Shown here: one piece after another, positions 1 to 64,000 of the stretch
Position numbering within the stretch: position 1 is the stretch's first letter
Layout: each line of letters starts with the position of its first letter
NCBI RefSeq assembly: GCF_025677645.1
Contig: NZ_CP106879.1
Coordinates: forward strand, 2,666,001 to 2,730,000
Direction: 5' to 3'
DNA: 64,000 nucleotides
Source of the DNA: Curtobacterium poinsettiae
Lineage (GTDB): Bacteria; Actinomycetota; Actinomycetes; Actinomycetales; Microbacteriaceae
The notes under the pieces: generated by a model
Seen by the model: the letters and a program-made list of their open reading frames with translations, nothing else
The model's database searches: none
What the model was told of the DNA's origin: nothing
Program-made: the position numbers and the translations under genes

Positions 1-3000
1 CGCAGCTCGAACTCGCCCGCGGCGGCGACGCACCCGCACCACGGACCCTGTTCGACGTCCTGGCGGCGACCGCGGCGACCCACCCGGACGCGACCGCCCT
101 CGAGGACCCTGCCGGCAGCGTCGACTACGCCGCCCTGCTCGACCTCGTGCGCGCGCAGGCCGACGACCTCGCCCGCCGCGGCGTCCGACGGGGAGACCGG
201 GTCGGGGTGCGGATCCCCTCCGGCGGACGTGACCTGTACCTGTCGATCCTCGCCGTGCTCGCCGCCGGAGCGGCGTACGTGCCGGTCGACGCCGACGACC
301 CCGAGGAGCGCGCCACCCTGGTGTTCGGCGAGGCCGGTGTCGTCGGGGTGATCGGCGCGGGCGGCGTCCTGCGAGACCGTGCCGGCGCCGAGCTGCCGGT
401 GACGGACCCTGCGGCGAGCGCCGAACTCCCCCGCGAGACCGATGACGCGTGGATCATCTTCACGTCCGGGTCGACCGGGGTGCCGAAGGGCGTGGCGGTC
501 ACTCACCGCAGTGCAGCGGCGTTCGTGGACGCCGAGGCGCGGATGTTCCTGCAGGCGGCGCCGATCGGTCCGGGCGACCGGGTGCTGGCGGGGTTGAGCG
601 TGGCGTTCGACGCGTCGTGCGAGGAGATGTGGCTGGCGTGGGGGCACGGCGCGGCGCTGGTGCCGGCGCCCCGGTCGCTCGTGCGGACGGGCGTGGACCT
701 GGGGCCGTGGCTCATCGCGCACACGATCACGGTGGTGTCGACGGTGCCGACGCTCGCGGCCCTGTGGCCGGACGACGCGCTCGAGCAGGTGCGGCTCGTC
801 ATCTTCGGTGGTGAGGCGTGCCCGCCGGAGCTGGCGGCGCGCATCGCCTCGCGCGATCGGGAGCTCTGGAACACGTACGGTCCGACCGAGGCCACCGTCG
901 TCGCGTGCGGCGCGCTGATGGACGGCGGGTCACCGGTGCGGATCGGGCTGCCGCTGGACGGGTGGGACCTGGCCGTCGTCGATGCGTCGGGGGCCCGTGT
1001 CGCGCCCGGGGACGTCGGTGAGCTGGTGATCGGTGGTGTCGGGCTGGGGCGGTACCTGGACCCGGCGAAGGACGCCGAGAAGTACGCGCCGTTCCCCGAG
1101 CTCGGGTGGGAGCGGGCGTACCGGAGCGGCGACCTGGTGCGGTACGACCCGGAGGGGCTGGTGTTCCAGGGCCGTGCGGACGACCAGGTCAAGCTCGGTG
1201 GTCGTCGGATCGAGCTGGGCGAGATCGAGGCGGCGCTGCGGGCGCTGGACGACGTCGCGGGCGGTGCCGCGGTGGTGCAGCGGACCCCGGCGGGCAACCA
1301 GGTGCTGGTCGGCTACGTCGCCCCGGTGGCGGGGGCGACGGTGGACGTGACTGCCGCGAACGCGCGGTTGCGTGAGGAGCTGCCGGCGGCGCTGGTGCCG
1401 TTGATCGCGGTGGTGGAGTCGCTGCCGACGCGCACCTCGGGCAAGGTCGACCGGGCAGCGCTGCCCTGGCCGCTGCCTGGAGCGTCCGAGGCGGCGATGC
1501 TGCCGGACACGGTCGCGTGGATCGCCGAGCGGTGGTCGGCGATCCTCGGGGTGCCGGTGGCGAGTGTCGACGACGACTTCTTCGCGCACGGCGGCGGGTC
1601 GTTGACGGCGGCGCAGCTGGTGTCTGCGATCCGGGAGCGGTTCCCGTCGACGACGGTGGCGGACGTGTACGACCATCCGCGGATCGGTGCGCTGGCGGCG
1701 GCGCTCGACGAGTCGGGTCCGGTGGCGGCGTCCTCGCGGGACGTCGCTCCGGTGCCTCCGGCGACCGGGCTGCTCATGACGGTGCTCGGGTTGCCGGTGC
1801 AGGTGCTCCGGGGGCTGCGTGTCCTGACGTGGACGGCCGTGGTGGCTGTGGTGCTGCACGCGACGACGCTGCCGTTCCTGCCGGTGCTGCCCTGGCCGGT
1901 GCTCGTGCTCGCGGTGCTGGTGTTCGTGACGCCGATCGGCAAGATGGCGCTGACGGTGGTGCTGGCGCGGCTGCTGCTCGCCGGGGTCCGGCCGGGGTCG
2001 TACCCCCGTGGCGGTCCGGTGCACCTGCGGGTGTGGCTGGCCGAGCGCATCGCCGAGGCCGTCGACGGCCCCTCGACGGCGGGCGCCCCCTGGATCAGCT
2101 ACTACGCCCGGGCACTCGGTGCGCGGATCGGCAGGGACGTCGACCTGCACACGCTGCCACCCGTGACCGGGATGCTCACGATCGGCAAGCGTGCGTCGAT
2201 CGAGCCCGAGGTCGACCTGGCCGGGCACTGGCTCGACGGCGACGTGTTCCACCTGGGGCACGTCCGCATCGACGAGGACGCCGTGGTGCGCAGCCGGACG
2301 ACGCTGCTGCCCGGGGCGCACGTCGGTGCGGGTGCCGAGATCACCGCGGGTTCCGCCGTCGGCGGCCCGGTGCCCGCGGGCGAACGCTGGGCAGGGGCGC
2401 CTGCGGAGCGCACCGGGTCGGCTCGCGACGACCGGGAGGCCCGCCCCGCGACCCGTCGACGCTGGCTGCTCGCGTACGGGGCCGGGTCCCTGGCCGTGGC
2501 CGGGTTGCCGGTGGTCGGTGTCGCGGTCGGACTGCTGGTCGCCCTCGCCCTGGTCGGGCGGGCGTCGACCCTCGGGGACGCGGTGCTCCGCGCGCTGCTG
2601 ACGGTCCCCCTGGCGACGGTCGTCGCCGGGGCGGTGTACGCGCTGCTGGTGGTGGTCGCGGTGCGGCTGCTCGGCATCGGCCTGCACGAGGGGCGGCACC
2701 CGGTGCGCTCCCGGATCGGCTGGCAGGTGTGGTCGACCGAGCGGGTGCTCGATGCGGCGCGCACCCTGCTGTTCCCGCTGTACGCCTCGCTCGTGACGCC
2801 GGTGTGGCTGCGGCTGCTCGGCGCCCGGGTCGGTCGGGACACCGAGATCTCGACGGTGCTGCTCATCCCCGCGTTGACGCAGATCGCTTCGGGGGCGTTC
2901 CTGGCCGACGACACGATGGTGGCGACGTACGAGCTCGGCGGCGGTCGGGTGCGGATCGGTCGCTCGAAGGTCGGCCGTCGGGCGTTCCTCGGCAACAGCG

Positions 3001-3875
3001 GGATGACGGGAGCCGGACGCTCGGTGCCGCGCGAGGCCCTGGTGGCGGTGCTGTCCGCGGTGCCGAAGAAGGCCAAGCGCGGCTCGTCGTGGCTCGGGTC
3101 GCCCCCGGTGCGGCTGCGGCGTGCGGCGACGGAGTTCGACGAGGCGCGCACGTTCCGTCCGTCCAGGCGGCTGAAGGTCGCCCGCGGCTGCTGGGAGCTG
3201 CTGCGCCTGGTCGCCCCGATGGTCTCCGCCGCAATCGCGCTCGGCGTCGCCGGAGCCCTGCTGGCGCTGTGGTCGGCCCTCGGGATCGGGTGGACGGTAC
3301 TGCTCGCCGGGCCGGTGCTCATCGCCGCCGGTGCGGTCGCCGCCGTGGTGTCGACGATCGCGAAGTGGGCGTTCGTCGGCCGGATCACGGCCCGGGAGCA
3401 TCCGCTGTGGTCGTCGTTCGTGTGGCGCAACGAGGTGCAGGACACGTTCGTCGAGACCGTCGCGCGCCCCTGGTTCGCCGAGCAGGCCACCGGCACCCCC
3501 GCGCTGGCCGTCTGGCTGCGGAGCCTCGGTGCGACGATCGGCCGCGGCACCTGGCTCGAGACGTACTGGCTGCCCGAGGCCGACCTCGTCACCATCGGCT
3601 CCGGGGCGTCGGTGGCGCGCGGCACGGTCGTGCAGACGCACCTGTTCCACGACCGCGTGATGCAGCTCGACACCGTCCGACTCGACGCGGGTGCGACGCT
3701 CGGGCCGCACAGTGTGGTCCTGCCGGCGGCCGGCATCGGTGCGGGGGCGACCGTCGGGCCGTCCTCGCTCGTCATGCGCGGTGAGCAGGTACCGACGGGC
3801 TCCCGCTGGTCCGGCAACCCGATCGCTCCGTGGACATCGGCAGCCCCCTCGGTGACCGCCCCACCGGCGCCATGA
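1..3875 (+). CDS. Pls/PosA-type poly-amino-acid synthetase, 5'-truncated by window edge
   Basis: Membrane-bound single-module NRPS-like enzyme of the family that polymerises one amino acid into a short homopolymer (epsilon-poly-L-lysine synthetase is the model). The frame is open from base 3, so only the extreme N-terminus is missing; 1,290 residues are visible. Adenylation domain about 15-490: FTSGSTGVPKG near 153, FDAS at 202-205 with the Asp that holds the alpha-amino group, YGPTE at 292. Carrier domain with the phosphopantetheine serine in GGGS near 533. Three pairs of membrane helices (about 595-660, 820-895, 1065-1130) are each followed by a soluble hexapeptide-repeat, condensation-like domain; there is no thioesterase. 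This is the classic Pls layout. The pocket residues, aligned by eye, read D-A-E-S-I-G-T-V-V-K, close to lysine codes as I recall them. The stop overlaps the next start by four bases (ATGA), so the peptidase gene is probably co-translated. Confidence 0.9.
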   Translation, partial: QLELARGGDAPAPRTLFDVLAATAATHPDATALEDPAGSVDYAALLDLVRAQADDLARRGVRRGDRVGVRIPSGGRDLYLSILAVLAAGAAYVPVDADDPEERATLVFGEAGVVGVIGAGGVLRDRAGAELPVTDPAASAELPRETDDAWIIFTSGSTGVPKGVAVTHRSAAAFVDAEARMFLQAAPIGPGDRVLAGLSVAFDASCEEMWLAWGHGAALVPAPRSLVRTGVDLGPWLIAHTITVVSTVPTLAALWPDDALEQVRLVIFGGEACPPELAARIASRDRELWNTYGPTEATVVACGALMDGGSPVRIGLPLDGWDLAVVDASGARVAPGDVGELVIGGVGLGRYLDPAKDAEKYAPFPELGWERAYRSGDLVRYDPEGLVFQGRADDQVKLGGRRIELGEIEAALRALDDVAGGAAVVQRTPAGNQVLVGYVAPVAGATVDVTAANARLREELPAALVPLIAVVESLPTRTSGKVDRAALPWPLPGASEAAMLPDTVAWIAERWSAILGVPVASVDDDFFAHGGGSLTAAQLVSAIRERFPSTTVADVYDHPRIGALAAALDESGPVAASSRDVAPVPPATGLLMTVLGLPVQVLRGLRVLTWTAVVAVVLHATTLPFLPVLPWPVLVLAVLVFVTPIGKMALTVVLARLLLAGVRPGSYPRGGPVHLRVWLAERIAEAVDGPSTAGAPWISYYARALGARIGRDVDLHTLPPVTGMLTIGKRASIEPEVDLAGHWLDGDVFHLGHVRIDEDAVVRSRTTLLPGAHVGAGAEITAGSAVGGPVPAGERWAGAPAERTGSARDDREARPATRRRWLLAYGAGSLAVAGLPVVGVAVGLLVALALVGRASTLGDAVLRALLTVPLATVVAGAVYALLVVVAVRLLGIGLHEGRHPVRSRIGWQVWSTERVLDAARTLLFPLYASLVTPVWLRLLGARVGRDTEISTVLLIPALTQIASGAFLADDTMVATYELGGGRVRIGRSKVGRRAFLGNSGMTGAGRSVPREALVAVLSAVPKKAKRGSSWLGSPPVRLRRAATEFDEARTFRPSRRLKVARGCWELLRLVAPMVSAAIALGVAGALLALWSALGIGWTVLLAGPVLIAAGAVAAVVSTIAKWAFVGRITAREHPLWSSFVWRNEVQDTFVETVARPWFAEQATGTPALAVWLRSLGATIGRGTWLETYWLPEADLVTIGSGASVARGTVVQTHLFHDRVMQLDTVRLDAGATLGPHSVVLPAAGIGAGATVGPSSLVMRGEQVPTGSRWSGNPIAPWTSAAPSVTAPPAP

Positions 3876-5290
3876 GGTTGACTGTCCCCGTGCCCTCCGA
3901 TCCCGCCGCAGACCCGTACACCCCGCACAGCGGCGACCGACGGTGGAGCGCCGAGCACTACGAGCTCCGTCTCGACTACCGCGTCGCCACGAACCGGCTG
4001 GACGGCACCGCCACGATCACCGCGCGCGCCCTCGAGCCGCTCGACAAGGTCGTGATCGACCTGCACGGGCTCACGGTCGACCGGGTCGACGTCGACGGAC
4101 GTCGGGCCAAGAAGGTCTCGACCGCGACGCACAAGGTGACGGTCACCCCGGCCGACCCCATCGCCGCCGACACCGTGTTCAGCGTGCACCTGCGGTACCG
4201 CGGCACCCCGCACCCCGTCCGGAGCGCATGGGGGCAGGTCGGCTGGGAAGAACTGTCCGACGGCGTCATCGTCGCCGCGCAGCCCACGGGGGCGCCGTCG
4301 TGGTTCCCGTGCAACGACCGCCCCGACGACAAGGCCACGTACCGGATCGAGATCGCGGCCGAGGCGGCGTACGACGTCCTGGCGAACGGGGAGCTGCTCG
4401 CCAAGGAGCGCGACCGTGTCGGCACCCGCTGGACCTACGCCACCACCGAGCCGATGGCGACCTACCTGGCGACCGTGCAGATCGGGCGGTACCGCACCAC
4501 GAAGCTGCGCACGAGCGGGGTGCCCGTCACGCTGCACCACCCCGCCGACCTCGCCGCCGCCGCGAAGACCGACTTCGGACAGGTGCCGCAGATGCTCACG
4601 CTGTTCGGTGACCGGTTCGGCCCGTACCCGTTCGCGGCGTACGGCGTCGTGGTGACCGACGACGACCTGGAGATCCCACTCGAGGCCCACGGCCTGGCGG
4701 TGTTCGGCCGGAACCACGTCGACGGCGAGCACGGCACCGACCGCCTCATCGCCCACGAGCTCGCCCACCAGTGGTTCGGCAACTCCGTCACGGTCACCCG
4801 GTGGCAGGACATCTGGCTGCACGAGGGGTTCGCCTGCTACGCCGAGTGGCTGTGGTCCGAGGATCGCGGCGACGACACCGCGGACCAGCTGGCCGAGCGG
4901 TACCGGCAGGGACTGCTCGAGCAGCCGGAGGACCTGGTGGTCGGTGACCCGGGCGCGGAGGACATGTTCGACGACCGCGTCTACAAGCGCGGCGCCCTCG
5001 CCCTGCACGCCGTCCGCCGCACGATCGGCGACGGCGCCTTCTTCACCGGGCTGCGGAGCATCACCGAGCGGCACCGGCACGGATCCGTCACCGTGCCCGA
5101 CGTGCTCGATGCGTTCGCGGACGCGGCCGGCAGTTCCGTCGCGGACGTCCGTGCGGTGGCCGGGCCCTGGATCGACGAGGCGTCCGTGCCGGCGCTGCCC
5201 GCTGGCGAGCAGGCTCCGCCGCGTCGGCTGGCAGGCTCCGCCGCCGCGTCGGCTAGCCGGCCAGCTCGCCGTCGGCCGGGTCACAGCTGA
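3872..5290 (+). CDS. M1-family zinc aminopeptidase, compact form
   Basis: Gluzincin that removes N-terminal residues from peptides. The zinc motif HELAH begins at residue 295 and the third ligand Glu follows exactly 18 residues later (WLHEGF), the M1 signature; the family tyrosine lies in VYKRGAL. The usual GAMEN exopeptidase motif is replaced by a diverged LEAHGL stretch. At about 472 residues it carries the beta-sandwich and catalytic domains but not the long C-terminal helical domain of PepN. No signal peptide is visible, so it should be cytoplasmic. The ATG at 3872 overlaps the stop of the Pls gene; an upstream in-frame GTG at 3830 is possible but less likely. The neighbour suggests a role on the Pls product (inference). 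The last codons contain a tandem duplication and overlap the end of the opposing regulator gene by 38 bases. Confidence 0.88.
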   Translation: MRLTVPVPSDPAADPYTPHSGDRRWSAEHYELRLDYRVATNRLDGTATITARALEPLDKVVIDLHGLTVDRVDVDGRRAKKVSTATHKVTVTPADPIAADTVFSVHLRYRGTPHPVRSAWGQVGWEELSDGVIVAAQPTGAPSWFPCNDRPDDKATYRIEIAAEAAYDVLANGELLAKERDRVGTRWTYATTEPMATYLATVQIGRYRTTKLRTSGVPVTLHHPADLAAAAKTDFGQVPQMLTLFGDRFGPYPFAAYGVVVTDDDLEIPLEAHGLAVFGRNHVDGEHGTDRLIAHELAHQWFGNSVTVTRWQDIWLHEGFACYAEWLWSEDRGDDTADQLAERYRQGLLEQPEDLVVGDPGAEDMFDDRVYKRGALALHAVRRTIGDGAFFTGLRSITERHRHGSVTVPDVLDAFADAAGSSVADVRAVAGPWIDEASVPALPAGEQAPPRRLAGSAAASASRPARRRPGHS

Positions 5291-5522
5291 CCTCGGACCA
5301 CACCGCGTCGAGCGACAGCCCGACCTCGCCGGCGACCGACGCGATGGTCGAGAACGCCGGCGTCGCGATGCGGCCGGTCTCGATCTTCCGGAGCGTCTCC
5401 GGCGAGATCCCCGCGGCCAGGGCGGTGTCCACGATCGATCGCGGACCACGGGCACGACGGAGCAGCGCTCCGAGGCGACGACCGCGCGCGACCTCGTCGG
5501 GGCGGAGTGGGAGACGGACCAT
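5253..5522 (-). CDS. XRE-family helix-turn-helix regulator
   Basis: Small DNA-binding protein of 89 residues from the ATG at 5522 (91 from the GTG at 5528). A lambda-Cro/C1-type HTH covers most of the chain: ALAAGISPETLRKIETGR is the turn and recognition helix, followed by a third-helix motif ending near SLDAVW. It is transcribed away from the methionine aminopeptidase gene. A TACTAT hexamer (5534-5529 on this strand) puts the predicted start of transcription on the A of the ATG at 5522, so the mRNA would be leaderless. A perfect palindrome between the two genes is a likely operator for autoregulation and control of map. The 3' end overlaps the aminopeptidase gene tail to tail. Confidence 0.85.
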   Translation of the reverse strand: MVRLPLRPDEVARGRRLGALLRRARGPRSIVDTALAAGISPETLRKIETGRIATPAFSTIASVAGEVGLSLDAVWSEVSCDPADGELAG

Positions 5523-5528
5523 GCCCAC

Positions 5529-5547
5529 ATAGTAATACCGGTATGAT
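5529..5547. promoter_or_regulatory. Divergent promoter with shared palindromic operator
   Basis: The perfect palindrome ATACCGGTAT occupies 5535-5544. It touches the minus-strand -10 hexamer TACTAT (5534-5529) and overlaps the plus-strand -10 hexamer TATGAT (5542-5547). The predicted transcription starts fall on the regulator ATG at 5522 and one base before the map GTG at 5555. A dimeric XRE protein bound here could block both promoters. Seen: palindrome and hexamers. Inferred: promoter function. Confidence 0.6.
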
Positions 5548-5554
5548 CATCCGC

Positions 5555-6322
5555 GTGATCGAGATCCTGACCCCCGCCGAGGTCGACAAGGGCCGCGCCA
5601 CCGGAGCCCTCGTCGGCACGATCCTGCAGACCCTGCGCGAACGCACCCGCGTCGGCACGAACCTGCTCGAGATCGACCGGTGGGCGAAGCAGATGATCGA
5701 GGCCGCTGGCGCCGACTCCTGCTACGTCGACTACGCACCCTCGTTCGGCCGCGGTCCGTTCGGCCACCACATCTGCACGGCCGTGAACGACGCCGTCCTG
5801 CACGGGCTGCCGCACGACCAGGCGCTGCAGGACGGCGACCTGCTGACCCTCGACCTCGCGGTGTCCCTGGACGGCATCGCCGCCGACGCCGCGATCAGCT
5901 TCGTCGTCGGCACCGCACGCCCCGAGGACCTCGCACTCATCGACGCCACCGAACGCGCGCTGGCCGCGGGCATCGCCGCCGCCGGACCGGGCGCCCGCAT
6001 CGGTGACCTGTCCCACGCGATCGGCACCGTGCTCGAAGCCGCGGGCTACCCGGTGAACGTCGAGTTCGGCGGACACGGCATCGGCTCGACCATGCACCAG
6101 GACCCGCACGTGTCGAACACCGGGCGCGCCGGTCGCGGCTACACGCTCCGGCCCGGGCTCCTGCTCGCGCTCGAACCGTGGGTGATGGCGGACACCGACG
6201 TCCTGGTCACCGACGCCGACGGCTGGACCCTGCGGAGCGCCACCGGAGCGCGGACCGCCCACACCGAGCACACGATCGCGATCACCGATGACGGCGCCGA
6301 GGTGCTCACGCTCCCCCGCTGA
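5555..6322 (+). CDS. map: Type I methionine aminopeptidase
   Basis: Removes the initiator methionine from new proteins (M24A pita-bread fold, two metal ions). Five metal ligands are recognisable: the Asp in LTLDLAVS, the Asp in AADAAISF, the His in GGHGIGSTMH, the Glu in ALEPW and the Glu in HTEHTI; the substrate-contact histidine lies in GPFGHHIC. At about 255 residues it is a normal length. I prefer the GTG at 5555, giving MIEILTPAEV as in relatives, to the in-frame ATG at 5543, which lies inside the palindrome and -10 hexamer. The mRNA is probably leaderless. The regulator gene upstream is divergent. The 3' end overlaps the transferase pseudogene by 17 bases. Confidence 0.92.
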   Translation: MIEILTPAEVDKGRATGALVGTILQTLRERTRVGTNLLEIDRWAKQMIEAAGADSCYVDYAPSFGRGPFGHHICTAVNDAVLHGLPHDQALQDGDLLTLDLAVSLDGIAADAAISFVVGTARPEDLALIDATERALAAGIAAAGPGARIGDLSHAIGTVLEAAGYPVNVEFGGHGIGSTMHQDPHVSNTGRAGRGYTLRPGLLLALEPWVMADTDVLVTDADGWTLRSATGARTAHTEHTIAITDDGAEVLTLPR

Positions 6323-6858
6323 CCGTCCCGACGACCTCGACTGGCAGGCCACCCGCCGCGACGACGAGCACCACGTCCGGCGCGGCGTACAGCACGGTGA
6401 GCGGTCGTTCGACGCCTTCGAACCGGGCCGTGCCGGCGGCCACGTCGACCTCCACCGCGATCGGGTCGACGCGCAGCCCGCGTCCGTCGCGTTTCAGCAC
6501 GGCCTCCTTCGCCGCCCACGCTGCGGCGAGGAGCGCCGGATCCCCGTCGGCTCGACGGAGTTCGTCCGGAGTGAAGACGTCGAGCGGCGCAGCGGCGACC
6601 CGCGACACCCGCTCGACGTCGACGCCGAGCGCCGACGGACCGACCGCGAGGGCGACGACCCCCGGCGCGCGACAGGCTCACGCCGACCGGGACGCCCGCG
6701 GCGGTCGCCCACGGACGACCGTGGTCGGTCCCCGCACAGTGCGGGCAGACGCGACCCGCGCGCACCGCGAGCGGGTCGACGCCGGTCGCCGACGCGACGG
6801 CAGCGAGCAGCGCCTCCCGGTCGTCCGCGCGGTCAGCAGCCGACGTCCGGAGCGTCAC
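6306..6858 (-). pseudogene. 4'-phosphopantetheinyl transferase with a frameshift
   Basis: Sfp-type enzyme that activates carrier proteins by adding phosphopantetheine. The N-terminal part (GTG at 6858; cysteine pair CPHC, then PVGVSLSRAG) reads in one frame. The remainder, with the magnesium motif GVDVERV and the signature WAAKEAVLK, reads in another. The switch falls at a run of five C (5 G on the coding strand) at 6659-6663: with four G the protein reads continuously for about 183 residues. The total span is one base longer than a multiple of three, as one inserted base predicts. Either a real pseudogene, a phase-variable tract or a sequencing error. The gene lies 2.4 kb downstream of the Pls gene, whose carrier domain needs such an enzyme. 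Confidence 0.8.
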
Positions 6859-6930
6859 CGTGACGGTCTGGAGGCACGACCCGGCGACCGGGGCAGCGCC
6901 CGTCGGTCGTGTGGTCGCGCCCAGGGCGGA

Positions 6931-7134
6931 TCAGGCGTGCGTCAGCGCGATGAGCGCGACGTTCATGGTGCTGTACAGGCCTTCGGAGCGGGTCGCCTGG
7001 CGAACTCGTCCGCGCAGGACCTCGTAGCGGCCGTCGTGCTCGCGCACGAAACCGATCACGCCCGTCGCCGGAGTCGACACCCGGTGGTAGCCGTCCTCGA
7101 GCGGGACGACCTCGGTGCTCGTGGTGCGTTCCAT
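6931..7134 (-). CDS. Small conserved-looking protein of unknown function
   Basis: Codes for 67 residues. The start is well supported: a strong Shine-Dalgarno stretch (GGAAGGGGAAG) sits a few bases before the ATG at 7134. No signal peptide or membrane helix. The chain has a beta-rich look, with repeated short hydrophobic strands (GVIGFVREHDGRYEVLRG) and an ending of hydrophobic residues (VALIALTHA). I do not recognise a family. The gene is transcribed divergently from the TPM-domain gene across a 209-base gap. It follows the transferase pseudogene with no obvious link. Confidence 0.7.
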   Translation of the reverse strand: MERTTSTEVVPLEDGYHRVSTPATGVIGFVREHDGRYEVLRGRVRQATRSEGLYSTMNVALIALTHA

Positions 7135-7343
7135 CGTTCTTCCCCTTCCGTTCATCCTCGAACAGTGGCGCCAGCATACCCCGGTCCGGGGGACAAGACG
7201 TCCACAGGAAGCACGGTCCGGAGCGTTCCCCCAGAGTCTGTCCGTGCCCCTGCGTGGCCTGGATAGACTCCGGGCGACAGCGCACTCGTGGCGCGGTCCG
7301 GGGCGGTGCCACGGGGTACCGACCGGCGACGGACGGAGGACGG

Positions 7344-9338
7344 ATGCGAGCGGTCCAGCACGGATCGGGCACGGACGGGTCGAACGGGCACAGGGGGACA
7401 ACGCGGCTGTGGAGCCGCGTGACGGCCGCCCTCGTCGCCATGCTGATCGTCCTGGCTCCGGCAGCGACCGCCCACGCCACGGCACCCGTCGACCTGGGCG
7501 GCGCGTACGTCCTCGACGAGGCCGACGCGTTGACCGCATCCCAGCAGGCGCGGGTCGAGCAGGCCGTGCAGGACCTGTACTCCGACACGCAGACGCAGCT
7601 GTTCGTCGTGTTCGTACCGTCCTTCACCGACCCCACCGACCACACCGAGTGGGGTCGGGCCGTGCTCGAGCAGAACCAGATCGACACCGACGGCATCCTG
7701 CTCTCGGTCGCGGTCGACGAGCGGAACTACGACGTCCAGCAGACGAACGAGACCGCGATCTCCTCGTCCGACGTGGAGAACGCCGTCAACGACTCGCTGC
7801 TCCCCGAGCTCAAGCAGGGCGACTGGTCCGGCGCCGCCGTGGCCTTCGCCGACGGGCTGACCCAGTCGCAGGCCCCGGTCGACCTCACCTGGCTGTGGAT
7901 CCTGCTGCTCGTCGTGGTCGTCGGGCTCATCGTCGTGGTCCTGGTCATCCGGACCCGGAACAAGCGCCGCACCGCCGCAGCCACCGAGGCGCAGGAGGCC
8001 TCGCTCGCCGACCTCGAACGCACCGCCGGCGGCGCCCTGGTCACCATCGACGACGAACTCCGCACCGCCGAGCAAGAGGTCGGGTTCGCGAGCGCGCAGT
8101 TCGGCCCGGACGCCGCCAAGCCCTTCGCCGACGCCGTGCAGGCCGCCCAGCGCGAGGTCCGCAAGGCCTTCGCGATCCGGCAGCAGCTCGACGACGAGGT
8201 CCCCGACACCCCGCAGCAGCGCGCCGAGTGGGCGAACCAGATCATCGTCATCTGCGAACGCGCGCACGCCGCGATCGAGGAGCAGACCGAAGCGTTCGAC
8301 CAACTCCGCTCGCTCGAGGACGGCATCGAGGACGCAGCCAGATCGCTCGCCCAGGCCGTGGCGGCCGCACCGGCCTCGGTCGGCGCCGCCGCCGCTGCAC
8401 TCGACCGCGTCCGCGCCCGCTACACCGGTCGCACCCTCGCCACCGTGTCGGACAACGTCGACCAGGCCCACCAGGTGCTCGCCTTCGCCACCGATCGGTC
8501 GAACGCCGCCACCGCGTCGATCGCCGCCGGTGACAAGGGCGAGGCGGTCGTCGCCGTCCGCGATGCCCAGCACGCGCTCGCCCAGGTGCAGCAGCTCACC
8601 GACGGCGCACTCGCCGCCGAGCAGTCCTTCGACGAGGCCACCGCCCGCGCCGAGGCGATGCGCATCGACATCCAGGGGGACGTCGCCGCCGCCCGCAGCC
8701 TGCGCTCGGGCGGGCCGGACCTCGCCGCCGCGGTCACCCGTGCCGAGACCGTGCTCCGCCAGGGGCTCGACCCGAAGGACCCGGTGGCGGCCGTCGACGC
8801 GCTGACCCGGGCGAACACCGAGATCGACCAGGCCATCGCCGCGGCGCGGGGTGCCGAGGAACAGCGCCAGCGCGCCACCCAGGCGCTCGACGCGGCCCTG
8901 CGCGACGCCCGCAACCGGATCAGTCAGGCCCGTGACTACGTGTCCCTGCACCGCGGCGGCATCGGACCGACCGCTCGGACCCGGCTGTCCGAGGCCCAGC
9001 GCGCCTACGACGACGCCGTCGAACTCGCCCCGAGCAACCCCGGACAGGCGCTCAACGCCGCCCGCGCGGCCGAGCAGTACGCGGCCGCCGCGATGGACGC
9101 CGCGAACGACGACCTCGGCGGCTGGGGTGGCGGCCAGGGCGGCGGCGGTGCCCAGCTGGGTGGTCTCGTCACCGGACTCGTCCTCGGCGGCCTGCTCGGC
9201 GGTCGCGGCGGCAGCTACGGCGGCGGCTCCTTCGGGGGCGGGGGCTTCGGCGGAGGCGGGGGCTTCAGCGGCGGGGGCGGCTTCGGCGGAGGCGGCGGCG
9301 GGGGTGGCGGCGGCTTCTCCGGCGGCGGCCGCTTCTGA
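7344..9338 (+). CDS. Secreted/membrane-anchored TPM-domain protein with coiled-coil and Gly-rich tail
   Basis: 664 residues. An N-terminal signal segment (hydrophobic core AALVAMLIVLAPAAT, likely cleavage after HA near residue 45) leads to an extracytoplasmic TPM domain (about 45-180; starts VDLGGAYVLDEADALT). A membrane helix follows (WLWILLLVVVVGLIVVVLVI). The long helical, Ala/Glu/Gln-rich cytoplasmic part (about 220-590) is predicted coiled coil. The last 70 residues are almost only glycine, serine and phenylalanine. TPM domains occur in photosystem-repair and membrane-stress proteins; here the next gene is pspA, which supports an envelope-integrity role (inference). The ATG at 7344 has a GGAGGA Shine-Dalgarno sequence; a GTG-type upstream start is not needed. 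Confidence 0.85.
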   Translation: MRAVQHGSGTDGSNGHRGTTRLWSRVTAALVAMLIVLAPAATAHATAPVDLGGAYVLDEADALTASQQARVEQAVQDLYSDTQTQLFVVFVPSFTDPTDHTEWGRAVLEQNQIDTDGILLSVAVDERNYDVQQTNETAISSSDVENAVNDSLLPELKQGDWSGAAVAFADGLTQSQAPVDLTWLWILLLVVVVGLIVVVLVIRTRNKRRTAAATEAQEASLADLERTAGGALVTIDDELRTAEQEVGFASAQFGPDAAKPFADAVQAAQREVRKAFAIRQQLDDEVPDTPQQRAEWANQIIVICERAHAAIEEQTEAFDQLRSLEDGIEDAARSLAQAVAAAPASVGAAAAALDRVRARYTGRTLATVSDNVDQAHQVLAFATDRSNAATASIAAGDKGEAVVAVRDAQHALAQVQQLTDGALAAEQSFDEATARAEAMRIDIQGDVAAARSLRSGGPDLAAAVTRAETVLRQGLDPKDPVAAVDALTRANTEIDQAIAAARGAEEQRQRATQALDAALRDARNRISQARDYVSLHRGGIGPTARTRLSEAQRAYDDAVELAPSNPGQALNAARAAEQYAAAAMDAANDDLGGWGGGQGGGGAQLGGLVTGLVLGGLLGGRGGSYGGGSFGGGGFGGGGGFSGGGGFGGGGGGGGGGFSGGGRF

Positions 9339-9370
9339 CCCGACCGACTCCCCCGGCACCCCAGAACCAG

Positions 9371-9398
9371 ACCCGACCCGACCCGACCCGACCCGACC
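9371..9398. repeat. Pentanucleotide tandem repeat (ACCCG, five full copies)
   Basis: A short direct repeat, five copies of ACCCG plus three bases of a sixth, lies in the 96-base gap between the TPM-domain gene and pspA, about 36 bases before the pspA start. Such tracts can change copy number by slippage and alter spacing in an untranslated region. Confidence 0.8.
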
Positions 9399-9434
9399 AC
9401 ACCGTCCACAGGACTTCCACGAAAGGGAACAGCA

Positions 9435-10160
9435 ATGGCCAAGCAGACCATCTTCGGACGCATCTCCACCCTCGTGCGCGCGAACATCAACCAGATCATC
9501 GACGACGCCGAGGACCCGCAGAAGATGCTGGACCAGCTCGTCCGCGACTACACGAACAACATCGCCGACGCGAAGACCGCGATCGCGCAGACCATCGGAA
9601 ACGTGCGTCTGCTCGAGCAGGACCACGAAGAGGACAAGAAGGCCGCGGTCGAATGGGGCCAGAAGGCCGCCAACGCCTCCGCCGCAGCCGACAAGTACCG
9701 CTCCGAGGGCAAGTCGGCCGAGGCGGACAAGTTCGACAACCTCGCCAAGATCGCGATCGGCAAGCAGATCGCCGCCGAGCAGGAGGTCAAGGACGCGGAG
9801 CCGAACCTGGCGTCGCAGAACGAGGCCGTCGAGAAGCTCAAGTCCGGTCTCGCCGGCATGGAGCAGAAGCTCGAGCAGCTCCGTGCGAAGCGGGACAACC
9901 TCGTCGCCCGCTCGAAGACCGCCGAGGCGCAGTCCCGCGTCAACGACGCTCTCGGCAACATCGACGTGCTCGACCCGACGAGCGACCTCGGCCGCTTCGA
10001 GGAGAAGGTCCGCCGCGAAGAGGCGAAGGTGCTCGGCCAGCAGGAGCTGCAGTCGTCCAGCCTCGACGCCCAGTTCGAGAGCCTCGAGGACGTCGGTAAG
10101 GACGCCGAGGTCGAGGCACGACTCGCCGCGCTGAAGTCCGGCGGATCCTCGAGCATCTGA
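9435..10160 (+). CDS. pspA: PspA/IM30 (Vipp1-like) membrane-stress protein
   Basis: 241-residue, nearly all-helical ESCRT-III-like protein that binds and stabilises the inner face of the cell membrane. The family N-terminus is clear (IFGRISTLVRANINQIIDDAEDP, amphipathic helix followed by the conserved DPQKMLDQL segment), then long charged coiled coils to about residue 200 and a short Ser/Gly-rich tail. The ATG at 9435 has an AAAGGGA Shine-Dalgarno sequence. It follows the TPM-domain gene on the same strand with only a short repeat-bearing gap, so the two are probably co-expressed. No phage-shock regulator or PspC-like partner is present nearby. Confidence 0.92.
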   Translation: MAKQTIFGRISTLVRANINQIIDDAEDPQKMLDQLVRDYTNNIADAKTAIAQTIGNVRLLEQDHEEDKKAAVEWGQKAANASAAADKYRSEGKSAEADKFDNLAKIAIGKQIAAEQEVKDAEPNLASQNEAVEKLKSGLAGMEQKLEQLRAKRDNLVARSKTAEAQSRVNDALGNIDVLDPTSDLGRFEEKVRREEAKVLGQQELQSSSLDAQFESLEDVGKDAEVEARLAALKSGGSSSI

Positions 10161-10204
10161 CGAACGCCCTGACGACGCCGGACCCCAGCTGACAGACTGA
10201 GACG

Positions 10205-11026
10205 ATGCACTTCCTCGTGGTCGGTCAGTGGCAGGGTTCGGCGTCGTCGCGCGCGATGCGACTCGGGGACGGCGCGTCGGCGATCGCGGCCGACCTCCCC
10301 CGGGCGTCCACCACCGTGGTCGACGTCCCGGCCGGAGCGGGTGACCGCCTCGAGACCGCCGTCGCCCGCTACACCTCGGTGCTCGCCGTCGCCGAACGCG
10401 TCGCGGAAGAGACGGCCGTCGCCACGGAACCGGTGCTCGTCGTCGGCGGTGACGGCGCCAGTGTCCTCGGCGCGACCGCCGCCCTCGCATCGGACACCGC
10501 GTTCGTCCGCATCTCCGGCTCCGGCGGGTACCGCGCGCTCAACCGGGCCCAGCCCGTCGCCGCCGAGACCGCCGCCCTGCGCCTGCTGGTCGACCGCCCC
10601 GACGACCTGTTCCCCGGCCTGCCGGTGGTGCCGGCGTCCTCGGTCGTCGTCGCCGGGGTCCGCGGCGTCGAGGACGCCGAACGGGCCGCCCTCGACAGAG
10701 CCGGGATCGTGCACCTCGACGTCGACGCCGCCACCCCGGACGCCCTCGCCGCAGCGGTCGAACGGACCGGTGCCGCATCGGTCTTCGTGCACGTCGACCT
10801 CGACGTCCTCGACCCGTCCGAGGTCGACGGACTCCTCGAACCCGTCCCGTTCGGCCTCGACGGCGCAGCGCTCGTCGAGCGCATCCAGGCCGCGACCCGC
10901 GGCCGGCGCCTCGTCGGCGCCGCGCTCACCGGGTTCGCCCCCGTCGACCCGGACCGGGCGGTGGACGACCTCGGCGTGATCCTGCGCGTCGTCGGAGCGG
11001 TGACCAGCGCCTCCCGGGTGGGCTGA
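10205..11026 (+). CDS. Arginase/ureohydrolase-fold protein, probably without the usual metal site
   Basis: 273 residues with the overall layout of arginase/agmatinase: an N-terminal VVGQWQGS strand, a central VLVVGGDGAS segment and a HVDLDVLDPSEVDG segment. In active enzymes the first is GGDHS, the middle motif is D-A-H-x-D and the last S-x-D-x-D. Here the GGDH histidine is glycine and the D-A-H-x-D region reads RISGSGGYR, so four of six manganese ligands appear lost, while the two Asp of the third motif remain. It is either a non-catalytic paralogue or uses different chemistry. A CAGACT hexamer ends seven bases before the ATG at 10205, suggesting a leaderless mRNA. It follows pspA by 44 bases. 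Confidence 0.75.
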   Translation: MHFLVVGQWQGSASSRAMRLGDGASAIAADLPRASTTVVDVPAGAGDRLETAVARYTSVLAVAERVAEETAVATEPVLVVGGDGASVLGATAALASDTAFVRISGSGGYRALNRAQPVAAETAALRLLVDRPDDLFPGLPVVPASSVVVAGVRGVEDAERAALDRAGIVHLDVDAATPDALAAAVERTGAASVFVHVDLDVLDPSEVDGLLEPVPFGLDGAALVERIQAATRGRRLVGAALTGFAPVDPDRAVDDLGVILRVVGAVTSASRVG

Positions 11027-11068
11027 CCACCGGCACGACGCGACCGGCGGACCCCCTGCCGTTCCGCG

Positions 11069-11074
11069 TACGCT
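11069..11074 (+). promoter_or_regulatory. Probable -10 element of a leaderless gene
   Basis: TACGCT ends seven bases before base 11081, and the ATG is at 11082. This is the spacing of an extended set of starts in this window. No convincing Shine-Dalgarno sequence precedes the ATG. Confidence 0.5.
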
Positions 11075-11081
11075 CGGGAGC

Positions 11082-12485
11082 ATGACGGACTACGACCTCA
11101 TCGTGATCGGAGCCGGCGCTGTCGGCGAGAACGTGGCGGACTACGCCAGGAAGCGCGACCTGTCGGTCGCGATCGTGGAGGCCGAGCTCGTCGGCGGCGA
11201 GTGCTCCTACTGGGCGTGCATGCCCTCGAAGGCGCTCCTGCGCAGCGGACACGCCCTCGCCGCGGCGAAGCGGCTCGACGGTGCGAAGCAGGCCGTGACC
11301 GGCACGCTCGACGCCGCCCACGTGCTCGCCCGACGCAACTCGTTCACCTCGGACTGGAAGGACGACAGCCAGGTCTCGTGGCTCGAGTCCGCCGGCATCG
11401 ACCTGATCCGCGGGCACGCCCGCATCACCGGCCCGAAGACCATCGACGTCGACGGTGCGACGCACACCGCGCGCGCCGCCGTCGCGGTCGTCACCGGTTC
11501 CCTGCACACGTTGCCGCCCGTGCCCGGTCTCGCCGACGCGAAGCCGTGGGGCACCCGGGAGGGCACCAGCGCCCAGCAGGTCCCCGAGAGCCTGCTCGTC
11601 ATCGGCGGCGGCGTCTCCGGCTCCGAGCTCGCGACAGCGTGGGCATCCCTCGGCGCGAAGGTCACCCTCGTCGCCCGGCACGGTCTGCTCGGCGGCATGG
11701 AGCCCTTCGCCGGAGAACTCGTCGCCGACTCCCTGCGCGAACTCGGCGTCGACGTCCGCACCGGCGTCAACCCCGTCCGGGTCGACCGCGACGAGCACGG
11801 TCTCGTCACCACGGAGCTCGACGACGGCACCACGGTGATCACGAGCGAGGTGCTCGCCGCCACCGGTCGTGCCGCACACACGCGTGACCTCGGGCTCGAG
11901 ACCGTCGGCCTGACCGCGGGCGACTGGCTCGACGTCGACGACACCATGCTCGTGCACGGCACTGACTGGCTTTACGCGGTGGGAGACGTCAACCACCGCG
12001 TCCTGCTCACGCACCAGGGCAAGTACCAGGCGCGTGCCGCCGGTGAGGCGATCGCCGCGCGGTACCAGGGCACGCCGCTCCACACCGAGCCGTGGGGTGC
12101 ACACGTCGCCACCGCCGACCACGCCGCCTCGCCGCAGGTCACCTTCACCGACCCCGAGGTCGCGAGCGTCGGACTCACCGAGGCGAAGGCCCGCGAGCAG
12201 GGGCTGAACGTCCGCGCGGTCGAGTACGACCTCGGTGCGATCGCCGGGTCCTCGCTGCAGGCCGACGGCTACACGGGCCGCGCGAAGATGGTCGTCGACG
12301 AGGACCGCGGGGTCGTCGTGGGCGTCACGTTCGTCGGCCAGGACGTCGCCGAGATGCTGCACGGAGCCACCGTCGCCGTCGTGGGCGAGGTCCCGATCGA
12401 CCGGCTGTGGCACGCCGTGCCGGCCTACCCGACGATGAACGAGATCTGGCTCCGCCTGCTCGAGACGTACGGCCGCCCGGCCTGA
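11082..12485 (+). CDS. FAD-dependent pyridine nucleotide-disulfide oxidoreductase
   Basis: 467 residues. It belongs to the lipoamide dehydrogenase/mercuric reductase superfamily. FAD-binding VIGAGAVGENVA at the N-terminus, redox cysteines C41 and C46 in GGECSYWACMPSKALLR, a second dinucleotide site VIGGGVSGSELA near 170, the GD motif in LYAVGDVNHR, and the dimerisation domain at the end. The catalytic His of lipoamide dehydrogenases (HAHPT) is replaced: the region reads AVPAYPTMNE. A tyrosine at this place recalls mercuric reductase. It is therefore probably not a lipoamide dehydrogenase; its substrate is unknown, and no mer genes are nearby. The small gene downstream starts two bases after the stop. 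Confidence 0.85.
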   Translation: MTDYDLIVIGAGAVGENVADYARKRDLSVAIVEAELVGGECSYWACMPSKALLRSGHALAAAKRLDGAKQAVTGTLDAAHVLARRNSFTSDWKDDSQVSWLESAGIDLIRGHARITGPKTIDVDGATHTARAAVAVVTGSLHTLPPVPGLADAKPWGTREGTSAQQVPESLLVIGGGVSGSELATAWASLGAKVTLVARHGLLGGMEPFAGELVADSLRELGVDVRTGVNPVRVDRDEHGLVTTELDDGTTVITSEVLAATGRAAHTRDLGLETVGLTAGDWLDVDDTMLVHGTDWLYAVGDVNHRVLLTHQGKYQARAAGEAIAARYQGTPLHTEPWGAHVATADHAASPQVTFTDPEVASVGLTEAKAREQGLNVRAVEYDLGAIAGSSLQADGYTGRAKMVVDEDRGVVVGVTFVGQDVAEMLHGATVAVVGEVPIDRLWHAVPAYPTMNEIWLRLLETYGRPA

Positions 12486-12487
12486 GC

Positions 12488-12844
12488 GTGCGCAACCCGC
12501 TGCTCGAATCCCCCGTGTCCCGTGCGGGGTGGGTGTTCGCGACGGCCGTCGGGCTCGCCGTGGGCGTCCCCCTGTCGACCGGGCGGATCCGGGTGGAGGA
12601 CGGGCTCGTGGTCTGCACGGGGCTGCCGCGCTGGGTCTTCCGGCGCGGCGGCACCTGCGTCGGGTCGGTGTACCTGACCCGCGACAACGACGGCCCGCGA
12701 GTGCTCCGGCACGAGCGGGTGCACGTCGAGCAGTGGCGCCGGTACGGGATGCTCATGCCGCTGCTCTACGCCGTCGCCGGGCGGGATCCCATGCGGAACC
12801 GGTTCGAGGTCGAGGCCGGCCTGGAGGACGGCGGCTACCGCTGA
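12488..12844 (+). CDS. Small protein with an HExxH motif, function unknown
   Basis: 118 residues starting at a GTG two bases after the stop of the flavoprotein gene, so probably translated by coupling. It contains one weak N-terminal hydrophobic stretch (GWVFATAVGLAVGVPL), a cysteine pair (VVCTGL and GGTCVGS) and LRHERVHVEQWRRYG, which includes H-E-x-x-H. A similar motif in DUF4157-type proteins is a degenerate zinc-peptidase site. No third ligand is obvious, although a glutamate-rich segment (FEVEAGLED) follows. I cannot assign a function; a minimal zincin-like fold is a guess. Confidence 0.75.
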   Translation: MRNPLLESPVSRAGWVFATAVGLAVGVPLSTGRIRVEDGLVVCTGLPRWVFRRGGTCVGSVYLTRDNDGPRVLRHERVHVEQWRRYGMLMPLLYAVAGRDPMRNRFEVEAGLEDGGYR

Positions 12845-12859
12845 CGGGTGCGGGTGCGG

Positions 12860-13083
12860 GTGCGGTCGCACGACACGCCACTCGCGCATCGTCGTGGTCG
12901 CACGAACTGTCGCCCCGACGCCGTTCGGGCGGCGATTCGTGGGACCTCGGCAGGCCTGCCGGCCGGCGGCCGGTCGCAACACCCCGCCTGGGCCGCGGCG
13001 AGCGGTCGCAGACCGTCGCCTGCGGCACCGCCAGCCGACACTTCGTGACCGCTCGACGCGCGCGCCACGACGCGTCGTGACCA
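12860..13083. repeat. Intergenic inverted-repeat element, family B (copy 1, diverged)
   Basis: The 250-base gap between two convergent genes is filled by imperfect inverted repeats. One pair is CACGAACTGTCGCCC with CGGGCGGCGATTCGTG (12901-12938). A second joins GCGGTCGCAGACCG near 13002 to ACTTCGTGACCGC ending near 13052. The right end (CCGACACTTCGTGACC ... GTCGTGACCA) matches the better preserved copy near 60.3 kb. A perfect GGCAGGCCTGCC palindrome lies at 12950-12961. No gene is visible here. Confidence 0.6.
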
Positions 13084-13094
13084 GCCTCCGCGCG

Positions 13095-13913
13095 TCAGGC
13101 CGCGCGCCGCCGCGGCACCACGAGGGGCGTGCCGGTCTCGGGGTCGGGCACGACGACGCACGGCAGGCCGAAGACGTCCTCGACGAGGTCCGCGGTGAGC
13201 ACCGACGACGGCTCCCCCGCCGAGACGATCGCCCCGTCGCGCATCGCGATGACGTGGGTGGCGTAGCGCGCGGCCTGGTTCAGGTCGTGCAGCACCGCGA
13301 CGACCGTGCGACCGGCGGCGTGCAGCGTGGAGGCCAGTTCGAGCACGTCGTACTGGTGCGCGATGTCGAGGAACGTCGTCGGCTCGTCGAGCAGCACGAT
13401 GTCGGTCTGCTGCGCGAGCACCATCGCGATCCACACCCGCTGCCGCTGCCCGCCGGAGAGCTCGTCGACGCTGCGATCGGCCAGCTCCACCGTCGACGTC
13501 TGCTCGAGTGCGGCCTGCACGGCCTGCCGGTCGGACCCGGACGACGGGTGCAGCAGGTCCTGGTGCGGGAAGCGGCCCCGCGACACCAGGTCGCGCACGG
13601 TGATGCCATCGGGGGCGATCGGGGTCTGCGGGAGCATCCCGACCCGCCGGGCGACGGCCTTCGGGCGGTACGAGTCGATCGGCGCACCGTCGAGGAACAC
13701 CGTGCCGGCGCGGGGCTTCAGGGTGCGGGCGAAGGACTTCAGCAGCGTCGACTTGCCGCAGGCGTTCGGCCCGACGATGACCGTCAGTTCGCCGTCGGGG
13801 ATGTCGACGTCGAGCGTGTCCACCACGACCCGGTCGTCGTAGGCCAGGGTCAGTCCACGGGCCCCCAGCGCGGTGGTCGGGACCGGACCGAGCGCGGTGC
13901 CCGCGGCCGGCAT
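13095..13913 (-). CDS. Iron-siderophore ABC transporter ATPase (FepC/FecE type)
   Basis: 272-residue ATPase that powers ferric-siderophore or haem import. Walker A GPNACGKST, Q-loop LPQTPIAPDG, signature LSGGQRQR, Walker B IVLLDEPTTFLD and the switch His in AVLHDLNQA are all intact. The phrasing (RTLKPRAGTVFLDG, HDLNQAARYATHVIAM) is typical of the FecCD-linked subfamily. Its ATG shares one base with the stop of the siderophore-interacting protein gene (TGATG), so the two are coupled. No permease or binding-protein gene is adjacent, so the partners must be encoded elsewhere. It should be iron-repressed through the box at 14825. Confidence 0.93.
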   Translation of the reverse strand: MPAAGTALGPVPTTALGARGLTLAYDDRVVVDTLDVDIPDGELTVIVGPNACGKSTLLKSFARTLKPRAGTVFLDGAPIDSYRPKAVARRVGMLPQTPIAPDGITVRDLVSRGRFPHQDLLHPSSGSDRQAVQAALEQTSTVELADRSVDELSGGQRQRVWIAMVLAQQTDIVLLDEPTTFLDIAHQYDVLELASTLHAAGRTVVAVLHDLNQAARYATHVIAMRDGAIVSAGEPSSVLTADLVEDVFGLPCVVVPDPETGTPLVVPRRRAA

Positions 13914-14815
13914 CAGTGCTCGGCCTTGCCGTGCCGCCAGTACCCCATGAACGCGACCTGCTTGCGGTCGATGCCGACGCCGCGCACCAGGTGGCGGCGG
14001 AGTTCCTTGACGCAGCCGGCCTCACCGGCGATCCACGCGTAGACGGGACGCTCGTCGACCGGAGCGGGGACGTCCCACAGCACCTGCTCGTCGACGTCGA
14101 CGTCGGTGAGCTCGGCGGCCGGCTCGCACGCGGCGGCGGACGCCGGCACGACGGTGGAGGCCCAGGCGTGCACCTGGTCGGTCATCCGGACCCCGTGGGT
14201 GGCGCCGTTGCGGGCGATCCAGCGGACCTCGACCCCGGCGGGCGCGGTCACCGGCAGCCGGTCGGCGTCGGTGGGCACCTCGATGAAGACGTGGCCGACG
14301 GTCGAGACGTCGAGGGCTTCGAGGATGGCGCAGATGGCCGGTGCGGCGGTCTCGTCCCCGGCGAGCAGGATCCGGTTCGCGTGCCCGGGGGCGAACTCGG
14401 CGGCACCGGTCGGCAGGTCCTCCGGCGACTCGGGGACGCGCGGCCCGACGATGCGGAGCTCGTCGCCGATGCGGCAGGCCGACACCCAGCGCGACGCCGG
14501 ACCGGTGTCGCCGTGGGCGACGAAGTCGATGTCGAGCTCACGGGCGTCCGGCCGGAACGAGCGGACCGTGTACGTGCGGAGCGGGTTGCGGGCGTCGTCC
14601 GGCAGCGCACGCCAGGCGGCGTACCAGTCCTCGTCCTCCGGCAGTTCCGAGAAGCCGATGCCGGGCAGGGGCAGCACGATTTTGATCCGCTGGTCGAGAC
14701 CGACCGAGGAGAAGTCGGCGAGCGCGTCGCCCGTCAGCGTGACCCGGACGAAGTTCGGGGTGAGTGACGTGACGGCGGCCACGCGGACGGAGAAGACGCG
14801 ATACCGGGTTGCCAC
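13913..14815 (-). CDS. Siderophore-interacting protein, FAD-linked ferric reductase
   Basis: 300-residue cytoplasmic NAD(P)H-dependent ferric-siderophore reductase (ViuB/YqjH family) that releases iron by reducing Fe(III). FAD-binding barrel in the first half, with R-x-Y-T at LRTYTVRSF; dinucleotide domain in the second half with LLAGDETAAPAI, the hallmark of this family, and a C-terminal AWIAGEAGCVKELRRHL segment. The GTG at 14815 is preceded by a CATACT hexamer one spacing away, giving an almost leaderless transcript. An iron box overlaps that hexamer. It is followed by the coupled iron ABC ATPase gene. Confidence 0.93.
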   Translation of the reverse strand: MATRYRVFSVRVAAVTSLTPNFVRVTLTGDALADFSSVGLDQRIKIVLPLPGIGFSELPEDEDWYAAWRALPDDARNPLRTYTVRSFRPDARELDIDFVAHGDTGPASRWVSACRIGDELRIVGPRVPESPEDLPTGAAEFAPGHANRILLAGDETAAPAICAILEALDVSTVGHVFIEVPTDADRLPVTAPAGVEVRWIARNGATHGVRMTDQVHAWASTVVPASAAACEPAAELTDVDVDEQVLWDVPAPVDERPVYAWIAGEAGCVKELRRHLVRGVGIDRKQVAFMGYWRHGKAEH

Positions 14816-14824
14816 GGAATCGAG

Positions 14825-14843
14825 TATGGCATGCCTTACCTAA
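14825..14843. promoter_or_regulatory. IdeR/DtxR-like iron box
   Basis: On the minus strand the site reads TTAGGTAAGGCATGCCATA, 19 bases. The left half TTAGGTAAGGC matches the actinobacterial iron-box consensus (TTAGGTTAGGCTAACCTAA) closely; the right half is weaker. It overlaps the probable -10 (AGTATG on the plus strand at 14823-14828) of the siderophore-interacting protein gene and starts 10 bases before its GTG, a placement expected for repression by iron-loaded DtxR/IdeR. Confidence 0.75.
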
Positions 14844-14881
14844 CGTCTCCAGGCCCCCGGAACGGTGCGAGGATCGTCCCC

Positions 14882-15892
14882 GTGTCCGAAGCCCCCGACG
14901 ACGAATTCGCCGACCTGCCCGCCCTCGCCAGCGCGAGCGGCGTGACCACGCCGCTCCGCGCCTCCAGGCAGGTGGTCCGCACCGCGGACGGGCAGGAGAC
15001 CTCCGCGATCCGGTGGGGCGACGACGGCCAGGAGGCCCGGATCACCTACCTGCACGGGCTCGGCATCGACGCCCACAGCTTCGACACCACGGCACTCGCT
15101 GTGGGCGAGCCGGCGGTCGCCCTCGACCTGCCCGGCCACGGCCGGTCGTCGTGGCGGGAGGACGCGGACTACGCGGCGACCGCGACGGCGCCGAGCGTGC
15201 TCGCCGCGCTCGACGCGCTCGCGGTGCCGCCGGGCATCGTCGTCGGCCACTCGCTCGGTGCCATCCTGTCCGCTCGGCTCGCGGCCACAGCACCAGAGCG
15301 GGTCACCGGGCTCGTGCTCGTCGACATGTCGCCGGACTTCGCGCAGCGCGCGGTCGACCGCATCGCCCGCGCGCTCGAGGCCGAGGAGCCGTTCGAGTCG
15401 CTCGAGCAGGTCGTCGACCGGGCGATCGAGGCGCGGGTCGGCGACGACCGGCAGGTGCTGCTGCGCGAGGCCCGGCACACGACGGCCCTCGGTGCGGACG
15501 GGCGACTCGTACGCCGCCACCACTTCCCGCACCTGCCCGCCGGGCGGACGTCGTCGGTGGGGCGCTTCGCCGACGCGTGGCCCGACCTCGAGGCACTGCG
15601 CGTGCCGATCCTGCTCGTCCGGGGTGACCGCGGGTACGTCTCCCCGAAGCTGCACGCCGGGTTCGCCGAACGCCTGCCGGACGCCGAGATCGTGACGGTG
15701 ACCTCGCGGCACGCGGTGCAGAACCAGGCACCCCTCGAACTGGCTTCGGCGATCCGGGCATGGGCGGAGCGGCACGGATTGTTGCACCCGATCGAAGAAC
15801 CGTCGCCGGACGGCACCAGCCGCCGGTACCCTCGTGCGAGCGCGAGGCCCGATCCCAGCCCTCGCGCCCGGAAGGAACCCACAACCCCATGA
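14882..15892 (+). CDS. Alpha/beta-hydrolase
   Basis: 336 residues from the GTG at 14882 (MSEAPDDEF). Hydrolase fold with oxyanion segment YLHGLGIDAHS, nucleophile elbow GHSLG, acid residue in LLVRGDRGYVSP and catalytic His in VTSRHAVQNQAP. The lid region is helical. The family includes esterases, lactonases and proline iminopeptidases; the substrate cannot be read from sequence. Its stop codon overlaps the start of the ABC binding-protein gene (ATGA), so hydrolase and importer are translated together. It may process the imported compound (inference). Relative to the siderophore-interacting protein gene it is divergent, only 66 bases away. Confidence 0.85.
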   Translation: MSEAPDDEFADLPALASASGVTTPLRASRQVVRTADGQETSAIRWGDDGQEARITYLHGLGIDAHSFDTTALAVGEPAVALDLPGHGRSSWREDADYAATATAPSVLAALDALAVPPGIVVGHSLGAILSARLAATAPERVTGLVLVDMSPDFAQRAVDRIARALEAEEPFESLEQVVDRAIEARVGDDRQVLLREARHTTALGADGRLVRRHHFPHLPAGRTSSVGRFADAWPDLEALRVPILLVRGDRGYVSPKLHAGFAERLPDAEIVTVTSRHAVQNQAPLELASAIRAWAERHGLLHPIEEPSPDGTSRRYPRASARPDPSPRARKEPTTP

Positions 15893-17433
15893 GTCCGCTC
15901 CTGCCCCGTCGCACCGCGCGCACCTCGCGCATCGGGCGCGCCGCCCTCGCCGCCACCGCGGTCGCCGTCGTCTCCGCACTGGCGCTGACCGGCTGCTCCG
16001 GTTCGTCCGACACCACCGGGGGCAAGGACGCCACGGTGCGCGTCGGGCTGGTGCTCGAGCCGACGAGCCTCGACATCCGCACCCAGTCCGGGGCGGCGCT
16101 CGACCAGGTGCTCATCGACAACGTGTACCAGGGGCTCGTCGGCCGCACCGCCGACGGCGAGATCCGTGACGTGCTGGCCTCGTCGCACGAGGTCTCGGAC
16201 GACGGGCTGACCTACACGTTCACGCTGCGGGACGGCACGACGTTCCAGGACGGCAAGCCGGTCACCGCGGCCGACGTCGTGTGGTCACTCGAGCAGGTCA
16301 AGTCGAACGACTCGTACGTCGACTCCGCCAAGCTCGCGGGCGTCACGTCGATCACCTCGCCGTCGGACGACTCCGTCGTGCTGCAACTCGCGAAGCCCGA
16401 CTCCGACCTGCTCTGGAACCTGACCGGCCGCTCGGGCCTGGTGCTCGAGAAGGCCGCGGACAACGACCTCTCCGACAGCGCCAACGGCACCGGCCCGTTC
16501 GAGGTGGCCGACTGGAAGCAGGGCGACTCGCTCACCTTCGACCGCAACGAGGACTACTGGGGCACGAAGGCGAAGGTCGCGAAGATCGTCTTCCGGTACA
16601 TCACGGACCCGTCGACCGCCGTCAACGCGATGGCGAACGGTGACCTCGACGTCCTGAACCCGGTCGACGGCACGCTGCAGAGCCAGCTGCAGGGCAACGC
16701 CGACATCGCGCTCCACAGCGGCAAGACGACCGACAAGTACACACTGGCGTTCAACGACCGCAAGGAACCCTTCACCGACGAGCGCGTGCGCCGGGCGATC
16801 CGGCAGGCGATCGATGCGAAGGCGCTCATCAAGGCGATCGGCGGCACCGGCGTGGAGCAGGGCGGCCCGATCCCGGAGCTCGACCCGGGCTACGAGGACC
16901 TGACCGACATCGACGCGTACGATCCCGCGAACGCGAAGAAGCTCCTGGCCGCCGCCGGGCAGCAGGACCTGAAGCTGACGCTCACCTACGCGAACATCTA
17001 CCCGACCACGATCGGCGACGTGCTGAAGTCGCAGCTCGCCGATGTCGGCATCACCCTGACGGTCGAACGCGTCGACTTCGCCACCTGGCTGTCCTCGGTG
17101 TTCCAGGCACCGAAGTCCGGCGAGCGGGACTTCGACCTGTCGATGGTCGACCACGTCGAGGCCCGTGACTTCGGCAACTGGGCGAACCCGGACTACTACT
17201 TCGGCTACGACAACGCGAAGGTGCAGGCGCTCTACGCCCAGTCGATCGCGGCGACCGACGAGGCCACGAAGACCGAGGCACTCCGGAAGGCGGCACGCAT
17301 CGTCAGCGAGGACGCGGCCGGCGAGTGGCTCTACACGGCGACCGAGATCACCGCGGTGCGCTCCGGCGTGACGGGCTTCCCGGTCGACGGCGGGAACTCA
17401 CGCCTCGACCTGGCGAAGCTCGCGGTCGAGTGA
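15889..17433 (+). CDS. Peptide/nickel-type ABC transporter substrate-binding lipoprotein
   Basis: 514-residue extracytoplasmic receptor of the SBP_bac_5 family. The signal peptide ends in lipobox LALTGC, so the mature cysteine carries the lipid anchor. The family fingerprint is present: EPTSLDIRTQSG near the start, TFTLRDGTTFQDGKPVTAADVVWS, NGTGPFEV and RRAIRQAIDAKALI. Four transport genes follow in the order expected for Dpp/Opp systems. Peptides are the default ligand, but members also bind nickel, opines or sugars; the attached hydrolase gene is the only hint. The start overlaps the hydrolase stop by four bases. Confidence 0.93.
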   Translation: MSPLLPRRTARTSRIGRAALAATAVAVVSALALTGCSGSSDTTGGKDATVRVGLVLEPTSLDIRTQSGAALDQVLIDNVYQGLVGRTADGEIRDVLASSHEVSDDGLTYTFTLRDGTTFQDGKPVTAADVVWSLEQVKSNDSYVDSAKLAGVTSITSPSDDSVVLQLAKPDSDLLWNLTGRSGLVLEKAADNDLSDSANGTGPFEVADWKQGDSLTFDRNEDYWGTKAKVAKIVFRYITDPSTAVNAMANGDLDVLNPVDGTLQSQLQGNADIALHSGKTTDKYTLAFNDRKEPFTDERVRRAIRQAIDAKALIKAIGGTGVEQGGPIPELDPGYEDLTDIDAYDPANAKKLLAAAGQQDLKLTLTYANIYPTTIGDVLKSQLADVGITLTVERVDFATWLSSVFQAPKSGERDFDLSMVDHVEARDFGNWANPDYYFGYDNAKVQALYAQSIAATDEATKTEALRKAARIVSEDAAGEWLYTATEITAVRSGVTGFPVDGGNSRLDLAKLAVE

Positions 17434-17484
17434 AGCGGGGCGGGCGCGTGCGGCGCAGCGGCCGCGGCGGGGTGTCCGTCCCCG

Positions 17485-17490
17485 TAGCAT
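17485..17490 (+). promoter_or_regulatory. Probable internal -10 element inside the peptide-transporter operon
   Basis: TAGCAT ends seven bases before 17497 and the permease GTG is at 17498, the leaderless spacing. It lies in the only real gap (64 bases) of the operon, so the four downstream genes may have their own promoter. The gap also holds a short GGGG/CCCC hairpin. Confidence 0.45.
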
Positions 17491-17497
17491 CGGTGTC

Positions 17498-18451
17498 GTG
17501 ACCCGGTTCCTCATCGGGCGGGTGCTCCTGCTCGTCGTCGGCCTGCTCGTGGCGAGCGTCATCATCTTCGCCACGCTCCGCGTGCTGCCCGGTGACGTCG
17601 CCCAGGTCGTCGCCGGCACGCAGTCGACCCCCGCGCAGGTCGAGCAACTCCGGCAGCAGCTCGGACTCGACCGGCCCGTCGTGGTGCAGTACCTCGACTG
17701 GATCGGCGGGGTGTTCCGCGGTGACCTCGGCCGCTCCCTGGTGACGAACGGCGCCGTCGCACCGGAGATCGCCCAGAAGCTCGCGATCACCCTGCCACTC
17801 GCTGCGATGTCCCTGGCGACCGCGCTGGTGATCGGCGTCCCGCTCGGGGTGATCGCCGCGGTGCTCCGTCGCCGACCGGGCGGTGCGGTGATCGGGTTCG
17901 CGGCGCAGGCGGTCGCCGCCGTGCCCGTCGTGTGGGCCGGCATGCTCCTGGTCGCCCTGTTCGCGGTGACGCTGCACTGGCTGCCGACGCAGGGCTTCCC
18001 GCTCGACGGCTGGTCGGAACCCGGGCGGGCGTTCGCGTCGCTCGTGCTGCCCGCGCTGACGATCGGTGCCGTCGAGGGTGCCGTGATCCTCCGGTTCACC
18101 CGGTCCGCCACGCTCTCCGTGCTCGATGCCGACCACCTGCGCACCGCCGCCGCCGTCGGGCTCACCCGCACGCAGGCGTTGCTCCGACACGGCCTGCCGA
18201 GCGTCGCCCTCACGGTGCTCGCCGTGCTCGGGGTGCAGATCGCCGGGCTGCTCGTCGGGGCCGTCGTCGTCGAGCAGCTGTTCTCCCTGCCCGGAGTGGG
18301 CCGGATGCTCGTGACCGACGTCGGCCGCCGCGACATCACGAAGGTGCAGTCGGAACTGCTCGTGCTCACCGGACTCGTGCTGCTCGTCGGGTTCGCCGTC
18401 GACGTCGTGCACCGCGCCCTCGATCCCCGACAGCGCGAGGTGCAGGGATGA
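17498..18451 (+). CDS. ABC transporter permease, DppB/OppB type
   Basis: 317-residue integral membrane subunit. Six hydrophobic segments, an N-terminal LIGRVLLLVVGLLVASVIIF helix, the family segment LPGDVAQVVAG, and the cytoplasmic EAA-type loop ADHLRTAAAVGLTRTQALLRHG that docks on the ATPases. GTG start, with a TAGCAT hexamer at leaderless spacing. The stop overlaps the ATG of the second permease gene by four bases. Works with the binding protein, DppC-like permease and two ATPases of this operon. Confidence 0.93.
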   Translation: MTRFLIGRVLLLVVGLLVASVIIFATLRVLPGDVAQVVAGTQSTPAQVEQLRQQLGLDRPVVVQYLDWIGGVFRGDLGRSLVTNGAVAPEIAQKLAITLPLAAMSLATALVIGVPLGVIAAVLRRRPGGAVIGFAAQAVAAVPVVWAGMLLVALFAVTLHWLPTQGFPLDGWSEPGRAFASLVLPALTIGAVEGAVILRFTRSATLSVLDADHLRTAAAVGLTRTQALLRHGLPSVALTVLAVLGVQIAGLLVGAVVVEQLFSLPGVGRMLVTDVGRRDITKVQSELLVLTGLVLLVGFAVDVVHRALDPRQREVQG

Positions 18452-19314
18452 TCCGCCGCCTGGTGTCCCGGCCGACCGGGGTTTTCGCCGTCGTCGTGCT
18501 CGGACTGCTGCTCGTGCTCGCCGCCGTGTCGCTCGTCTGGACGCCGCAGGACCCGTTCCGCGCCGACCCGTTCCACCAGTGGGAGGGTCCGAGCGCCGCC
18601 CACTGGTTCGGTACCGACGCCGCCGGCCGCGACATCGCGAGCTACCTGCTCGCCGGCACCCGCACCACCGTGCTCGTCGCCGTCGGCTCCGGGGTGATCG
18701 CGAGCTTCGTCGGGATCGTCCTCACCGCGATCGGTTCGCTCACCGCCCGCTGGGTGCGCGAGGGCACCGCGGTCCTGCTCGACATCCTGGTGGCGTTCCC
18801 GACCCTGCTCACCGCGATGCTCCTGACCGCGGTGTTCGGCGGCTCGCTCGGCGTGGTGATCGTCAGCGTCGGGTTGTCCTTCGGCGTGACGATCGCCCGC
18901 GTGGCCCGCGGTGAGATCCGGCGGATCGCCCGGAGCGATTACGTGACCGCGGCCCGGGCGTCCGGCGTCGGTGGTGCCGGGGTGCTCTTCCGTCACCTGG
19001 TGCCGAACGCGGCGCCGCTGTTCACCGTGCAGCTGTCGCTCGCGATGGCCACGGCGGTGCTCGCCGAGGCCGGGCTGTCCTACCTGGGCTACGGCGCCGG
19101 ATCGGACACCGCGTCCTGGGGCAGCCTGCTGTCCGACCTGCAGACCTACATCGGGGTCCACCCCTGGAGTGCGACCTGGCCGGGAGCCGCCATCGCCCTC
19201 GTCGTCGCGGCACTGTCGTTGCTCGGCGACGCGGTGCGTGACGCCTCGGACCCACGGCTGACGACGAACGACCGCACCGATCCCGCCACGACGACCCCGG
19301 GGCTGACCGCATGA
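18448..19314 (+). CDS. ABC transporter permease, DppC/OppC type
   Basis: 288-residue membrane subunit pairing with the preceding permease. N-terminal helix GVFAVVVLGLLLVLAAVSL, the DppC-type motif HWFGTDAAGRDIASYLLAG, and the EAA loop RIARSDYVTAARASGVGGAGVLFRHLVPN that contacts the ATPases. Its ATG overlaps the previous stop and its own stop overlaps the next ATG, each by four bases, so the transporter subunits are made in coupled amounts. Confidence 0.93.
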   Translation: MIRRLVSRPTGVFAVVVLGLLLVLAAVSLVWTPQDPFRADPFHQWEGPSAAHWFGTDAAGRDIASYLLAGTRTTVLVAVGSGVIASFVGIVLTAIGSLTARWVREGTAVLLDILVAFPTLLTAMLLTAVFGGSLGVVIVSVGLSFGVTIARVARGEIRRIARSDYVTAARASGVGGAGVLFRHLVPNAAPLFTVQLSLAMATAVLAEAGLSYLGYGAGSDTASWGSLLSDLQTYIGVHPWSATWPGAAIALVVAALSLLGDAVRDASDPRLTTNDRTDPATTTPGLTA

Positions 19315-20132
19315 CCGCCCACGCAGCCGGCACAGCCGGCACAGCCCACGCCACCGCAGCCTCCGGGCTCGAGGTGCGCGGGTTGTCGGTCCGGATCACG
19401 GGGCGGACGATCCTGGACGACGTCAGCTTCACCGTGCCTCCCGGCCAGCGCGTCGGCGTGATCGGCGCGAGCGGATCCGGCAAGTCGATGACCTCGCTCG
19501 CCCTGATGGGGCTGGAGCCCACCGGCGCCGTCGTGACCGGCAGCGTCCGCCTGGACGGCACCGAACTCGTCGGGCTGCCCGACCGCGAGCGCGCACGACA
19601 CCGCGGATCGGGCATCGCGATGGTGTTCCAGGAGCCGGGCACCGCCCTCGACCCGCTGCGCCGCGTCGGCGCGCAGATCGCGGAGCCGCTCCGGCTGCAC
19701 CGCGGGCTCGACCGGCGTGCGGCCCGCGCGGCGGCCGTCGACCTGGCGGCGTCCGTGGGCCTGCCCGACCCGGAGTCACTGCTGCGGCAGTACCCGCACC
19801 AGCTGTCCGGCGGGCAGCGGCAGCGGATCTGCATCGCGATGGCGATGGCGGGCGAGCCGTCGTACCTGGTGGCCGACGAGCCGACCACGGCGCTCGACGT
19901 CACCACCGAGGCCCGCATCCTCGACCTGTTCGAGCACCTGCCGGCGGGCATGGTGTTCGTCACCCACGACCTCGCCGTGCTCGCGCGCATCGCCGACACC
20001 GCCGTGGTGCTCGACGCCGGCCGGGTGGTCGAGCAGGGCCGCGTCGCGGACCTGCTCGCCGCACCGCAGCACCCCGCCACCGCCGCGCTCGTCGACGCCG
20101 CACGTGCCACCGCCAGGAGGACCGCCCCGTGA
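19311..20132 (+). CDS. ABC transporter ATPase, DppD/OppD type
   Basis: 273 residues. Walker A GASGSGKS, Q-loop MVFQEPGTALDPL, signature LSGGQRQR, Walker B LVADEPTTALD and switch His in VFVTHDLAVLARI. The D-loop and the MTSLAL phrase after Walker A are typical of the D subunit. The usual C-terminal iron-sulfur/oligopeptide extension with four cysteines is absent, so this is a short form. An Ala/Thr/Gly-rich N-terminal leader of about 18 residues precedes the domain. It is coupled to both neighbours by overlapping start and stop codons. Confidence 0.93.
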   Translation: MTAHAAGTAGTAHATAASGLEVRGLSVRITGRTILDDVSFTVPPGQRVGVIGASGSGKSMTSLALMGLEPTGAVVTGSVRLDGTELVGLPDRERARHRGSGIAMVFQEPGTALDPLRRVGAQIAEPLRLHRGLDRRAARAAAVDLAASVGLPDPESLLRQYPHQLSGGQRQRICIAMAMAGEPSYLVADEPTTALDVTTEARILDLFEHLPAGMVFVTHDLAVLARIADTAVVLDAGRVVEQGRVADLLAAPQHPATAALVDAARATARRTAP

Positions 20133-20914
20133 CCCTCCCCGTCCTCGAGGCCACCGGTCTCCACCGCACCTACCGGCTCCCCCGCCGCGGCCCGTTCGAG
20201 CCCGGTCCGGTCCGCACCGCCGTCGACGGTGTCGACCTGATGGTCGCCCCCGGCGCACGGCTCGGCATCGTCGGCGAATCGGGATCCGGCAAGTCCACGC
20301 TGGTCCGGTTGCTCGCCGGCCTGGAGGCCCCTTCCGCAGGCACCGTCGCAGCCTCCGGCCGCCCGGTGGTCGCGTCCCGGTCCGCGCGTGCGTTGCGCTG
20401 GTTCCGTCGCGAGACCGGGGTGGTGTTCCAGGACCCGTACGCGTCCCTCGACCCGCGGATGCGAGTCGGCGCGATCGTCGCCGAGCCGCTGCGTGCCCTG
20501 CAGGTCCCGGGGTCGCACGCGTCGCTCGTGCGCGAGGTGTTGGAGCGCGTCGACCTGCCCGCCGACACGGTCGACCGGTTCCCGCACGAGTTCTCCGGCG
20601 GGCAGCGACAGCGGATCGCGATCGCCCGCGCCGTCGTGCACTCGCCGCGGATCCTGTTCGGCGACGAGCCGATGAGCGCCCTCGACGTGGTCGTCCGCGC
20701 CCGGGTGATCGAGCTGTTCCGGTCGCTCGCCGACGACCTCGGGCTGACGCTCGTGCTGGTGTCGCACGACATCGGTGTCGTGCAGCGGCTGTGCGACACG
20801 GTCGCGGTGATGTCCGACGGCCGGATCGTCGAGCACGGGCCGGTGTCGCTCCTGGACGCGCCGCAGCACCCGGTGACGCGGGCGTTGGTGGCGGCGGCGC
20901 CGACGCTGCCGTAG
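20129..20914 (+). CDS. ABC transporter ATPase, DppF/OppF type
   Basis: 261 residues. Walker A GESGSGKSTLVRLLAG, the F-subunit Q-loop VFQDPYASLDPRM, signature FSGGQRQR, Walker B ILFGDEPMSALD and switch His VSHDIGVV. GTG start overlapping the previous stop. The C-terminal extension is short (ends AAAPTLP). Last gene of the hydrolase-transporter operon; a convergent amidase gene follows after a repeat-bearing gap. Confidence 0.93.
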   Translation: MTLPVLEATGLHRTYRLPRRGPFEPGPVRTAVDGVDLMVAPGARLGIVGESGSGKSTLVRLLAGLEAPSAGTVAASGRPVVASRSARALRWFRRETGVVFQDPYASLDPRMRVGAIVAEPLRALQVPGSHASLVREVLERVDLPADTVDRFPHEFSGGQRQRIAIARAVVHSPRILFGDEPMSALDVVVRARVIELFRSLADDLGLTLVLVSHDIGVVQRLCDTVAVMSDGRIVEHGPVSLLDAPQHPVTRALVAAAPTLP

Positions 20915-20965
20915 GCGGGGCGGCGCGGGGCGGCGCAGAGCGGGCGGGGCGGCGCGGAGCGGAGC

Positions 20966-21018
20966 GGCGCACCGTGCGCGTCCCGTCGCTCCGGCCTGAC
21001 TACGCCGCACGGTGCGCC
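20966..21018. repeat. Intergenic inverted repeat, family C (copy 3, simple form)
   Basis: Perfect 13-base arms GGCGCACCGTGCG (20966-20978) and CGCACGGTGCGCC (21006-21018) enclose 27 bases, between convergent genes. The arm core GCACCGTGCG is shared with the nested elements at 33.9 and 60.4 kb. A run of GGCGGGGCGGCGC-like sequence precedes it. It may also act as a two-way terminator, though there is no T tract. Confidence 0.65.
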
Positions 21019-21068
21019 CAGCGCCCGCACCCCGCGCACCGGTGCGCGGAGCAGCCACGGGCCTCCCG

Positions 21069-22514
21069 TCAGGCGGTCCAGGCGGCCGGGTGCCGCCGCT
21101 GCCAGCGCAACCGGCGCTCGAGCTGCGCGCCGATCGCGAGCAGGACGCGCTCGCCGCCGGGGCGTCCGATCAACTGCACGCCCATCGGCAGGCCGCCGCC
21201 GTCCGGGTGGTCGTCGTCGGTCACGCCGACCGGCAGGGTGATCGCGGGGAGCCCGGACACGTTCGCCATCGACGTCCACGGCGAGTACGCGCACTGGCGG
21301 CGGAAGTCCTCGTCCGGGTCGTCGCCGTACCAGCCGAGGGGCCTCGGCGTCATCGCGAGGGTCGGCGTGAGCACCGCATCGAACCGGTCGAACGCGCCGA
21401 TGAGCGTCGTCGAGAAGGTGTCGAGCGTCGACATCGCGTCGAGGACCTGCGTGCCGGACAACGCCTGTCCGCGGGCCACGAGCCAGGCCACGAGCGGGGT
21501 CAGCGACGACAGGTCGATGCCGGGCACCTCCGGCAGTCGGGCGGCCGAGCTCTCCCACGCCACCCGGAACGCGTCCGCGTACGGCACGCGGGGCATCCGG
21601 ACGTCCTCGACGCCGTGTCCGACCTCGCCGAGCACCCGCACGGCGGTCTCCACGGCGGCCCGGGCCGCGGGGTCGACGACCACGTCGACGGTGTCGTCCC
21701 AGGGCGAACCCTCGAGCACCCCGACGACGAACCGGCCCTCGCCGCGGACGGCGGCTGCGGTGAACGGCCCCTCGCCGACGTCGGGGGTGACGAGTGCGTA
21801 CGGCGACGGCTCCGGCAGCCCGGTCGGCGCGACCAGCGCGTCGAGGAGCATGCCCGCGTCGGCGACGGAGCGGGTGAGCGGCCCGGCCACGGACAGGCCG
21901 CCGACTCCGGAGCGGCCGGGCATCGACGGCACGCGTCCGCGGCTCGGCTTCAGGCCGACGAGTCCGGTCGCCGCGGCGGGGATCCGCACGGATCCGCCGC
22001 CGTCCGACCCGACCGCGGCGGGCACGAGTCCGGCGGCGACGGCGACGGCCGCACCACTCGACGACCCGCCCGGCGCGCGCGTGGTGTCGTAGGGGTTCCG
22101 CGTCAGGCCGAGCCGGGTCTCGGACGACGAGGACATGCCGAACTCCGGTGACGCGGTCTTGCCGAGGCTGACGGTGCCCGCAGCGTCGAGCGCGGCGACG
22201 AGCGGGTGGTCGGCCGACGCGGGCCGCTCCGGCAGGCTCGCGGTGCCGTTCCGCGTGGGGACCCCGGCGCGGTCGTACAGGTCCTTGTCGGCGGTCGGGA
22301 GGCCCCACAACGGTCTCGACGTCGGCACCAGGTGGCCCAGACGATCGGCTCGGGCCCGGGCAGCGTCCGCGGTGACCGTCACGAAGGCGCCGAGTCCGGC
22401 GTCCAGGCGTTCCACGCGGGACAGGTAGTGCTCGGTGACCTCGAGGGCGGTCGCCTCGCCCCGGCGGATCCAGTCCCAGAGTTCCTGTGCGGAGAGGTGG
22501 TGGAGTTCGAACAC
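21069..22514 (-). CDS. Amidase (amidase-signature family)
   Basis: 481 residues from the GTG at 22514 (MFELHHLSAQELWDW). Hydrolyses carboxylic amides through a Ser-cisSer-Lys triad. The Lys lies in PTADKDLYDRAG, the cis-Ser in the GGSSSGAAVAVAAGLVP segment and the nucleophile in GSVRIPAA, so all three are present. The family segment GLVGLKPSRGRVP follows. It is not GatA: there are no gatC or gatB genes and the C-terminus is different. A TAGGCT hexamer lies one spacing before the GTG, so the mRNA is near-leaderless. It runs opposite to the peptide transporter; a link is possible but unproven. Confidence 0.9.
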   Translation of the reverse strand: MFELHHLSAQELWDWIRRGEATALEVTEHYLSRVERLDAGLGAFVTVTADAARARADRLGHLVPTSRPLWGLPTADKDLYDRAGVPTRNGTASLPERPASADHPLVAALDAAGTVSLGKTASPEFGMSSSSETRLGLTRNPYDTTRAPGGSSSGAAVAVAAGLVPAAVGSDGGGSVRIPAAATGLVGLKPSRGRVPSMPGRSGVGGLSVAGPLTRSVADAGMLLDALVAPTGLPEPSPYALVTPDVGEGPFTAAAVRGEGRFVVGVLEGSPWDDTVDVVVDPAARAAVETAVRVLGEVGHGVEDVRMPRVPYADAFRVAWESSAARLPEVPGIDLSSLTPLVAWLVARGQALSGTQVLDAMSTLDTFSTTLIGAFDRFDAVLTPTLAMTPRPLGWYGDDPDEDFRRQCAYSPWTSMANVSGLPAITLPVGVTDDDHPDGGGLPMGVQLIGRPGGERVLLAIGAQLERRLRWQRRHPAAWTA

Positions 22515-22521
22515 GGCTCCG

Positions 22522-22548
22522 AGCCTAGGCGGCGGTGGCCCGTATCCT
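22522..22548. promoter_or_regulatory. Divergent -10 elements for amidase and a small gene
   Basis: Minus strand TAGGCT (22527-22522) positions a start one base before the amidase GTG at 22514. Plus strand TATCCT (22543-22548) positions a start exactly on the GTG at 22555. Both genes would be leaderless. The start codons are only 40 bases apart. Confidence 0.5.
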
Positions 22549-22554
22549 TCGACG

Positions 22555-22854
22555 GTGGACACCACTCTCCCCTCCGGCACGACGAAGCGCCGGATCGAAC
22601 TCCGGCTCGTCCGGCCCCTGTTCGCCTGGTTCGCCCGGCCGACCGTCACCGTCGACGGGGTGGGGCACCCGGCCCAGTGGGGCACCGGCACGTGGGCGGT
22701 GCCGGACGACGGCGACACGGTGATCGGCGTGTACCTGTTCAACCGAGCGTGGCGGTTCGGGGCGGCCTCGGTGTCGGTCGCCGGCGCGACGGCGCTCGAG
22801 TACCGAGGCGGGCTGCTGCCGGTGGGTGCGGGTCGGCTGACCCCGCGGGGCTGA
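22555..22854 (+). CDS. Small conserved-type protein, unknown function
   Basis: 99 residues from the GTG at 22555 (MDTTLPSGTTKRR). The chain looks like a small beta-sandwich: alternating strands with VTVDGVGHPAQWGTGTWAVPDDGDTVIGVYLF. There is no signal peptide, cysteine or membrane helix. The start fits a leaderless transcript. I recognise no family with confidence; similar small proteins are common in Microbacteriaceae. It is divergent from the amidase gene and convergent with the HIT gene, so it is probably a single-gene unit. Confidence 0.7.
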   Translation: MDTTLPSGTTKRRIELRLVRPLFAWFARPTVTVDGVGHPAQWGTGTWAVPDDGDTVIGVYLFNRAWRFGAASVSVAGATALEYRGGLLPVGAGRLTPRG

Positions 22855-22890
22855 GGGTCGCGCCGGGCCGGGCAGGGTCTGCTCGGGCGG

Positions 22891-23307
22891 CTAGTCGAAC
22901 ATCTCAGCGAGGAGCGCGTGCGGGTCACCGTCGACCACGTGCGCCGATCGTCGCTCCGGCCAGTGCGTCGTGGCGTCGTCCGGCCAGCACGGCACGACGT
23001 GGAGGTGCAGGTGCGGCACGCTCTGACCGGCGTCCGCACCCGATGCCTGCAGCACGACGGTCCCGGTCGCACCGAGCGCCCCCTTCATCGCACGGGCGAC
23101 ACGCTGCGCCAGTGCCGTGGTGGCGGCGAGTGCCGTGGGCCCGGCGGTGAGCAGATCGGCGGTGTGCTCGACCGGTACGACCAGGGTGTGGCCGGGAGCC
23201 AGCGCCGAGTCGGGCAGGGGTGCGAAGGCGACGGCGTGGTCCTCGCGTTCGACCCACACGGCGGGTTCGTCACCGACGATCACGGCACAGAAGACGCAGG
23301 AGTCCAT
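22891..23307 (-). CDS. HIT-family nucleotide hydrolase/transferase
   Basis: 138 residues. The histidine triad VPHLHLHVVP is complete, and the N-terminal CVFCAVIVGDEPA carries the cysteine pair usual in bacterial Hint-type proteins. Such enzymes cleave AMP from lysyl-AMP-like phosphoramidates or dinucleotides. The ATG at 23307 lies exactly seven bases after a CAGACT hexamer, suggesting a leaderless mRNA. It is divergent from the ABC-F gene and stands alone. Confidence 0.93.
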   Translation of the reverse strand: MDSCVFCAVIVGDEPAVWVEREDHAVAFAPLPDSALAPGHTLVVPVEHTADLLTAGPTALAATTALAQRVARAMKGALGATGTVVLQASGADAGQSVPHLHLHVVPCWPDDATTHWPERRSAHVVDGDPHALLAEMFD

Positions 23308-23359
23308 CGGCCCAGTCTGCTGCACCCGGGGTGCCCGCTCCGCGTGGGACGATGGGCGC

Positions 23360-25033
<1,674 letters not shown>

Positions 25034-25076
25034 CGGGTCGACCGGACGCTGACGCATCGACCGAGGGGGACGCACC

Positions 25077-26000
25077 ATGCGACGCAACACCTGGATCGCG
25101 ACGACCGCCGGGGTGGTGGTGCTCGCCGTCGCCGCCGTCGTGGTGGGGGTGACCGTCGGGTCGCCGGCATCGGAGCCGACCCGCACGGCCCGGGCCACGA
25201 CGACACCGACCCCGACCCCGAGCGCCACGCCGAAACCGAAGCCGACGCTCGCGGCCGTCCCCTCCGCTCCGTCCGACGCGACCCTGGCCGCGCTGCCGTT
25301 GGCGTTCCACGACGCCGTCGTACCGCAGTTGCTCGACGGCGGGGACGTCGACCCCGAGGACACCTGGCAGATCGCGACCCCGCGTACGCCGCTCGTCGCC
25401 CTGTACGCGAGCCCGTCGAGCCGCGCTCGGCCGGTGGCGACCCTGTCCCACCTGGTGTCGACGATCAACCGGCCCGCGGCGACCGCAGTGTGGGGTCGTT
25501 CCCCCGGCCGGGACGGCGGGATGCTCCTGGTGTCGACGCCGTCCCGCAACCGCACCCCCGGTGACGGCGGCGACCCGGACGCCCCGAGCGCGACGTTCGC
25601 CTGGGCCCGGGCCGCCGACTTCACCCTGACGCGCACCGACCGGATGATCACGGTCGACGTCGCCGCCAGCACGGTGTCCGTCGTCACCCGCACGGGCACG
25701 GTCACCGCCACCGAGACCGCGCGGCTCGGCACCCCGGAGGATCCGACACCGACCGACACCGCCACCTACGTCGAGGCGGCGTACGTCGACACCCGCGTCG
25801 CGTACACGCAGGGCAACCCGATCATCCTGACCGGGGCGCACTCGTCCCGGATCCCGTCGTACGGCGGCAACGCCGCGCTGACCGCGCTGCACTACTACCC
25901 GGACCCGACCGGCAGCTCGCACGGCTGCGTCCGGATCTCGGCGGAGATGACCCGCACCCTGGCGGCGCTGCCCGTCGGCACCCCGATCCGGTTCAGCTGA
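25077..26000 (+). CDS. Membrane-anchored L,D-transpeptidase (YkuD-like)
   Basis: 307 residues. An N-terminal membrane anchor (TTAGVVVLAVAAVVVGVTVG) is followed by a Thr/Pro-rich linker (TPTPTPSATPKPKP) and the catalytic domain at the C-terminus. The motif SSHGCVRIS with nucleophile C284 is intact. The enzyme forms 3-3 cross-links in peptidoglycan or attaches partners to it. The ATG at 25077 has a GAGGGGGA Shine-Dalgarno sequence, 43 bases after the ABC-F gene, so the two may share a transcript. Convergent with gntK. Confidence 0.9.
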   Translation: MRRNTWIATTAGVVVLAVAAVVVGVTVGSPASEPTRTARATTTPTPTPSATPKPKPTLAAVPSAPSDATLAALPLAFHDAVVPQLLDGGDVDPEDTWQIATPRTPLVALYASPSSRARPVATLSHLVSTINRPAATAVWGRSPGRDGGMLLVSTPSRNRTPGDGGDPDAPSATFAWARAADFTLTRTDRMITVDVAASTVSVVTRTGTVTATETARLGTPEDPTPTDTATYVEAAYVDTRVAYTQGNPIILTGAHSSRIPSYGGNAALTALHYYPDPTGSSHGCVRISAEMTRTLAALPVGTPIRFS

Positions 26001-26017
26001 GGACCGGCGCCGGCCGA

Positions 26018-26590
26018 TCAGTCGCTCGGAGTCCGCACCAACCCGAGTCGCTCCACGACCTCGGCGCTCTCCTCTTCCGGCGTGCGGTCGGCGGCGATGG
26101 TCAGGTGGGCCTCGTCAGGCTGCGGCGGCTCGAGCGTGGCGAGCTGCGACCGCAGCAGCGACGTCGGCATGAAGTGCCCGGAACGCTGTGACATCCGCTC
26201 CTCGATGAGGGCACCGTCACCGGCCACGTGCACGAACACCACCCCGGGCGCCCGCAGCACGTCGCGGTACGAACGCTTCAGCGCCGAGCAGGTCACGACG
26301 CCGTTCGTCCCGGCGTCCAGGTGCCCGCGGATCCACCCGGCGACGACGTCGAGCCACGGCCAGCGGTCCTCGTCGGTGAGCGGGGTGCCGGCGCGCATCT
26401 TGTCGACGTTCACCTGTGGGTGCATCGCGTCGCCCTCGGCGAACTCCCACCCGACCTGCTCCGCCACCATGGCGGCGACGGTCGACTTGCCGGACCCGGA
26501 GACCCCCATCACGACCAGGACGCGGGCATCCAGCCCGGTATCGGCCGCCCGGGCAGCACCGGCCCCGCCGGCACCTCCTGCGCCGCTCAT
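26018..26590 (-). CDS. gntK: Gluconokinase
   Basis: 190 residues; phosphorylates gluconate to 6-phosphogluconate. P-loop GVSGSGKST, then EGDAMHPQVNVDKMRAGTPLTDEDRWPWL, the classic gluconokinase block, and CSALKRSYRDVLR. A Gly/Ala-rich N-terminal leader of about 20 residues is extra. Its ATG overlaps the stop of the permease gene upstream, so the order of translation is gntP then gntK. Regulation is presumably by the FadR-type repressor encoded divergently from gntP. Confidence 0.95.
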   Translation of the reverse strand: MSGAGGAGGAGAARAADTGLDARVLVVMGVSGSGKSTVAAMVAEQVGWEFAEGDAMHPQVNVDKMRAGTPLTDEDRWPWLDVVAGWIRGHLDAGTNGVVTCSALKRSYRDVLRAPGVVFVHVAGDGALIEERMSQRSGHFMPTSLLRSQLATLEPPQPDEAHLTIAADRTPEEESAEVVERLGLVRTPSD

Positions 26591-28143
26591 CGGATGAACA
26601 CCCCGGCCAGCAGGACCCCGAGCAGCCCGAACACCGAGATGAGGCACTCGAGCACCGTCCACGTCTTGAACGTCTGCCCCACCGTGGTGCCGAGGTACCC
26701 CTTCACCAGCCAGAAGCCGGCGTCGTTGACGTGCGACAGGAACACGGAGCCGGCACCGATCGCGAGCACGAGCAACGACGTCATCGGGGTCGACAGGTCG
26801 GCGGCGATCGGCGCCATGATGCCGGCGGCGGTCACGGTGGCGACCGTGGCCGACCCGGTCGCCACGCGCACCAGGGCCGAGACGACCCAGGCGACGAGCA
26901 GTACCGAGACACCGGAGTCCTTGACGGCGTCGGCGATCACGCCGCCGATCCCGGTGTCGATGAGCACCTGCTTGAAGCCGCCGCCGGCGCCGACGATGAG
27001 CAGCACCCCGGCGATCGGGGGCAGCGCGCTCTCGAGCGACTTCGACACCGCCGAGCGGTCCATCCCGCCACCGATCGCGAAGAAGACCATCGCGTAGACG
27101 GCCGCGATGCCGATGGCGATCATCGGCGAACCGAGGAAGTCGAGCAGGCTCACCCACGAGCCGGCGGCGTCGGGGGCGGTGGCCTCACGGATCGCCTGGG
27201 CGAGCATGAGCACGACCGGCAGCAGGATGCCGATCAGGGCGACGGTGAACGACGGGCTGCGCGGCTCGCTGATGACGCGCGTGAAGTCGCTCTTGCCGTT
27301 GGGCAGGGACGCGGTGTCCTGCGTTGCGGGGCGACGGCGTGCCTGGCGTCCCGAGTGTGCCGGGTCGTCGGCGAAGGCGGCGGACCCGGAACCCGACCCC
27401 GAACCCGGCCCGGCGGTGGCGACCGCCCCACGCGACCCGAACATGTCGGGCACGGGGATGTCGACCCAGCGGGCCGCGAACCGGGCGAAGAGCGGTCCGG
27501 CCAGGATGATCACCGGGATCGCCAGCACGATGCCGAAGGCGAGCGTGGTGCCGAGGTTCGCGCCGACGGTGGAGATCGCGACGAGCGGGCCGGGGTGCGG
27601 CGGGACGAACGCGTGCATCGTCGACAGGCCGACCAGGGCGGGGACGGCGATCTTCATGATCGGCACCTCGCTGCGCTTGGCGACCAGCACGATGATGGGG
27701 ATGAGCAGGACGAGCCCGACCTCGAAGAACATGGGCAGCCCGATGAGCGCCCCGATCAGGGCCATCGTCCACGGCAGCGCCGCCTTCGACGACTTCCGCA
27801 CCAGCGTGTCCACCACGCGGTCCGCTGCGCCCGAGTCGACGAGCATCTTGCCGAACATCGCCCCGAGCCCGACCAGGATGCCGACGCTCGTCATGGTCGC
27901 GCCGAAGCCGTTGCCGAAGCTGGTGACCGCCTTGTCGGGAGCGAGCCCCGCGCCGATGCCGACGCCGAGCGCGCCGATCGTGAGCGCGATGAACGGGTGC
28001 ACCTTGAGCCAGGTGATGAGCGCGATGATCACCACGATGCCGACGAGCGCCGCGATGATCAGCTGCGGGATCGAACCGGACGGGTCGACCGTCTCGGTGG
28101 TGCCACCCGCGGCGAGCAGGTGGTCCGGGAGAGCGTGAGGCAT
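26587..28143 (-). CDS. gntP: Gluconate:H+ symporter, GntP family
   Basis: 518-residue permease with 12-14 hydrophobic segments. The family motifs are clear: TIGALGVGIGAGLAPDKAVTSFGNGFGATM near the start, FVPPHPGPLVAIS, and LFLSHVNDAGFW-like VFLSHVNDAGFWLVKGYLGTT near the end. Between about residues 240 and 300 there is an unusually long cytoplasmic-type loop, Gly/Ser- and Arg-rich (GPGSGSGSGS followed by RQARRRP). ATG at 28143 with AGGAAGGGG Shine-Dalgarno sequence. gntK follows with a four-base overlap. Confidence 0.94.
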   Translation of the reverse strand: MPHALPDHLLAAGGTTETVDPSGSIPQLIIAALVGIVVIIALITWLKVHPFIALTIGALGVGIGAGLAPDKAVTSFGNGFGATMTSVGILVGLGAMFGKMLVDSGAADRVVDTLVRKSSKAALPWTMALIGALIGLPMFFEVGLVLLIPIIVLVAKRSEVPIMKIAVPALVGLSTMHAFVPPHPGPLVAISTVGANLGTTLAFGIVLAIPVIILAGPLFARFAARWVDIPVPDMFGSRGAVATAGPGSGSGSGSAAFADDPAHSGRQARRRPATQDTASLPNGKSDFTRVISEPRSPSFTVALIGILLPVVLMLAQAIREATAPDAAGSWVSLLDFLGSPMIAIGIAAVYAMVFFAIGGGMDRSAVSKSLESALPPIAGVLLIVGAGGGFKQVLIDTGIGGVIADAVKDSGVSVLLVAWVVSALVRVATGSATVATVTAAGIMAPIAADLSTPMTSLLVLAIGAGSVFLSHVNDAGFWLVKGYLGTTVGQTFKTWTVLECLISVFGLLGVLLAGVFIR

Positions 28144-28227
28144 CAGCGCCCCTTCCTGGAGTCGCTGCTGCGCGGCTCCGTCGCCTTCGTGTCGAGGGTG
28201 GACTGGCGCGACGAACGCCGACCCTCA

Positions 28228-28249
28228 ATAATCTGATTAATCAGACTAT
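28228..28249. promoter_or_regulatory. Gluconate-regulator operator (near-perfect 22-base palindrome)
   Basis: The perfect core TCTGATTAATCAGA (28232-28245) is flanked by one mismatch and then ATA/TAT on each side. It lies between gntP and the GntR-type regulator gene. TATAGT on the minus strand (28250-28245) is a good -10 for gntP and abuts the palindrome, so a bound repressor would cover it. Seen: palindrome and hexamer; inferred: binding by the adjacent regulator. Confidence 0.75.
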
Positions 28250-28350
28250 ACGACGTCGTCCCGCGCGCCAACCGCCCGTCCCCGGAGTCTGCCGCTTCGA
28301 TGGGACCGGCGTCACGGCGACCGCGTGACCCGTAGTGCACGGAGGAAACG

Positions 28351-29049
28351 ATGCCCACCGCACGCGGACTGCACGCCCACGTGCTCGACACCCTGGGCCA
28401 GCGGATCGTCGACGGCGACCTGGCCACGGGTTCCGTCGTGCGACCCGAACTGGTCGCCGACGAGTTCGGGGTGTCCCGTTCGGTCGTCCGCGAGGCCCTG
28501 CGCGTCCTGCAGTCCCTCGGCCTGGTCGAGCCCCGGCAGCGCGTCGGCACGCTCGTCCGCGACATCACCGCGTGGGAGCTGCTCGCCCCCACGGTGATCC
28601 GGTGGCGCGGTACCTCACCGGCGTACTTCGTGCAGCAGCGGGAGCTCGTCGAGCTCCGGCTCGGCGTCGAACCGGTCGCGGCGTCCCTGACCGCCGGCTC
28701 CGCGGGCGCGGACGCCGTGCTCGCCGCCGCCGAGGACATGCTCGACGCCTGCGGACGTGAGGACAGCCGCGCCTACCTGGAGGCCGACGTCCGCTTCCAC
28801 CGTGCACTGCTCACCGGGTCCGGGAACGCCGTGTTCGCGCACTTCGCCGGCACGGTCGAAGCCCTGCTCCGCACCCGCACCTCGGAGTCGCGCGACCCCA
28901 TCACGCGCTGGACGCGCGAGGCGGCGCTCCGGCACCAGGCGGTCGGGCGCGCAGCGGTCGACGGTGACGCGGTCGCCGCAGCGGCGGCCGCAACCGCGCT
29001 GCTCCGCGTGACGCGCGACGAGTTCATCACCGAGGCGCCGGCGGACTGA
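28351..29049 (+). CDS. FadR-subfamily GntR transcriptional regulator of gluconate genes
   Basis: 232 residues. N-terminal winged helix: LGQRIVDGDLATGSVVRPELVADEFGVSRSVVREALRVLQSLGLVEPRQRVGT in order, the GntR signature. C-terminal FCD effector domain with the metal-binding Asp/His pattern (EADVRFHRALLTGSGN and RHQAVGRA). GGAGGA Shine-Dalgarno sequence before the ATG at 28351. Divergent from gntP/gntK with an AT-rich palindrome between. Probably releases DNA on binding gluconate or 6-phosphogluconate. Confidence 0.92.
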   Translation: MPTARGLHAHVLDTLGQRIVDGDLATGSVVRPELVADEFGVSRSVVREALRVLQSLGLVEPRQRVGTLVRDITAWELLAPTVIRWRGTSPAYFVQQRELVELRLGVEPVAASLTAGSAGADAVLAAAEDMLDACGREDSRAYLEADVRFHRALLTGSGNAVFAHFAGTVEALLRTRTSESRDPITRWTREAALRHQAVGRAAVDGDAVAAAAAATALLRVTRDEFITEAPAD

Positions 29050-29061
29050 CGCGACCGGGCG

Positions 29062-29106
29062 ACGGCCTGGAGGCGCGTGCCGGGGCCGCCACGGGCCTCC
29101 CGTCCG
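29062..29106. repeat. Intergenic inverted repeat, family A (copy 1, imperfect)
   Basis: The left arm GACGGCCTGGAGGCGCGTG and right arm GCCACGGGCCTCCCGTC form an imperfect hairpin between convergent genes gntR and the acetyltransferase. Copies of the same arm sequence occur at 40.46, 45.05 and 50.49 kb. The left-arm variant with CCT inserted after GACGG is shared with the 45.05 kb copy. Confidence 0.65.
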
Positions 29107-29182
29107 CCCCGCGGCCGCGGCTCGAGCATGACGGACGTCCGTCAGGTCCGTCGCGTCGGTACCGGCGCCGCTGCAGGCTCGG

Positions 29183-29788
29183 TCAGCGTCGACGCGCGAA
29201 CAGCCGCGGGCCGCGCAGGCGGAGCCGCATCGTGACCGTGCCGAGCCAGCGGTCGTACTTGTAGCCGACCTTGCCCATCCGGCCGACCTCCTCGAAGCCG
29301 AGCCGCTCGTGCAGCCGGATCGACGCCTCGGCCTGCCGGTCCGCGATGACGGCGACGACCTCGCGCACGCCGGCCGAACGGCACTCGTCGAGCAGCGCCT
29401 CCATCAGCGCGCGACCGAGCCCCTTGCCACCAGACGCGGCACCGAGGTAGATCGAGTCCTCGACGACGTGGTTCGAACGGTCCCGCGGGTTCCACGCGTC
29501 GACCAGGGCGTACCCGAGGATCTGCCCGGCGGGGTTCTCCGCCACCAGGAAGGGCAGGCGGCGCTTCCGGATGTCGTCGTAGCGCTTCTTCCACGCGGCG
29601 TACGTGAACGCCGCCGGGTCGAAGGTCACCGACGAGTTGCGGACGTAGTGCGTGTGGATCTCGCGCACGTGGGGCAGGTCCCCCACCTCGGCCGCACGGA
29701 TGCGGTACTCGAAGGCCGTCTCGGTCGCCGCCGGGGCACGCAGGTGTCGCGGCAGGACCCGCCGTCGCTGGTATTCCTCCTCGAGCAC
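29183..29788 (-). CDS. GNAT acetyltransferase, phosphinothricin-acetyltransferase-like
   Basis: 201 residues. Acetyl-CoA signature GGKGLGRALMEALL and the Pat-like phrases EIHTHYVRNSSVTFD, VEDSIYLG and SIRLHERLGFEEVGRMGKVGYKYDRW. This subgroup N-acetylates phosphinothricin, methionine sulfone or other amino acids. An N-terminal extension of about 28 residues and a basic C-terminal tail are extra. The GTG at 29788 lies exactly seven bases after TAGGCT, whose TA belongs to the stop region of ung, so it may have its own leaderless promoter inside a co-directional run of genes. Confidence 0.88.
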   Translation of the reverse strand: MLEEEYQRRRVLPRHLRAPAATETAFEYRIRAAEVGDLPHVREIHTHYVRNSSVTFDPAAFTYAAWKKRYDDIRKRRLPFLVAENPAGQILGYALVDAWNPRDRSNHVVEDSIYLGAASGGKGLGRALMEALLDECRSAGVREVVAVIADRQAEASIRLHERLGFEEVGRMGKVGYKYDRWLGTVTMRLRLRGPRLFARRR

Positions 29789-29797
29789 GTGCCGAGC

Positions 29798-30481
29798 CTA
29801 CTGAGCGGGCAGCGTCCAGTCGACGGGCGGTGCGCCCTGCGACTCGAGCAGCGCGTTCACCTGCGAGAACGGGCGACTGCCGAAGAACCCGCGCGACGCG
29901 CTCAGCGGGCTCGGGTGGGCCGACGCGACGACGGGGGTGTCGCCGAGGAGCGGCCGCACCGACCCGGCCTGGGCACCCCAGAGCACGGCGACGAGCGGGG
30001 TGCCACGGGCGACGAGCGCGCGGACGGCCTGGTCGGTCACCGCCTCCCAGCCCTTGCCACGGTGGCTGCCGGCCTCGCCCGCCTGCACGGTGAGCACCCG
30101 GTTGAGCAGCAGGACGCCCTGGTCGGACCACGCCCGCAGGTCGCCGTGCGGGGGCGGCGTCACCCCGAGGTCGTCGGCGAGCTCGCGGTAGATGTTCGCC
30201 AGGCTCCGCGGCACCGGACGGACGGCCGGGTCGACCGCGAAGGACAGACCGATCGGGTGGCCGGGCGTCGGGTACGGGTCCTGCCCGACGACCAGCACCT
30301 TGACGGCATCGAACGGGGTCGTGAACGCGCGCAGGACGTCACCGCCGGCGGGCAGGTAGTGCCGGCCCGCGGCGGTCTCGTCGCGCAGCCACGCACCGAT
30401 CCGGTGCACGTCGGGCTCGACCGTTGCGAGGGCATCGGCCCAACCGGGGTCGACCAGGTCGGCGAGCGGCCGTGGTTCCAC
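29798..30481 (-). CDS. ung: Uracil-DNA glycosylase, family 1
   Basis: 227 residues; removes uracil from DNA. Water-activating loop GQDPYP, uracil-binding LLLNRVLTV and the leucine loop [13 protein letters not shown] are all present. GTG start at 30481, five bases after the stop of the S51 peptidase gene, so likely part of the PRTase-peptidase-ung-acetyltransferase operon. Confidence 0.96.
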
Positions 30482-30486
30482 GGCGG

Positions 30487-31206
30487 CTACGCGCCCATGG
30501 TGGCGACGGCCACCGACTCCTCGCCGGCCATCACGCGCCAGACGCTGCCGGTCCCCCGGACCTCGAGCGCGCCCTCGCCGACGACGAGCGTGGTGTCCTC
30601 GTCGATCGCGAGTCCGGCGGTGACGAACTCGGCCTCGGCGCTGGCGATGAGCCGCGCGAGTGTGCCGGCCTGCACCGCGTGCACGTCGATGGTCAGGTCG
30701 ACCAGGCCGAGGCCCTCGCGGAGCTCGACCTCGTCCAGACCCTCGGACGCCGCCTCGGGGCAGATCTCGACGCCGCCGATGCGCCAGCCGCCCACCAGGG
30801 CACGGTCGGCGGCGATCATCGCACCGGCCGAGTAGCCGAGGTAGGGCAGACCGTCGGAGACGAGCAGCCGGAGCTGGTCGACGAGCGGGACGATCGCCGC
30901 CAGGTAGTCGGGGGTGACGCCGCCACCGACCACCAGGGCGTCGACGTCGCTCAGGACGGTGGTGTCGAAGACCTGACCGGCCGCGACCTCGGTGACGAGC
31001 ACCTCGGCCGTGCGCGCACCGCCGAGGACCTCGGCGATGTCGGCGGCCGACGACGGACTGCCGCCGTCCGTGCCCGCCACGGAGAGCAGGGCGATGCGCG
31101 GGACGCTCCGACCGACCGCTGCCGAACGGGCGGTCGCCTCGGCGAGGAACGGTGCAGCGGCGTCCGAGGCGGCGAAGAGACCGCCGCCGACCAGGTGGAT
31201 GCTCAC
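30487..31206 (-). CDS. Peptidase S51-family (class I glutamine-amidotransferase-like) protein
   Basis: 239 residues from the GTG at 31206 (MSIHLVGGG). The nucleophile elbow [14 protein letters not shown] has serine where amidotransferases have cysteine, as in dipeptidase E and cyanophycinase. The preceding [18 protein letters not shown] segment is typical. A glutamate or histidine partner is harder to place ([11 protein letters not shown]). It may cleave aspartyl or cyanophycin-type peptides; the exact substrate is unknown. Its start overlaps the stop of the phosphoribosyltransferase gene (GTGA). Confidence 0.82.
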
Positions 31207-31730
31207 GACTCGGCCGTCACGGGGGCGAGGGCGCTCCACGGGAACGTGATCCAGCCGTCGACCCGGCGCCACACGTGGTCGGGCTCGAGGACGGTGCCGG
31301 GCTTCGAGTACAGGCAGGCGCTCCGGACGTCGGCACCGGCGTTCCGGATGATGTCGACCACCAGGCGCAGGGTGCGGCCGGAGTCCGACACGTCGTCGAC
31401 GACGAGGACGCGCTTGCCGGCCAGGCTCGGGGCGTCGAGGGCGGGGGCCAGCACGACCGGCTCTTCCAGCCGCTGCTCGACGTCGGTGTAGAACTCGACG
31501 TTGATCGAGCCGCACTCCTTGGTGCCGAGGGCGTACGCGACGGCGCCGGCGATGATCAGTCCGCCGCGGGCGACGGCGACGACGACCTCGGGCTCGAAGC
31601 CGCTGGACAGGACGTCCTTGGCGAGCAGTCGTGCGGCGTCACCGAACTCCAGCCAGCCGAGTACCTCGGGCCCACTCGTCACGGTCACGGTGGACGGAGC
31701 CGCGGGCTCGGGTTCGCTGCTGATCGGCAT
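31203..31730 (-). CDS. Purine-type phosphoribosyltransferase
   Basis: 175 residues. The PRPP-binding loop [14 protein letters not shown] is diagnostic, and [13 protein letters not shown] is the typical second motif. The size and the GWITFPWS ending resemble xanthine/hypoxanthine phosphoribosyltransferases. It would salvage a purine base to its nucleotide. The ATG at 31730 is exactly seven bases after TACCGT, so the operon probably starts with a leaderless mRNA. The neighbour downstream is the S51 peptidase. Confidence 0.87.
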
Positions 31731-31764
31731 CCGACCACGGTACCGGCAGGGAGCCCACGCCCGC

Positions 31765-31826
31765 GACCCACGCCCGCCGCCCGGGCGCTGCGCGGGTCCG
31801 GCGCAGGCACTGCGCGGGTCCGGCAC
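31765..31826. other. Short direct repeats in an intergenic gap
   Basis: The 126-base gap between two minus-strand genes contains two near-identical copies of CGCGGGTCCGGC(G/A)CAG and further GC-rich repeats. No gene is visible, and no clear terminator hairpin. Confidence 0.5.
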
Positions 31827-31856
31827 AGGTGCGGCGGGGGTCCCGCGCGCGTCGGC

Positions 31857-32630
31857 TCAGCGGGGCGTCAGCGGGCCGCGCGCCAGCTTGTGCTGCGCCG
31901 ACTGCGCCACCGGCCGGATCGTCACGAGGTCGAGGTTCACGTGCGTCGGCAGCTCCACCGCGTGCACGATCGCCTCGGCGACGTCGTCGGCCACGAGCGG
32001 CTCCGGCACGTCGTCGTACACCGCGGCGGCCTTCTGCTGGTCCCCGCGGAACCGGGTGAGCGCGAACTCGTCGGTCTTCACCATGCCCGGCGCGATCTCG
32101 ACGACGCGGATCGGCTCGCCGTTCAGCTCGAGCCGGAGTGCGCCGACCAGGGCGTGCTCGGCGAACTTCGCGGCGTTGTAGCCGCCACCGTTCTCGTACG
32201 CGACGAACCCTGCGGTACTGGTCACCGTGACGATGTCCGCTCCCCCGGACGCGCGAGCGCGGTCACGCAGGTGCGGCAGCAGCGCGGAGACGACACGCTT
32301 CGTGCCGATCACGTTGACCTCGAACATGGCGCGCCAGTCGTCGACCTCGGACTCCTCGACGCTCGCCGAACCGAACGCCCCACCGGCGTTGTTCACGAGC
32401 ACGTCGGCGCCGCCGAGGTCCGCGACCCGCGCGGCGAGCGCCGCGACGTCGTCGGCGGCCGTGATGTCGGCGACCAGGGTGTCGGCCCCGGTCTCCGCGG
32501 CGAGCGCCTCGAGCTTCGCGGCGCGGCGGGCCACGGCGAGCACGTCCCAGCCCCGCGACCGGAACAGCCGGACGGTGGCCGCCCCGATGCCCGAGCTCGC
32601 TCCGGTGACGACTGCGCGCCGTGCTGCCAT
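31857..32630 (-). CDS. Short-chain dehydrogenase/reductase
   Basis: 257 residues with a complete classical SDR site: cofactor motif TGASSGIG, NNAG at about 87, catalytic Ser in VTSTAGF, and Tyr/Lys in YNAAKFAEH. The arginines after the first strand (VARRAAK) favour NADPH. It resembles YdfG-type serine/3-hydroxy-acid dehydrogenases. The ATG at 32630 has a strong AGGAGG Shine-Dalgarno sequence and a TACGGT hexamer about 50 bases upstream. Substrate not assignable. Confidence 0.9.
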   Translation of the reverse strand: MAARRAVVTGASSGIGAATVRLFRSRGWDVLAVARRAAKLEALAAETGADTLVADITAADDVAALAARVADLGGADVLVNNAGGAFGSASVEESEVDDWRAMFEVNVIGTKRVVSALLPHLRDRARASGGADIVTVTSTAGFVAYENGGGYNAAKFAEHALVGALRLELNGEPIRVVEIAPGMVKTDEFALTRFRGDQQKAAAVYDDVPEPLVADDVAEAIVHAVELPTHVNLDLVTIRPVAQSAQHKLARGPLTPR

Positions 32631-32739
32631 GTGATCTGCCTCCTGCGTCGGTGACCGGAGCGCGTGGTGGCCCGGTCCGTCCACCGTACCGAGCGGGACG
32701 CTTCCGGCACCGCACCGGGCCGTCCAGGTCACGATCCGG

Positions 32740-32745
32740 TAACGT
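32740..32745 (+). promoter_or_regulatory. Probable -10 element of a near-leaderless gene
   Basis: TAACGT ends eight bases before the ATG at 32754, predicting a two-base leader. No Shine-Dalgarno sequence is visible before this ATG. Confidence 0.5.
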
Positions 32746-32753
32746 GACCGGCG

Positions 32754-33842
32754 ATGACGACGGATGCCGCCCCTCCCGCCCCCTCGGCCCCGGCGACGCA
32801 GCTCGAGCCCGGCCGAGCCCCGCGCCGGATCCCGATGTGGGACACCGCGCGGTTCGTCGCGGTCACGCTGGTGGTCATCGGCCACGCGATCCAGCGCCAG
32901 ACGCCGGCGAGCGAGCACGCCCTGGCCCTCTACACGTTCATCTACGCGTTCCACATGCCGGCGTTCGGCGTGATCAGCGGCTACTTCTCGTCGGCGGACA
33001 CCCCGACGGCGAAGCGGATGCGCCGGACGATCACGGACATCGTCGTGCCGTACATCATCATGCAGACGATCTGGACCGTGGTGCAGGGCATCGTCGAGGG
33101 CGGCAAGGACTTCAACCCGACGAAGCCGACGTGGACCCTGTGGTTCCTGCTGGCCCTGGGCATCTTCAAGCTGATCCTGCCGTACCTTGCGCAGCTGCGG
33201 TGGCCGCTGTTCTGGGCGGTCGTGTTCAGCATCGGCGTCGGCTACTTCGACAACGTCGACTCGACGCTCTCGCTGTCCCGCGCGATCAGCCTGCTGCCGT
33301 TCTTCCTGCTCGGGTGGCAGGTCAAGCAGTGGGGCGTCTTCGACCGCTGGTACGAGGCGTCCCGCCGCACGGTCGTCCGGGTGCGGATCGCCGCCGTCGT
33401 GGTGTTCGCCGCGTGGGCGGTGTCGTGCGCGGTCTGGATCCCGCAGTTCAAGGAGTTCGACCTGCACCACTGGTTCTTCTACGACGACTCCTACTCGGGG
33501 CTCGGCGAGGACGCCTGGTGGGCGGGTGCGGTGCGCTTCGGCCTGATGCTGCTCGCGACCCTGCTGACGGCGTCGTTCCTGGTGCTGATCCCCCGTCGGA
33601 ACATCTGGATCACCCAGTTCGGCGCGGCGACGATGTACGTGTACCTGCTCCACACGTTCGTGCTCTACCCGATCCGGGAGTCCGGCGTCCTGGCCGGCGA
33701 GCACTCGGCCTGGCCGTTCGTGCTCCTCATGGTCGTCATCGCGTGTGCTGTCAGCCTCTTCCTGGCGCAGCCCTTCGTGCGACGCGGGATGCGGTGGTTG
33801 CTCGAGCCCAAGGTCGACTGGCTGTTCCGCCGCGACGCGTGA
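32754..33842 (+). CDS. Membrane acyltransferase of the OafA/fucose-4-O-acetylase type
   Basis: 362 residues with about ten hydrophobic segments. The N-terminal motif RIPMWDTARFVAVTLVVIGHAIQ contains the family R/D and H, followed by AFHMPAFGVISGYF. These proteins transfer acyl groups to sugars of the envelope or to antibiotics. A Pro/Ala-rich cytoplasmic leader of about 24 residues precedes the first helix. The gene stands alone between a divergent dehydrogenase and the methionine genes. Confidence 0.88.
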   Translation: MTTDAAPPAPSAPATQLEPGRAPRRIPMWDTARFVAVTLVVIGHAIQRQTPASEHALALYTFIYAFHMPAFGVISGYFSSADTPTAKRMRRTITDIVVPYIIMQTIWTVVQGIVEGGKDFNPTKPTWTLWFLLALGIFKLILPYLAQLRWPLFWAVVFSIGVGYFDNVDSTLSLSRAISLLPFFLLGWQVKQWGVFDRWYEASRRTVVRVRIAAVVVFAAWAVSCAVWIPQFKEFDLHHWFFYDDSYSGLGEDAWWAGAVRFGLMLLATLLTASFLVLIPRRNIWITQFGAATMYVYLLHTFVLYPIRESGVLAGEHSAWPFVLLMVVIACAVSLFLAQPFVRRGMRWLLEPKVDWLFRRDA

Positions 33843-33856
33843 CCCCTTCCCCCTTC

Positions 33857-33972
33857 CTCGCACCGTGCGAGACCCATCCGCGAACGGTGCGAGGTTCCGT
33901 CCGTGGTGCAGGGGACCGAGGCTTGCACCGAGTCCGGAACCTCGCACCACAGGTGACCTCGCACGGTGCGAC
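33857..33972. repeat. Nested inverted repeat, family C (copy 1)
   Basis: Outer arms TCGCACCGTGCGAG (33858-33871) and CTCGCACGGTGCGA (33958-33971) are exact complements; inner arms GGTGCGAGGTTCCG (33886-33899) and CGGAACCTCGCACC (33935-33948) are too. The outer arm is itself almost palindromic. The element can fold as one long cruciform or as separate hairpins. It fills the first part of the 316-base gap before metY. Confidence 0.85.
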
Positions 33973-33989
33973 CCAGCGTCGCGCTCCGC

Positions 33990-34110
33990 GGACGGGAGGC
34001 GCGGGGTGCGTCGGGCGGGTGCGTTACGTCCCGAGGCGGGTGCGGTGGTGCGGGCCCGGCCACCTGCGTACCGTGACACCCGACGCACAGCCGCGCCGCG
34101 CCTCCAGCCC
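33990..34110. repeat. Split inverted repeat related to family A
   Basis: GGACGGGAGGCGCGG (from 33990) and TGCGTCGGG are mirrored by CCCGACGCAC and CCGCGCCTCCAGCCC (34079-34110), with about 60 bases between. The arm core matches the family A hairpins elsewhere. It continues the repeat-filled gap before metY; I see no SAM riboswitch fold here. Confidence 0.55.
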
Positions 34111-34158
34111 GAGCGCAGGGCGACCCGACGACCAGCCGCACCGGACAGGAGCACCAAG

Positions 34159-35490
34159 ATGACCGAGCACGACGCCGCGCAGTGGCAGTTCGAGACCACC
34201 CAGGTCCACGCCGGCGCGCAGCCGGACCCGACCACGGGCGCCCGGGCGACGCCGATCTACAAGACGACCTCGTACGTCTTCGCGAACTCGGACGAGGCAC
34301 GCGACCTGTTCGCGCTCGCCAAGCCGGGCAACATCTACTCCCGGATCATGAACCCGACGAACGACGTCGTCGAGCAGCGGGTCGCCGCGCTCGAGGGCGG
34401 CTCCGGGGCCCTGCTCGTCGCGTCCGGCCAGGCGGCCGAGACCTACGCGGTGCTGAACATCGCCGGTGCGGGTGACCACATCGTGTCGTCGTCGTCGATC
34501 TACGGCGGCACGTACAACCTGTTCAAGTACACGCTGGCGAAGCTCGGCATCGAGACGACGTTCGTCGAGGACCAGGACGACCTCGAGGAGTGGCGCCGCG
34601 CGGTCCGACCGAACACGAAGCTGTTCTTCGCCGAGACCATCGGCAACCCGAAGATCAACGTCCTCGACATCACGGGCGTCAGCGACGTCGCCCACGAGTC
34701 CGGCGTCCCGCTCATCGTCGACAACACGATCGCGACGCCGTACCTGATCCGTCCGTTCGAGCACGGCGCCGACATCGTGGTGCACTCGGCCACGAAGTTC
34801 CTCGGCGGCCACGGCACGGTCATCGGCGGGATCATCGTCGACGGCGGGACGTTCGCCTGGTCGCAGCACGCCGACCGGTTCCCGGAGTTCAACACGCCCG
34901 ACCCGTCGTACCACGGTGCGGTCTTCGCCGAGGCGGTCGGCAACGAGCTCGCGTACATCGTGAAGGCCCGGGTGCAGCTGCTCCGCGACCTCGGTGCATC
35001 GAACTCGGCGGACACGGCGTTCGCCCTGCTCCAGGGCATCGAGACCCTGTCGCTCCGCATCGAGCGGCACGTGTCCAACGCGCAGGAGATCGCGGAGTGG
35101 CTCGACCAGCACCCCGACGTCGCCACCGTCGCCTACGCCGGGCTGCCGACGTCCCCCTGGTACGCGGCCGCGAACCGGTACGCGCCGAGGGGCGTCGGTG
35201 CCGTGCTGTCGTTCGAGCTCAAGGGCGGGGTCACCGCGGGCAAGGCGTTCGTCGACAACCTGCAGCTGTTCTCGCACCTGGCGAACATCGGCGACGTCCG
35301 CTCGCTCGTCATCCACCCGGCGTCGACCACGCACTCGCAGCTCACCCCCGAGCAGCAGCTCACCACCGGGGTCACCCCCGGCCTGGTCCGCCTGTCGGTC
35401 GGCATCGAGAACATCGCCGACCTGAAGGCCGACCTCGAGGCCGGGCTCGCCGCGGCCCGGGCGATCACGCAGGAGAGCCAGCGCGCCTAG
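34159..35490 (+). CDS. metY: O-acetylhomoserine sulfhydrylase
   Basis: 443 residues, PLP enzyme that makes homocysteine from O-acetylhomoserine and sulfide. The Schiff-base lysine is K213 in HSATKFLGGHG; the phosphate-binding SGQAAE and substrate-side YSRIMNPTNDVVEQR motifs are intact. The length and the long insert between 230 and 280 fit the O-acetylhomoserine type rather than cystathionine synthase. ATG at 34159 with an AGGAG Shine-Dalgarno sequence. metX follows after a 299-base repeat-filled gap. Confidence 0.94.
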   Translation: MTEHDAAQWQFETTQVHAGAQPDPTTGARATPIYKTTSYVFANSDEARDLFALAKPGNIYSRIMNPTNDVVEQRVAALEGGSGALLVASGQAAETYAVLNIAGAGDHIVSSSSIYGGTYNLFKYTLAKLGIETTFVEDQDDLEEWRRAVRPNTKLFFAETIGNPKINVLDITGVSDVAHESGVPLIVDNTIATPYLIRPFEHGADIVVHSATKFLGGHGTVIGGIIVDGGTFAWSQHADRFPEFNTPDPSYHGAVFAEAVGNELAYIVKARVQLLRDLGASNSADTAFALLQGIETLSLRIERHVSNAQEIAEWLDQHPDVATVAYAGLPTSPWYAAANRYAPRGVGAVLSFELKGGVTAGKAFVDNLQLFSHLANIGDVRSLVIHPASTTHSQLTPEQQLTTGVTPGLVRLSVGIENIADLKADLEAGLAAARAITQESQRA

Positions 35491-35514
35491 GGGGAGAGCC
35501 AGCGCGCGGAGGGG
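35472..35514. repeat. Direct repeat across the metY stop codon
   Basis: GGAGAGCCAGCGCGC occurs twice, once as the last metY codons and again just after the TAG stop. It is a recent-looking short duplication. Confidence 0.6.
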
Positions 35515-35545
35515 TGGTACGCCACCGGCTGCGTGCTCGCCTGCC

Positions 35546-35680
35546 GATGCGCGCGCATGTTGCGACGCCCCACGTGTCGATCGACGCGTGGGACGTCGTT
35601 CGTTGCACACGCATCCGGTACCTGCGCATGGTGCGACGATCCACGAGTCGAACGACGCGCACGATGTCGGAAGATGCGCA
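35546..35680. repeat. Tandem hairpin element, family D (copy 1)
   Basis: Two hairpins in a row. The first (35546-35614) has outer arms starting GATGCGCGCGCATGTTGCGACG and a 24-base core at 35569-35592 that is palindromic except for one pair (CCCACGTGTCGA against TCGACGCGTGGG). The second (35623-35680) runs from TGCGCATGGTGCGACG to its complement ending GATGCGCA. The word GCGCAT, two or three bases, GCGAC recurs in both and in the copy near 45.2 kb. It fills the metY-metX gap; no gene is visible. Confidence 0.75.
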
Positions 35681-35789
35681 CACACGGAACGGCGAGCGCG
35701 ATCCGAGCGCGGCCCGGAGGCCGGCCACGCGGCGGGCGTGACGTAACACGGCGGCGGCGACCCGCGCCTCCCGGCAGACTGGACGCACG

Positions 35790-36992
35790 ATGGACTGGCA
35801 GACGACCCCCGAGGACTCCGTGCCGTCCACCCTGGTGCCCGGCACCGAACTCGGCACCCTGGGCAAGCCGCCCGTGACCGGTGCCTGGCGTCCCGGTGAC
35901 CACCCGGGTGCACGCCGGTTCGAGTCCCTCGGCGAGCAGTGGGTGCGCGGCGGCCGTCTACCGTCCGTGCGCGTGGCGTACGAGACGTGGGGCACGCTCA
36001 ACACCGCTCGCGACAACGCGGTGCTCGTCCTGCACGCACTGACCGGGGACTCGCACGTCGCGGGTGCCGCCGGCCCTGGCCACCGCACCGCCGGATGGTG
36101 GGGCAACGTCGTCGGCCCGGGGCGGGCGATCGACACCGACCGGTGGTTCGTGATCGCGCCGAACATGCTCGGCGGGTGCCAGGGCACCACCGGGCCGTCG
36201 TCGGTGTCGCCGTCGGGCGCGGAGTGGGGCGCACGGTTCCCGTTCGTGACGGTGCGCGACCAGGTCGAGGTGCAGGCGCAGCTCGCCGACCGGCTCGGCA
36301 TCGAGACCTTCGCGGCCGTCGTCGGGGGGTCGATGGGCGGGATGCACGCCCTCGAGTTCGCGGTCTCGCACCCCGCGCGCGTGCAGCGGCTGGCGGTCCT
36401 CGCGTCGACGGCGCAGACCACCGCCGACCAGATCGCGGCGAACTCGCTGCAGCGGGCGGCGATCCAGATGGACCCGGCGTTCGCCGGCGGCGACTACTAC
36501 GAGGCCGATGTCGGCGAGGGCCCGCACCGCGGACTGTCCCTGGCCCGGCGGATGGCGCTCATGACGTACCGCGCCTCGGACGAGCTGAACAGCCGCTTCG
36601 CGCGGTCCTGGCAGAGCGACGTCTCCCCGCTCGGCGACGACGGGCGGTTCTCGGTGGAAAGCTACCTCGACTTCCACGGCAACAAGTTCACCCGGCGGTT
36701 CGACGCCTCGAGCTACGTCACGCTGACGTACGCGATGGACTCGCACGACGTCGGTGCCGGGCGTGGCGGGGTGTCGGCCGCCCTCGGGCTGGTGACCGCA
36801 CGGACCCTGGTCGTGGGGATCTCGAGCGATCGGCTGTTCCCCGTCGAGGACCAGCACCGGATCGCCGCGGGCGTGCCGGACGCACTCGACGGGGACACCG
36901 CAGCGGTGATCGAGAGCGAGTTCGGACACGACGGGTTCCTCATCGAGCACGAGCAGGTCGGGGCGCACCTGCGGCGGCTGCTCGAGTCCTGA
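35790..36992 (+). CDS. metX: Homoserine O-acetyltransferase
   Basis: 400-residue alpha/beta-hydrolase-fold enzyme that acetylates homoserine, the substrate step before metY. Nucleophile S181 in VGGSMGGMHALEF; the motifs HALTGDSH, NMLGGCQGTTGPSS and GGWW-like AGWWGN are typical; acid ISSDRLFP and base EFGHDGFL close the triad. GGSMGG is a small change from the usual GGSLGG. ATG at 35790. Together metX and metY give the direct sulfhydrylation route to methionine. Confidence 0.95.
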   Translation: MDWQTTPEDSVPSTLVPGTELGTLGKPPVTGAWRPGDHPGARRFESLGEQWVRGGRLPSVRVAYETWGTLNTARDNAVLVLHALTGDSHVAGAAGPGHRTAGWWGNVVGPGRAIDTDRWFVIAPNMLGGCQGTTGPSSVSPSGAEWGARFPFVTVRDQVEVQAQLADRLGIETFAAVVGGSMGGMHALEFAVSHPARVQRLAVLASTAQTTADQIAANSLQRAAIQMDPAFAGGDYYEADVGEGPHRGLSLARRMALMTYRASDELNSRFARSWQSDVSPLGDDGRFSVESYLDFHGNKFTRRFDASSYVTLTYAMDSHDVGAGRGGVSAALGLVTARTLVVGISSDRLFPVEDQHRIAAGVPDALDGDTAAVIESEFGHDGFLIEHEQVGAHLRRLLES

Positions 36993-36995
36993 TCG

Positions 36996-37020
36996 GGCGT
37001 GCCGGCCACCACGGCGCGCC
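36996..37020 (+). terminator. GC-rich hairpin after metX
   Basis: GGCGTGCCG (36996-37004) pairs with CGGCGCGCC (37012-37020) around a seven-base loop, with one G-T pair. It lies just after the metX stop; there is no strong T run. Confidence 0.45.
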
Positions 37021-37125
37021 GAAGACCCCCCAACGGGTGGCGCGCGTGGAATGATGGCGTGGAGCCCGGCACTGACCGACGCTCGGTTTCCCGCACCACC
37101 CAGATCGTCACCAACCAGGACATCG

Positions 37126-38283
37126 ATGGACTTCATCGCACAGGAACGCGACCGCTTGCTGCGGTCGGCGACCCGTGTCGTGGGCATCGTCTGCGCGCTC
37201 GTCAGCGTCGTGGGCATCCTCTCCGCCGCCGCCGTGCCCACGCTGCCCCTCGTCGGCGCGCTCCTCTGCATCGCCGCGATGATCACCGCGCTCGTGTGCT
37301 TCGGCCGCGGCGGCGAGGTGTGGTGGACCGCCGCCATCGTCGTCGCCGGACTCGCCGCGATGGTGCTGCTCTTCACCGGCGTCGACGACTCGGCACGTCC
37401 GCTCGTCGCCAGCGCCGTCATGCCCCTCGCCGCCGGCGGGCTCTCGGCACCGCTGATGGCGCAGCGCGGGCACCCGGTCGGTCTCGGCATCACCATCGCC
37501 GGGGGCGGCGCCGTGGTGGTGCTCATGGTCTGGGGGTCGGGCTCACTCCTGTCCACCCCCGTCAGCGGCGCACTGCTCGGGTGGGTCCTGATGGCCGTCG
37601 TGGCGATCTGGATCTCGCGCAGCATCCCCCGCGTCGCCCGACGCATCTACAGCATCGGCACCGCCCACCGTGCCGAACGGCAGGCCAGCGAGACCGAGGC
37701 GCAGCGCCGCCAGGGTGCCCGCCTGCTGCACGACACCGTGCTCGCGACCCTGACGCTGCTGGCGCACTCCGGCGTCGGCGTCTCCGAGCAGGCGATGCGC
37801 GAGCAGGCCGCCGAGGACGCCCGACTGCTGCGCCACCTGCGCCTCGGTGCGACCCCGCAGCCCTCGCAGTCCGGTGACTACTCACTCACCCGCGAAGAGG
37901 AGTCGCCCCTCGGGCAGACCCTGGAGTCGGTCAAGCAGCGCTTCGGCCGCATGGGACTCGAGGTCAGCTGGCACGGCACCGGTCAGGTCCTGCTGCCGTC
38001 GAACGTGCTCGACGCGTTCTTGCTCGCGCTCGGCGAGTGCCTCGAGAACGTCCGTCGGCACGCCGGCGTCGGCGAGGCGCACGTCACGATCGTCCACGAC
38101 AACGAGGTCGTCCGTGCGATGGTCACCGACTCCGGCGTCGGCTTCGACCTCACCACCGTCAGCGCCGAGCGACTCGGCTTCAAGGAGAGCGTCGTCAACC
38201 GCCTGCGCGAGGTCGGCGGCGACGCGAAGCTCTTCTCCGCGCCGGGCTCCGGCACAACCGTCGTCCTGGAGGCACCGCGATGA
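37126..38283 (+). CDS. NarL-partner type sensor histidine kinase
   Basis: 385 residues. Four or five N-terminal membrane helices (about 18-180) without a large external loop, so it likely senses a membrane or cytoplasmic signal. The dimerisation helix has the HD pair of the HisKA_3 family (RLLHDTVLATLTLL); the ATP-binding domain has an N box (ECLENVRRHAG) and G1 box (VTDSGVGFDL) and ends TTVVLEAPR. ATG at 37126 with AGGA upstream. The stop overlaps the start of the next gene by four bases. Partner regulator: the LuxR-type protein at 39689. Confidence 0.9.
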   Translation: MDFIAQERDRLLRSATRVVGIVCALVSVVGILSAAAVPTLPLVGALLCIAAMITALVCFGRGGEVWWTAAIVVAGLAAMVLLFTGVDDSARPLVASAVMPLAAGGLSAPLMAQRGHPVGLGITIAGGGAVVVLMVWGSGSLLSTPVSGALLGWVLMAVVAIWISRSIPRVARRIYSIGTAHRAERQASETEAQRRQGARLLHDTVLATLTLLAHSGVGVSEQAMREQAAEDARLLRHLRLGATPQPSQSGDYSLTREEESPLGQTLESVKQRFGRMGLEVSWHGTGQVLLPSNVLDAFLLALGECLENVRRHAGVGEAHVTIVHDNEVVRAMVTDSGVGFDLTTVSAERLGFKESVVNRLREVGGDAKLFSAPGSGTTVVLEAPR

Positions 38284-39602
38284 CCCGGGTCCCCGAGGAC
38301 ACCATCGGCCGCAGCCTGCCCGGCGAGACGGCTCCGCCCGCACCCCGCACCCGCCGCGAGGCCCGCGAGCTGTACCGGACGAGCGAGCGCCGACAGGCCA
38401 GAGGGCTCCCGTCGACGTCGACCGGCGCCCGGTCCCTGCGGCAGGCCGCGAAGCCCGGTGCCTCGCTCGGCGCCGGTTACCTCGGACTCGGCGCCGCGGT
38501 CCTCACCGCGATCGAGGCCGCCGCCGGCATCGCGTTCTTCCTGGTGCGCTGGAACGAGTACTCCGACCCGTGGCTGCCCGCGGTCGCGTGGGCGCTCTAC
38601 GTCGTCGCCGCCGTCGGCGTCGGGCTCAGTGTCCTGACGTACGGCGAACGACTGACGGGCCCGGCCTTCGCGTTGATCTGCGTCGTGCTGGCCTGCGTGG
38701 TCACGCTCGACTTCATCGGCATCTGGCCGGAGCACGACATCGCGCACACCGCAACGGCGTCGATGGCCGCGGGGTTCGCCCTGCTGCCGATCGCCACGCT
38801 CCGGCCTGCCCGCGAGGTCGCAGCCGCCATCGCCGTACTCGGCCTCGCGTTCGTCGTGATGGCCGTTGCGTCGACGCCGATCACGAACGACACCATGCCC
38901 GGCATCGTGTCCCTGCTGTCGCTCGTCGTCGTGCCGCCGGCGCTCGCGCTGTACGTCGTGCAGCGGTTCCGCCAGCTCGTGCAGCGCGAACTCGACCGGG
39001 TGCTCGTGCAGAGCAACGTGCAGGCACCGCAGTTCGCCGTCGGCATGCTCGCCTCGGACGAACTCGCCCGGCTCGACCTGGCCGCCGAGAAGCTGCTCGA
39101 CGCCGTCGCCAACGGCACCGACCCGCTGCCGTTGTCCGACGCCTCGAGCTCCGTCGCCGCGTCGCTCGCCACCGAGCTCCGCCTGCACCTGATCGAGGGC
39201 CGCCGCGAGACCTGGCTCTACCACGCGATCACCGAGTCCGACCACCTCGGCCGCTCGGTGAGCGTCGCCGACCCGACGGCCCTGGCCGGGCACCTCTCCC
39301 CGACCCAGCGCGACGGGCTCCTGCAGGCGATCTGGCAGATGGTCGGCGACGGCCGCACCGCGCAGCCCGGCATGCCCGTCGTCTCCGTCACCCTCGGCCC
39401 GATCGGCTCCGACGGCCACCCGGTCAGCGACGACACGATGGACGTGCCCGTCGTCATCGAGTCCCGCGGCGTGCCGCGGCGCAGCCTCGGTCCGACGGCC
39501 TGGAGCGCCCTGCAGCGCATCGGCCCGTACACCGAGACCGTCCGGGACGGCACGCTGCACATCGTCGCGCACTGCGTCGTGAACCGACATCCGTCGATGT
39601 AG
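38280..39602 (+). CDS. Membrane protein of unknown function within a two-component operon
   Basis: 440 residues. A basic N-terminal cytoplasmic region, then about five or six hydrophobic segments (residues 60-245), then a soluble C-terminal half of about 190 residues. That half contains LSPTQRDGLLQAIWQMVGDGR, which loosely recalls the N-box region of kinases, and ends with a segment DGTLHIVAHC; but no H box, G box or ATP lid is present. It could be a degenerate sensor that works with the kinase encoded upstream, whose stop it overlaps (ATGA). I assign no function. Confidence 0.75.
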   Translation: MTRVPEDTIGRSLPGETAPPAPRTRREARELYRTSERRQARGLPSTSTGARSLRQAAKPGASLGAGYLGLGAAVLTAIEAAAGIAFFLVRWNEYSDPWLPAVAWALYVVAAVGVGLSVLTYGERLTGPAFALICVVLACVVTLDFIGIWPEHDIAHTATASMAAGFALLPIATLRPAREVAAAIAVLGLAFVVMAVASTPITNDTMPGIVSLLSLVVVPPALALYVVQRFRQLVQRELDRVLVQSNVQAPQFAVGMLASDELARLDLAAEKLLDAVANGTDPLPLSDASSSVAASLATELRLHLIEGRRETWLYHAITESDHLGRSVSVADPTALAGHLSPTQRDGLLQAIWQMVGDGRTAQPGMPVVSVTLGPIGSDGHPVSDDTMDVPVVIESRGVPRRSLGPTAWSALQRIGPYTETVRDGTLHIVAHCVVNRHPSM

Positions 39603-39688
39603 CCGCCGGACACCCGCACGCCTCACCGACTTCCAGCCCGCATCCTCCTAGGATCGGCCGAGCAACCGCACCGAGAAAGGACGCCAGC

Positions 39689-40360
39689 ATGGCGACTCCA
39701 GAGGAACCGATCCGACTCGCACTGGTCGACGACCACAGGATGCTCCTCGGCGCGCTCACGGAGTGGATCCGGAACGCCGCCGACGACATCACCCTGGTGG
39801 CCGCCGTCACGACCTGGCCCGAGCTGCTGACGAGCCCGGCGTTCCCCGTCGACGTGGTGCTGCTGGACCTGGACCTCAAGGACTCCATCCCGGTGTCGCT
39901 GAAGATCTCGACGCTCAAGACCGCGGGCGTCAAGACCGTCGTGATGAGCACCTACTCGGAGCCGAACGTCGTGCGCGAAGCCCTCGGCGCCGGCGCCCTC
40001 GGGTACCTCGTCAAGAGCGAGGACGCCGACATGATCGTCGAGGCGATCCGCTCCGCCCAGCGCGGCGAGCAGTACGTCTCGGCTGAGCTCGACCTCGCCA
40101 TCAACAGCGGCAACGTCGGCGGCGTCCCGAAGCTCAGCGCCCAGGAGCGTCGCGTGATGGCCCTGTACGGCGGTGGCGAGCCCGTCAAGAGCGTCGCCTA
40201 CCAGCTCGGCATCTCCGAGGAGACCGCGAAGAGCTACCTCAAGCGCATCCGCGAGAAGTACCGCGTCGCCGGCTTCGACGTCGGCACGAAGGTCGCACTC
40301 CGGAAGCGTGCGATCACCGACGGCATCATCGTGCAGGACGGCAGTCCGCTGGGTCTGTAG
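39689..40360 (+). CDS. NarL/FixJ-type response regulator
   Basis: 223 residues. Receiver domain (about 8-125): acidic pair in LALVDDHRM, phospho-acceptor Asp in VVLLDLDLKD, Thr/Ser and Lys positions in VVMSTYSEP and GYLVKSEDAD. Output domain (about 150-210) with a LuxR HTH, KLSAQERRVMALYGGGEPVKS and QLGISEETAKSYLKRIREKY. It is the expected partner of the kinase two genes upstream. ATG at 39689 with an AAAGGA Shine-Dalgarno sequence. Two hairpins follow its stop. Confidence 0.92.
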   Translation: MATPEEPIRLALVDDHRMLLGALTEWIRNAADDITLVAAVTTWPELLTSPAFPVDVVLLDLDLKDSIPVSLKISTLKTAGVKTVVMSTYSEPNVVREALGAGALGYLVKSEDADMIVEAIRSAQRGEQYVSAELDLAINSGNVGGVPKLSAQERRVMALYGGGEPVKSVAYQLGISEETAKSYLKRIREKYRVAGFDVGTKVALRKRAITDGIIVQDGSPLGL

Positions 40361-40380
40361 CGCGCGTTGCGTTGCGCTTC

Positions 40381-40431
40381 GTGAGCACAAATGGTCGGGT
40401 TCCGTCACGGAACCCGACCATTGCTGCTCAC
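40381..40431. repeat. Nested palindrome after the response-regulator gene
   Basis: Inner arms AATGGTCGGGTTCCG (40390-40404) and CGGAACCCGACCATT (40408-40422) are exact complements around a TCA loop. Outer arms GTGAGCA (40381-40387) and TGCTCAC (40425-40431) add a further stem after two unpaired bases. Probably terminates transcription between convergent genes, but its nested form also resembles the other repeats in this window. Confidence 0.8.
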
Positions 40432-40457
40432 CATGTGCAGTGGCCGCGCCACGAGAC

Positions 40458-40499
40458 GGACGGGAGGCCCGTGGCGGCGGCGCCACGGGCCTCCCGTCC
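40458..40499. repeat. Perfect inverted repeat, family A (copy 2)
   Basis: Nineteen-base arms (40458-40476 and 40481-40499), exactly complementary, enclose GCGG. The arm begins GGACGGGAGGCCCGTGGC. It lies between convergent genes, 26 bases after another hairpin, so it may act as a bidirectional terminator. Confidence 0.85.
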
Positions 40500-40527
40500 G
40501 GTGGGTGCGTGCGTGCACCCCGCGCGG

Positions 40528-41793
40528 TCAGTGGATCGGGACCGGTGCGGTGATCGGACCGGTGGACGGTGACGAGGAGCGGACCGCGGCACGACGGGTG
40601 CTCCGCCGCTCGACCGCGTAGCTGACCATCGTCACCAGGACGCCGAGCAGCGCCAGGCCGATGCCGAGCCAGCCCGGTGCGAGGAACCCGAAGCCGGCCG
40701 CGATGACGGCGCCGCCCAGGGCCGCACCGATCGAGTTGCCGATGTTGAACGCCGAGTGGTTCAGCGCCGCCGCGATCGTGCGCGCGTCGCCGGCAACGTC
40801 CATCAGGCGCGACTGCACCGCGGGCGGGATCGCCGACGAGGTGGCCCCGAGTAGGAACGCGCCGAGCAGCATGCCCCAGAGCCACTGCGCCGTCAGCACG
40901 GTGATGAGCAGGGCGCCGATGAGCGCGAACATCCCGACGTAGATCGTGCGCTTCACGCTGTGGTCGGCCAGGTGTCCGCCGAGCACCCCGCCGACGACCA
41001 TGCCGATGCCCACGACGACGAGCACGACGGGCACGAACGACTCGGGCATCCCGGTGACGTTCTGCACGAGCGGCGAGATGTACGAGTAGACCGCGAAGAA
41101 CCCGCCGAACCCGACGGCGCCGAGGCCCATCACGATCCACACCTGCGGGACGCGGAACGCCCGGAGCTCGCGACCGATCGTGGCGTGCTCGTCGCGGGCG
41201 CTCTTCGGTACGAAGGCCGCGACGGCCAGGAACGTCAGGGCGAACAGCGCGGCGACGACGCCGTACGCGACCCGCCACCCGGCCACCTGTCCGACCCAGG
41301 TGATCGCCGGGACGCCGACGACGTTCGCGACCGACAGGCCGAGCAGCACCATCGCGATGCCCTTGCCGCGCTTGCCCGGACCCATCATGTCGCCGGCGAC
41401 GATCGACGCGATGCCGAAGTAGGCGCCGTGCGGCAGACCCGCGACGAAGCGGGCGACGAGCACCAGACCGAACGAGGGCAGCAGCGCGCTCGCGATCGTC
41501 GCGACGACGAACCCGACGAGCAGCACGAGGATCAGGCCCTTGCGCGGGAAGCGGGCGGACATCGCCGCGATGGTCGGCGCACCGACGACGACCCCGAGGG
41601 CGTAGGCGCTGACGAGCCAGCCGGCGTGCGCGATGCCGGCGTCGGGGTCGATGCCGTACTGCTGCGGCAGCAGCGCCTGCGCGATGTTCGGCAGCAGGCC
41701 CATCGCGACGAACTCGGTCGACCCGATGGCGAAGCCACCGAGGGCGAGCGAGATGAGCGCGAGGGTGCGACGCGCAGGCGTGAGCTGTGACAT
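40528..41793 (-). CDS. MFS efflux transporter, DHA1 (AraJ-like) family
   Basis: 421 residues with twelve hydrophobic segments. N-terminal GGFAIGSTEFVAMGLLPNIAQAL, then the A motif (APTIAAMSARFPRKGLIL) and the C motif of exporters near GLSVANVVGVPAITWVG. These pumps export sugars or drugs; the substrate is not predictable. The ATG at 41793 is followed upstream by a roughly 200-base gap; a TACACT hexamer lies at 41994-41989 (minus strand), so the mRNA leader could be about 190 bases long. Confidence 0.9.
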   Translation of the reverse strand: MSQLTPARRTLALISLALGGFAIGSTEFVAMGLLPNIAQALLPQQYGIDPDAGIAHAGWLVSAYALGVVVGAPTIAAMSARFPRKGLILVLLVGFVVATIASALLPSFGLVLVARFVAGLPHGAYFGIASIVAGDMMGPGKRGKGIAMVLLGLSVANVVGVPAITWVGQVAGWRVAYGVVAALFALTFLAVAAFVPKSARDEHATIGRELRAFRVPQVWIVMGLGAVGFGGFFAVYSYISPLVQNVTGMPESFVPVVLVVVGIGMVVGGVLGGHLADHSVKRTIYVGMFALIGALLITVLTAQWLWGMLLGAFLLGATSSAIPPAVQSRLMDVAGDARTIAAALNHSAFNIGNSIGAALGGAVIAAGFGFLAPGWLGIGLALLGVLVTMVSYAVERRSTRRAAVRSSSPSTGPITAPVPIH

Positions 41794-42096
41794 GGGGCCT
41801 GTTCTCGGACGACGTCCTGCACGGACGGCGTCGGATCGGGGTGTCGGCTGGACGGTGTCGGCGGGGGCGGTCCGCGATCGTGGCGGTCCGCGTGCCGATC
41901 GGCAGCGCGGCCACACCCGAACGGGGTGCCGGTCCGGATTCAGCAGCGAACGGGACGGTCCGGGTGGCGACGACCATCCGGTCCGAGCAGTGTAGACCGC
42001 TCCAAAGGCCGAACGGAAGTCGCCGTGCGCGGCCGACACGGGTCGTGCCCGGGCTGAAGCGGCGCGCTGACGTGGCCGCACCCGAGCGGGTCCGGG
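41794..42096. other. Gap of about 300 bases before the MFS gene
   Basis: No convincing gene. It is GC-rich with short repeats of GGTCCG type. A possible minus-strand promoter (TTCCGT, 18 bases, TACACT at 41994-41989) would give the MFS gene a long untranslated leader. I see no known riboswitch fold. Confidence 0.45.
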
Positions 42097-42282
42097 TCAG
42101 GCCGCCCGACGCTCCGTGTGGGCGGGACGCGTGGATGCGGGAGCGAGTTCGGGCAGCTCGTCCCGGTGCGTCCAGCCGACACCGCACTCGGCGCACGTGG
42201 CCCAGGCGTTCTCGCCCTGTTCGTCCGTGTCGATGACGACCGTTTGCAGGTCGCAGTCAGGGCACCAGCCGTCGTGGGTCAT
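42097..42282 (-). CDS. Small zinc-ribbon protein
   Basis: 61 residues. Two cysteine pairs, CPDC near residue 8 and CAEC near 34, 23 residues apart, form a likely zinc ribbon; the rest is acidic and the C-terminus basic and disordered. ATG at 42282 with a strong GAGGAG Shine-Dalgarno sequence. Function unknown; such proteins are often small regulators or RNA-binding proteins. Confidence 0.75.
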   Translation of the reverse strand: MTHDGWCPDCDLQTVVIDTDEQGENAWATCAECGVGWTHRDELPELAPASTRPAHTERRAA

Positions 42283-42394
42283 CACGCGCTCCTCGTCGTC
42301 TCGGGGCCACCGGATGTGGCTCGACACGGGCCATGAGACACCCGACCACCGACATCCGTGGGAGGGCGTCGGCGTGTCGCGCGTGCCCTCGTTG

Positions 42395-42400
42395 TTTAAT
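42395..42400 (+). promoter_or_regulatory. -10 element at exact leaderless spacing
   Basis: TTTAAT, AT-rich in an otherwise GC-rich region, ends at 42400; the seventh base after is the G of the GTG start at 42407. An ATG at 42399 overlapping the hexamer is in another frame. Confidence 0.55.
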
Positions 42401-42406
42401 GACCAC

Positions 42407-42601
42407 GTGACCCTCACGACGACCGTGCTCGCCTCGTGCCCCGCCGGTGCGCCCGCGAACTGCGAGGACGCCACCGACCCGATGGGCATGGTCATCGTGC
42501 TCGTCGCCGTGCTCGCCGGCATCGCGCTGCTCACCGTGCTCGTGGTGCTCGGGCCGGACCCCCGCCGTCGAACCCGGGCACGGCGACGCGACAAGCGCTG
42601 A
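42407..42601 (+). CDS. Small single-span membrane protein, unknown function
   Basis: 64 residues from the GTG at 42407. A short external N-terminus with two cysteines (SCPAGAPANCEDATDP), one membrane helix (MVIVLVAVLAGIALLTVLVVLG) and a very basic tail (RRRTRARRRDKR) facing the cytoplasm. The leaderless start is supported by TTTAAT. The two cysteines could form a disulfide outside. The stop is directly followed by a heptanucleotide tandem repeat. Confidence 0.72.
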   Translation: MTLTTTVLASCPAGAPANCEDATDPMGMVIVLVAVLAGIALLTVLVVLGPDPRRRTRARRRDKR

Positions 42602-42603
42602 GC

Positions 42604-42659
42604 GCCGAACGCCGAACGCCGAACGCCGAACGCCGAACGCCGAACGCCGAACGCCGAAC
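42604..42659. repeat. Heptanucleotide tandem repeat, GCCGAAC x 8
   Basis: Eight perfect copies of GCCGAAC fill the whole gap between the stop of a small membrane-protein gene (42601) and the stop of the convergent thiamine-binding-protein gene (42661). A seven-base unit changes the frame with each copy gained or lost, but here it lies outside both coding regions. Confidence 0.95.
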
Positions 42660-42660
42660 G

Positions 42661-42969
42661 CTACTCGCCCAGTGCCGCCTCGAGCCGCTCGAGCTTGCCG
42701 TCGATCTCGCCGGTGTGGCCCGGTCGGATGTCGGCCTTGAGCACGAGCGACACCCGCGTGCCGTAGGCGCTCACGGCCTCGGTCGCGCGCTTGACGACGT
42801 CCATGACCTCGTCCCACTCCCCCTCGAGCTCGGTGAACATCGACGAGGTGCGGTTCGGCAGCCCGCTCTCGCGTACCACGCGCACGGCGGCCGCGACGGC
42901 GTCGTGCACGGACCCGTCGGACGTTGCAGCGGGACCACCGGACGGAGCGACGGAGAAGGCGACGATCAT
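42661..42969 (-). CDS. MTH1187/YkoF-like thiamine-binding protein (DUF77)
   Basis: 102 residues, ferredoxin-like fold. Typical phrases: MIVAFSVAPSG, VHDAVAAAVRVVRESGLPNRTSSMFTELEGEWDEVM and VSLVLKADIRPG. Members bind thiamine or a related ligand in the cytoplasm. The ATG overlaps the stop of the mannosyltransferase gene by four bases, although a functional link is not obvious. Its 3' end abuts the heptanucleotide repeat. Confidence 0.88.
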   Translation of the reverse strand: MIVAFSVAPSGGPAATSDGSVHDAVAAAVRVVRESGLPNRTSSMFTELEGEWDEVMDVVKRATEAVSAYGTRVSLVLKADIRPGHTGEIDGKLERLEAALGE

Positions 42970-44222
42970 GTGTCCATCCTGCCCGCAGCCCGCCCCATCC
43001 GCACCAGCACGACCACGCTCCACACCAGGATCGCCACCTCGAGCACGTTCCGCACCGTGAGCACCACGAGGATCCACGGCTGCACGCCGAGCAACTGGTC
43101 GTAGTAGCCCGGGTAGACCACCTGCGTGAACAGGGCCATCGGCAGCGCGAGCACGGCGATCGGCACGAACCGGCGCACACTCGGCGTCCCTGCGGCCAGC
43201 CCCCACACGATCGGCACGGCGAGCCACCCGATGTACTGCGGCGACCCCACCTTGTTCGTCGCGATGAGCGCCGCGACGAACAGGAGCGCGAGGACCGGTG
43301 CGAGCTCGGCCCGACGGGCGCCGCGGCGGGCGGCCCAGAGCGCGAGCACGACCCCGGCCACCACGACGACGGCCATCAACGGCGTCGACACCGCGGCGGC
43401 GGCGGACGTGCCGGCACCGGACACCTCGAAGGTCAGGATCTCCTGGTCGTAGAACACCGCTGCACCCGGAACGCCGAAGGCTGCGGCCCACATGAACGGC
43501 GTCGCGAGCGGTGACTCGATCTGCAGCGCACGGCCGGTCTGCTCACCGACGAAGGACAGCAGGTACGGCGCACCGCCCCACAGCACGTCGACGAGCACGA
43601 TCAGGGCGCTCAGCACCAGGGCTCCGGCGAGCACACCCCGGCGGTGTCCTCGACGCAGGAGCAGCAGCACCGCGACGAGCGCCGCGGGCCACACCTTCGT
43701 CCACGCGCCGGCGGTGAAGAGCGCGGCGGCGATGGCCGGCCTCGAGGCCACGAACGCCACGCCCACCAGCGCGAACACCGTCGCGACGGTGTCGATCCGA
43801 CCGAGCGCGATCGGCCCGAGCGCGAGCAGGAACAGCAGCCACCACCAGACGACCCGCACGCCGTGCACACCGAAGCGGTCGGACGACCCCACACGCGCCC
43901 GGAACCGCCACAGGAACGCGCACGCCACGGCGTCGAGCAGCACCATCAGCAGCAGCCACCCGGAGCCGATCGACGCGATCCCCCCGAGCGCCGCGGCGGC
44001 CATCGGCACGATCGCCAGGATCGGGTACACCCACGCGCCGTCGATGCCGACCCAGAAGTCCGCGGTCCGCCCGGTCTCGATCCAGCGACTGTAGGTGATG
44101 GTGACGTCGCCGAGCGGCAGGTTCGCCGACACGAGGGTCAGCCACCACAGGAACCCGTGCACGGCGACGAACGCCAGGACGAATCCGGCGAGTTCGAGCC
44201 ACCGGGTCGAGGTCCTCTGCAC
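42966..44222 (-). CDS. GT87-like polyprenyl-phosphate mannosyltransferase
   Basis: 418 residues with about eleven membrane helices and a short external loop after the first helix (NLPLGDVTITYSRWIETG), the layout of GT-C enzymes of the GT87 family, which add mannose from a lipid carrier to lipomannan or similar. The Asp in that first loop is the expected catalytic position. GTG start at 44222 is exactly seven bases after TACGCT, so leaderless. Translationally coupled to the thiamine-binding protein. Confidence 0.82.
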   Translation of the reverse strand: MQRTSTRWLELAGFVLAFVAVHGFLWWLTLVSANLPLGDVTITYSRWIETGRTADFWVGIDGAWVYPILAIVPMAAAALGGIASIGSGWLLLMVLLDAVACAFLWRFRARVGSSDRFGVHGVRVVWWWLLFLLALGPIALGRIDTVATVFALVGVAFVASRPAIAAALFTAGAWTKVWPAALVAVLLLLRRGHRRGVLAGALVLSALIVLVDVLWGGAPYLLSFVGEQTGRALQIESPLATPFMWAAAFGVPGAAVFYDQEILTFEVSGAGTSAAAAVSTPLMAVVVVAGVVLALWAARRGARRAELAPVLALLFVAALIATNKVGSPQYIGWLAVPIVWGLAAGTPSVRRFVPIAVLALPMALFTQVVYPGYYDQLLGVQPWILVVLTVRNVLEVAILVWSVVVLVRMGRAAGRMDT

Positions 44223-44305
44223 CGGACGAGCGTAGCGGCCGGACCGGGGGCGATCGCTGCCACGATCTCAGGCTCTCCCGAGCATGACGTGTCACCGTTC
44301 AGCTC

Positions 44306-45013
44306 GTGACCTCCGACACCCCGCGCAAGCGCCGCAAGGCCGTCATCTGGATCTCCGTCATCGCCGTCGTCGTCCTCGGCGTCGTGGGTGCGGTGGTCTT
44401 CACGAACGTCTACACGAGCACCGAGAACGCGAAGGCCTCGGCCGCGCCGTCCGTGGCCGCCACCCGCGAGGCCTCCACCCTCGACGACACGGACCTGTCC
44501 GGCGAGTGGACGGTCGGCGGCGACTCCGAGGCCGGGTACCGCGTCCACGAGGTCCTGAACGGCTCCGACGTCACCGTCACCGGCCGCACCGACAGCGTCT
44601 CCGGCACCGCGACCGTCGACGGCACGAGCATCACCGCCGCGAAGATCACGGTGCAGGTCGCCGACATCACCACCGACTCCGACCAGCGCGACGCCTACTT
44701 CCGCGACTCCGCGATGGACGCCGCGGCCTTCCCCGAGGCCACGTTCGAACTCACCGAGCCGATCGCCGACGCGGTCCCGAGCGGTTCCGACACGACGACC
44801 GTGACGGCTCCGGGGAAGCTCACCCTGCACGGCGTCACGAAGGACGTCACCGCGAAGCTGCAGGTCGGCCTGAACGGCGACGGCGTCGACATCTCCGGTT
44901 CGGTCCCGATCACCTTCTCGGACTACGGCGTGCAGGCCCCGAGCCTGGGGTTCGTCAAGGTCGACGACGCCGGTTCGGTCGAGTTCCTCGTGCACGCGAC
45001 CCCCGCGAGCTGA
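44306..45013 (+). CDS. YceI-family lipid-binding protein, membrane-anchored
   Basis: 235 residues. One N-terminal membrane anchor (AVIWISVIAVVVLGVVGAVVF), a linker, then the YceI lipocalin-like barrel with DLSGEWTVGGDSEAGYRV, DSDQRDAYFRDSAMDAAAFPEATFEL and GKLTLHGVTKDVTAKL. YceI proteins bind isoprenoid-type lipids in the envelope. GTG start at 44306. Convergent with the NAD(P)HX dehydratase gene across a repeat-filled gap. Confidence 0.93.
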   Translation: MTSDTPRKRRKAVIWISVIAVVVLGVVGAVVFTNVYTSTENAKASAAPSVAATREASTLDDTDLSGEWTVGGDSEAGYRVHEVLNGSDVTVTGRTDSVSGTATVDGTSITAAKITVQVADITTDSDQRDAYFRDSAMDAAAFPEATFELTEPIADAVPSGSDTTTVTAPGKLTLHGVTKDVTAKLQVGLNGDGVDISGSVPITFSDYGVQAPSLGFVKVDDAGSVEFLVHATPAS

Positions 45014-45050
45014 CGTCCGCGACGCGCGTCGCGCCCGTGACGTGACCGCC

Positions 45051-45098
45051 GACGGCCTGGAGGCGCGGTGCCAGCTGGCCCCGCGCCTCCCGTCCGTC
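45051..45098. repeat. Inverted repeat, family A (copy 3)
   Basis: Left arm GACGGCCTGGAGGCGCGG (45051-45068), right arm CCGCGCCTCCCGTCCGTC (45081-45098). The centre (TGCCAGCTGG) is the same as in the perfect copy near 50.5 kb. It lies after yceI. Confidence 0.8.
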
Positions 45099-45131
45099 GT
45101 CGTGTCCGGGGCTGCACCCGCTGCCCGATGC

Positions 45132-45260
45132 GTGCGCATGTTGCGACCTTCCACCTGTCGAACCCGCGGTGTTCCGTCGCTGGATGCGCACGTACCCATT
45201 GCGTGCGCATCCTCCGACTGAACACGCGTCGATCACCTCGTGGATCGTCGGAAGGTGCAC
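45132..45260. repeat. Tandem hairpin element, family D (copy 2)
   Basis: Two hairpins, 45132-45191 and 45203-45260, each beginning GTGCGCAT and ending with the complementary end. The 16-base word GTGCGCATNNTNCGAC occurs four times in direct or inverted orientation. Organised like the copy in the metY-metX gap. Together with the family A repeat it fills the 259-base gap; no gene is visible. Confidence 0.75.
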
Positions 45261-45272
45261 GCGCACCGAGCG

Positions 45273-46133
45273 CTACCCGCGCGCGTCGCCGTCCACGACC
45301 AGGTCGCGCACGACGCCGGGCAGCTCGGCGACGAGCCTCGTCATCGGGAACGGCCCACCGCCGGACGCCCGCCGGGCCGCGAGCCCGTGCACCACCGCGG
45401 CCGACGCGGCCAGGTGCGCGAGGTCCGACGGCGTCAGCGACGACCCGGCCGCCTCGACGGAGCCCTGCCGCGCGGCGACGAGCGCCCCGAGCACGCCGCC
45501 CAGCACGTCCCCGGCCCCGGCCGCCGCGAGCCACGGCGTCGCCGACGACGCCACGAGCCGCACCGCCCCGTCCGGGGTGACCACGTGGGTCCGCTCCCCC
45601 TTGAGCAGCACGACGCTGCCGGTCTGCTCGGCCGCACGGAGCGCCGCGGCGGCCGGGTCCTGTTCGATCTCGGCGCGGTCGGCCCCCAGGAACGAAGCGA
45701 GCTCACCGGCGTGCGGGGTGAGCACGGCGAGCGGCCCGAGGTCGACGAGCGGGATCGCCCCGGCGTCGACGACGACCGGCACGCCGTCGTCGGACGCGTG
45801 CGAGAACCCCGATGCCGTCGTCTCGTCCAGGTCGCCGAGCGACGGTGCCGAGATCCCGCTGCCGACGAGCCAGGCCTGCACGCGGCCGACGCCGGACACG
45901 ACCTCGGGGCGGCGGGTGAGCACGTGGTCGGTGGCACGTGCGGGTCCGACGTACCGGACCATGCCGACGCCGGTGTGCACGGCGGCGTCGACCCCGAGCA
46001 CCGCGGCGCCCGGGTACTGGTCGGAGCCGGTCGCGACGCCGAGCACCCCGCGGCGGTACTTGGTGGACTCCCCCGTCGGCGCGGTGACCCACGCGGCGGC
46101 ATCGGACGGTCGGACGGGCACGAAGTCGTTCAC
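45273..46133 (-). CDS. nnrD: ADP/ATP-dependent NAD(P)H-hydrate dehydratase
   Basis: 286 residues; repairs hydrated NAD(P)H. Ribokinase-like fold with LTPHAGELASFLG, KGERTHVVTPDG and the nucleotide site AAGAGDVLGGVLGAL. The epimerase domain (NnrE) that is often fused in front is absent, so this is the stand-alone dehydratase. GTG at 46133; a TAACGT hexamer on the minus strand (46146-46141) puts transcription one base upstream. Divergent from the HAD gene. Confidence 0.92.
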   Translation of the reverse strand: MNDFVPVRPSDAAAWVTAPTGESTKYRRGVLGVATGSDQYPGAAVLGVDAAVHTGVGMVRYVGPARATDHVLTRRPEVVSGVGRVQAWLVGSGISAPSLGDLDETTASGFSHASDDGVPVVVDAGAIPLVDLGPLAVLTPHAGELASFLGADRAEIEQDPAAAALRAAEQTGSVVLLKGERTHVVTPDGAVRLVASSATPWLAAAGAGDVLGGVLGALVAARQGSVEAAGSSLTPSDLAHLAASAAVVHGLAARRASGGGPFPMTRLVAELPGVVRDLVVDGDARG

Positions 46134-46140
46134 CGGCCCC

Positions 46141-46150
46141 ACGTTACGGT
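46141..46150. promoter_or_regulatory. Overlapping divergent -10 elements (nnrD and HAD gene)
   Basis: Minus strand TAACGT (46146-46141) and plus strand TACGGT (46145-46150) overlap by two bases. Each predicts a start one base before its start codon (46133 and 46158), so polymerase binding on one side should exclude the other. Confidence 0.5.
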
Positions 46151-46157
46151 GGAGCAC

Positions 46158-46790
46158 ATGAGCCTGTTCCTGCCTGGTCGCGTGGTGGTCTTCGACTACG
46201 GCGAGGTGATCAGCCGGACGCCGCACGCCTCGCGGGACGCCCTCGTGGCCGCCACCGGGGTCCCGGCGGACGAGCTGTTCCCGGTCTACCAGGAGCTCCG
46301 GCACGACCTGGACCGTGGGGACCTGTCCGTCGTGGCGTACTGGCGTGCCATCGCGGAGCGGACCGGACGGACCTGGAGCATCTCCGAGATCCACCGGTTC
46401 TGGGCGATCGACTTCACCGGGTGGTTCGAGGTCGAGCCGGAGACCCTCGAGATCGTCGAGGAGCTGCACGACGCCGGCACCCGGCTGGCCCTGCTCTCGA
46501 ACGCGGGCTTCGACTTCGGCGACCCGTACCGCCGCTCCCCGATGGGCTCGTTGTTCGAGACCGTCGTGGTGAGCGCCGAGGAGCACGTCCTGAAGCCCGC
46601 GGCATCCATCTACCGCGACACCTGTGCGCGCTTGGGAATCGACCCGGGTCAGATGGTGTTCGTGGACAACAGGGCCGAGAACGCCACCGGTGCGGAAGCG
46701 ATCGGGGCGGTCGGCCACCACTACACGTCGCCGGCGTCGCTGCGGTCGTTCCTGACGGGACTGGCCGAGGCGCCGGCACCCGTCCTCTGA
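46158..46790 (+). CDS. HAD-superfamily hydrolase
   Basis: 210 residues. Motif I VVFDYGEVIS (nucleophile Asp, but the second acid of D-x-D is Gly, as in haloacid-dehalogenase/epoxide-hydrolase-type members), motif II LLSNAG, motif III Lys in HVLKPAASIY and motif IV FVDNRAEN. Because the general acid of phosphatases is missing, it may not be a standard phosphatase. ATG with GGTGGAG just before and a TACGGT hexamer at leaderless distance. Nine bases before the OYE gene, so co-transcribed. Confidence 0.88.
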   Translation: MSLFLPGRVVVFDYGEVISRTPHASRDALVAATGVPADELFPVYQELRHDLDRGDLSVVAYWRAIAERTGRTWSISEIHRFWAIDFTGWFEVEPETLEIVEELHDAGTRLALLSNAGFDFGDPYRRSPMGSLFETVVVSAEEHVLKPAASIYRDTCARLGIDPGQMVFVDNRAENATGAEAIGAVGHHYTSPASLRSFLTGLAEAPAPVL

Positions 46791-46799
46791 GGAGCCCGC

Positions 46800-47882
46800 G
46801 TGACGCACGCCCTGTTCGACCCGATCACCGTCCGTGACCTGACCGTCCGCAACCGCATCTGGGTCTCCCCGATGTGCCAGTACTCGGTGGACCAGCAGGA
46901 CGGCGTGGCGACCCCGTGGCACCTCGTGCACCTGGGCGGGTTCGCCAAGGGCGGCGCCGGCGCGGTCGTGGTCGAGGCGACGGGGGTCGTGCCCGAGGGA
47001 CGGATCACCCCGCAGGACCTCGGGCTGTGGAACGACCAGCAGCGCGACGCGTTCAAGCCGATCGTCGACTTCCTGCACGAGCAGGGGGCCGCAGCGGGCA
47101 TCCAGCTGGCGCACGCCGGCCGCAAGGCGTCGACCTACCGCCCCTGGGACACCACGCACGGCACGGTCCCCGCCGACCAGGGCGGCTGGACCACGGTCGC
47201 TCCGTCGGCCGTGGCGTTCGACGGCTACGACGTCCCGCGCGAGCTGGCGGTCGAGGACATCCGCGTCGTCGCCCTCGCCTTCGCGCAGTCCGCCCGCCGC
47301 GCGGTGGAGGCCGGGTTCGACCTGGTCGAGATCCACGCGGCCCACGGCTACCTGCTGCACCAGTTCCTCTCGCCGCTGAGCAACCAGCGCATCGACCAGT
47401 ACGGCGGCTCGCTCGAGAACCGTGCGCGCGCGCTGCTCGAGGTCGTCGACGCCGTGCGCGCCGAGGTCGGCGAGGGCTTCCCGATCGTCGTCCGGTTCTC
47501 GGCCACCGACTGGGTCGACGGCGGGCTCACGCTCGACGAGACCACCGTCGTCGCCCGCTGGGCCGCGGAGCACGGTGCCGACCTGGCCGACGTGTCGACC
47601 GGCGGCAACGTCGCGAGCGCGCCGATCCCGGTCGGCCCCGGCTACCAGGTGCCGCACGCGGCGGCGATCAAGCGCGACGCCGGCATCCCGACGATCGCCG
47701 TGGGCATGATTTCCGAGGCGTTCCAGGCCGAGCAGATCGTCGCGACCGGCCTCGCCGACGTCGTGATGATCGGTCGTGAGATGCTCCGCGACCCGTCGTT
47801 CGCGCTCCGTGCCGCCGTCGAACTCCGCGTGCCGGTCGACTACGAGCCGCAGCAGTACCACCGCGCGCGGATCACGGCGTAG
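46800..47882 (+). CDS. Old yellow enzyme, YqjM-type ene-reductase
   Basis: 360 residues, FMN-dependent reductase of activated C=C bonds. The thermophilic-like/YqjM group is shown by C26 in SPMCQYS, and by HAGRKAS. The His pair in EIHAAHGYLLHQFLSP binds the substrate, and QYGGSLENRAR is typical. GTG start at 46800 with a GAGGAG Shine-Dalgarno sequence. Together with the HAD gene it forms a two-gene unit, ended by the hairpin at 47884. Confidence 0.94.
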   Translation: MTHALFDPITVRDLTVRNRIWVSPMCQYSVDQQDGVATPWHLVHLGGFAKGGAGAVVVEATGVVPEGRITPQDLGLWNDQQRDAFKPIVDFLHEQGAAAGIQLAHAGRKASTYRPWDTTHGTVPADQGGWTTVAPSAVAFDGYDVPRELAVEDIRVVALAFAQSARRAVEAGFDLVEIHAAHGYLLHQFLSPLSNQRIDQYGGSLENRARALLEVVDAVRAEVGEGFPIVVRFSATDWVDGGLTLDETTVVARWAAEHGADLADVSTGGNVASAPIPVGPGYQVPHAAAIKRDAGIPTIAVGMISEAFQAEQIVATGLADVVMIGREMLRDPSFALRAAVELRVPVDYEPQQYHRARITA

Positions 47883-47883
47883 G

Positions 47884-47925
47884 CGCGGTCGGTTCTGCAC
47901 GGATTCACGGCCCAGCGACCGCGCA
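47884..47925 (+). terminator. Hairpin after the OYE gene
   Basis: GCGCGGTCG (47884-47892) pairs exactly with CGACCGCGC (47917-47925) around a 24-base loop. It follows the stop of the OYE gene by one base, with no T run. It separates this gene from the transporter leader. Confidence 0.5.
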
Positions 47926-47931
47926 GGCAGT

Positions 47932-47937
47932 ACGATT
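47932..47937 (+). promoter_or_regulatory. Probable -10 element of the CNNM transporter transcript
   Basis: TACGAT ends seven bases before 47944, only three bases before the GTG of the leader reading frame at 47947. A TTCACG at 47905-47910 is 21 bases upstream, too far for an ideal -35. Confidence 0.5.
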
Positions 47938-47946
47938 GGCAGCACT

Positions 47947-48038
47947 GTGGACGATCCCCCGAATAGTTCTTCGCCTCACTCATCCGCCGCTCACTCGGTG
48001 AGCTGCACGTCATCCCTGTGCGCGAACGGGGGTGAATC

Positions 48039-48042
<4 letters not shown>
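47947..48042 (+). CDS. Putative 31-residue leader peptide upstream of the CNNM transporter
   Basis: GTG-initiated frame, 31 codons, beginning Met-Asp-Asp-Pro-Pro-Asn and then Ser/His/Cys-rich. Its TGA overlaps the transporter ATG (ATGA), so the two are translationally coupled. The proline codons contain CCCCCG (47956-47961), which can pair with CGGGGG (48027-48032), the likely Shine-Dalgarno sequence of the transporter gene. A GCTCAC/GTGAGC hairpin lies between (47989-48003). Acidic residues and prolines right after the start are known to make ribosomes drop off at low magnesium in enterobacterial MgtL-type leaders; that this peptide works so is inference. No Shine-Dalgarno sequence precedes it, and the start would be near-leaderless. 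Confidence 0.5.
47956..48032 (+). promoter_or_regulatory. Possible Shine-Dalgarno sequestering leader structure
   Basis: CCCCCG at 47956-47961 and CGGGGG at 48027-48032 are complementary. Pairing would hide the ribosome-binding site that lies six bases before the transporter ATG at 48039. A ribosome on codons 4-5 of the leader frame would break this pairing. Intervening hairpin at 47989-48003. Confidence 0.4.
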
Positions 48043-49435
<1,393 letters not shown>

Positions 49436-49439
<4 letters not shown>

Positions 49440-50473
49440 GCTCCGACTGGTGGGGCATCTTCTGGCTCGTCGTCCTGTTGATGGGCAACGCGTACTTCGT
49501 CGCGGCGGAGTTCGCGGTCATCTCGGCTCGCCGCTCCCAGATCGAGCCCCGCGCCGAAGAGGGCTCGAAGGCCGCGCAGATGACGCTGTGGGCGATGGAG
49601 CACGCCACCCGCATGCTCGCGACCACCCAGCTCGGCATCACGGTCTGCTCGTTGCTCATCCTGAACGTGTCCGAGCCGGCGATCCACCACCTGCTCGAGG
49701 TCCCGCTGCACCTGACCGGCTGGAGCGCCGAGGTGATCGGCACCGTGGCCTTCGTGTTCACGCTGCTGCTCGTGTCGTTCCTGCACGTGGTGTTCGGCGA
49801 GATGGTGCCGAAGAACATCTCGTTCTCGATGCCGGACCGCGCCGCGCTGCTGCTGGTCCCGACGCTCTGGTACATCGGTCACGGCCTGCACTGGGTCATC
49901 GTCGGCCTGAACGAGGTCGCGAACGCCGTGCTGCGGCTGTTCCGCGTCGAGCCCAAGGACGAAGCGGTGAGCGCGTTCACGGTGGAAGAGGTGCAGACCA
50001 TCGTGGAGCAGTCCCGGCGGGAGGGCACCCTGACCGACGACGGCAAGCTCGCCCTGGCGTTCGAGTTCACCGAGAAGAAGGTCCGTGACGTCGCCGTGCC
50101 GATGGCCGAACTCGTCACGCTGCCCGACGACGCGACCCCGAGTGACGTCGAGCACGCCGTGGCACAGCGCGGGTTCTCCCGCTACGTGCTCGTCGGCGAG
50201 GACGGCTCCCCCACGGGCTACGTGCACGTGAAGGACGTCATCGACCTGCGTCCGGACGAGTTCGACGACCCGGTGCCGCCGAAGCGGATCCGACAGCTCA
50301 TCTCGCTGTACACCGAGATGGACCTCGAGGACGCGCTCGCGACCATGCGGGCCGCCGGGCGCCACGTGGCCCGCGCCTTCGACGCGGACGGCCGCACGAT
50401 CGGCGTGCTGTTCCTCGAGGACATCCTCGAAGAACTGGTGGGCGAGGTCGAGGACGCGACCCGACGCCGGTAG
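49436..50473 (+). CDS. Second CNNM/CorC-type protein (short form)
   Basis: 345 residues. Membrane domain with FVAAEFAVISARRSQIE and VFGEMVPKNISFSM, then a CBS pair ending FLEDILEELVGEVED. It lacks the CorC C-terminal domain of its neighbour and stops right after the CBS pair. The tandem arrangement, a full and a short protein overlapping by four bases, is common in Actinobacteria and suggests a heterodimer (inference). Confidence 0.92.
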
Positions 50474-50487
50474 ACGCACCGAAGATC

Positions 50488-50529
50488 GGACGGGAGGCGC
50501 GGTGCCAGCTGGCACCGCGCCTCCCGTCC
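50488..50529. repeat. Perfect 42-base palindrome, family A (copy 4)
   Basis: The two 21-base halves are exact complements with no loop; the arm starts GGACGGGAGGCGCGGTGCC and the centre is CAGCTG. It lies between convergent genes, 14 bases after the CNNM stop. This is the best copy of family A in the window and a likely bidirectional terminator. Confidence 0.92.
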
Positions 50530-50569
50530 GTCCGTGGTCGCGACCAGGGCGACGCGCGCCCCGTCCGCG

Positions 50570-52009
50570 CTACCAGCTGACGGGCAGGGGCTTGCCTTCC
50601 TCGTACCCGGCGGCGGACTGGATGCCGACCAGCGCGCGCTCGGAGAACTCGGCGAGGGACGACGCGCCCGCGTATGTCGCGGAGCTGCGGACGCCGGTGG
50701 TGATCATGTCGAGCAGGTCCTCGACGCTCGGGCGCTCCGGGTCGAGGTAGATCGTCGACGACGAGATCCCCTCGGCGAAGAGCGCCTTGCGGGCACGCTC
50801 GTACGGGTCGAGCCGCTCGAACCGCTCACGCACGGCCTTGGCCGAGGCCATGCCCCAGCTCTCCTTGTAGGCCTTGCCGGCGTCGTCGCGGCGGAGCACG
50901 CCGGGCGCCTCGAGCGTGCCGGCGAACCACGAGCCGATCATGACGGCGGACGCCCCTGCTGCCAGGGCGAGCGCGACGTCGCGCGGGTAGCGCACCCCGC
51001 CGTCCGCCCAGACGTGCGCGCCGAGCGAGCGGGCTGCCGCGGCGGTCTCGAGCACGGCGGAGAACTGCGGACGACCGACGGCCGTCATCATGCGGGTGGT
51101 GCACATGGCACCCGGGCCGACGCCGACCTTGATGATGTCCGCTCCGGCCCCGACCAGGTGCGCGACGGCGTCGGCGGTGACGACGTTGCCGGCGACGAGC
51201 GGGATGCCGAGCTGCAGCGACGCGACCGTGCGGAGTGCGCGGAGCATGCCGTCCTGGTGGCCGTGCGCGGTGTCGAGGACCAGGACGTCCACGCCCGCGG
51301 CGGCCAGCGCCTTCGCCTTCGCGGCGACGTCGCCGTTGATGCCGAGCGCGGCGGCGACCCGGAGCCGGCCGGAGGCGTCGACGGCGGGCGTGTAGATGTC
51401 GGAGCGGATCGCGCTCGTCTGGCTCGTGGTGCCGACGACCCGGCCGTGCCGCACCACCGGCGCGAAGTCGACCTCGGCGGCCGAGAGGACGTCGTAGACG
51501 TGGCGGGGCGTACCGGCGTCCTCGGCGTCGATCGCGGTCGAGGCGCCGTGCAGCAGGTCACCGAGGACGGCGTCGGGGCCGGCGGTGCCGAGGCGGGACG
51601 CGGGCACGCAGCCCAGGTACTCGCCGTCGGCGTCGCGGACGACCACACCACGGCCGGCCACGGGCAGGAGCTGCTCGAGGGCCTCGGCGACGGTGGTCTG
51701 GGCACCCATGTCGTAGGCGGTGTCGAAGTCGACCGGCTGGTCCTTGACCCAGCGGATCGCGGCGTCGAGGTCCTGCAGGTGCATGTCCTGCGGCAGCACG
51801 CCCAGACCACCGCGGCGGGCCAGCGTCGCGGCGAGTCGCGGGCCGGTGACCGAGTTCATGTTGGCGCTGACGATCGGGATCGTGGCGCCGCTGCCGTCGT
51901 TCGCGGCGAGGTCGACATCGAAGCGGCTCGTCACGCCGGAACGGCTCGGGACGAGGAAGACGTCGGAGTAGGTCAGGTCGTGCGTCGGCCGCGTCTCGTA
52001 GAACCTCAT
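50570..52009 (-). CDS. guaB1: GuaB1-type IMP dehydrogenase-related protein (probable GMP reductase)
   Basis: 479 residues, TIM barrel interrupted by a CBS-domain pair (about 95-215). The loop VGPGAMCTTRMMTAVG carries the catalytic Cys, and the Asp in VLDTAHGHQDGM and the GGVRYPRDVALALAAGA segment fit IMPDH/GMPR. In mycobacteria the GuaB1 paralogue is reported as a GMP reductase with regulatory CBS domains. ATG at 52009 is two bases after a start predicted from TACAGT (52022-52017), so near-leaderless. Divergent from kgd. Confidence 0.93.
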   Translation of the reverse strand: MRFYETRPTHDLTYSDVFLVPSRSGVTSRFDVDLAANDGSGATIPIVSANMNSVTGPRLAATLARRGGLGVLPQDMHLQDLDAAIRWVKDQPVDFDTAYDMGAQTTVAEALEQLLPVAGRGVVVRDADGEYLGCVPASRLGTAGPDAVLGDLLHGASTAIDAEDAGTPRHVYDVLSAAEVDFAPVVRHGRVVGTTSQTSAIRSDIYTPAVDASGRLRVAAALGINGDVAAKAKALAAAGVDVLVLDTAHGHQDGMLRALRTVASLQLGIPLVAGNVVTADAVAHLVGAGADIIKVGVGPGAMCTTRMMTAVGRPQFSAVLETAAAARSLGAHVWADGGVRYPRDVALALAAGASAVMIGSWFAGTLEAPGVLRRDDAGKAYKESWGMASAKAVRERFERLDPYERARKALFAEGISSSTIYLDPERPSVEDLLDMITTGVRSSATYAGASSLAEFSERALVGIQSAAGYEEGKPLPVSW

Positions 52010-52106
52010 GCGCTCCACTGTACGGCCCTCGTCAGGGCCCCGACCGGGTGCTCGGGGGCTGCCGACTCGCGCCGCGGCTGACACGGAACGGACATGTCGG
52101 AGCGGC

Positions 52107-52112
52107 TAGGCT
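52107..52112 (+). promoter_or_regulatory. Probable -10 element upstream of kgd
   Basis: TAGGCT predicts transcription from about 52119. An in-frame GTG at 52121 would make a leaderless start; the GTG at 52187 would have a 68-base leader. Confidence 0.45.
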
Positions 52113-52186
52113 TGGCACCTGTGCGGCGCAGGGTTGCTCCGCACGACACACACGAGCATCTATCGACGGAGAGTGGGCGATCGGCT

Positions 52187-55100
52187 GTGTCGAGCCATCT
52201 GACCGGAACGGACGAGACCGCGGGCGAATTCGGGGCGAACGAGTGGCTCGTCGACGAGCTCTACGAGCAGTTCGTCGCGGACAAGGAGTCGGTCGACAAG
52301 TCCTGGTGGCCGGTCCTCGAGAGCTACCACCGCACGCAGGTCGGTGACGCTCCGGCTCCGGCGGGATCCCCCGCACCACAGGCTGCGGCCGGGCAGCAGG
52401 CGTCGGCGGCGCAGCAGGCCCCCGCTTCGCAGCAGCAGCAGTCCTCGACGCAGCAGCCGGCCACCGGGGACACCCCGGGCGAGGCGAAGTCGGGCCCGAT
52501 CCAGGCGAAGACCACCTCGCGCCAGCCGGCACCGCAGCCGATCCCGGCCGAGGCGAACGACGCGGCCGACGACCACGAGGAGACCCACGAGGACGTGGCG
52601 ACCCCGCTCCGGGGCATGGCCAAGACGCTGGCGTCGAACATGGACGCCTCGCTGACGGTCCCGACCGCCACGAGCGTCCGGACCATCCCGGCGAAGCTGA
52701 TGATCGACAACCGGATCGTCATCAACAACCACCTGCGACGCGCCCGCGGCGGCAAGATCTCCTTCACGCACCTGATCGGGTGGGCGATGGTGCAGGCGCT
52801 CAAGGACTTCCCGAGCCAGAACGTCTACTACGAGGAGCGCGACGGCAAGCCGTTCGTCGTCGCCCCGGCACACGTGAACCTCGGCATCGCGATCGACGTC
52901 CCGAAGAAGGACGGCACCCGCTCGCTCCTGGTGCCGAGCATCAAGCGCGCGGAGACCCTGACGTTCGGCCAGTTCCTCTCCGCCTACGAGGACCTCGTCA
53001 AGCGCGCCCGCGACAACAAGCTCACCCCGGCGGACTTCCAGGGCACGACGATCTCGCTCACCAACCCCGGCGGCATCGGCACCGTGCACTCGGTCCCGCG
53101 CCTGACGAAGGGGCAGGGCTCGATCATCGGTGCCGGCGCCCTCGAGTACCCCGCGCAGTTCCAGGGCTCGGCGTCGAAGACCCTGGTCGAGCTCGGCATC
53201 GGCAAGACCATCACCCTGACGAGCACCTACGACCACCGCGTCATCCAGGGCGCCGGTTCGGGCGAGTACCTCAAGCACGTGCACGAGCGCCTGATCGGCG
53301 AGCACGGCTTCTACGACGGCATCTTCGCCGCGCTCCGGATCCCCTACAAGCCGATCCAGTGGGCGAACGACATCAACGTCGACCTGGCGCACCGGGTGAA
53401 CAAGACCGCCCGCGTGCAGGAGCTCATCAACAGCTTCCGCGTCCGCGGGCACCTGATGGCCGACATCGACCCGCTCGAGTACCGCCAGCGCACGCACCCG
53501 GACCTCGAGATCGAGAGCCACGGGCTGACCTTCTGGGACCTCGACCGCGAGTTCGTCACCGGCGGGCTCGCCGGCACCACCTCTGCACCGCTGCGCGACG
53601 TCCTCGGGATCCTGCGCGACGCCTACTGCCGCACGGTCGGCATCGAGTACATGCACATCCAGGACCCGGAACAGCGTCGCTGGGTGCAGGAGCGCATCGA
53701 GGTGCCGTACTCGAAGCCCTCGAAGGAAGAGCAGCTCCGCGTCCTCGGCAAGCTCAACGAGGCCGAGGCGTTCGAGACCTTCCTGCAGACCAAGTACGTC
53801 GGCCAGAAGCGCTTCTCGCTCGAGGGCGGCGAGTCCACCATCGCCTTCCTCGACACCCTGATCCAGCACGCCGCCGGTGCCGGGCTGGCCGAGGTCGCGA
53901 TCGGCATGGCCCACCGTGGCCGCCTGAACGTGCTGACGAACATCGCCGGCAAGACCTACGGGCAGATCTTCCGTGAGTTCGAGGGGTCCTCGCTGCCGGG
54001 CACGGTGTCCGGTCAGGGGTCCGGCGACGTGAAGTACCACGTCGGCACCGAGGGCGTGTTCCGCACGTCCGACGGCTCGAGCATCCCGGTGACGATCGCC
54101 GCGAACCCCTCCCACCTCGAAGCCGTCGACGGCGTGCTCGAGGGCATCGTCCGAGCCAAGCAGGACCGCGAGGCCCCCGGCAGCTTCGGTGTGCTCCCCG
54201 TGCTCGTGCACGGCGACGCGGCGATGGCCGGCCAGGGTGTGGTCGTCGAGACGCTGCAGATGTCGCAGCTCCGCGGCTACCGCACCGGCGGCACGGTCCA
54301 CCTCGTCATCAACAACCAGGTCGGGTTCACCACCCCGCCCGAGTCGGCGCGCAGCTCGGTGTACTCCACCGACGTCGCGAAGACGATCCAGGCGCCGATC
54401 TTCCACGTGAACGGTGACGACCCCGAGGCCGTCGCGCGCGTCGCCGAACTCGCCTTCGCGTACCGCGAGGAGTTCCACCGCGACGTCGTGATCGACCTGA
54501 TCTGCTACCGCCGTCGCGGGCACAACGAGGGCGACGACCCCTCGATGACGCAGCCGCTGATGTACAACCTCATCGAGGCGAAGCGCTCCGTCCGCACGCT
54601 GTACACCGAGGCCCTCGTCGGCCGCGGTGACATCACGCAAGAGGAGTACGACGAGGCGCACCGCGACTTCCAGGACCGCCTGGAACGCGCCTTCGCCGAG
54701 ACGCACGAGGCACAGACCGGCACGATCCCGGTGATCGACGTCGACGACGACGGTGCGGTGCAGGGTCTCGAACGCCCGGCCGCGCAGCGCGACGACGCCG
54801 AGGTCGAGGTGCACGAGACCGCCGTGTCCGAGGAGCTCGTCCGGGCGATCGGTGACGCGCACAGCAACCCGCCCGCCGGGTTCTCCATCCACCCGAAGCT
54901 GCAGCAGCTGCTCACCAAGCGCACCGAGATGACCCGCAACGGCGGAATCGACTGGGCGATGGCGGAGCTCATGGCGATCGGGTCGATCCTGGTCGAGGGC
55001 AAGCCCGTCCGCCTCGCCGGACAGGACGCCCGCCGCGGCACCTTCGTCCAGCGCCAGTCGGTGTTCCACGACCGGGTGAACGGCCAGGAATGGCTGCCGC

Positions 55101-55975
55101 TGTCGAACCTCACCGAGGACCAGGCACGGTTCTACGTGTACGACTCGCTGCTGAGCGAGTACGCGGCGATGGCCTTCGAGTACGGCTACTCGGTGGAGCG
55201 CCCCGAGTCGCTCGTGCTCTGGGAGGCGCAGTTCGGCGACTTCGCCAACGGTGCCCAGATCGTCATCGACGAGTTCATCTCGTCCGCCGAGCAGAAGTGG
55301 GGGCAACGCTCCGGCCTCGTCCTGCTGCTGCCGCACGGGTACGAGGGTCAGGGGCCGGACCACTCGTCGGCGCGCATCGAGCGCTACCTGCAGCTGTGCG
55401 CCGAGGACAACATGATCGTCGCGCGCCCGTCGACCCCGGCCTCGTACTTCCACCTGCTCCGCCGGCAGGCCTGGGCCCGTCCCCAGAAGCCGCTCATCGT
55501 GTTCTCCCCGAAGGCGATGCTCCGGCTCCGCCAGGCGACGAGTGCGGTCGAGGACTTCACGACCGGGACGTTCGAGCCCGTGCTGGACGACGCGCGGATC
55601 ACCGACAAGAGCGCCGTCCGCCGCGTGGTGCTGCACTCCGGCAAGGTGCACCACGACCTGCGTGCCGAGGTCGACAAGCGCGGCGTCACCGACGTCGCAC
55701 TCGTCCGGCTCGAGCAGCTCGCCCCGCTCCCCCTCGACCGCATCCTCGAGGTCCTGGCGGGCTACCCGGACGCCGACGTCGTGTGGGCGCAGGAGGAGCC
55801 GGAGAACCAGGGCGCCTGGCCGTTCGTCTGCATGAACCTGTCGCCGCACCTGGGTGGCCGACCGTTGTCCGTGGCGGCCCGCTCGGCGAGTGCCGCACCC
55901 GCCACCGGTTCCTCGAAGCGCTCCGCGCAAGAAGCCACCGAGGTCATCGACACGGCGCTGCGCGCGTCGGCCTGA
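52187..55975 (+). CDS. kgd: Multifunctional 2-oxoglutarate decarboxylase/dehydrogenase (E1o with E2-like domain)
   Basis: 1,262 residues; central TCA-cycle enzyme. N-terminal helix (NEWLVDELYEQF), an Ala/Gln-rich linker (about 60-125), an E2-type acyltransferase domain without lipoyl domain (active-site His350 in TYDHRVIQG) and the thiamine-diphosphate E1o part (GDAAMAGQG at 676, NNQVGFTTPP, then the C-terminal dimer domain). This fusion is specific to Actinobacteria. I chose the GTG at 52187 (MSSHLTG) by similarity to relatives; the in-frame GTG at 52121 fits a leaderless start better and would add 22 residues. A long hairpin follows the gene. Confidence 0.97.
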   Translation: MSSHLTGTDETAGEFGANEWLVDELYEQFVADKESVDKSWWPVLESYHRTQVGDAPAPAGSPAPQAAAGQQASAAQQAPASQQQQSSTQQPATGDTPGEAKSGPIQAKTTSRQPAPQPIPAEANDAADDHEETHEDVATPLRGMAKTLASNMDASLTVPTATSVRTIPAKLMIDNRIVINNHLRRARGGKISFTHLIGWAMVQALKDFPSQNVYYEERDGKPFVVAPAHVNLGIAIDVPKKDGTRSLLVPSIKRAETLTFGQFLSAYEDLVKRARDNKLTPADFQGTTISLTNPGGIGTVHSVPRLTKGQGSIIGAGALEYPAQFQGSASKTLVELGIGKTITLTSTYDHRVIQGAGSGEYLKHVHERLIGEHGFYDGIFAALRIPYKPIQWANDINVDLAHRVNKTARVQELINSFRVRGHLMADIDPLEYRQRTHPDLEIESHGLTFWDLDREFVTGGLAGTTSAPLRDVLGILRDAYCRTVGIEYMHIQDPEQRRWVQERIEVPYSKPSKEEQLRVLGKLNEAEAFETFLQTKYVGQKRFSLEGGESTIAFLDTLIQHAAGAGLAEVAIGMAHRGRLNVLTNIAGKTYGQIFREFEGSSLPGTVSGQGSGDVKYHVGTEGVFRTSDGSSIPVTIAANPSHLEAVDGVLEGIVRAKQDREAPGSFGVLPVLVHGDAAMAGQGVVVETLQMSQLRGYRTGGTVHLVINNQVGFTTPPESARSSVYSTDVAKTIQAPIFHVNGDDPEAVARVAELAFAYREEFHRDVVIDLICYRRRGHNEGDDPSMTQPLMYNLIEAKRSVRTLYTEALVGRGDITQEEYDEAHRDFQDRLERAFAETHEAQTGTIPVIDVDDDGAVQGLERPAAQRDDAEVEVHETAVSEELVRAIGDAHSNPPAGFSIHPKLQQLLTKRTEMTRNGGIDWAMAELMAIGSILVEGKPVRLAGQDARRGTFVQRQSVFHDRVNGQEWLPLSNLTEDQARFYVYDSLLSEYAAMAFEYGYSVERPESLVLWEAQFGDFANGAQIVIDEFISSAEQKWGQRSGLVLLLPHGYEGQGPDHSSARIERYLQLCAEDNMIVARPSTPASYFHLLRRQAWARPQKPLIVFSPKAMLRLRQATSAVEDFTTGTFEPVLDDARITDKSAVRRVVLHSGKVHHDLRAEVDKRGVTDVALVRLEQLAPLPLDRILEVLAGYPDADVVWAQEEPENQGAWPFVCMNLSPHLGGRPLSVAARSASAAPATGSSKRSAQEATEVIDTALRASA

Positions 55976-55982
55976 CCACGAG

Positions 55983-56029
55983 GAAGCGCCCCGTGCGGGA
56001 GTCCGACGGACTCCGGCACGGGGCGCTTC
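55983..56029. terminator. Long hairpin between kgd and a convergent acetyltransferase gene
   Basis: GAAGCGCCCCGTGC (from 55983) pairs with GCACGGGGCGCTTC (ending 56029), continuing with GGAGTCCG/CGGACTCC towards a single-base centre at 56006, with one mismatch. It serves both convergent genes. Confidence 0.8.
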
Positions 56030-56054
56030 GACGTTGGCGGGGAAGGCGGCGGCG

Positions 56055-56495
56055 CTACGCGATCTTCGTGTAGCGCACCCCGGCGTCGTGGTACCCGCGC
56101 TTCTGGTAGAAGCGGTGCGCGCTGTCCGTCGCGGCCGCACTGACGGCACTGAGGCGACGCGCGCCCTGCTCGACCGCCCATGCTTCGAACGTGCCGATGA
56201 GCGCGGAACCGGTGCCGCGCCTCCTGGCCGTGTCGTCGACGACCAGCAGCAGCAGCTGCGCCGTCGGCTCGTCGCTGGCGTACGCCCACGTGACCTGTGC
56301 GCCGGCGACGGCGACGACCCGTCCGTCGTCCCCCCGGACCACCCAGGTGCGGTGCCCGGCTTCGGGGGTGAGCCGGTCGAGGCGGTCGCGCATCGACGCG
56401 TCGTCGACGTCGTGACCGAGCAGGCGGACGAGGGCGGCGACGTCGGCGACGTCCGTGTCGGACCAGGTGGTGGTCGACTCGACGGAGAGGGTCAT
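56055..56495 (-). CDS. GNAT N-acetyltransferase
   Basis: 146 residues. Acetyl-CoA signature VVDDTARRRGTGSALIGTFEAWA and the RFYQKRGYHDAG C-terminal motif of the fold. The substrate is not evident. The ATG at 56495 is one base after the start predicted from TAGGTT (56508-56503), so leaderless. No functional link to neighbours. Confidence 0.9.
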   Translation of the reverse strand: MTLSVESTTTWSDTDVADVAALVRLLGHDVDDASMRDRLDRLTPEAGHRTWVVRGDDGRVVAVAGAQVTWAYASDEPTAQLLLLVVDDTARRRGTGSALIGTFEAWAVEQGARRLSAVSAAATDSAHRFYQKRGYHDAGVRYTKIA

Positions 56496-56631
56496 GTCGG
56501 CCAACCTACCCGGGCCGTCGGTCGTGTTGCGACGGGCTCCCACTGCGCCCTCGTGTCCACACGTCGTCGCGCGCGACGGCGAGCAGCCGAGCCGTCCAGG
56601 TCCGGGCTGACGAGCCCGCACCCCTGCAGCG

Positions 56632-56874
56632 TCAGTGCGTCGCCTGCTCCACCCGGATGCGCGCGAGGATCTCGCTGCGCAGCTGGTCGGGAGCGGTCTC
56701 CTTGCAGGCGCGACGGACGGTCTCCATGAGCACGACGCCGACGCGGTGCTCGGTCTGGCAGTCCTCGCACCCGTCCATGTGCTCGCGGATGTCCGTGGCG
56801 TCCTCGTGGCGGAGCTCGTCGTGCAGGAACTCCTCGAGCTCGGCCTTCGCCTTCGAGCAGTCGCAGCCGCTCAT
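56632..56874 (-). CDS. Zinc-binding anti-sigma factor (RsrA/RshA type)
   Basis: 80 residues. The ZAS motif is H32-x3-C36-x2-C39 (HMDGCEDC); N-terminal CDC (C4, C6) adds another pair. Oxidation of the cysteines frees the sigma factor in RsrA-type switches. The ATG overlaps the stop of the sigma gene (ATGA), the usual arrangement, ensuring equal amounts. Confidence 0.92.
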
Positions 56875-57668
56875 CGTGCGTCCTTCCGTCCGGTGCGACC
56901 CGTGGCCGCGGTTGCCTTCGTCGTCTGTGCCGCGCCTCGTCCCCGTCCACGCATCGTCGCCGTCGACGCTGCGTCCGGGACGATGCCGGTCTCACGGGCG
57001 TGTTCCGCCAGGAGCCCACGGAGGAGCCGGCGGCCACGGTGGAGGCGGCTCATGACCGTCCCCACGGGGGTCTTCATGATGTCGGCGATCTCCTGGTACG
57101 AGAAGCCTTCGACATCGGCGAAGTACACGGCCATCCGGAAGTCCTCCGGGATGGCCTGCAGGGCGTCCTTCACGGCGGAGGACGGCAGGTGGTCGATCGC
57201 GTCGGCCTCGGCGGACCGGGCGGAGATCGACTGGGTCACGCTCTCCGCGCCGCCGAGCTGCCAGTCCTCGAGCTCGTCGATGGTGCCCTGGTACGGGTTC
57301 CGCTGGTTCTTGCGGTACGTGTTGATGAACGTGTTCGTGAGGATCCGGTACAGCCAGGCCTTCAGGTTCGTGCCCTGCTTGAACTGACGGAACGCGGCGA
57401 AGGCCTTGACGAACGTCTCCTGCACCAGGTCGGACGCGTCGGCGGGGTTGCGGGTCATCCGCATGGCCGCACCGTAGAGCTGGTCCATGAAGGGCAGCGC
57501 CTGGTCCTCGAACAGGGACCGCAGCTCCCCCTCGGAGACGGTCTTCGCGTCCACCGGCTCGTCTGCTGCGTCGTCGAGGGCGTCGTGTTCCTCTTCGACG
57601 GCGTCGAGCTGCACCTCGGTCTCGTCAACCAGGTGGTGCGGAGCTGCCTGCGGTTCGTCGGTCGTCAT
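56871..57668 (-). CDS. sigH: ECF sigma factor of the SigH/SigR (thiol and heat stress) type
   Basis: 265 residues from the ATG at 57668. Region 2 ([38 protein letters not shown], shown as parts: [20 protein letters not shown] and [19 protein letters not shown]) and region 4 ([20 protein letters not shown] and [20 protein letters not shown]) are nearly identical to mycobacterial SigH. Followed by its anti-sigma gene. A TAGACT hexamer fits a leaderless start at 57668. A second in-frame start, GTG at 57767, has a GGGAGG Shine-Dalgarno sequence and would add 33 residues; long and short forms are known for SigR in Streptomyces. Confidence 0.94.
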
Positions 57669-57788
57669 CGCCGCCAAGTCTAGGCCGAGCGTGCCGAGCG
57701 TCGTCGGCACCGCGGTCAGCACGGTCGCCGTGCCGGTCCGCTCTCGTGCGAGTGTTGCTGTCGCCACTGATCCTCCCGGTGCGTTCAG

Positions 57789-57794
57789 TACCCT
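57789..57794 (+). promoter_or_regulatory. Probable -10 element of aroA
   Basis: TACCCT ends ten bases before the ATG at 57804, predicting a three-base leader. It lies 22 bases from the upstream GTG of the sigma gene. Confidence 0.45.
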
Positions 57795-57803
57795 GGTGAA
57801 CCG

Positions 57804-59189
57804 ATGGCAGACACGACGCATTCCCACAGCGGGGCCCAGCCCGCCGACCCCTGGATCGCCCCGGTCGCAGGGGGTCCGCTCCGCGGCGACGTCGCGCTGC
57901 CCGGGTCGAAGTCACTGACGAACCGAGAGCTCGTGCTCGCGGCCCTCGCGGACGGCCCCTCGACGATCCGGCTCCCGCTGCACTCCCGTGACTCGGCGCT
58001 GATGATCGCGGGCCTCCGGGCGCTCGGCGTCGGCATCGAAGCGCTCGAGCCGGCGGCCGGCACCGCCCCGAACCCGTACGGCCCGGACCTCAGGATCACG
58101 CCCGCCCCGATGCACGGCGCCGTCCGCCTGGACTGCGGACTGGCCGGCACCGTGATGCGCTTCCTGCCGCCGCTCGCCGCCCTGGCCGTCGGGCCCGTCA
58201 CGGTCGACGGCGACCCCTACGCCCGCAAGCGGCCGATGCACGCCATCGTGCAGGGACTCGTGGACCTCGGTGTCGACGTCACGGACGACGGCGGCGGTTC
58301 GATGCCGTTCTCGTTCACCGGCACCGGCTCGGTTCGCGGCGGCGCCCTGACGATCGACGCGTCGGCGTCCTCGCAGTTCGTCTCCGGGCTGCTGCTGTCG
58401 GCCCCCCGCTTCGACGAGGGCCTGCACCTCACCCACGTGGGCGAACGCCTGCCGAGCATGCCGCACATCGAGATGACCGTCGCGGCACTCCGTGCCCGCG
58501 GCGTCCGCGTCGAGGAGCCGGCGGTCGGCGAGTGGGTCGTGCACCCCGGCCCGATCGGCGTGCGTGACGTCACGATCGAACCCGACCTGTCGAACGCCGC
58601 GCCGTTCGCGGTCGCCGCGCTCGTCGCCGGCGGCACGGTCCGCATCCGCACCTGGCCCAGCGAGACGACGCAGGTCGGCGCCGACCTCGAGACGCTCCTG
58701 CCCCTGTGGGGGGCGAGCGTGGCCCGTGACGGTGACGACCTGGTCGTCGACGGCGGCGTCGGGATCCGGGGTGGGGCCTCCTTGCCGGGTCTCGAACTCG
58801 ACCTGAGCCGCGGCGGCGAACTCGCACCGGCGCTCGTCGCGCTGGCCGCGCTGGCGGACGGACCGAGCGAGATCACCGGGATCGGGCACCTGCGCGGGCA
58901 CGAGACCGACCGCCTGGCCGCGCTGGCGGCGGACCTCAACCGGTCTGGAGGCGCGGTGCACGAACTCGACGACGGCCTGCGGATCGAGCCGGCGCCGCTC
59001 CACGGCAGCGCCTGGGGCGCGTACGACGACCACCGGATGGCGACCGCGGGGGCGATCGTGGGCCTCGTCGTCGACGGCGTCGCCGTCGACGACATCGGGT
59101 CGACCGCGAAGACGCTGCCGCAGTTCCCGGAGCTGTGGGCGGCGCTCGTGGCGTCCTCGGTGGCCGCTGCACCGGTGAGCGGGGACTGA
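57804..59189 (+). CDS. aroA: 3-phosphoshikimate 1-carboxyvinyltransferase (EPSP synthase)
   Basis: 461 residues; sixth step of the shikimate pathway. [20 protein letters not shown] and [19 protein letters not shown] are the PEP/S3P motifs, and [16 protein letters not shown] is close to the end. The N-terminal leader of about 25 residues is longer than in E. coli. rsgA follows after three bases, so the two are in one unit. ATG at 57804. Confidence 0.96.
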
Positions 59190-59192
59190 CGC

Positions 59193-60239
59193 ATGAGCTG
59201 GTGGGACGACGTCGACGGCGACGACTCCGACGCGGACGAGCCGTACGGGCAGTACGACGAGTCGAGCGTGCGGGTGCGCCCGAACCCGAAGGGCAACCGA
59301 CCGCGCACGAAGACCCGTCCGACGTACGACGACGCCCCGGTCGGCTGGGTGACGAACGTCGACCGCGGGCGGTTCGGCGTGCTGATCGACGACCACGTCA
59401 TCACCGCGACGAAGGCCCGCGAGCTCGGCAAGAAGTCCGTCGTCACGGGCGACCACGTGTCGCTCGTCGGGGACGTCTCCGGCGACCCGGGCTCGCTGGC
59501 ACGCATCGTGAAGGTCGCCGAGCGCACCACCCTGCTGCGGCGGAGTGCCGACGACTCCGACGAGGTCGAGCGCGTCATCGTGGCGAACGCCGACCAGATG
59601 CTCATCGTGGTGGCCGCCGCCGACCCCGAGCCGCGCACCCGCCTGATCGACCGGTACCTGGTGGCCGCGTTCGACGCCGGGCTCGACCCGATCCTCTGCA
59701 TCACGAAGACCGACCTCGCCGACCCGGCCCCGTTCCTGGCGCACTTCGCGTGCCTGGACCTTCGGATCGTGACGAGCCGATCGGACGACGTCCCGTTCGA
59801 GGCGCTGCACGAGCTCCTCGACGACAAGGTGACCGTGACCGTCGGGCACTCCGGTGTGGGCAAGTCGACCCTGGTGAACGCCCTGACCGGGTCGACGCGC
59901 GCGATCGGCGTCGTGAACTCCGTGACCGGCCGCGGGCGGCACACGTCGTCGTCGTCGATCGCGCTGCGGGTCCGTGACGGCGGGTGGATCATCGACACGC
60001 CGGGTGTGCGGTCGTTCGGCCTGGGGCACGTCGACCCCGCGAACGTCTTCCGGGCGTTCGCGTCGCACGCCGTGCCGGTGCTGCCCGCGCGGGACGGCAT
60101 CCCGCTGGCGCAGGCGCACGACTGGGAGATCGTCGACCGCGTGCAGGACGGGGAGCTCGGGCCGACCGGCGTCGAGCGGCTCGACTCGTTCCGGGCACTG
60201 CTCACCGGGATGGGCGCGTCCGACCCCGGTTCCGAGTAG
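59193..60239 (+). CDS. rsgA: Ribosome-maturation GTPase RsgA (without zinc cluster)
   Basis: 348 residues; circularly permuted GTPase that helps late 30S assembly. OB domain near 45-110, then G4 ITKTDLAD before G1 GHSGVGKSTLVNALTG and G3 DTPG (WIIDTPGVRSFGL). In E. coli and B. subtilis the C-terminal domain has a Cys/His zinc cluster; here the corresponding segment (VFRAFASHAVPVLPARDGIP) has no cysteine. An acidic N-terminal extension (DDVDGDDSDADEPYGQYDE) is also extra. Starts three bases after aroA. Confidence 0.93.
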   Translation: MSWWDDVDGDDSDADEPYGQYDESSVRVRPNPKGNRPRTKTRPTYDDAPVGWVTNVDRGRFGVLIDDHVITATKARELGKKSVVTGDHVSLVGDVSGDPGSLARIVKVAERTTLLRRSADDSDEVERVIVANADQMLIVVAAADPEPRTRLIDRYLVAAFDAGLDPILCITKTDLADPAPFLAHFACLDLRIVTSRSDDVPFEALHELLDDKVTVTVGHSGVGKSTLVNALTGSTRAIGVVNSVTGRGRHTSSSSIALRVRDGGWIIDTPGVRSFGLGHVDPANVFRAFASHAVPVLPARDGIPLAQAHDWEIVDRVQDGELGPTGVERLDSFRALLTGMGASDPGSE

Positions 60240-60294
60240 CCCGCCGGGCGATGTCGGCCGGGCGGTCGGTGCTGATCGGCGCTGGTCGGCCGAC

Positions 60295-60407
60295 TGGTCA
60301 CGACATCCCGCGATGTGTGCGTCGAGCGGTCACGAACTGTCGGCTGGCGCGGCGGCACCCGACAGTTCGTGACCATCCGGGCATCGGCGCGCGGTGCGTC
60401 GTGACCA
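60295..60407. repeat. Nested inverted repeat, family B (copy 2, well preserved)
   Basis: Outer arms TGGTCACGAC (60295-60304) and GTCGTGACCA (60398-60407); inner arms GGTCACGAACTGTCGG (60328-60343) and CCGACAGTTCGTGACC (60359-60374), both exact. GGTCACGA starts both arms, so the element holds four copies of one word. Located 55 bases after rsgA. Confidence 0.88.
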
Positions 60408-60420
60408 CTCCGGACGCCCC

Positions 60421-60515
60421 CCTCGCACCGTGCGAGGGGCGCACGAATGGTGCGAGGTTGTGCACTCCGCGGGCTCGCGCACCTCGCACCGAGTGGGCAA
60501 CCGCGCACCGGACGA
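60421..60515. repeat. Nested inverted repeat, family C (copy 2, partly decayed)
   Basis: CCTCGCACCGTGCGAGG (60421-60437, palindromic) and TGGTGCGAGGTTGTGC pair with GCGCACCTCGCACC (from 60477) and a diverged right end CGCGCACCGGACGA. Same order of parts as the copy near 33.9 kb. With the preceding element it fills the 333-base gap between rsgA and the YhgE-like gene; no gene is visible. Confidence 0.7.
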
Positions 60516-60536
60516 CGCCTCGGCACCGGGTCGGCG

Positions 60537-60565
60537 TCGACAAGCGCGCATCGAGGTTGTACTGT
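60537..60565 (+). promoter_or_regulatory. Promoter of the YhgE-like gene
   Basis: -35 TCGACA (60537-60542), 17-base spacer, -10 TACTGT (60560-60565). The start falls at about 60572, one base before the GTG at 60573. This is the best two-part promoter in the window and supports a leaderless start. Confidence 0.65.
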
Positions 60566-60572
60566 TGCGGTC

Positions 60573-61745
60573 GTGTCTGAAGTTGCAAAGTACAACTTTG
60601 CGCCGACTCCCGCTGTCGACGCCCCGTCCCCGAGCACGACGACGACGTCGCACGCGCATCACTCCCCCACCCACAAGTCCGCACGAGCCCCGAAGCCGCA
60701 ACGGTCCGACAGCGTCCTGCGCCCCGCCGGGCTCGGTCGCGTGCTGCTGACGTTCGCCTCGCACATCCTCGTGCCGCTGTTCCTGGCCGCAGGCATGGGC
60801 CTGGCCTACCTCGGTGCCTTCCACGCCCCGGCACCGCGGGAACTGCCCGTCGGCATCGTCGGCCAGGGCGCGGCCACCCAGGTGTTCGCCCAGACCGTGA
60901 CCGACCAGTCGAACGGCGCCCTCGTGGCCCACGTCGTGGCCTCGACGAAGGCGGCCGAGCAGCAGGTGCGCGACCGCGACCTCGCCGCCGTGTACGCGCC
61001 GACTGCGGCGGGTGCCACGCTCTACGTCTCGACCGCCGCGTCGGAGACCACCGCGAGCGCAGCGCAGAAGGTGTTCCTGCCGATCGCCTACGACCAACAC
61101 GTGCCGTTCCGGGTCGTCGACGTCGTGCCGACGGGCGACCAGGACACCACCGGCCAGGGGCTGTTCTTCCTGCTCGTGGCGCTGAGCGTCGGTGGGTACG
61201 CGTCCGCGATCGCCGTGGCCTCGGTCGCGACGAAGCTCCGTGCCGTGTGGACCGCGGTCATCGGGCTCGCCACCGCGGGGGTCGTCGCCGGCATCGGCGT
61301 GATCGTCGCCGGACCGATCTACGGCGTCATCACCACCCACCACTGGCAGGTGTTCCTGTTCGCCTGGCTCTACGACGCGATCATCGTCGCGCTCGGCGTC
61401 GGGCTCCACCCCGTGCTCGGACGGTGGACGACCCCGATCCTCACGATGCTGTTCGTGATGCTGAACTTCACGTCGTCCGGCGGGATCTTCCAACCGGCGT
61501 TCCAGCCCGGGTTCTTCGCCGCCCTGCACACCTTCTGGAGCGGTGCCGCGTGGCTGCAGGCCGCACAGGACCTGCAGTACTTCCCGGACGCCTCGCTCGG
61601 CCGGTCGTCGCTCGTGCTCGCCCTCTGGCTGGCCGCCGCGCTCCTGCTCTGCGTCGTCGTGCACGGACTCGTCGCCCGCCGGACCCGCATCGCCCGTGAG
61701 CGCGAGGTCACCCGGCTCGAGGAAGAAGAGGTCGTCGCCGCGTAG
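60573..61745 (+). CDS. YhgE/Pip-like (ABC-2-type) membrane protein
   Basis: 390 residues. A Ser/Pro/Thr-rich cytoplasmic N-terminus of about 50 residues, one membrane helix (SHILVPLFLAAGMGLAYLGAF), an external domain of about 110 residues, then five more helices. This is the layout of YhgE/Pip and DUF3533-type exporters, which often sit next to TetR-family regulators. No such gene is in the window, but an inverted repeat lies over the start. GTG at 60573 with near-leaderless promoter. Confidence 0.78.
   Translation: MSEVAKYNFAPTPAVDAPSPSTTTTSHAHHSPTHKSARAPKPQRSDSVLRPAGLGRVLLTFASHILVPLFLAAGMGLAYLGAFHAPAPRELPVGIVGQGAATQVFAQTVTDQSNGALVAHVVASTKAAEQQVRDRDLAAVYAPTAAGATLYVSTAASETTASAAQKVFLPIAYDQHVPFRVVDVVPTGDQDTTGQGLFFLLVALSVGGYASAIAVASVATKLRAVWTAVIGLATAGVVAGIGVIVAGPIYGVITTHHWQVFLFAWLYDAIIVALGVGLHPVLGRWTTPILTMLFVMLNFTSSGGIFQPAFQPGFFAALHTFWSGAAWLQAAQDLQYFPDASLGRSSLVLALWLAAALLLCVVVHGLVARRTRIAREREVTRLEEEEVVAA
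60580..60601. promoter_or_regulatory. Operator-like overlapping dyads inside the first codons
   Basis: GCAAAGTACAACTTTGC (60585-60601) is a perfect inverted repeat with a three-base centre, and AAGTTG (60580-60585)/CAACTT (60593-60598) forms a second, overlapping one. It is AT-rich relative to the surroundings and covers +8 to +29 of the predicted transcript, a repressor-type position. Confidence 0.5.
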
Positions 61746-61764
61746 CGACGGTAGGTTGGGCGAC

Positions 61765-62553
61765 GTGGACCTCAGCGCCGACCTGGACTTCGCCCGCTCC
61801 CTCGCCGACACCGCCGACGCGATCAGCCTCGAGCGCTTCCGTGCCGCCGACCTGCACGTGACGAAGAAGGCCGACAGCACGCACGTCACCGACGCCGACC
61901 AGGCCGTCGAACGGGCACTGCGCGAGCGGCTCGCCGCCGAGCGACCGGACGACGCGTTCCTCGGCGAGGAGACGACGGCGGACACCGGGGCCGAGGCTGT
62001 CAGCGAAGGACACCGCCAGTGGGTGGTCGACCCGATCGACGGCACCGCCAACTACCTGCGGGGCGTGCCGGTGTGGGCGACCCTCATCGCGCTCGCGGTC
62101 GACGGCCGCCCGGTGCTCGGCGTCGTCAGTGCGCCCGCCCTCGGCAAGCGCTGGTGGGCGGCCGAGGGCTCCGGCGCGTTCTCGCTGGACGGACCGCTCC
62201 GGGTCTCCGGGGTGGCCGAGCTCGGGGACGCGAGTCTGAGCTACAACAGCATCCAGCAGTGGGACGACGACGACCGCCTCGAGCCACTCGTCGACTTGTC
62301 GCGCCGGGTCTGGCGCACCCGGGCCTACGGCGACATGTGGTCCTACATGATGGTGGCCGAGGGCGTCCTCGACGTCGCCGGCGAACCGGACCTGAAGCCG
62401 TGGGACATCGCGGCCCTCGTCCCCATCGTCGAAGAGGCCGGCGGCCGCTTCACCTCGCTCGACGGCGATCCCGGGCCGTGGCACGGCAGCGCGCTCGCCT
62501 CGAACGGCCTGGTGCACGATGCCGTCGTCGAGGTCATCCGTCGCGACTCCTAG
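61765..62553 (+). CDS. hisN: Histidinol-phosphatase, inositol-monophosphatase fold
   Basis: 262 residues, magnesium-dependent phosphatase. FLGEETTAD (metal Glu), WVVDPIDGTANYLRGVPVWATLIAL and the late motif KPWDIAALVPIVEEAGG. The phrase GTANYLRGVPVWATLI and the length match actinobacterial HisN, which dephosphorylates histidinol phosphate, rather than SuhB. GTG at 61765, one base after the start predicted from TAGGTT (61752-61757). Next gene: convergent DHA2 pump. Confidence 0.9.
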   Translation: MDLSADLDFARSLADTADAISLERFRAADLHVTKKADSTHVTDADQAVERALRERLAAERPDDAFLGEETTADTGAEAVSEGHRQWVVDPIDGTANYLRGVPVWATLIALAVDGRPVLGVVSAPALGKRWWAAEGSGAFSLDGPLRVSGVAELGDASLSYNSIQQWDDDDRLEPLVDLSRRVWRTRAYGDMWSYMMVAEGVLDVAGEPDLKPWDIAALVPIVEEAGGRFTSLDGDPGPWHGSALASNGLVHDAVVEVIRRDS

Positions 62554-62571
62554 GCCCGGTCGGCGGGCCGG

Positions 62572-64000
62572 TCAGCCGCGATCGGCGGACCCCGGCGCGC
62601 CGGTCCGGTCGGCGGACTCAGCAGCGGCGTCCGAGCCCTCGGACTCCCCGTCCGGCCGCCGCGCCGCGCGACGACGCGCCACCAGGTCCGCGCCGGCCAG
62701 CGCGAGCGCGAGTGCCATCAGCGACACCGTGAACGTCGTGCCGCTGCGGAAGGCGTCGTGGTAGGCGTCGAGACGCCCGCCCGACCCGCCCGAACCCGAC
62801 CCTGCCGCCTCGCTCCGCACGATCCCGTAGAAGATGCTGGTCGCCACCGCGGTACCGATCGCCGTGCCGACCCGCTGGCCGAGCTGCTGCATCGACCCCG
62901 CCACCCCGGACTGCTCGACGGGGATCTCGGCCAGGGTCAGGGTCTGGTTCGGCGACACCACGAACCCGCCACCGAGTCCGCCGACCAGGAACGCGCCCGC
63001 CATCGCCCACGGGGTGACCTCCGGTGGGGTGACGACGGCGGCGACCATGAGCAGCAGGAAGCCGACGACGACCATCCCGAGCCCGGCGACGACCAGCGCC
63101 CGCCCGACCCGGTCGACGATCCGTCCGCCGATGTACGAGCCCACCGCACTCGTCGCGGCGAAGGGGATGCTCACCATGCCGGCGAACAGCGGTGAGAGCC
63201 CGAGGCCCTCCTGCAGGTACAGCGTGACCATGAGGAACGACGCCGGCAGCGCGGCGAAGTAGACGGCCACGATCGACAGGCCGTTGCGGTACGACGACAG
63301 CCGGAACAGCTCGAAGTGCACCACGGGCGACTTGCCCTGCCGCTTGAACCGCTGCTCCCAGAGCACGAACAGCACGAGGAACACCGCGAAGCCGACGAGC
63401 CAGAACCAGCGGGTCGCGGAACCACCACCACCGCTGGTCAGCACGAACGGCAGCATCAGGGTGACGATGGCGGCTCCGAGCAACAGGATGCCGACGACGT
63501 CCAGTTCGCGGTCCTGCGCCTTCCCCTGGGCGCCCTTCGGCAGCAGGCGGACGGCGAAGAGCAGTGCGGCGATCCCGAGGGGCACGTTCATCCAGAACAG
63601 CAGCCGCCAGCCGGACTCCTCGCCGCCGATCGCGATGAGGCCACCGCCGATGGTCGGCCCGAGGGCGGTGGAGATGCCGATCATCGCCCCGAAGAGCCCG
63701 AACGCGCGGCCACGCTCCGGCCCGCGGAACAGCTGCTGCACGAGTCCGATGACCTGGGGCATCTGGATCCCGGCGGCGAAGCCCTGCAGGATCCGGGTGA
63801 CGATCAGGACTTCGATGTTCGGTGCGACGGCGCACAGCAGGCTCGATCCGGTGAACGCGCTGAGCCCCACGATGAACATGACGCGCCGGCTCTGCAAGTC
63901 CCCGAGCCGACCCGCGGGCACGAGGGCGAGGCCGAACGCCAGCGCGTACCCCGCGACGATGAGCTGGAGCGACGAGCTGGTGGCCCCGAGGGACTGCTCG
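62572..64000 (-). CDS. MFS drug transporter, DHA2 (EmrB/QacA-like) family, 5'-truncated
   Basis: About 476 residues are visible; the frame stays open to the window edge, so the true start lies beyond 64000. Segments SSSLQLIVAGYALAFGLALV (near helix 1-2), PAGRLGDLQSRRV (motif A) and the antiporter region GLFGAMIGISTALGPTIGG (motif C) identify a 14-helix proton/drug antiporter. The cytoplasmic tail is acidic. It is convergent with hisN. Confidence 0.92.
   Translation of the reverse strand, partial: EQSLGATSSSLQLIVAGYALAFGLALVPAGRLGDLQSRRVMFIVGLSAFTGSSLLCAVAPNIEVLIVTRILQGFAAGIQMPQVIGLVQQLFRGPERGRAFGLFGAMIGISTALGPTIGGGLIAIGGEESGWRLLFWMNVPLGIAALLFAVRLLPKGAQGKAQDRELDVVGILLLGAAIVTLMLPFVLTSGGGGSATRWFWLVGFAVFLVLFVLWEQRFKRQGKSPVVHFELFRLSSYRNGLSIVAVYFAALPASFLMVTLYLQEGLGLSPLFAGMVSIPFAATSAVGSYIGGRIVDRVGRALVVAGLGMVVVGFLLLMVAAVVTPPEVTPWAMAGAFLVGGLGGGFVVSPNQTLTLAEIPVEQSGVAGSMQQLGQRVGTAIGTAVATSIFYGIVRSEAAGSGSGGSGGRLDAYHDAFRSGTTFTVSLMALALALAGADLVARRRAARRPDGESEGSDAAAESADRTGAPGSADRG

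What the first reader, a model, noticed from the sequence alone, without database searches (positions are those of the whole stretch)
47932..48042. Candidate magnesium-sensing leader peptide controlling a CNNM transporter
Seen: TACGAT, a GTG frame of 31 codons starting M-D-D-P-P, a TGA overlapping the transporter ATG, and CCCCCG in the proline codons complementary to CGGGGG of the transporter ribosome-binding site. Known: acidic/proline-rich nascent chains make ribosomes fall apart at low Mg2+, which controls mgtA and corA in enterobacteria. Inferred: ribosome progress over codons 4-5 decides whether the transporter site is free, linking magnesium to CNNM synthesis. I know of no such leader for CNNM genes.
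Basis: partly seen in the sequence, partly recalled or inferred. Interest (0 to 1): 0.75.

Follow-up and report, generated by a model that had tools for sequence, protein, structure and literature searches.

The report
Ribosome-gated leader of magnesium exporter gene
A tiny reading frame that begins Met-Asp-Asp-Pro-Pro sits in front of, and runs into, a probable magnesium-export gene in most sampled members of a bacterial family, and it looks like a switch that lets ribosomes through to the exporter gene only when they are stable enough, possibly when magnesium is high.

Summary
The GTG frame (47947-48042, MDDPPNSSSP...) is a conserved, probably translated leader of the CNNM gene. In the window's family (Microbacteriaceae, name recalled) the strict start M-D-D-P-P lies before CNNM at 89 of 110 loci examined, with TANNNT 8-11 nt upstream at 88 of 89, so it is probably leaderless. 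88 of 89 frames end within 16 nt of the CNNM start (84 overlap it) although lengths run from 11 to 63 codons; in the exception MDDPP is fused to the CNNM protein. Promoter plus motif occurs 64 times in 150 genomes, 62 directly before CNNM genes, none in the control. Two further CNNM paralogs carry similar leaders.

Best reading: a ribosome-destabilising gate translationally coupled to a Mg2+ exporter. High Mg2+ lets ribosomes pass DDPP and reach CNNM; low Mg2+ aborts them; a C-rich body could then admit Rho. The sign is opposite to mgtL. The Mg2+ response is inferred, not shown. Nine paper searches found no such leader reported for actinobacterial CNNM genes.

The parts
47931..47936 (+). -10 hexamer TACGAT of a presumed dedicated promoter; the transcript probably starts at about 47941-47945 (inferred)
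   Evidence: TANNNT at 8-11 nt before the leader start in 88 of 89 family loci against 1.2% of positions at gaps 9-11. The E. coli-type promoter scan found no site
47947..48042 (+). leader frame (uORF), GTG start, MDDPPNSSSPHSSAAHSVSCTSSLCANGGES, stop TGA
47950..47961 (+). codons 2-5 Asp-Asp-Pro-Pro: presumed ribosome-destabilising gate
   Evidence: invariant in amino acids with synonymous changes in 42 of 42 aligned Curtobacterium loci; strict in 89 of 110 family loci
47962..48020 (+). C-rich, G-poor leader body, possible Rho loading region
   Evidence: (C-G)/(C+G) is 0.29 here, reached by 1.4% of 1938 tiles of the window; 49 of 72 family bodies are at 0.3 or more against 14 of 513 tiles of CNNM coding sequence; the Rho role is inferred
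47989..48003 (+). hairpin GCTCAC-TCG-GTGAGC inside the leader frame (codons for AHSVS)
   Evidence: stem identical in 42 of 45 Curtobacterium-type loci, loop variable; once in the genome; not in the 35 other loci
48010..48035 (+). hairpin that would sequester the CNNM Shine-Dalgarno site (GGGGG 48028-48032)
   Evidence: folds; one of ten predicted pairs is compensatory (U-A 9, C-G 8, U-G 1, broken 2 of 20 aligned versions, chosen from 36); no family-wide excess of pairing
48039..49439 (+). CNNM/CorC-family gene, probable Mg2+ exporter; start overlaps the leader stop (ATGA)
   Evidence: Pfam; nearest solved structures are named CorC and CBS-domain hemolysin
49436..50473 (+). second CNNM gene, start overlapping the stop of the first, possibly in the same coupled chain

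Best explanation
The frame is a leader peptide gene that gates synthesis of a Mg2+ exporter by translational coupling. A dedicated promoter makes an RNA that starts 2-6 nt before the leader start codon, so ribosomes load on it leaderlessly (inferred from position). Codons 2-5, Asp-Asp-Pro-Pro, come while the exit tunnel is still empty and make the ribosome prone to fall apart when Mg2+ is short (inferred from the known effect of such sequences). Ribosomes that pass reach the stop codon at the CNNM start and hand over to, or open, the CNNM start site (coupling inferred from the conserved overlap). So high Mg2+ gives exporter, low Mg2+ does not: the opposite sign to mgtL. When ribosomes abort, the uncovered C-rich body may also let Rho end transcription (inferred). 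Shown by sequence: conservation, frame, promoter position, overlap, fusion case and specificity. Not shown: translation itself, Mg2+ response, Rho, direction of transport.
For: Strict leader before CNNM in 89 of 110 family loci; by reading the other 21, 7 keep an acidic residue with Pro-Pro (such as MDEPP, MGEPP), 10 have another start with Asp in the first four residues, 4 show no leader. 88 of 89 strict leaders end within 16 nt of the CNNM start, 84 of them overlapping it, against 22 and 10 of 89 in the other two frames and 67 on average (highest 77 of 200 runs) after shuffling the interior. Lengths run from 11 to 63 codons, so the end point, not the body, is kept. One genome has MDDPP fused directly to the CNNM protein (L189), as expected if passage through DDPP must precede CNNM synthesis. 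Promoter plus motif: 64 hits in 150 genomes, 62 next to a CNNM gene (compared by eye), 2 on other contigs than the genome's CNNM gene, 0 in the backwards control. A second CNNM paralog has MDDPP or MEDPP leaders in 6 of 6 that I picked, and a third CNNM gene of this genome, 32% identical, has MDDPHRPP ending on its start, though without a TANNNT before it. None of the four CorA-family genes of this genome has an overlapping acidic-proline leader. Precedent: Salmonella corC is induced by high Mg2+, mgpA too at neutral or alkaline pH, and the discussion cites a destabilising N-terminus in CorC (PMC12421838, passages). Loss of the CNNM relative MpfA raises internal Mg2+ in S. aureus (PMC6711546, passages).
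Against: No expression, ribosome or Mg2+ data. The codon choice is odd for a pure peptide signal: codon 4 is CCT in 70% against 3% in CNNM coding sequence and codon 6 is TCT in 49% against 2%, so tRNA or RNA effects may matter. CNNM usually has its own good Shine-Dalgarno site (81 of 89 at -5 kcal/mol or lower, control windows 24 of 168), so independent initiation is possible. The overlap test is partly favoured by its design: I chose the CNNM start codon nearest the leader stop, and shuffled interiors already give 67 of 89. Outside this family and part of a second family, an overlapping frame often persists but DDPP does not; acid enrichment over 22 families is modest (13% against 6%, p = 0.01). 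Four of 110 family loci show no leader, and one search found none in 10 of 10 loci of f18 and 4 of 4 of f20. MpfA is not proven to transport Mg2+ itself.
Confidence: 0.5

Rival explanations
1. The gate senses proline decoding rather than ribosome stability: the Pro-Pro pair, often with the rare codon CCT, stalls ribosomes depending on EF-P, on m1G37 methylation of tRNA-Pro (an Mg2+-dependent enzyme, recalled) or on proline supply, and coupling passes this to CNNM.
For: CCT at codon 4 in 70% of 89 leaders against 3.2% of 526 Pro codons in CNNM genes, CCT or CCC in 97%. Pro-Pro is kept in several variants (MDEPP, MGEPP, MDHPP). Roles of EF-P and TrmD at mgtL are recalled from Gall et al. 2016, not read here.
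Against: The two acidic residues are as conserved as the prolines; some variants keep the acid and lose Pro-Pro (MDDHHH, MDDSSP, MDDPGH). The second Pro codon is less biased (CCT 42%, CCG 29%, CCC 27%).
Confidence: 0.2
2. Plain coupling: the leader only sets the level of CNNM by loading ribosomes leaderlessly and handing them on; DDPP slows the first ribosomes and there is no metal response.
For: Overlapping frames with a leaderless-type start are more widespread in the order than DDPP. Leaderless transcripts are common in mycobacteria (PMC4633059, title and abstract start in the listing).
Against: A plain coupler needs no constant first five residues; leader bodies differ widely in length and, by eye, in sequence, while MDDPP is kept at 89 of 110 loci, and promoter plus motif is confined to CNNM genes in 62 of 64 hits.
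Confidence: 0.17
3. One reading: the Pro codons pair with the CNNM ribosome-binding site and ribosome position decides whether it is free.
For: Letters CCCCCG and CGGGGG are complementary in the window.
Against: Expected pairs 0.001 in the window; 5 of 74 loci with two or more; 15 of 89 loci without such a site keep the Pro codons; no clear co-change of the two elements in the table; duplex energy like shuffles.
Confidence: 0.03
4. The conserved element acts as DNA or RNA (operator, riboswitch), and the frame is incidental.
For: Rare codons at codons 4 and 6; the Curtobacterium hairpin stem never varies in 42 loci, even at silent positions.
Against: Changes in codons 1-5 are synonymous in the genus, indels keep the frame, frames end on the CNNM start; the only Rfam match was a chance one far below its cut-off; leader fold no better than shuffles, z -0.46.
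Confidence: 0.06
5. The peptide is a functional small protein acting on the CNNM protein in trans.
For: Encoded next to CNNM at 105 of 110 family loci; a second H-x-P motif is enriched (38 of 88 against 13.6 expected, highest 22 in 500 shuffles).
Against: Beyond the first five residues the length (11 to 63) and, by eye, the sequence are not kept.
Confidence: 0.04

Closest known systems
MgtL, leader of mgtA (Salmonella, E. coli)
   Same: Short leader whose early acidic and proline residues (EPDP) cause ribosome drop-off at low Mg2+ and control a Mg2+ transporter (PMC11282234, passages)
   Different: Target is an importer and abortion turns it on through RNA refolding and Rho; here the target is a probable exporter, the frame overlaps its start, and abortion should turn it off; leaderless-type start; Actinobacteria
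MgtQ, leader of mgtB (Salmonella)
   Same: Very short frame with early Asp/Glu that destabilise ribosomes; acts on translation of the next gene (PMC8092293, outline and abstract)
   Different: Sits between two genes; its translation frees a sequestered site and the acidic codons are needed for that; target is an Mg2+ transporter made at low Mg2+
E. coli/Salmonella CorC (YbeX) own N-terminus, and YoaL before mgpA (YoaE)
   Same: Destabilising start linked to a Mg2+ efflux protein that is up at high Mg2+; YoaL overlaps the region upstream of mgpA and its loss lowers MgpA translation (PMC12421838, passages)
   Different: CorC has the sequence inside the protein (as the fused case L189 here); in the passages seen YoaL is not described as acidic-proline or leaderless; different target proteins and phylum
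Regulatory short upstream frames of mycobacteria (ilvB1, whiB7, cysteine genes)
   Same: Upstream frames controlling the next gene in Actinobacteria (PMC13236596, passages)
   Different: Described there as sensing amino acids or antibiotics by stalling; the words magnesium and CorC do not occur in that text

Membership tests
Mg2+-sensing ribosome-destabilising leader peptides (MgtL/MgtQ type) | short translated frame directly upstream of a Mg2+ transport gene | tested here: met
   frame ends within 16 nt of the CNNM start in 88 of 89 strict loci; translation itself is inferred from conservation, and Mg2+ transport from the protein family
Mg2+-sensing ribosome-destabilising leader peptides (MgtL/MgtQ type) | acidic residues, with or without prolines, in the first residues | tested here: met
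   MDDPP in 89 of 110
Mg2+-sensing ribosome-destabilising leader peptides (MgtL/MgtQ type) | ribosome dissociation on the sequence at low Mg2+ | not testable with these tools
   needs a purified translation system
Mg2+-sensing ribosome-destabilising leader peptides (MgtL/MgtQ type) | target gene responds to Mg2+ through the leader | not testable with these tools
   no expression data
Mg2+-sensing ribosome-destabilising leader peptides (MgtL/MgtQ type) | alternative RNA structures switched by leader translation (mgtA, mgtB) | tested here: not met
   no excess of structure or of site pairing over shuffles; a site-sequestering hairpin only within Curtobacterium. Hence: may work like them, by coupling, but is not shown to be the RNA-switch subtype
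M-box (ykoK) Mg2+ riboswitch | match to RF00380 | tested here: not met
   no match in the region or in this genome; 4 of 60 family genomes have one, searched with filters that lose weak matches
Translationally coupled gene pair | overlapping stop and start, second site inside the first frame | tested here: met
   overlap in 84 of 89, 4 more end 0-3 nt before the start, 1 fused; Shine-Dalgarno energy at or below -5 in 81 of 89
Translationally coupled gene pair | second gene depends on translation of the first | not testable with these tools
   needs reporters
Leaderless transcript | transcription start at or within a few nt of the start codon | tested here: inconclusive
   TANNNT 8-11 nt before the start in 88 of 89; no start-site mapping available
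CNNM/CorC Mg2+ efflux proteins | CNNM, CBS pair and CorC domains | tested here: met
   direction of transport taken from relatives, not tested

The most novel reading that the evidence does not exclude
Actinobacteria possess an ancient class of leaderless, ribosome-stability-sensing leaders dedicated to CNNM Mg2+ exporters: the ribosome itself reports Mg2+ by surviving or failing at Asp-Asp-Pro-Pro, and survivors are delivered straight to the exporter gene, with Rho removing the message when they fail. It would be the export-side mirror of mgtL, arisen outside the enterobacteria and carried by more than one CNNM paralog per genome.
Probability: 0.35. Interest if true: 0.87.

Novelty: new variant of a known kind. 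Interest (0 to 1): 0.78.

Why it matters
In the papers seen, ribosome destabilisation by acidic-proline starts is tied to Mg2+ control in enterobacteria; I know of no account of how Actinobacteria sense Mg2+ to control export, and 56 of 60 sampled family genomes gave no Mg2+ riboswitch match. A short, portable, highly conserved leader with a clear sign prediction makes the question testable with one reporter and four codons. It would also show that the same physical property of ribosomes can serve both import and export, with the sign set by how the frame meets the next gene.

Tried and rejected
Tried and set aside: Rfam search of the region (one chance match); whole-leader fold (z -0.46); E. 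coli-type promoter and terminator scan (nothing); pairing of Pro codons with the CNNM site (no support); family-wide sequestration of the site (67 loci, 0.684 against 0.669, p = 0.17); operator reading of the palindrome (only one copy in the genome); acidic starts across the class (modest only). The automatic search at class level found an overlapping frame in 15 of 42 loci, some of them doubtful; eleven further examples were picked by eye and are not a count. First-pass counts were wrong where ten loci were sliced in the wrong orientation or at the wrong offset (80 of 110) and were corrected (89 of 110). 39 of the 149 family genomes with an ortholog were not examined. The start of CNNM used is the in-frame start codon nearest the leader stop, which favours overlap; measured instead from the protein-alignment start, the stops of the strict loci printed lie between -14 and +16, with two exceptions (L180 at -22 and the fused L189, which has no leader stop).

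Literature: searches gave no report of a leader peptide of actinobacterial CNNM genes, judged from titles and abstract starts; only openly licensed PubMed Central papers are covered.

Full report
What is there. The window comes from a Curtobacterium close to C. flaccumfaciens (99% CNNM identity to LMG 3645). The CNNM gene is followed by a second CNNM gene whose start overlaps its stop, so leader, CNNM1 and CNNM2 form a chain.

Within the genus. Of the 80 loci I took the 45 Curtobacterium-type ones; all 45 have GTGGACGAYCC at this place; 44 read MDDPP and L041 has lost a base and runs out of frame. In the 42 loci that also have the AHxVS block, codons 1-5 change only synonymously, and insertions are whole codons. 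A second block, GCTCAC-NNN-GTGAGC, never varies in its stem in those 42 while its loop does, so there the RNA (or DNA), not the peptide alone, is kept; it occurs once in the genome. Behind it, by eye, a hairpin holds the CNNM Shine-Dalgarno site in most folds of the 36 distinct versions; in an alignment of 20 short versions one of ten predicted pairs is compensatory and two sequences break it. This would make CNNM depend on leader translation in Curtobacterium.

Across the family. 149 of 150 sampled family genomes have an ortholog. I examined 110 of these loci: 89 have the strict form, ATG, GTG or TTG followed by GAY GAY CCN CC. Reading the other 21 by hand: seven keep an acidic residue and Pro-Pro (L118 and L186 MDEPP, L177 and L191 MGEPP, L129 MDHPP, L174 MGDPP, L192 MDDDHPP); ten have other starts with Asp (MDDHHH, MDDPHH, MDDPGH, MDDSSP, MTDDHSH, MDGSDS, MDGHRP, MSDSSS, MDASSP, MDPASR); four show no leader (L166, L187, L190, L195). 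By eye all 17 variants end on the CNNM start. Upstream neighbours differ: many relatives show what I read by eye as the end of an IMP dehydrogenase-like gene, Curtobacterium an oxidoreductase, so the leader goes with CNNM.

Is it translated? For the 89 strict leaders: the reading frame ends within 16 nt of a CNNM start in 88 (84 overlapping, 4 ending 0-3 nt before it); from the same place the +1 and +2 frames do so in 22 and 10; shuffling the interior gives 67 on average and at most 77. Length runs from 11 to 63 codons. A TANNNT hexamer lies 8-11 nt before the start in 88 of 89 (background 1.2% of positions at gaps 9-11). These features say: leaderless or nearly so, translated, and selected to end on the CNNM start. 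In L189 the MDDPP start is fused in frame to CNNM (MDDPPSAELLLLIAG...), like the destabilising N-terminus of CorC cited in PMC12421838 (passages).

Is it specific? TANNNT-N10-RTGGAYGAYCCNCC has 64 hits in 61 of 150 genomes, 0 in the backwards control; I compared the places by eye and 62 lie directly before a CNNM gene (first or second paralog), one of them the fused case; the other two (G022, G054) lie on other contigs than the CNNM match of that genome. The second paralog has MDDPP (5) or MEDPP (1) leaders in 6 of 6 that I picked. This genome's own third CNNM gene, 32% identical, has MDDPHRPPARRRSEAAAR ending on its start, without a TANNNT before it. Orthologs of that gene were found in 11 of 90 genomes, this one included: two more begin MDDCHRPP and MDDCHRPS, five have longer frames with a later acidic D-x-H motif, and three show none or a doubtful one. 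None of the four CorA-family genes of this genome shows an overlapping acidic-proline frame; no MgtE was found in it.

Farther out. In the order (fetched) overlapping frames persist in many families with other starts: MDDPPSHMP in four loci of f6, MDPDSC in two of f10, [TPH]SDSP...APDDDPHP in four of f7, MDDSR in two of f9; in f18 (10 of 10) and f20 (4 of 4) none was found. In the class the automatic test found 15 of 42; picked by eye, MGDPPSSS (f37), MSTPPDDPPSRR (f47) and MHHDPPSR (f33) also end on the CNNM start. Over 22 families acid at residues 2-5 is 13% against 6% later (p = 0.01). So coupling looks old, while DDPP is a family-level hallmark with scattered echoes.

Mechanism. Shown: conserved frame, start, end point, specificity. 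Inferred: leaderless loading; destabilisation at DDPP at low Mg2+; coupling; exporter on at high Mg2+. Support from the literature: early acidic-proline stretches abort ribosomes at low Mg2+ in mgtL (PMC11282234, passages) and early Asp/Glu destabilise them in mgtQ (PMC8092293, abstract); corC of Salmonella is induced by high Mg2+, mgpA at neutral or alkaline pH (PMC12421838, passages); loss of the CNNM relative MpfA raises internal Mg2+ in S. aureus, although direct transport is not proven there (PMC6711546, passages). A further observation is that leader bodies are C-rich and G-poor (C 45%, G 21%, median skew 0.35; 49 of 72 at 0.3 or more against 14 of 513 CNNM tiles; 17 of the 89 leaders were dropped because the body was under 20 nt or the CNNM start unclear), as would suit a Rho loading site that ribosomes normally cover. 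This could equally keep the RNA unfolded.

Against. Codon 4 is CCT in 70% and codon 6 TCT in 49%, both rare in CNNM genes, which a pure peptide signal does not explain; tRNA-Pro decoding (m1G37, EF-P) is the main rival. CNNM has a good Shine-Dalgarno site in 81 of 89 (control 24 of 168). Family-wide the site is not more sequestered than in shuffles. Shuffled interiors already reach 67 of 89 in the overlap test, which I also favoured by choosing the nearest CNNM start codon.

Verdict. The finding is real and important in a corrected form: a conserved, probably leaderless, translationally coupled leader with an Asp-Asp-Pro-Pro gate, dedicated to CNNM genes. Mg2+ sensing is the best single reading, at about even odds.

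Noticed in passing
L189 (fetched locus, minus-strand gene of G041): MDDPP is fused in frame to the CNNM protein itself instead of standing in a separate leader.
   Followed up: yes
leaders of L089-L185, for example L137, L149, L183: A second peptide motif H-[RKS]-P: HxP in 38 of 88 leaders against 13.6 in shuffled peptides; the DNA form CATARNCC in 22 of 89 loci, always in frame, 29-37 nt before the CNNM start in 15 of the 22. CAT is rare in CNNM genes (9% of His codons).
   Followed up: partly
window 47989-48003: Perfect GCTCAC-NNN-GTGAGC hairpin, stem invariant in 42 Curtobacterium loci, loop free, once in the genome; role unknown.
   Followed up: partly
codons 4 and 6 of the leader: CCT (70% against 3%) and TCT (49% against 2%) are strongly enriched, giving a pyrimidine run that resembles the 3' end of 16S rRNA (resemblance recalled, not tested).
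   Followed up: partly
L002 1409-1465 (own genome): A third, 32% identical CNNM gene has its own leader MDDPHRPPARRRSEAAAR ending on its start.
   Followed up: yes
L312-L317 (family f36): A different leader with a Shine-Dalgarno-like site (such as MKDSDDAGCSSGRPTR) overlaps CNNM starts in another actinobacterial family.
   Followed up: no
L041: One strain (C. flaccumfaciens Sample7_18) has lost one base in the Pro codons, so the leader runs out of frame; sequencing error or real loss.
   Followed up: no
G003, G017, G024, G051: Only 4 of 60 family genomes gave an M-box Mg2+ riboswitch match; which genes they control was not checked.
   Followed up: no
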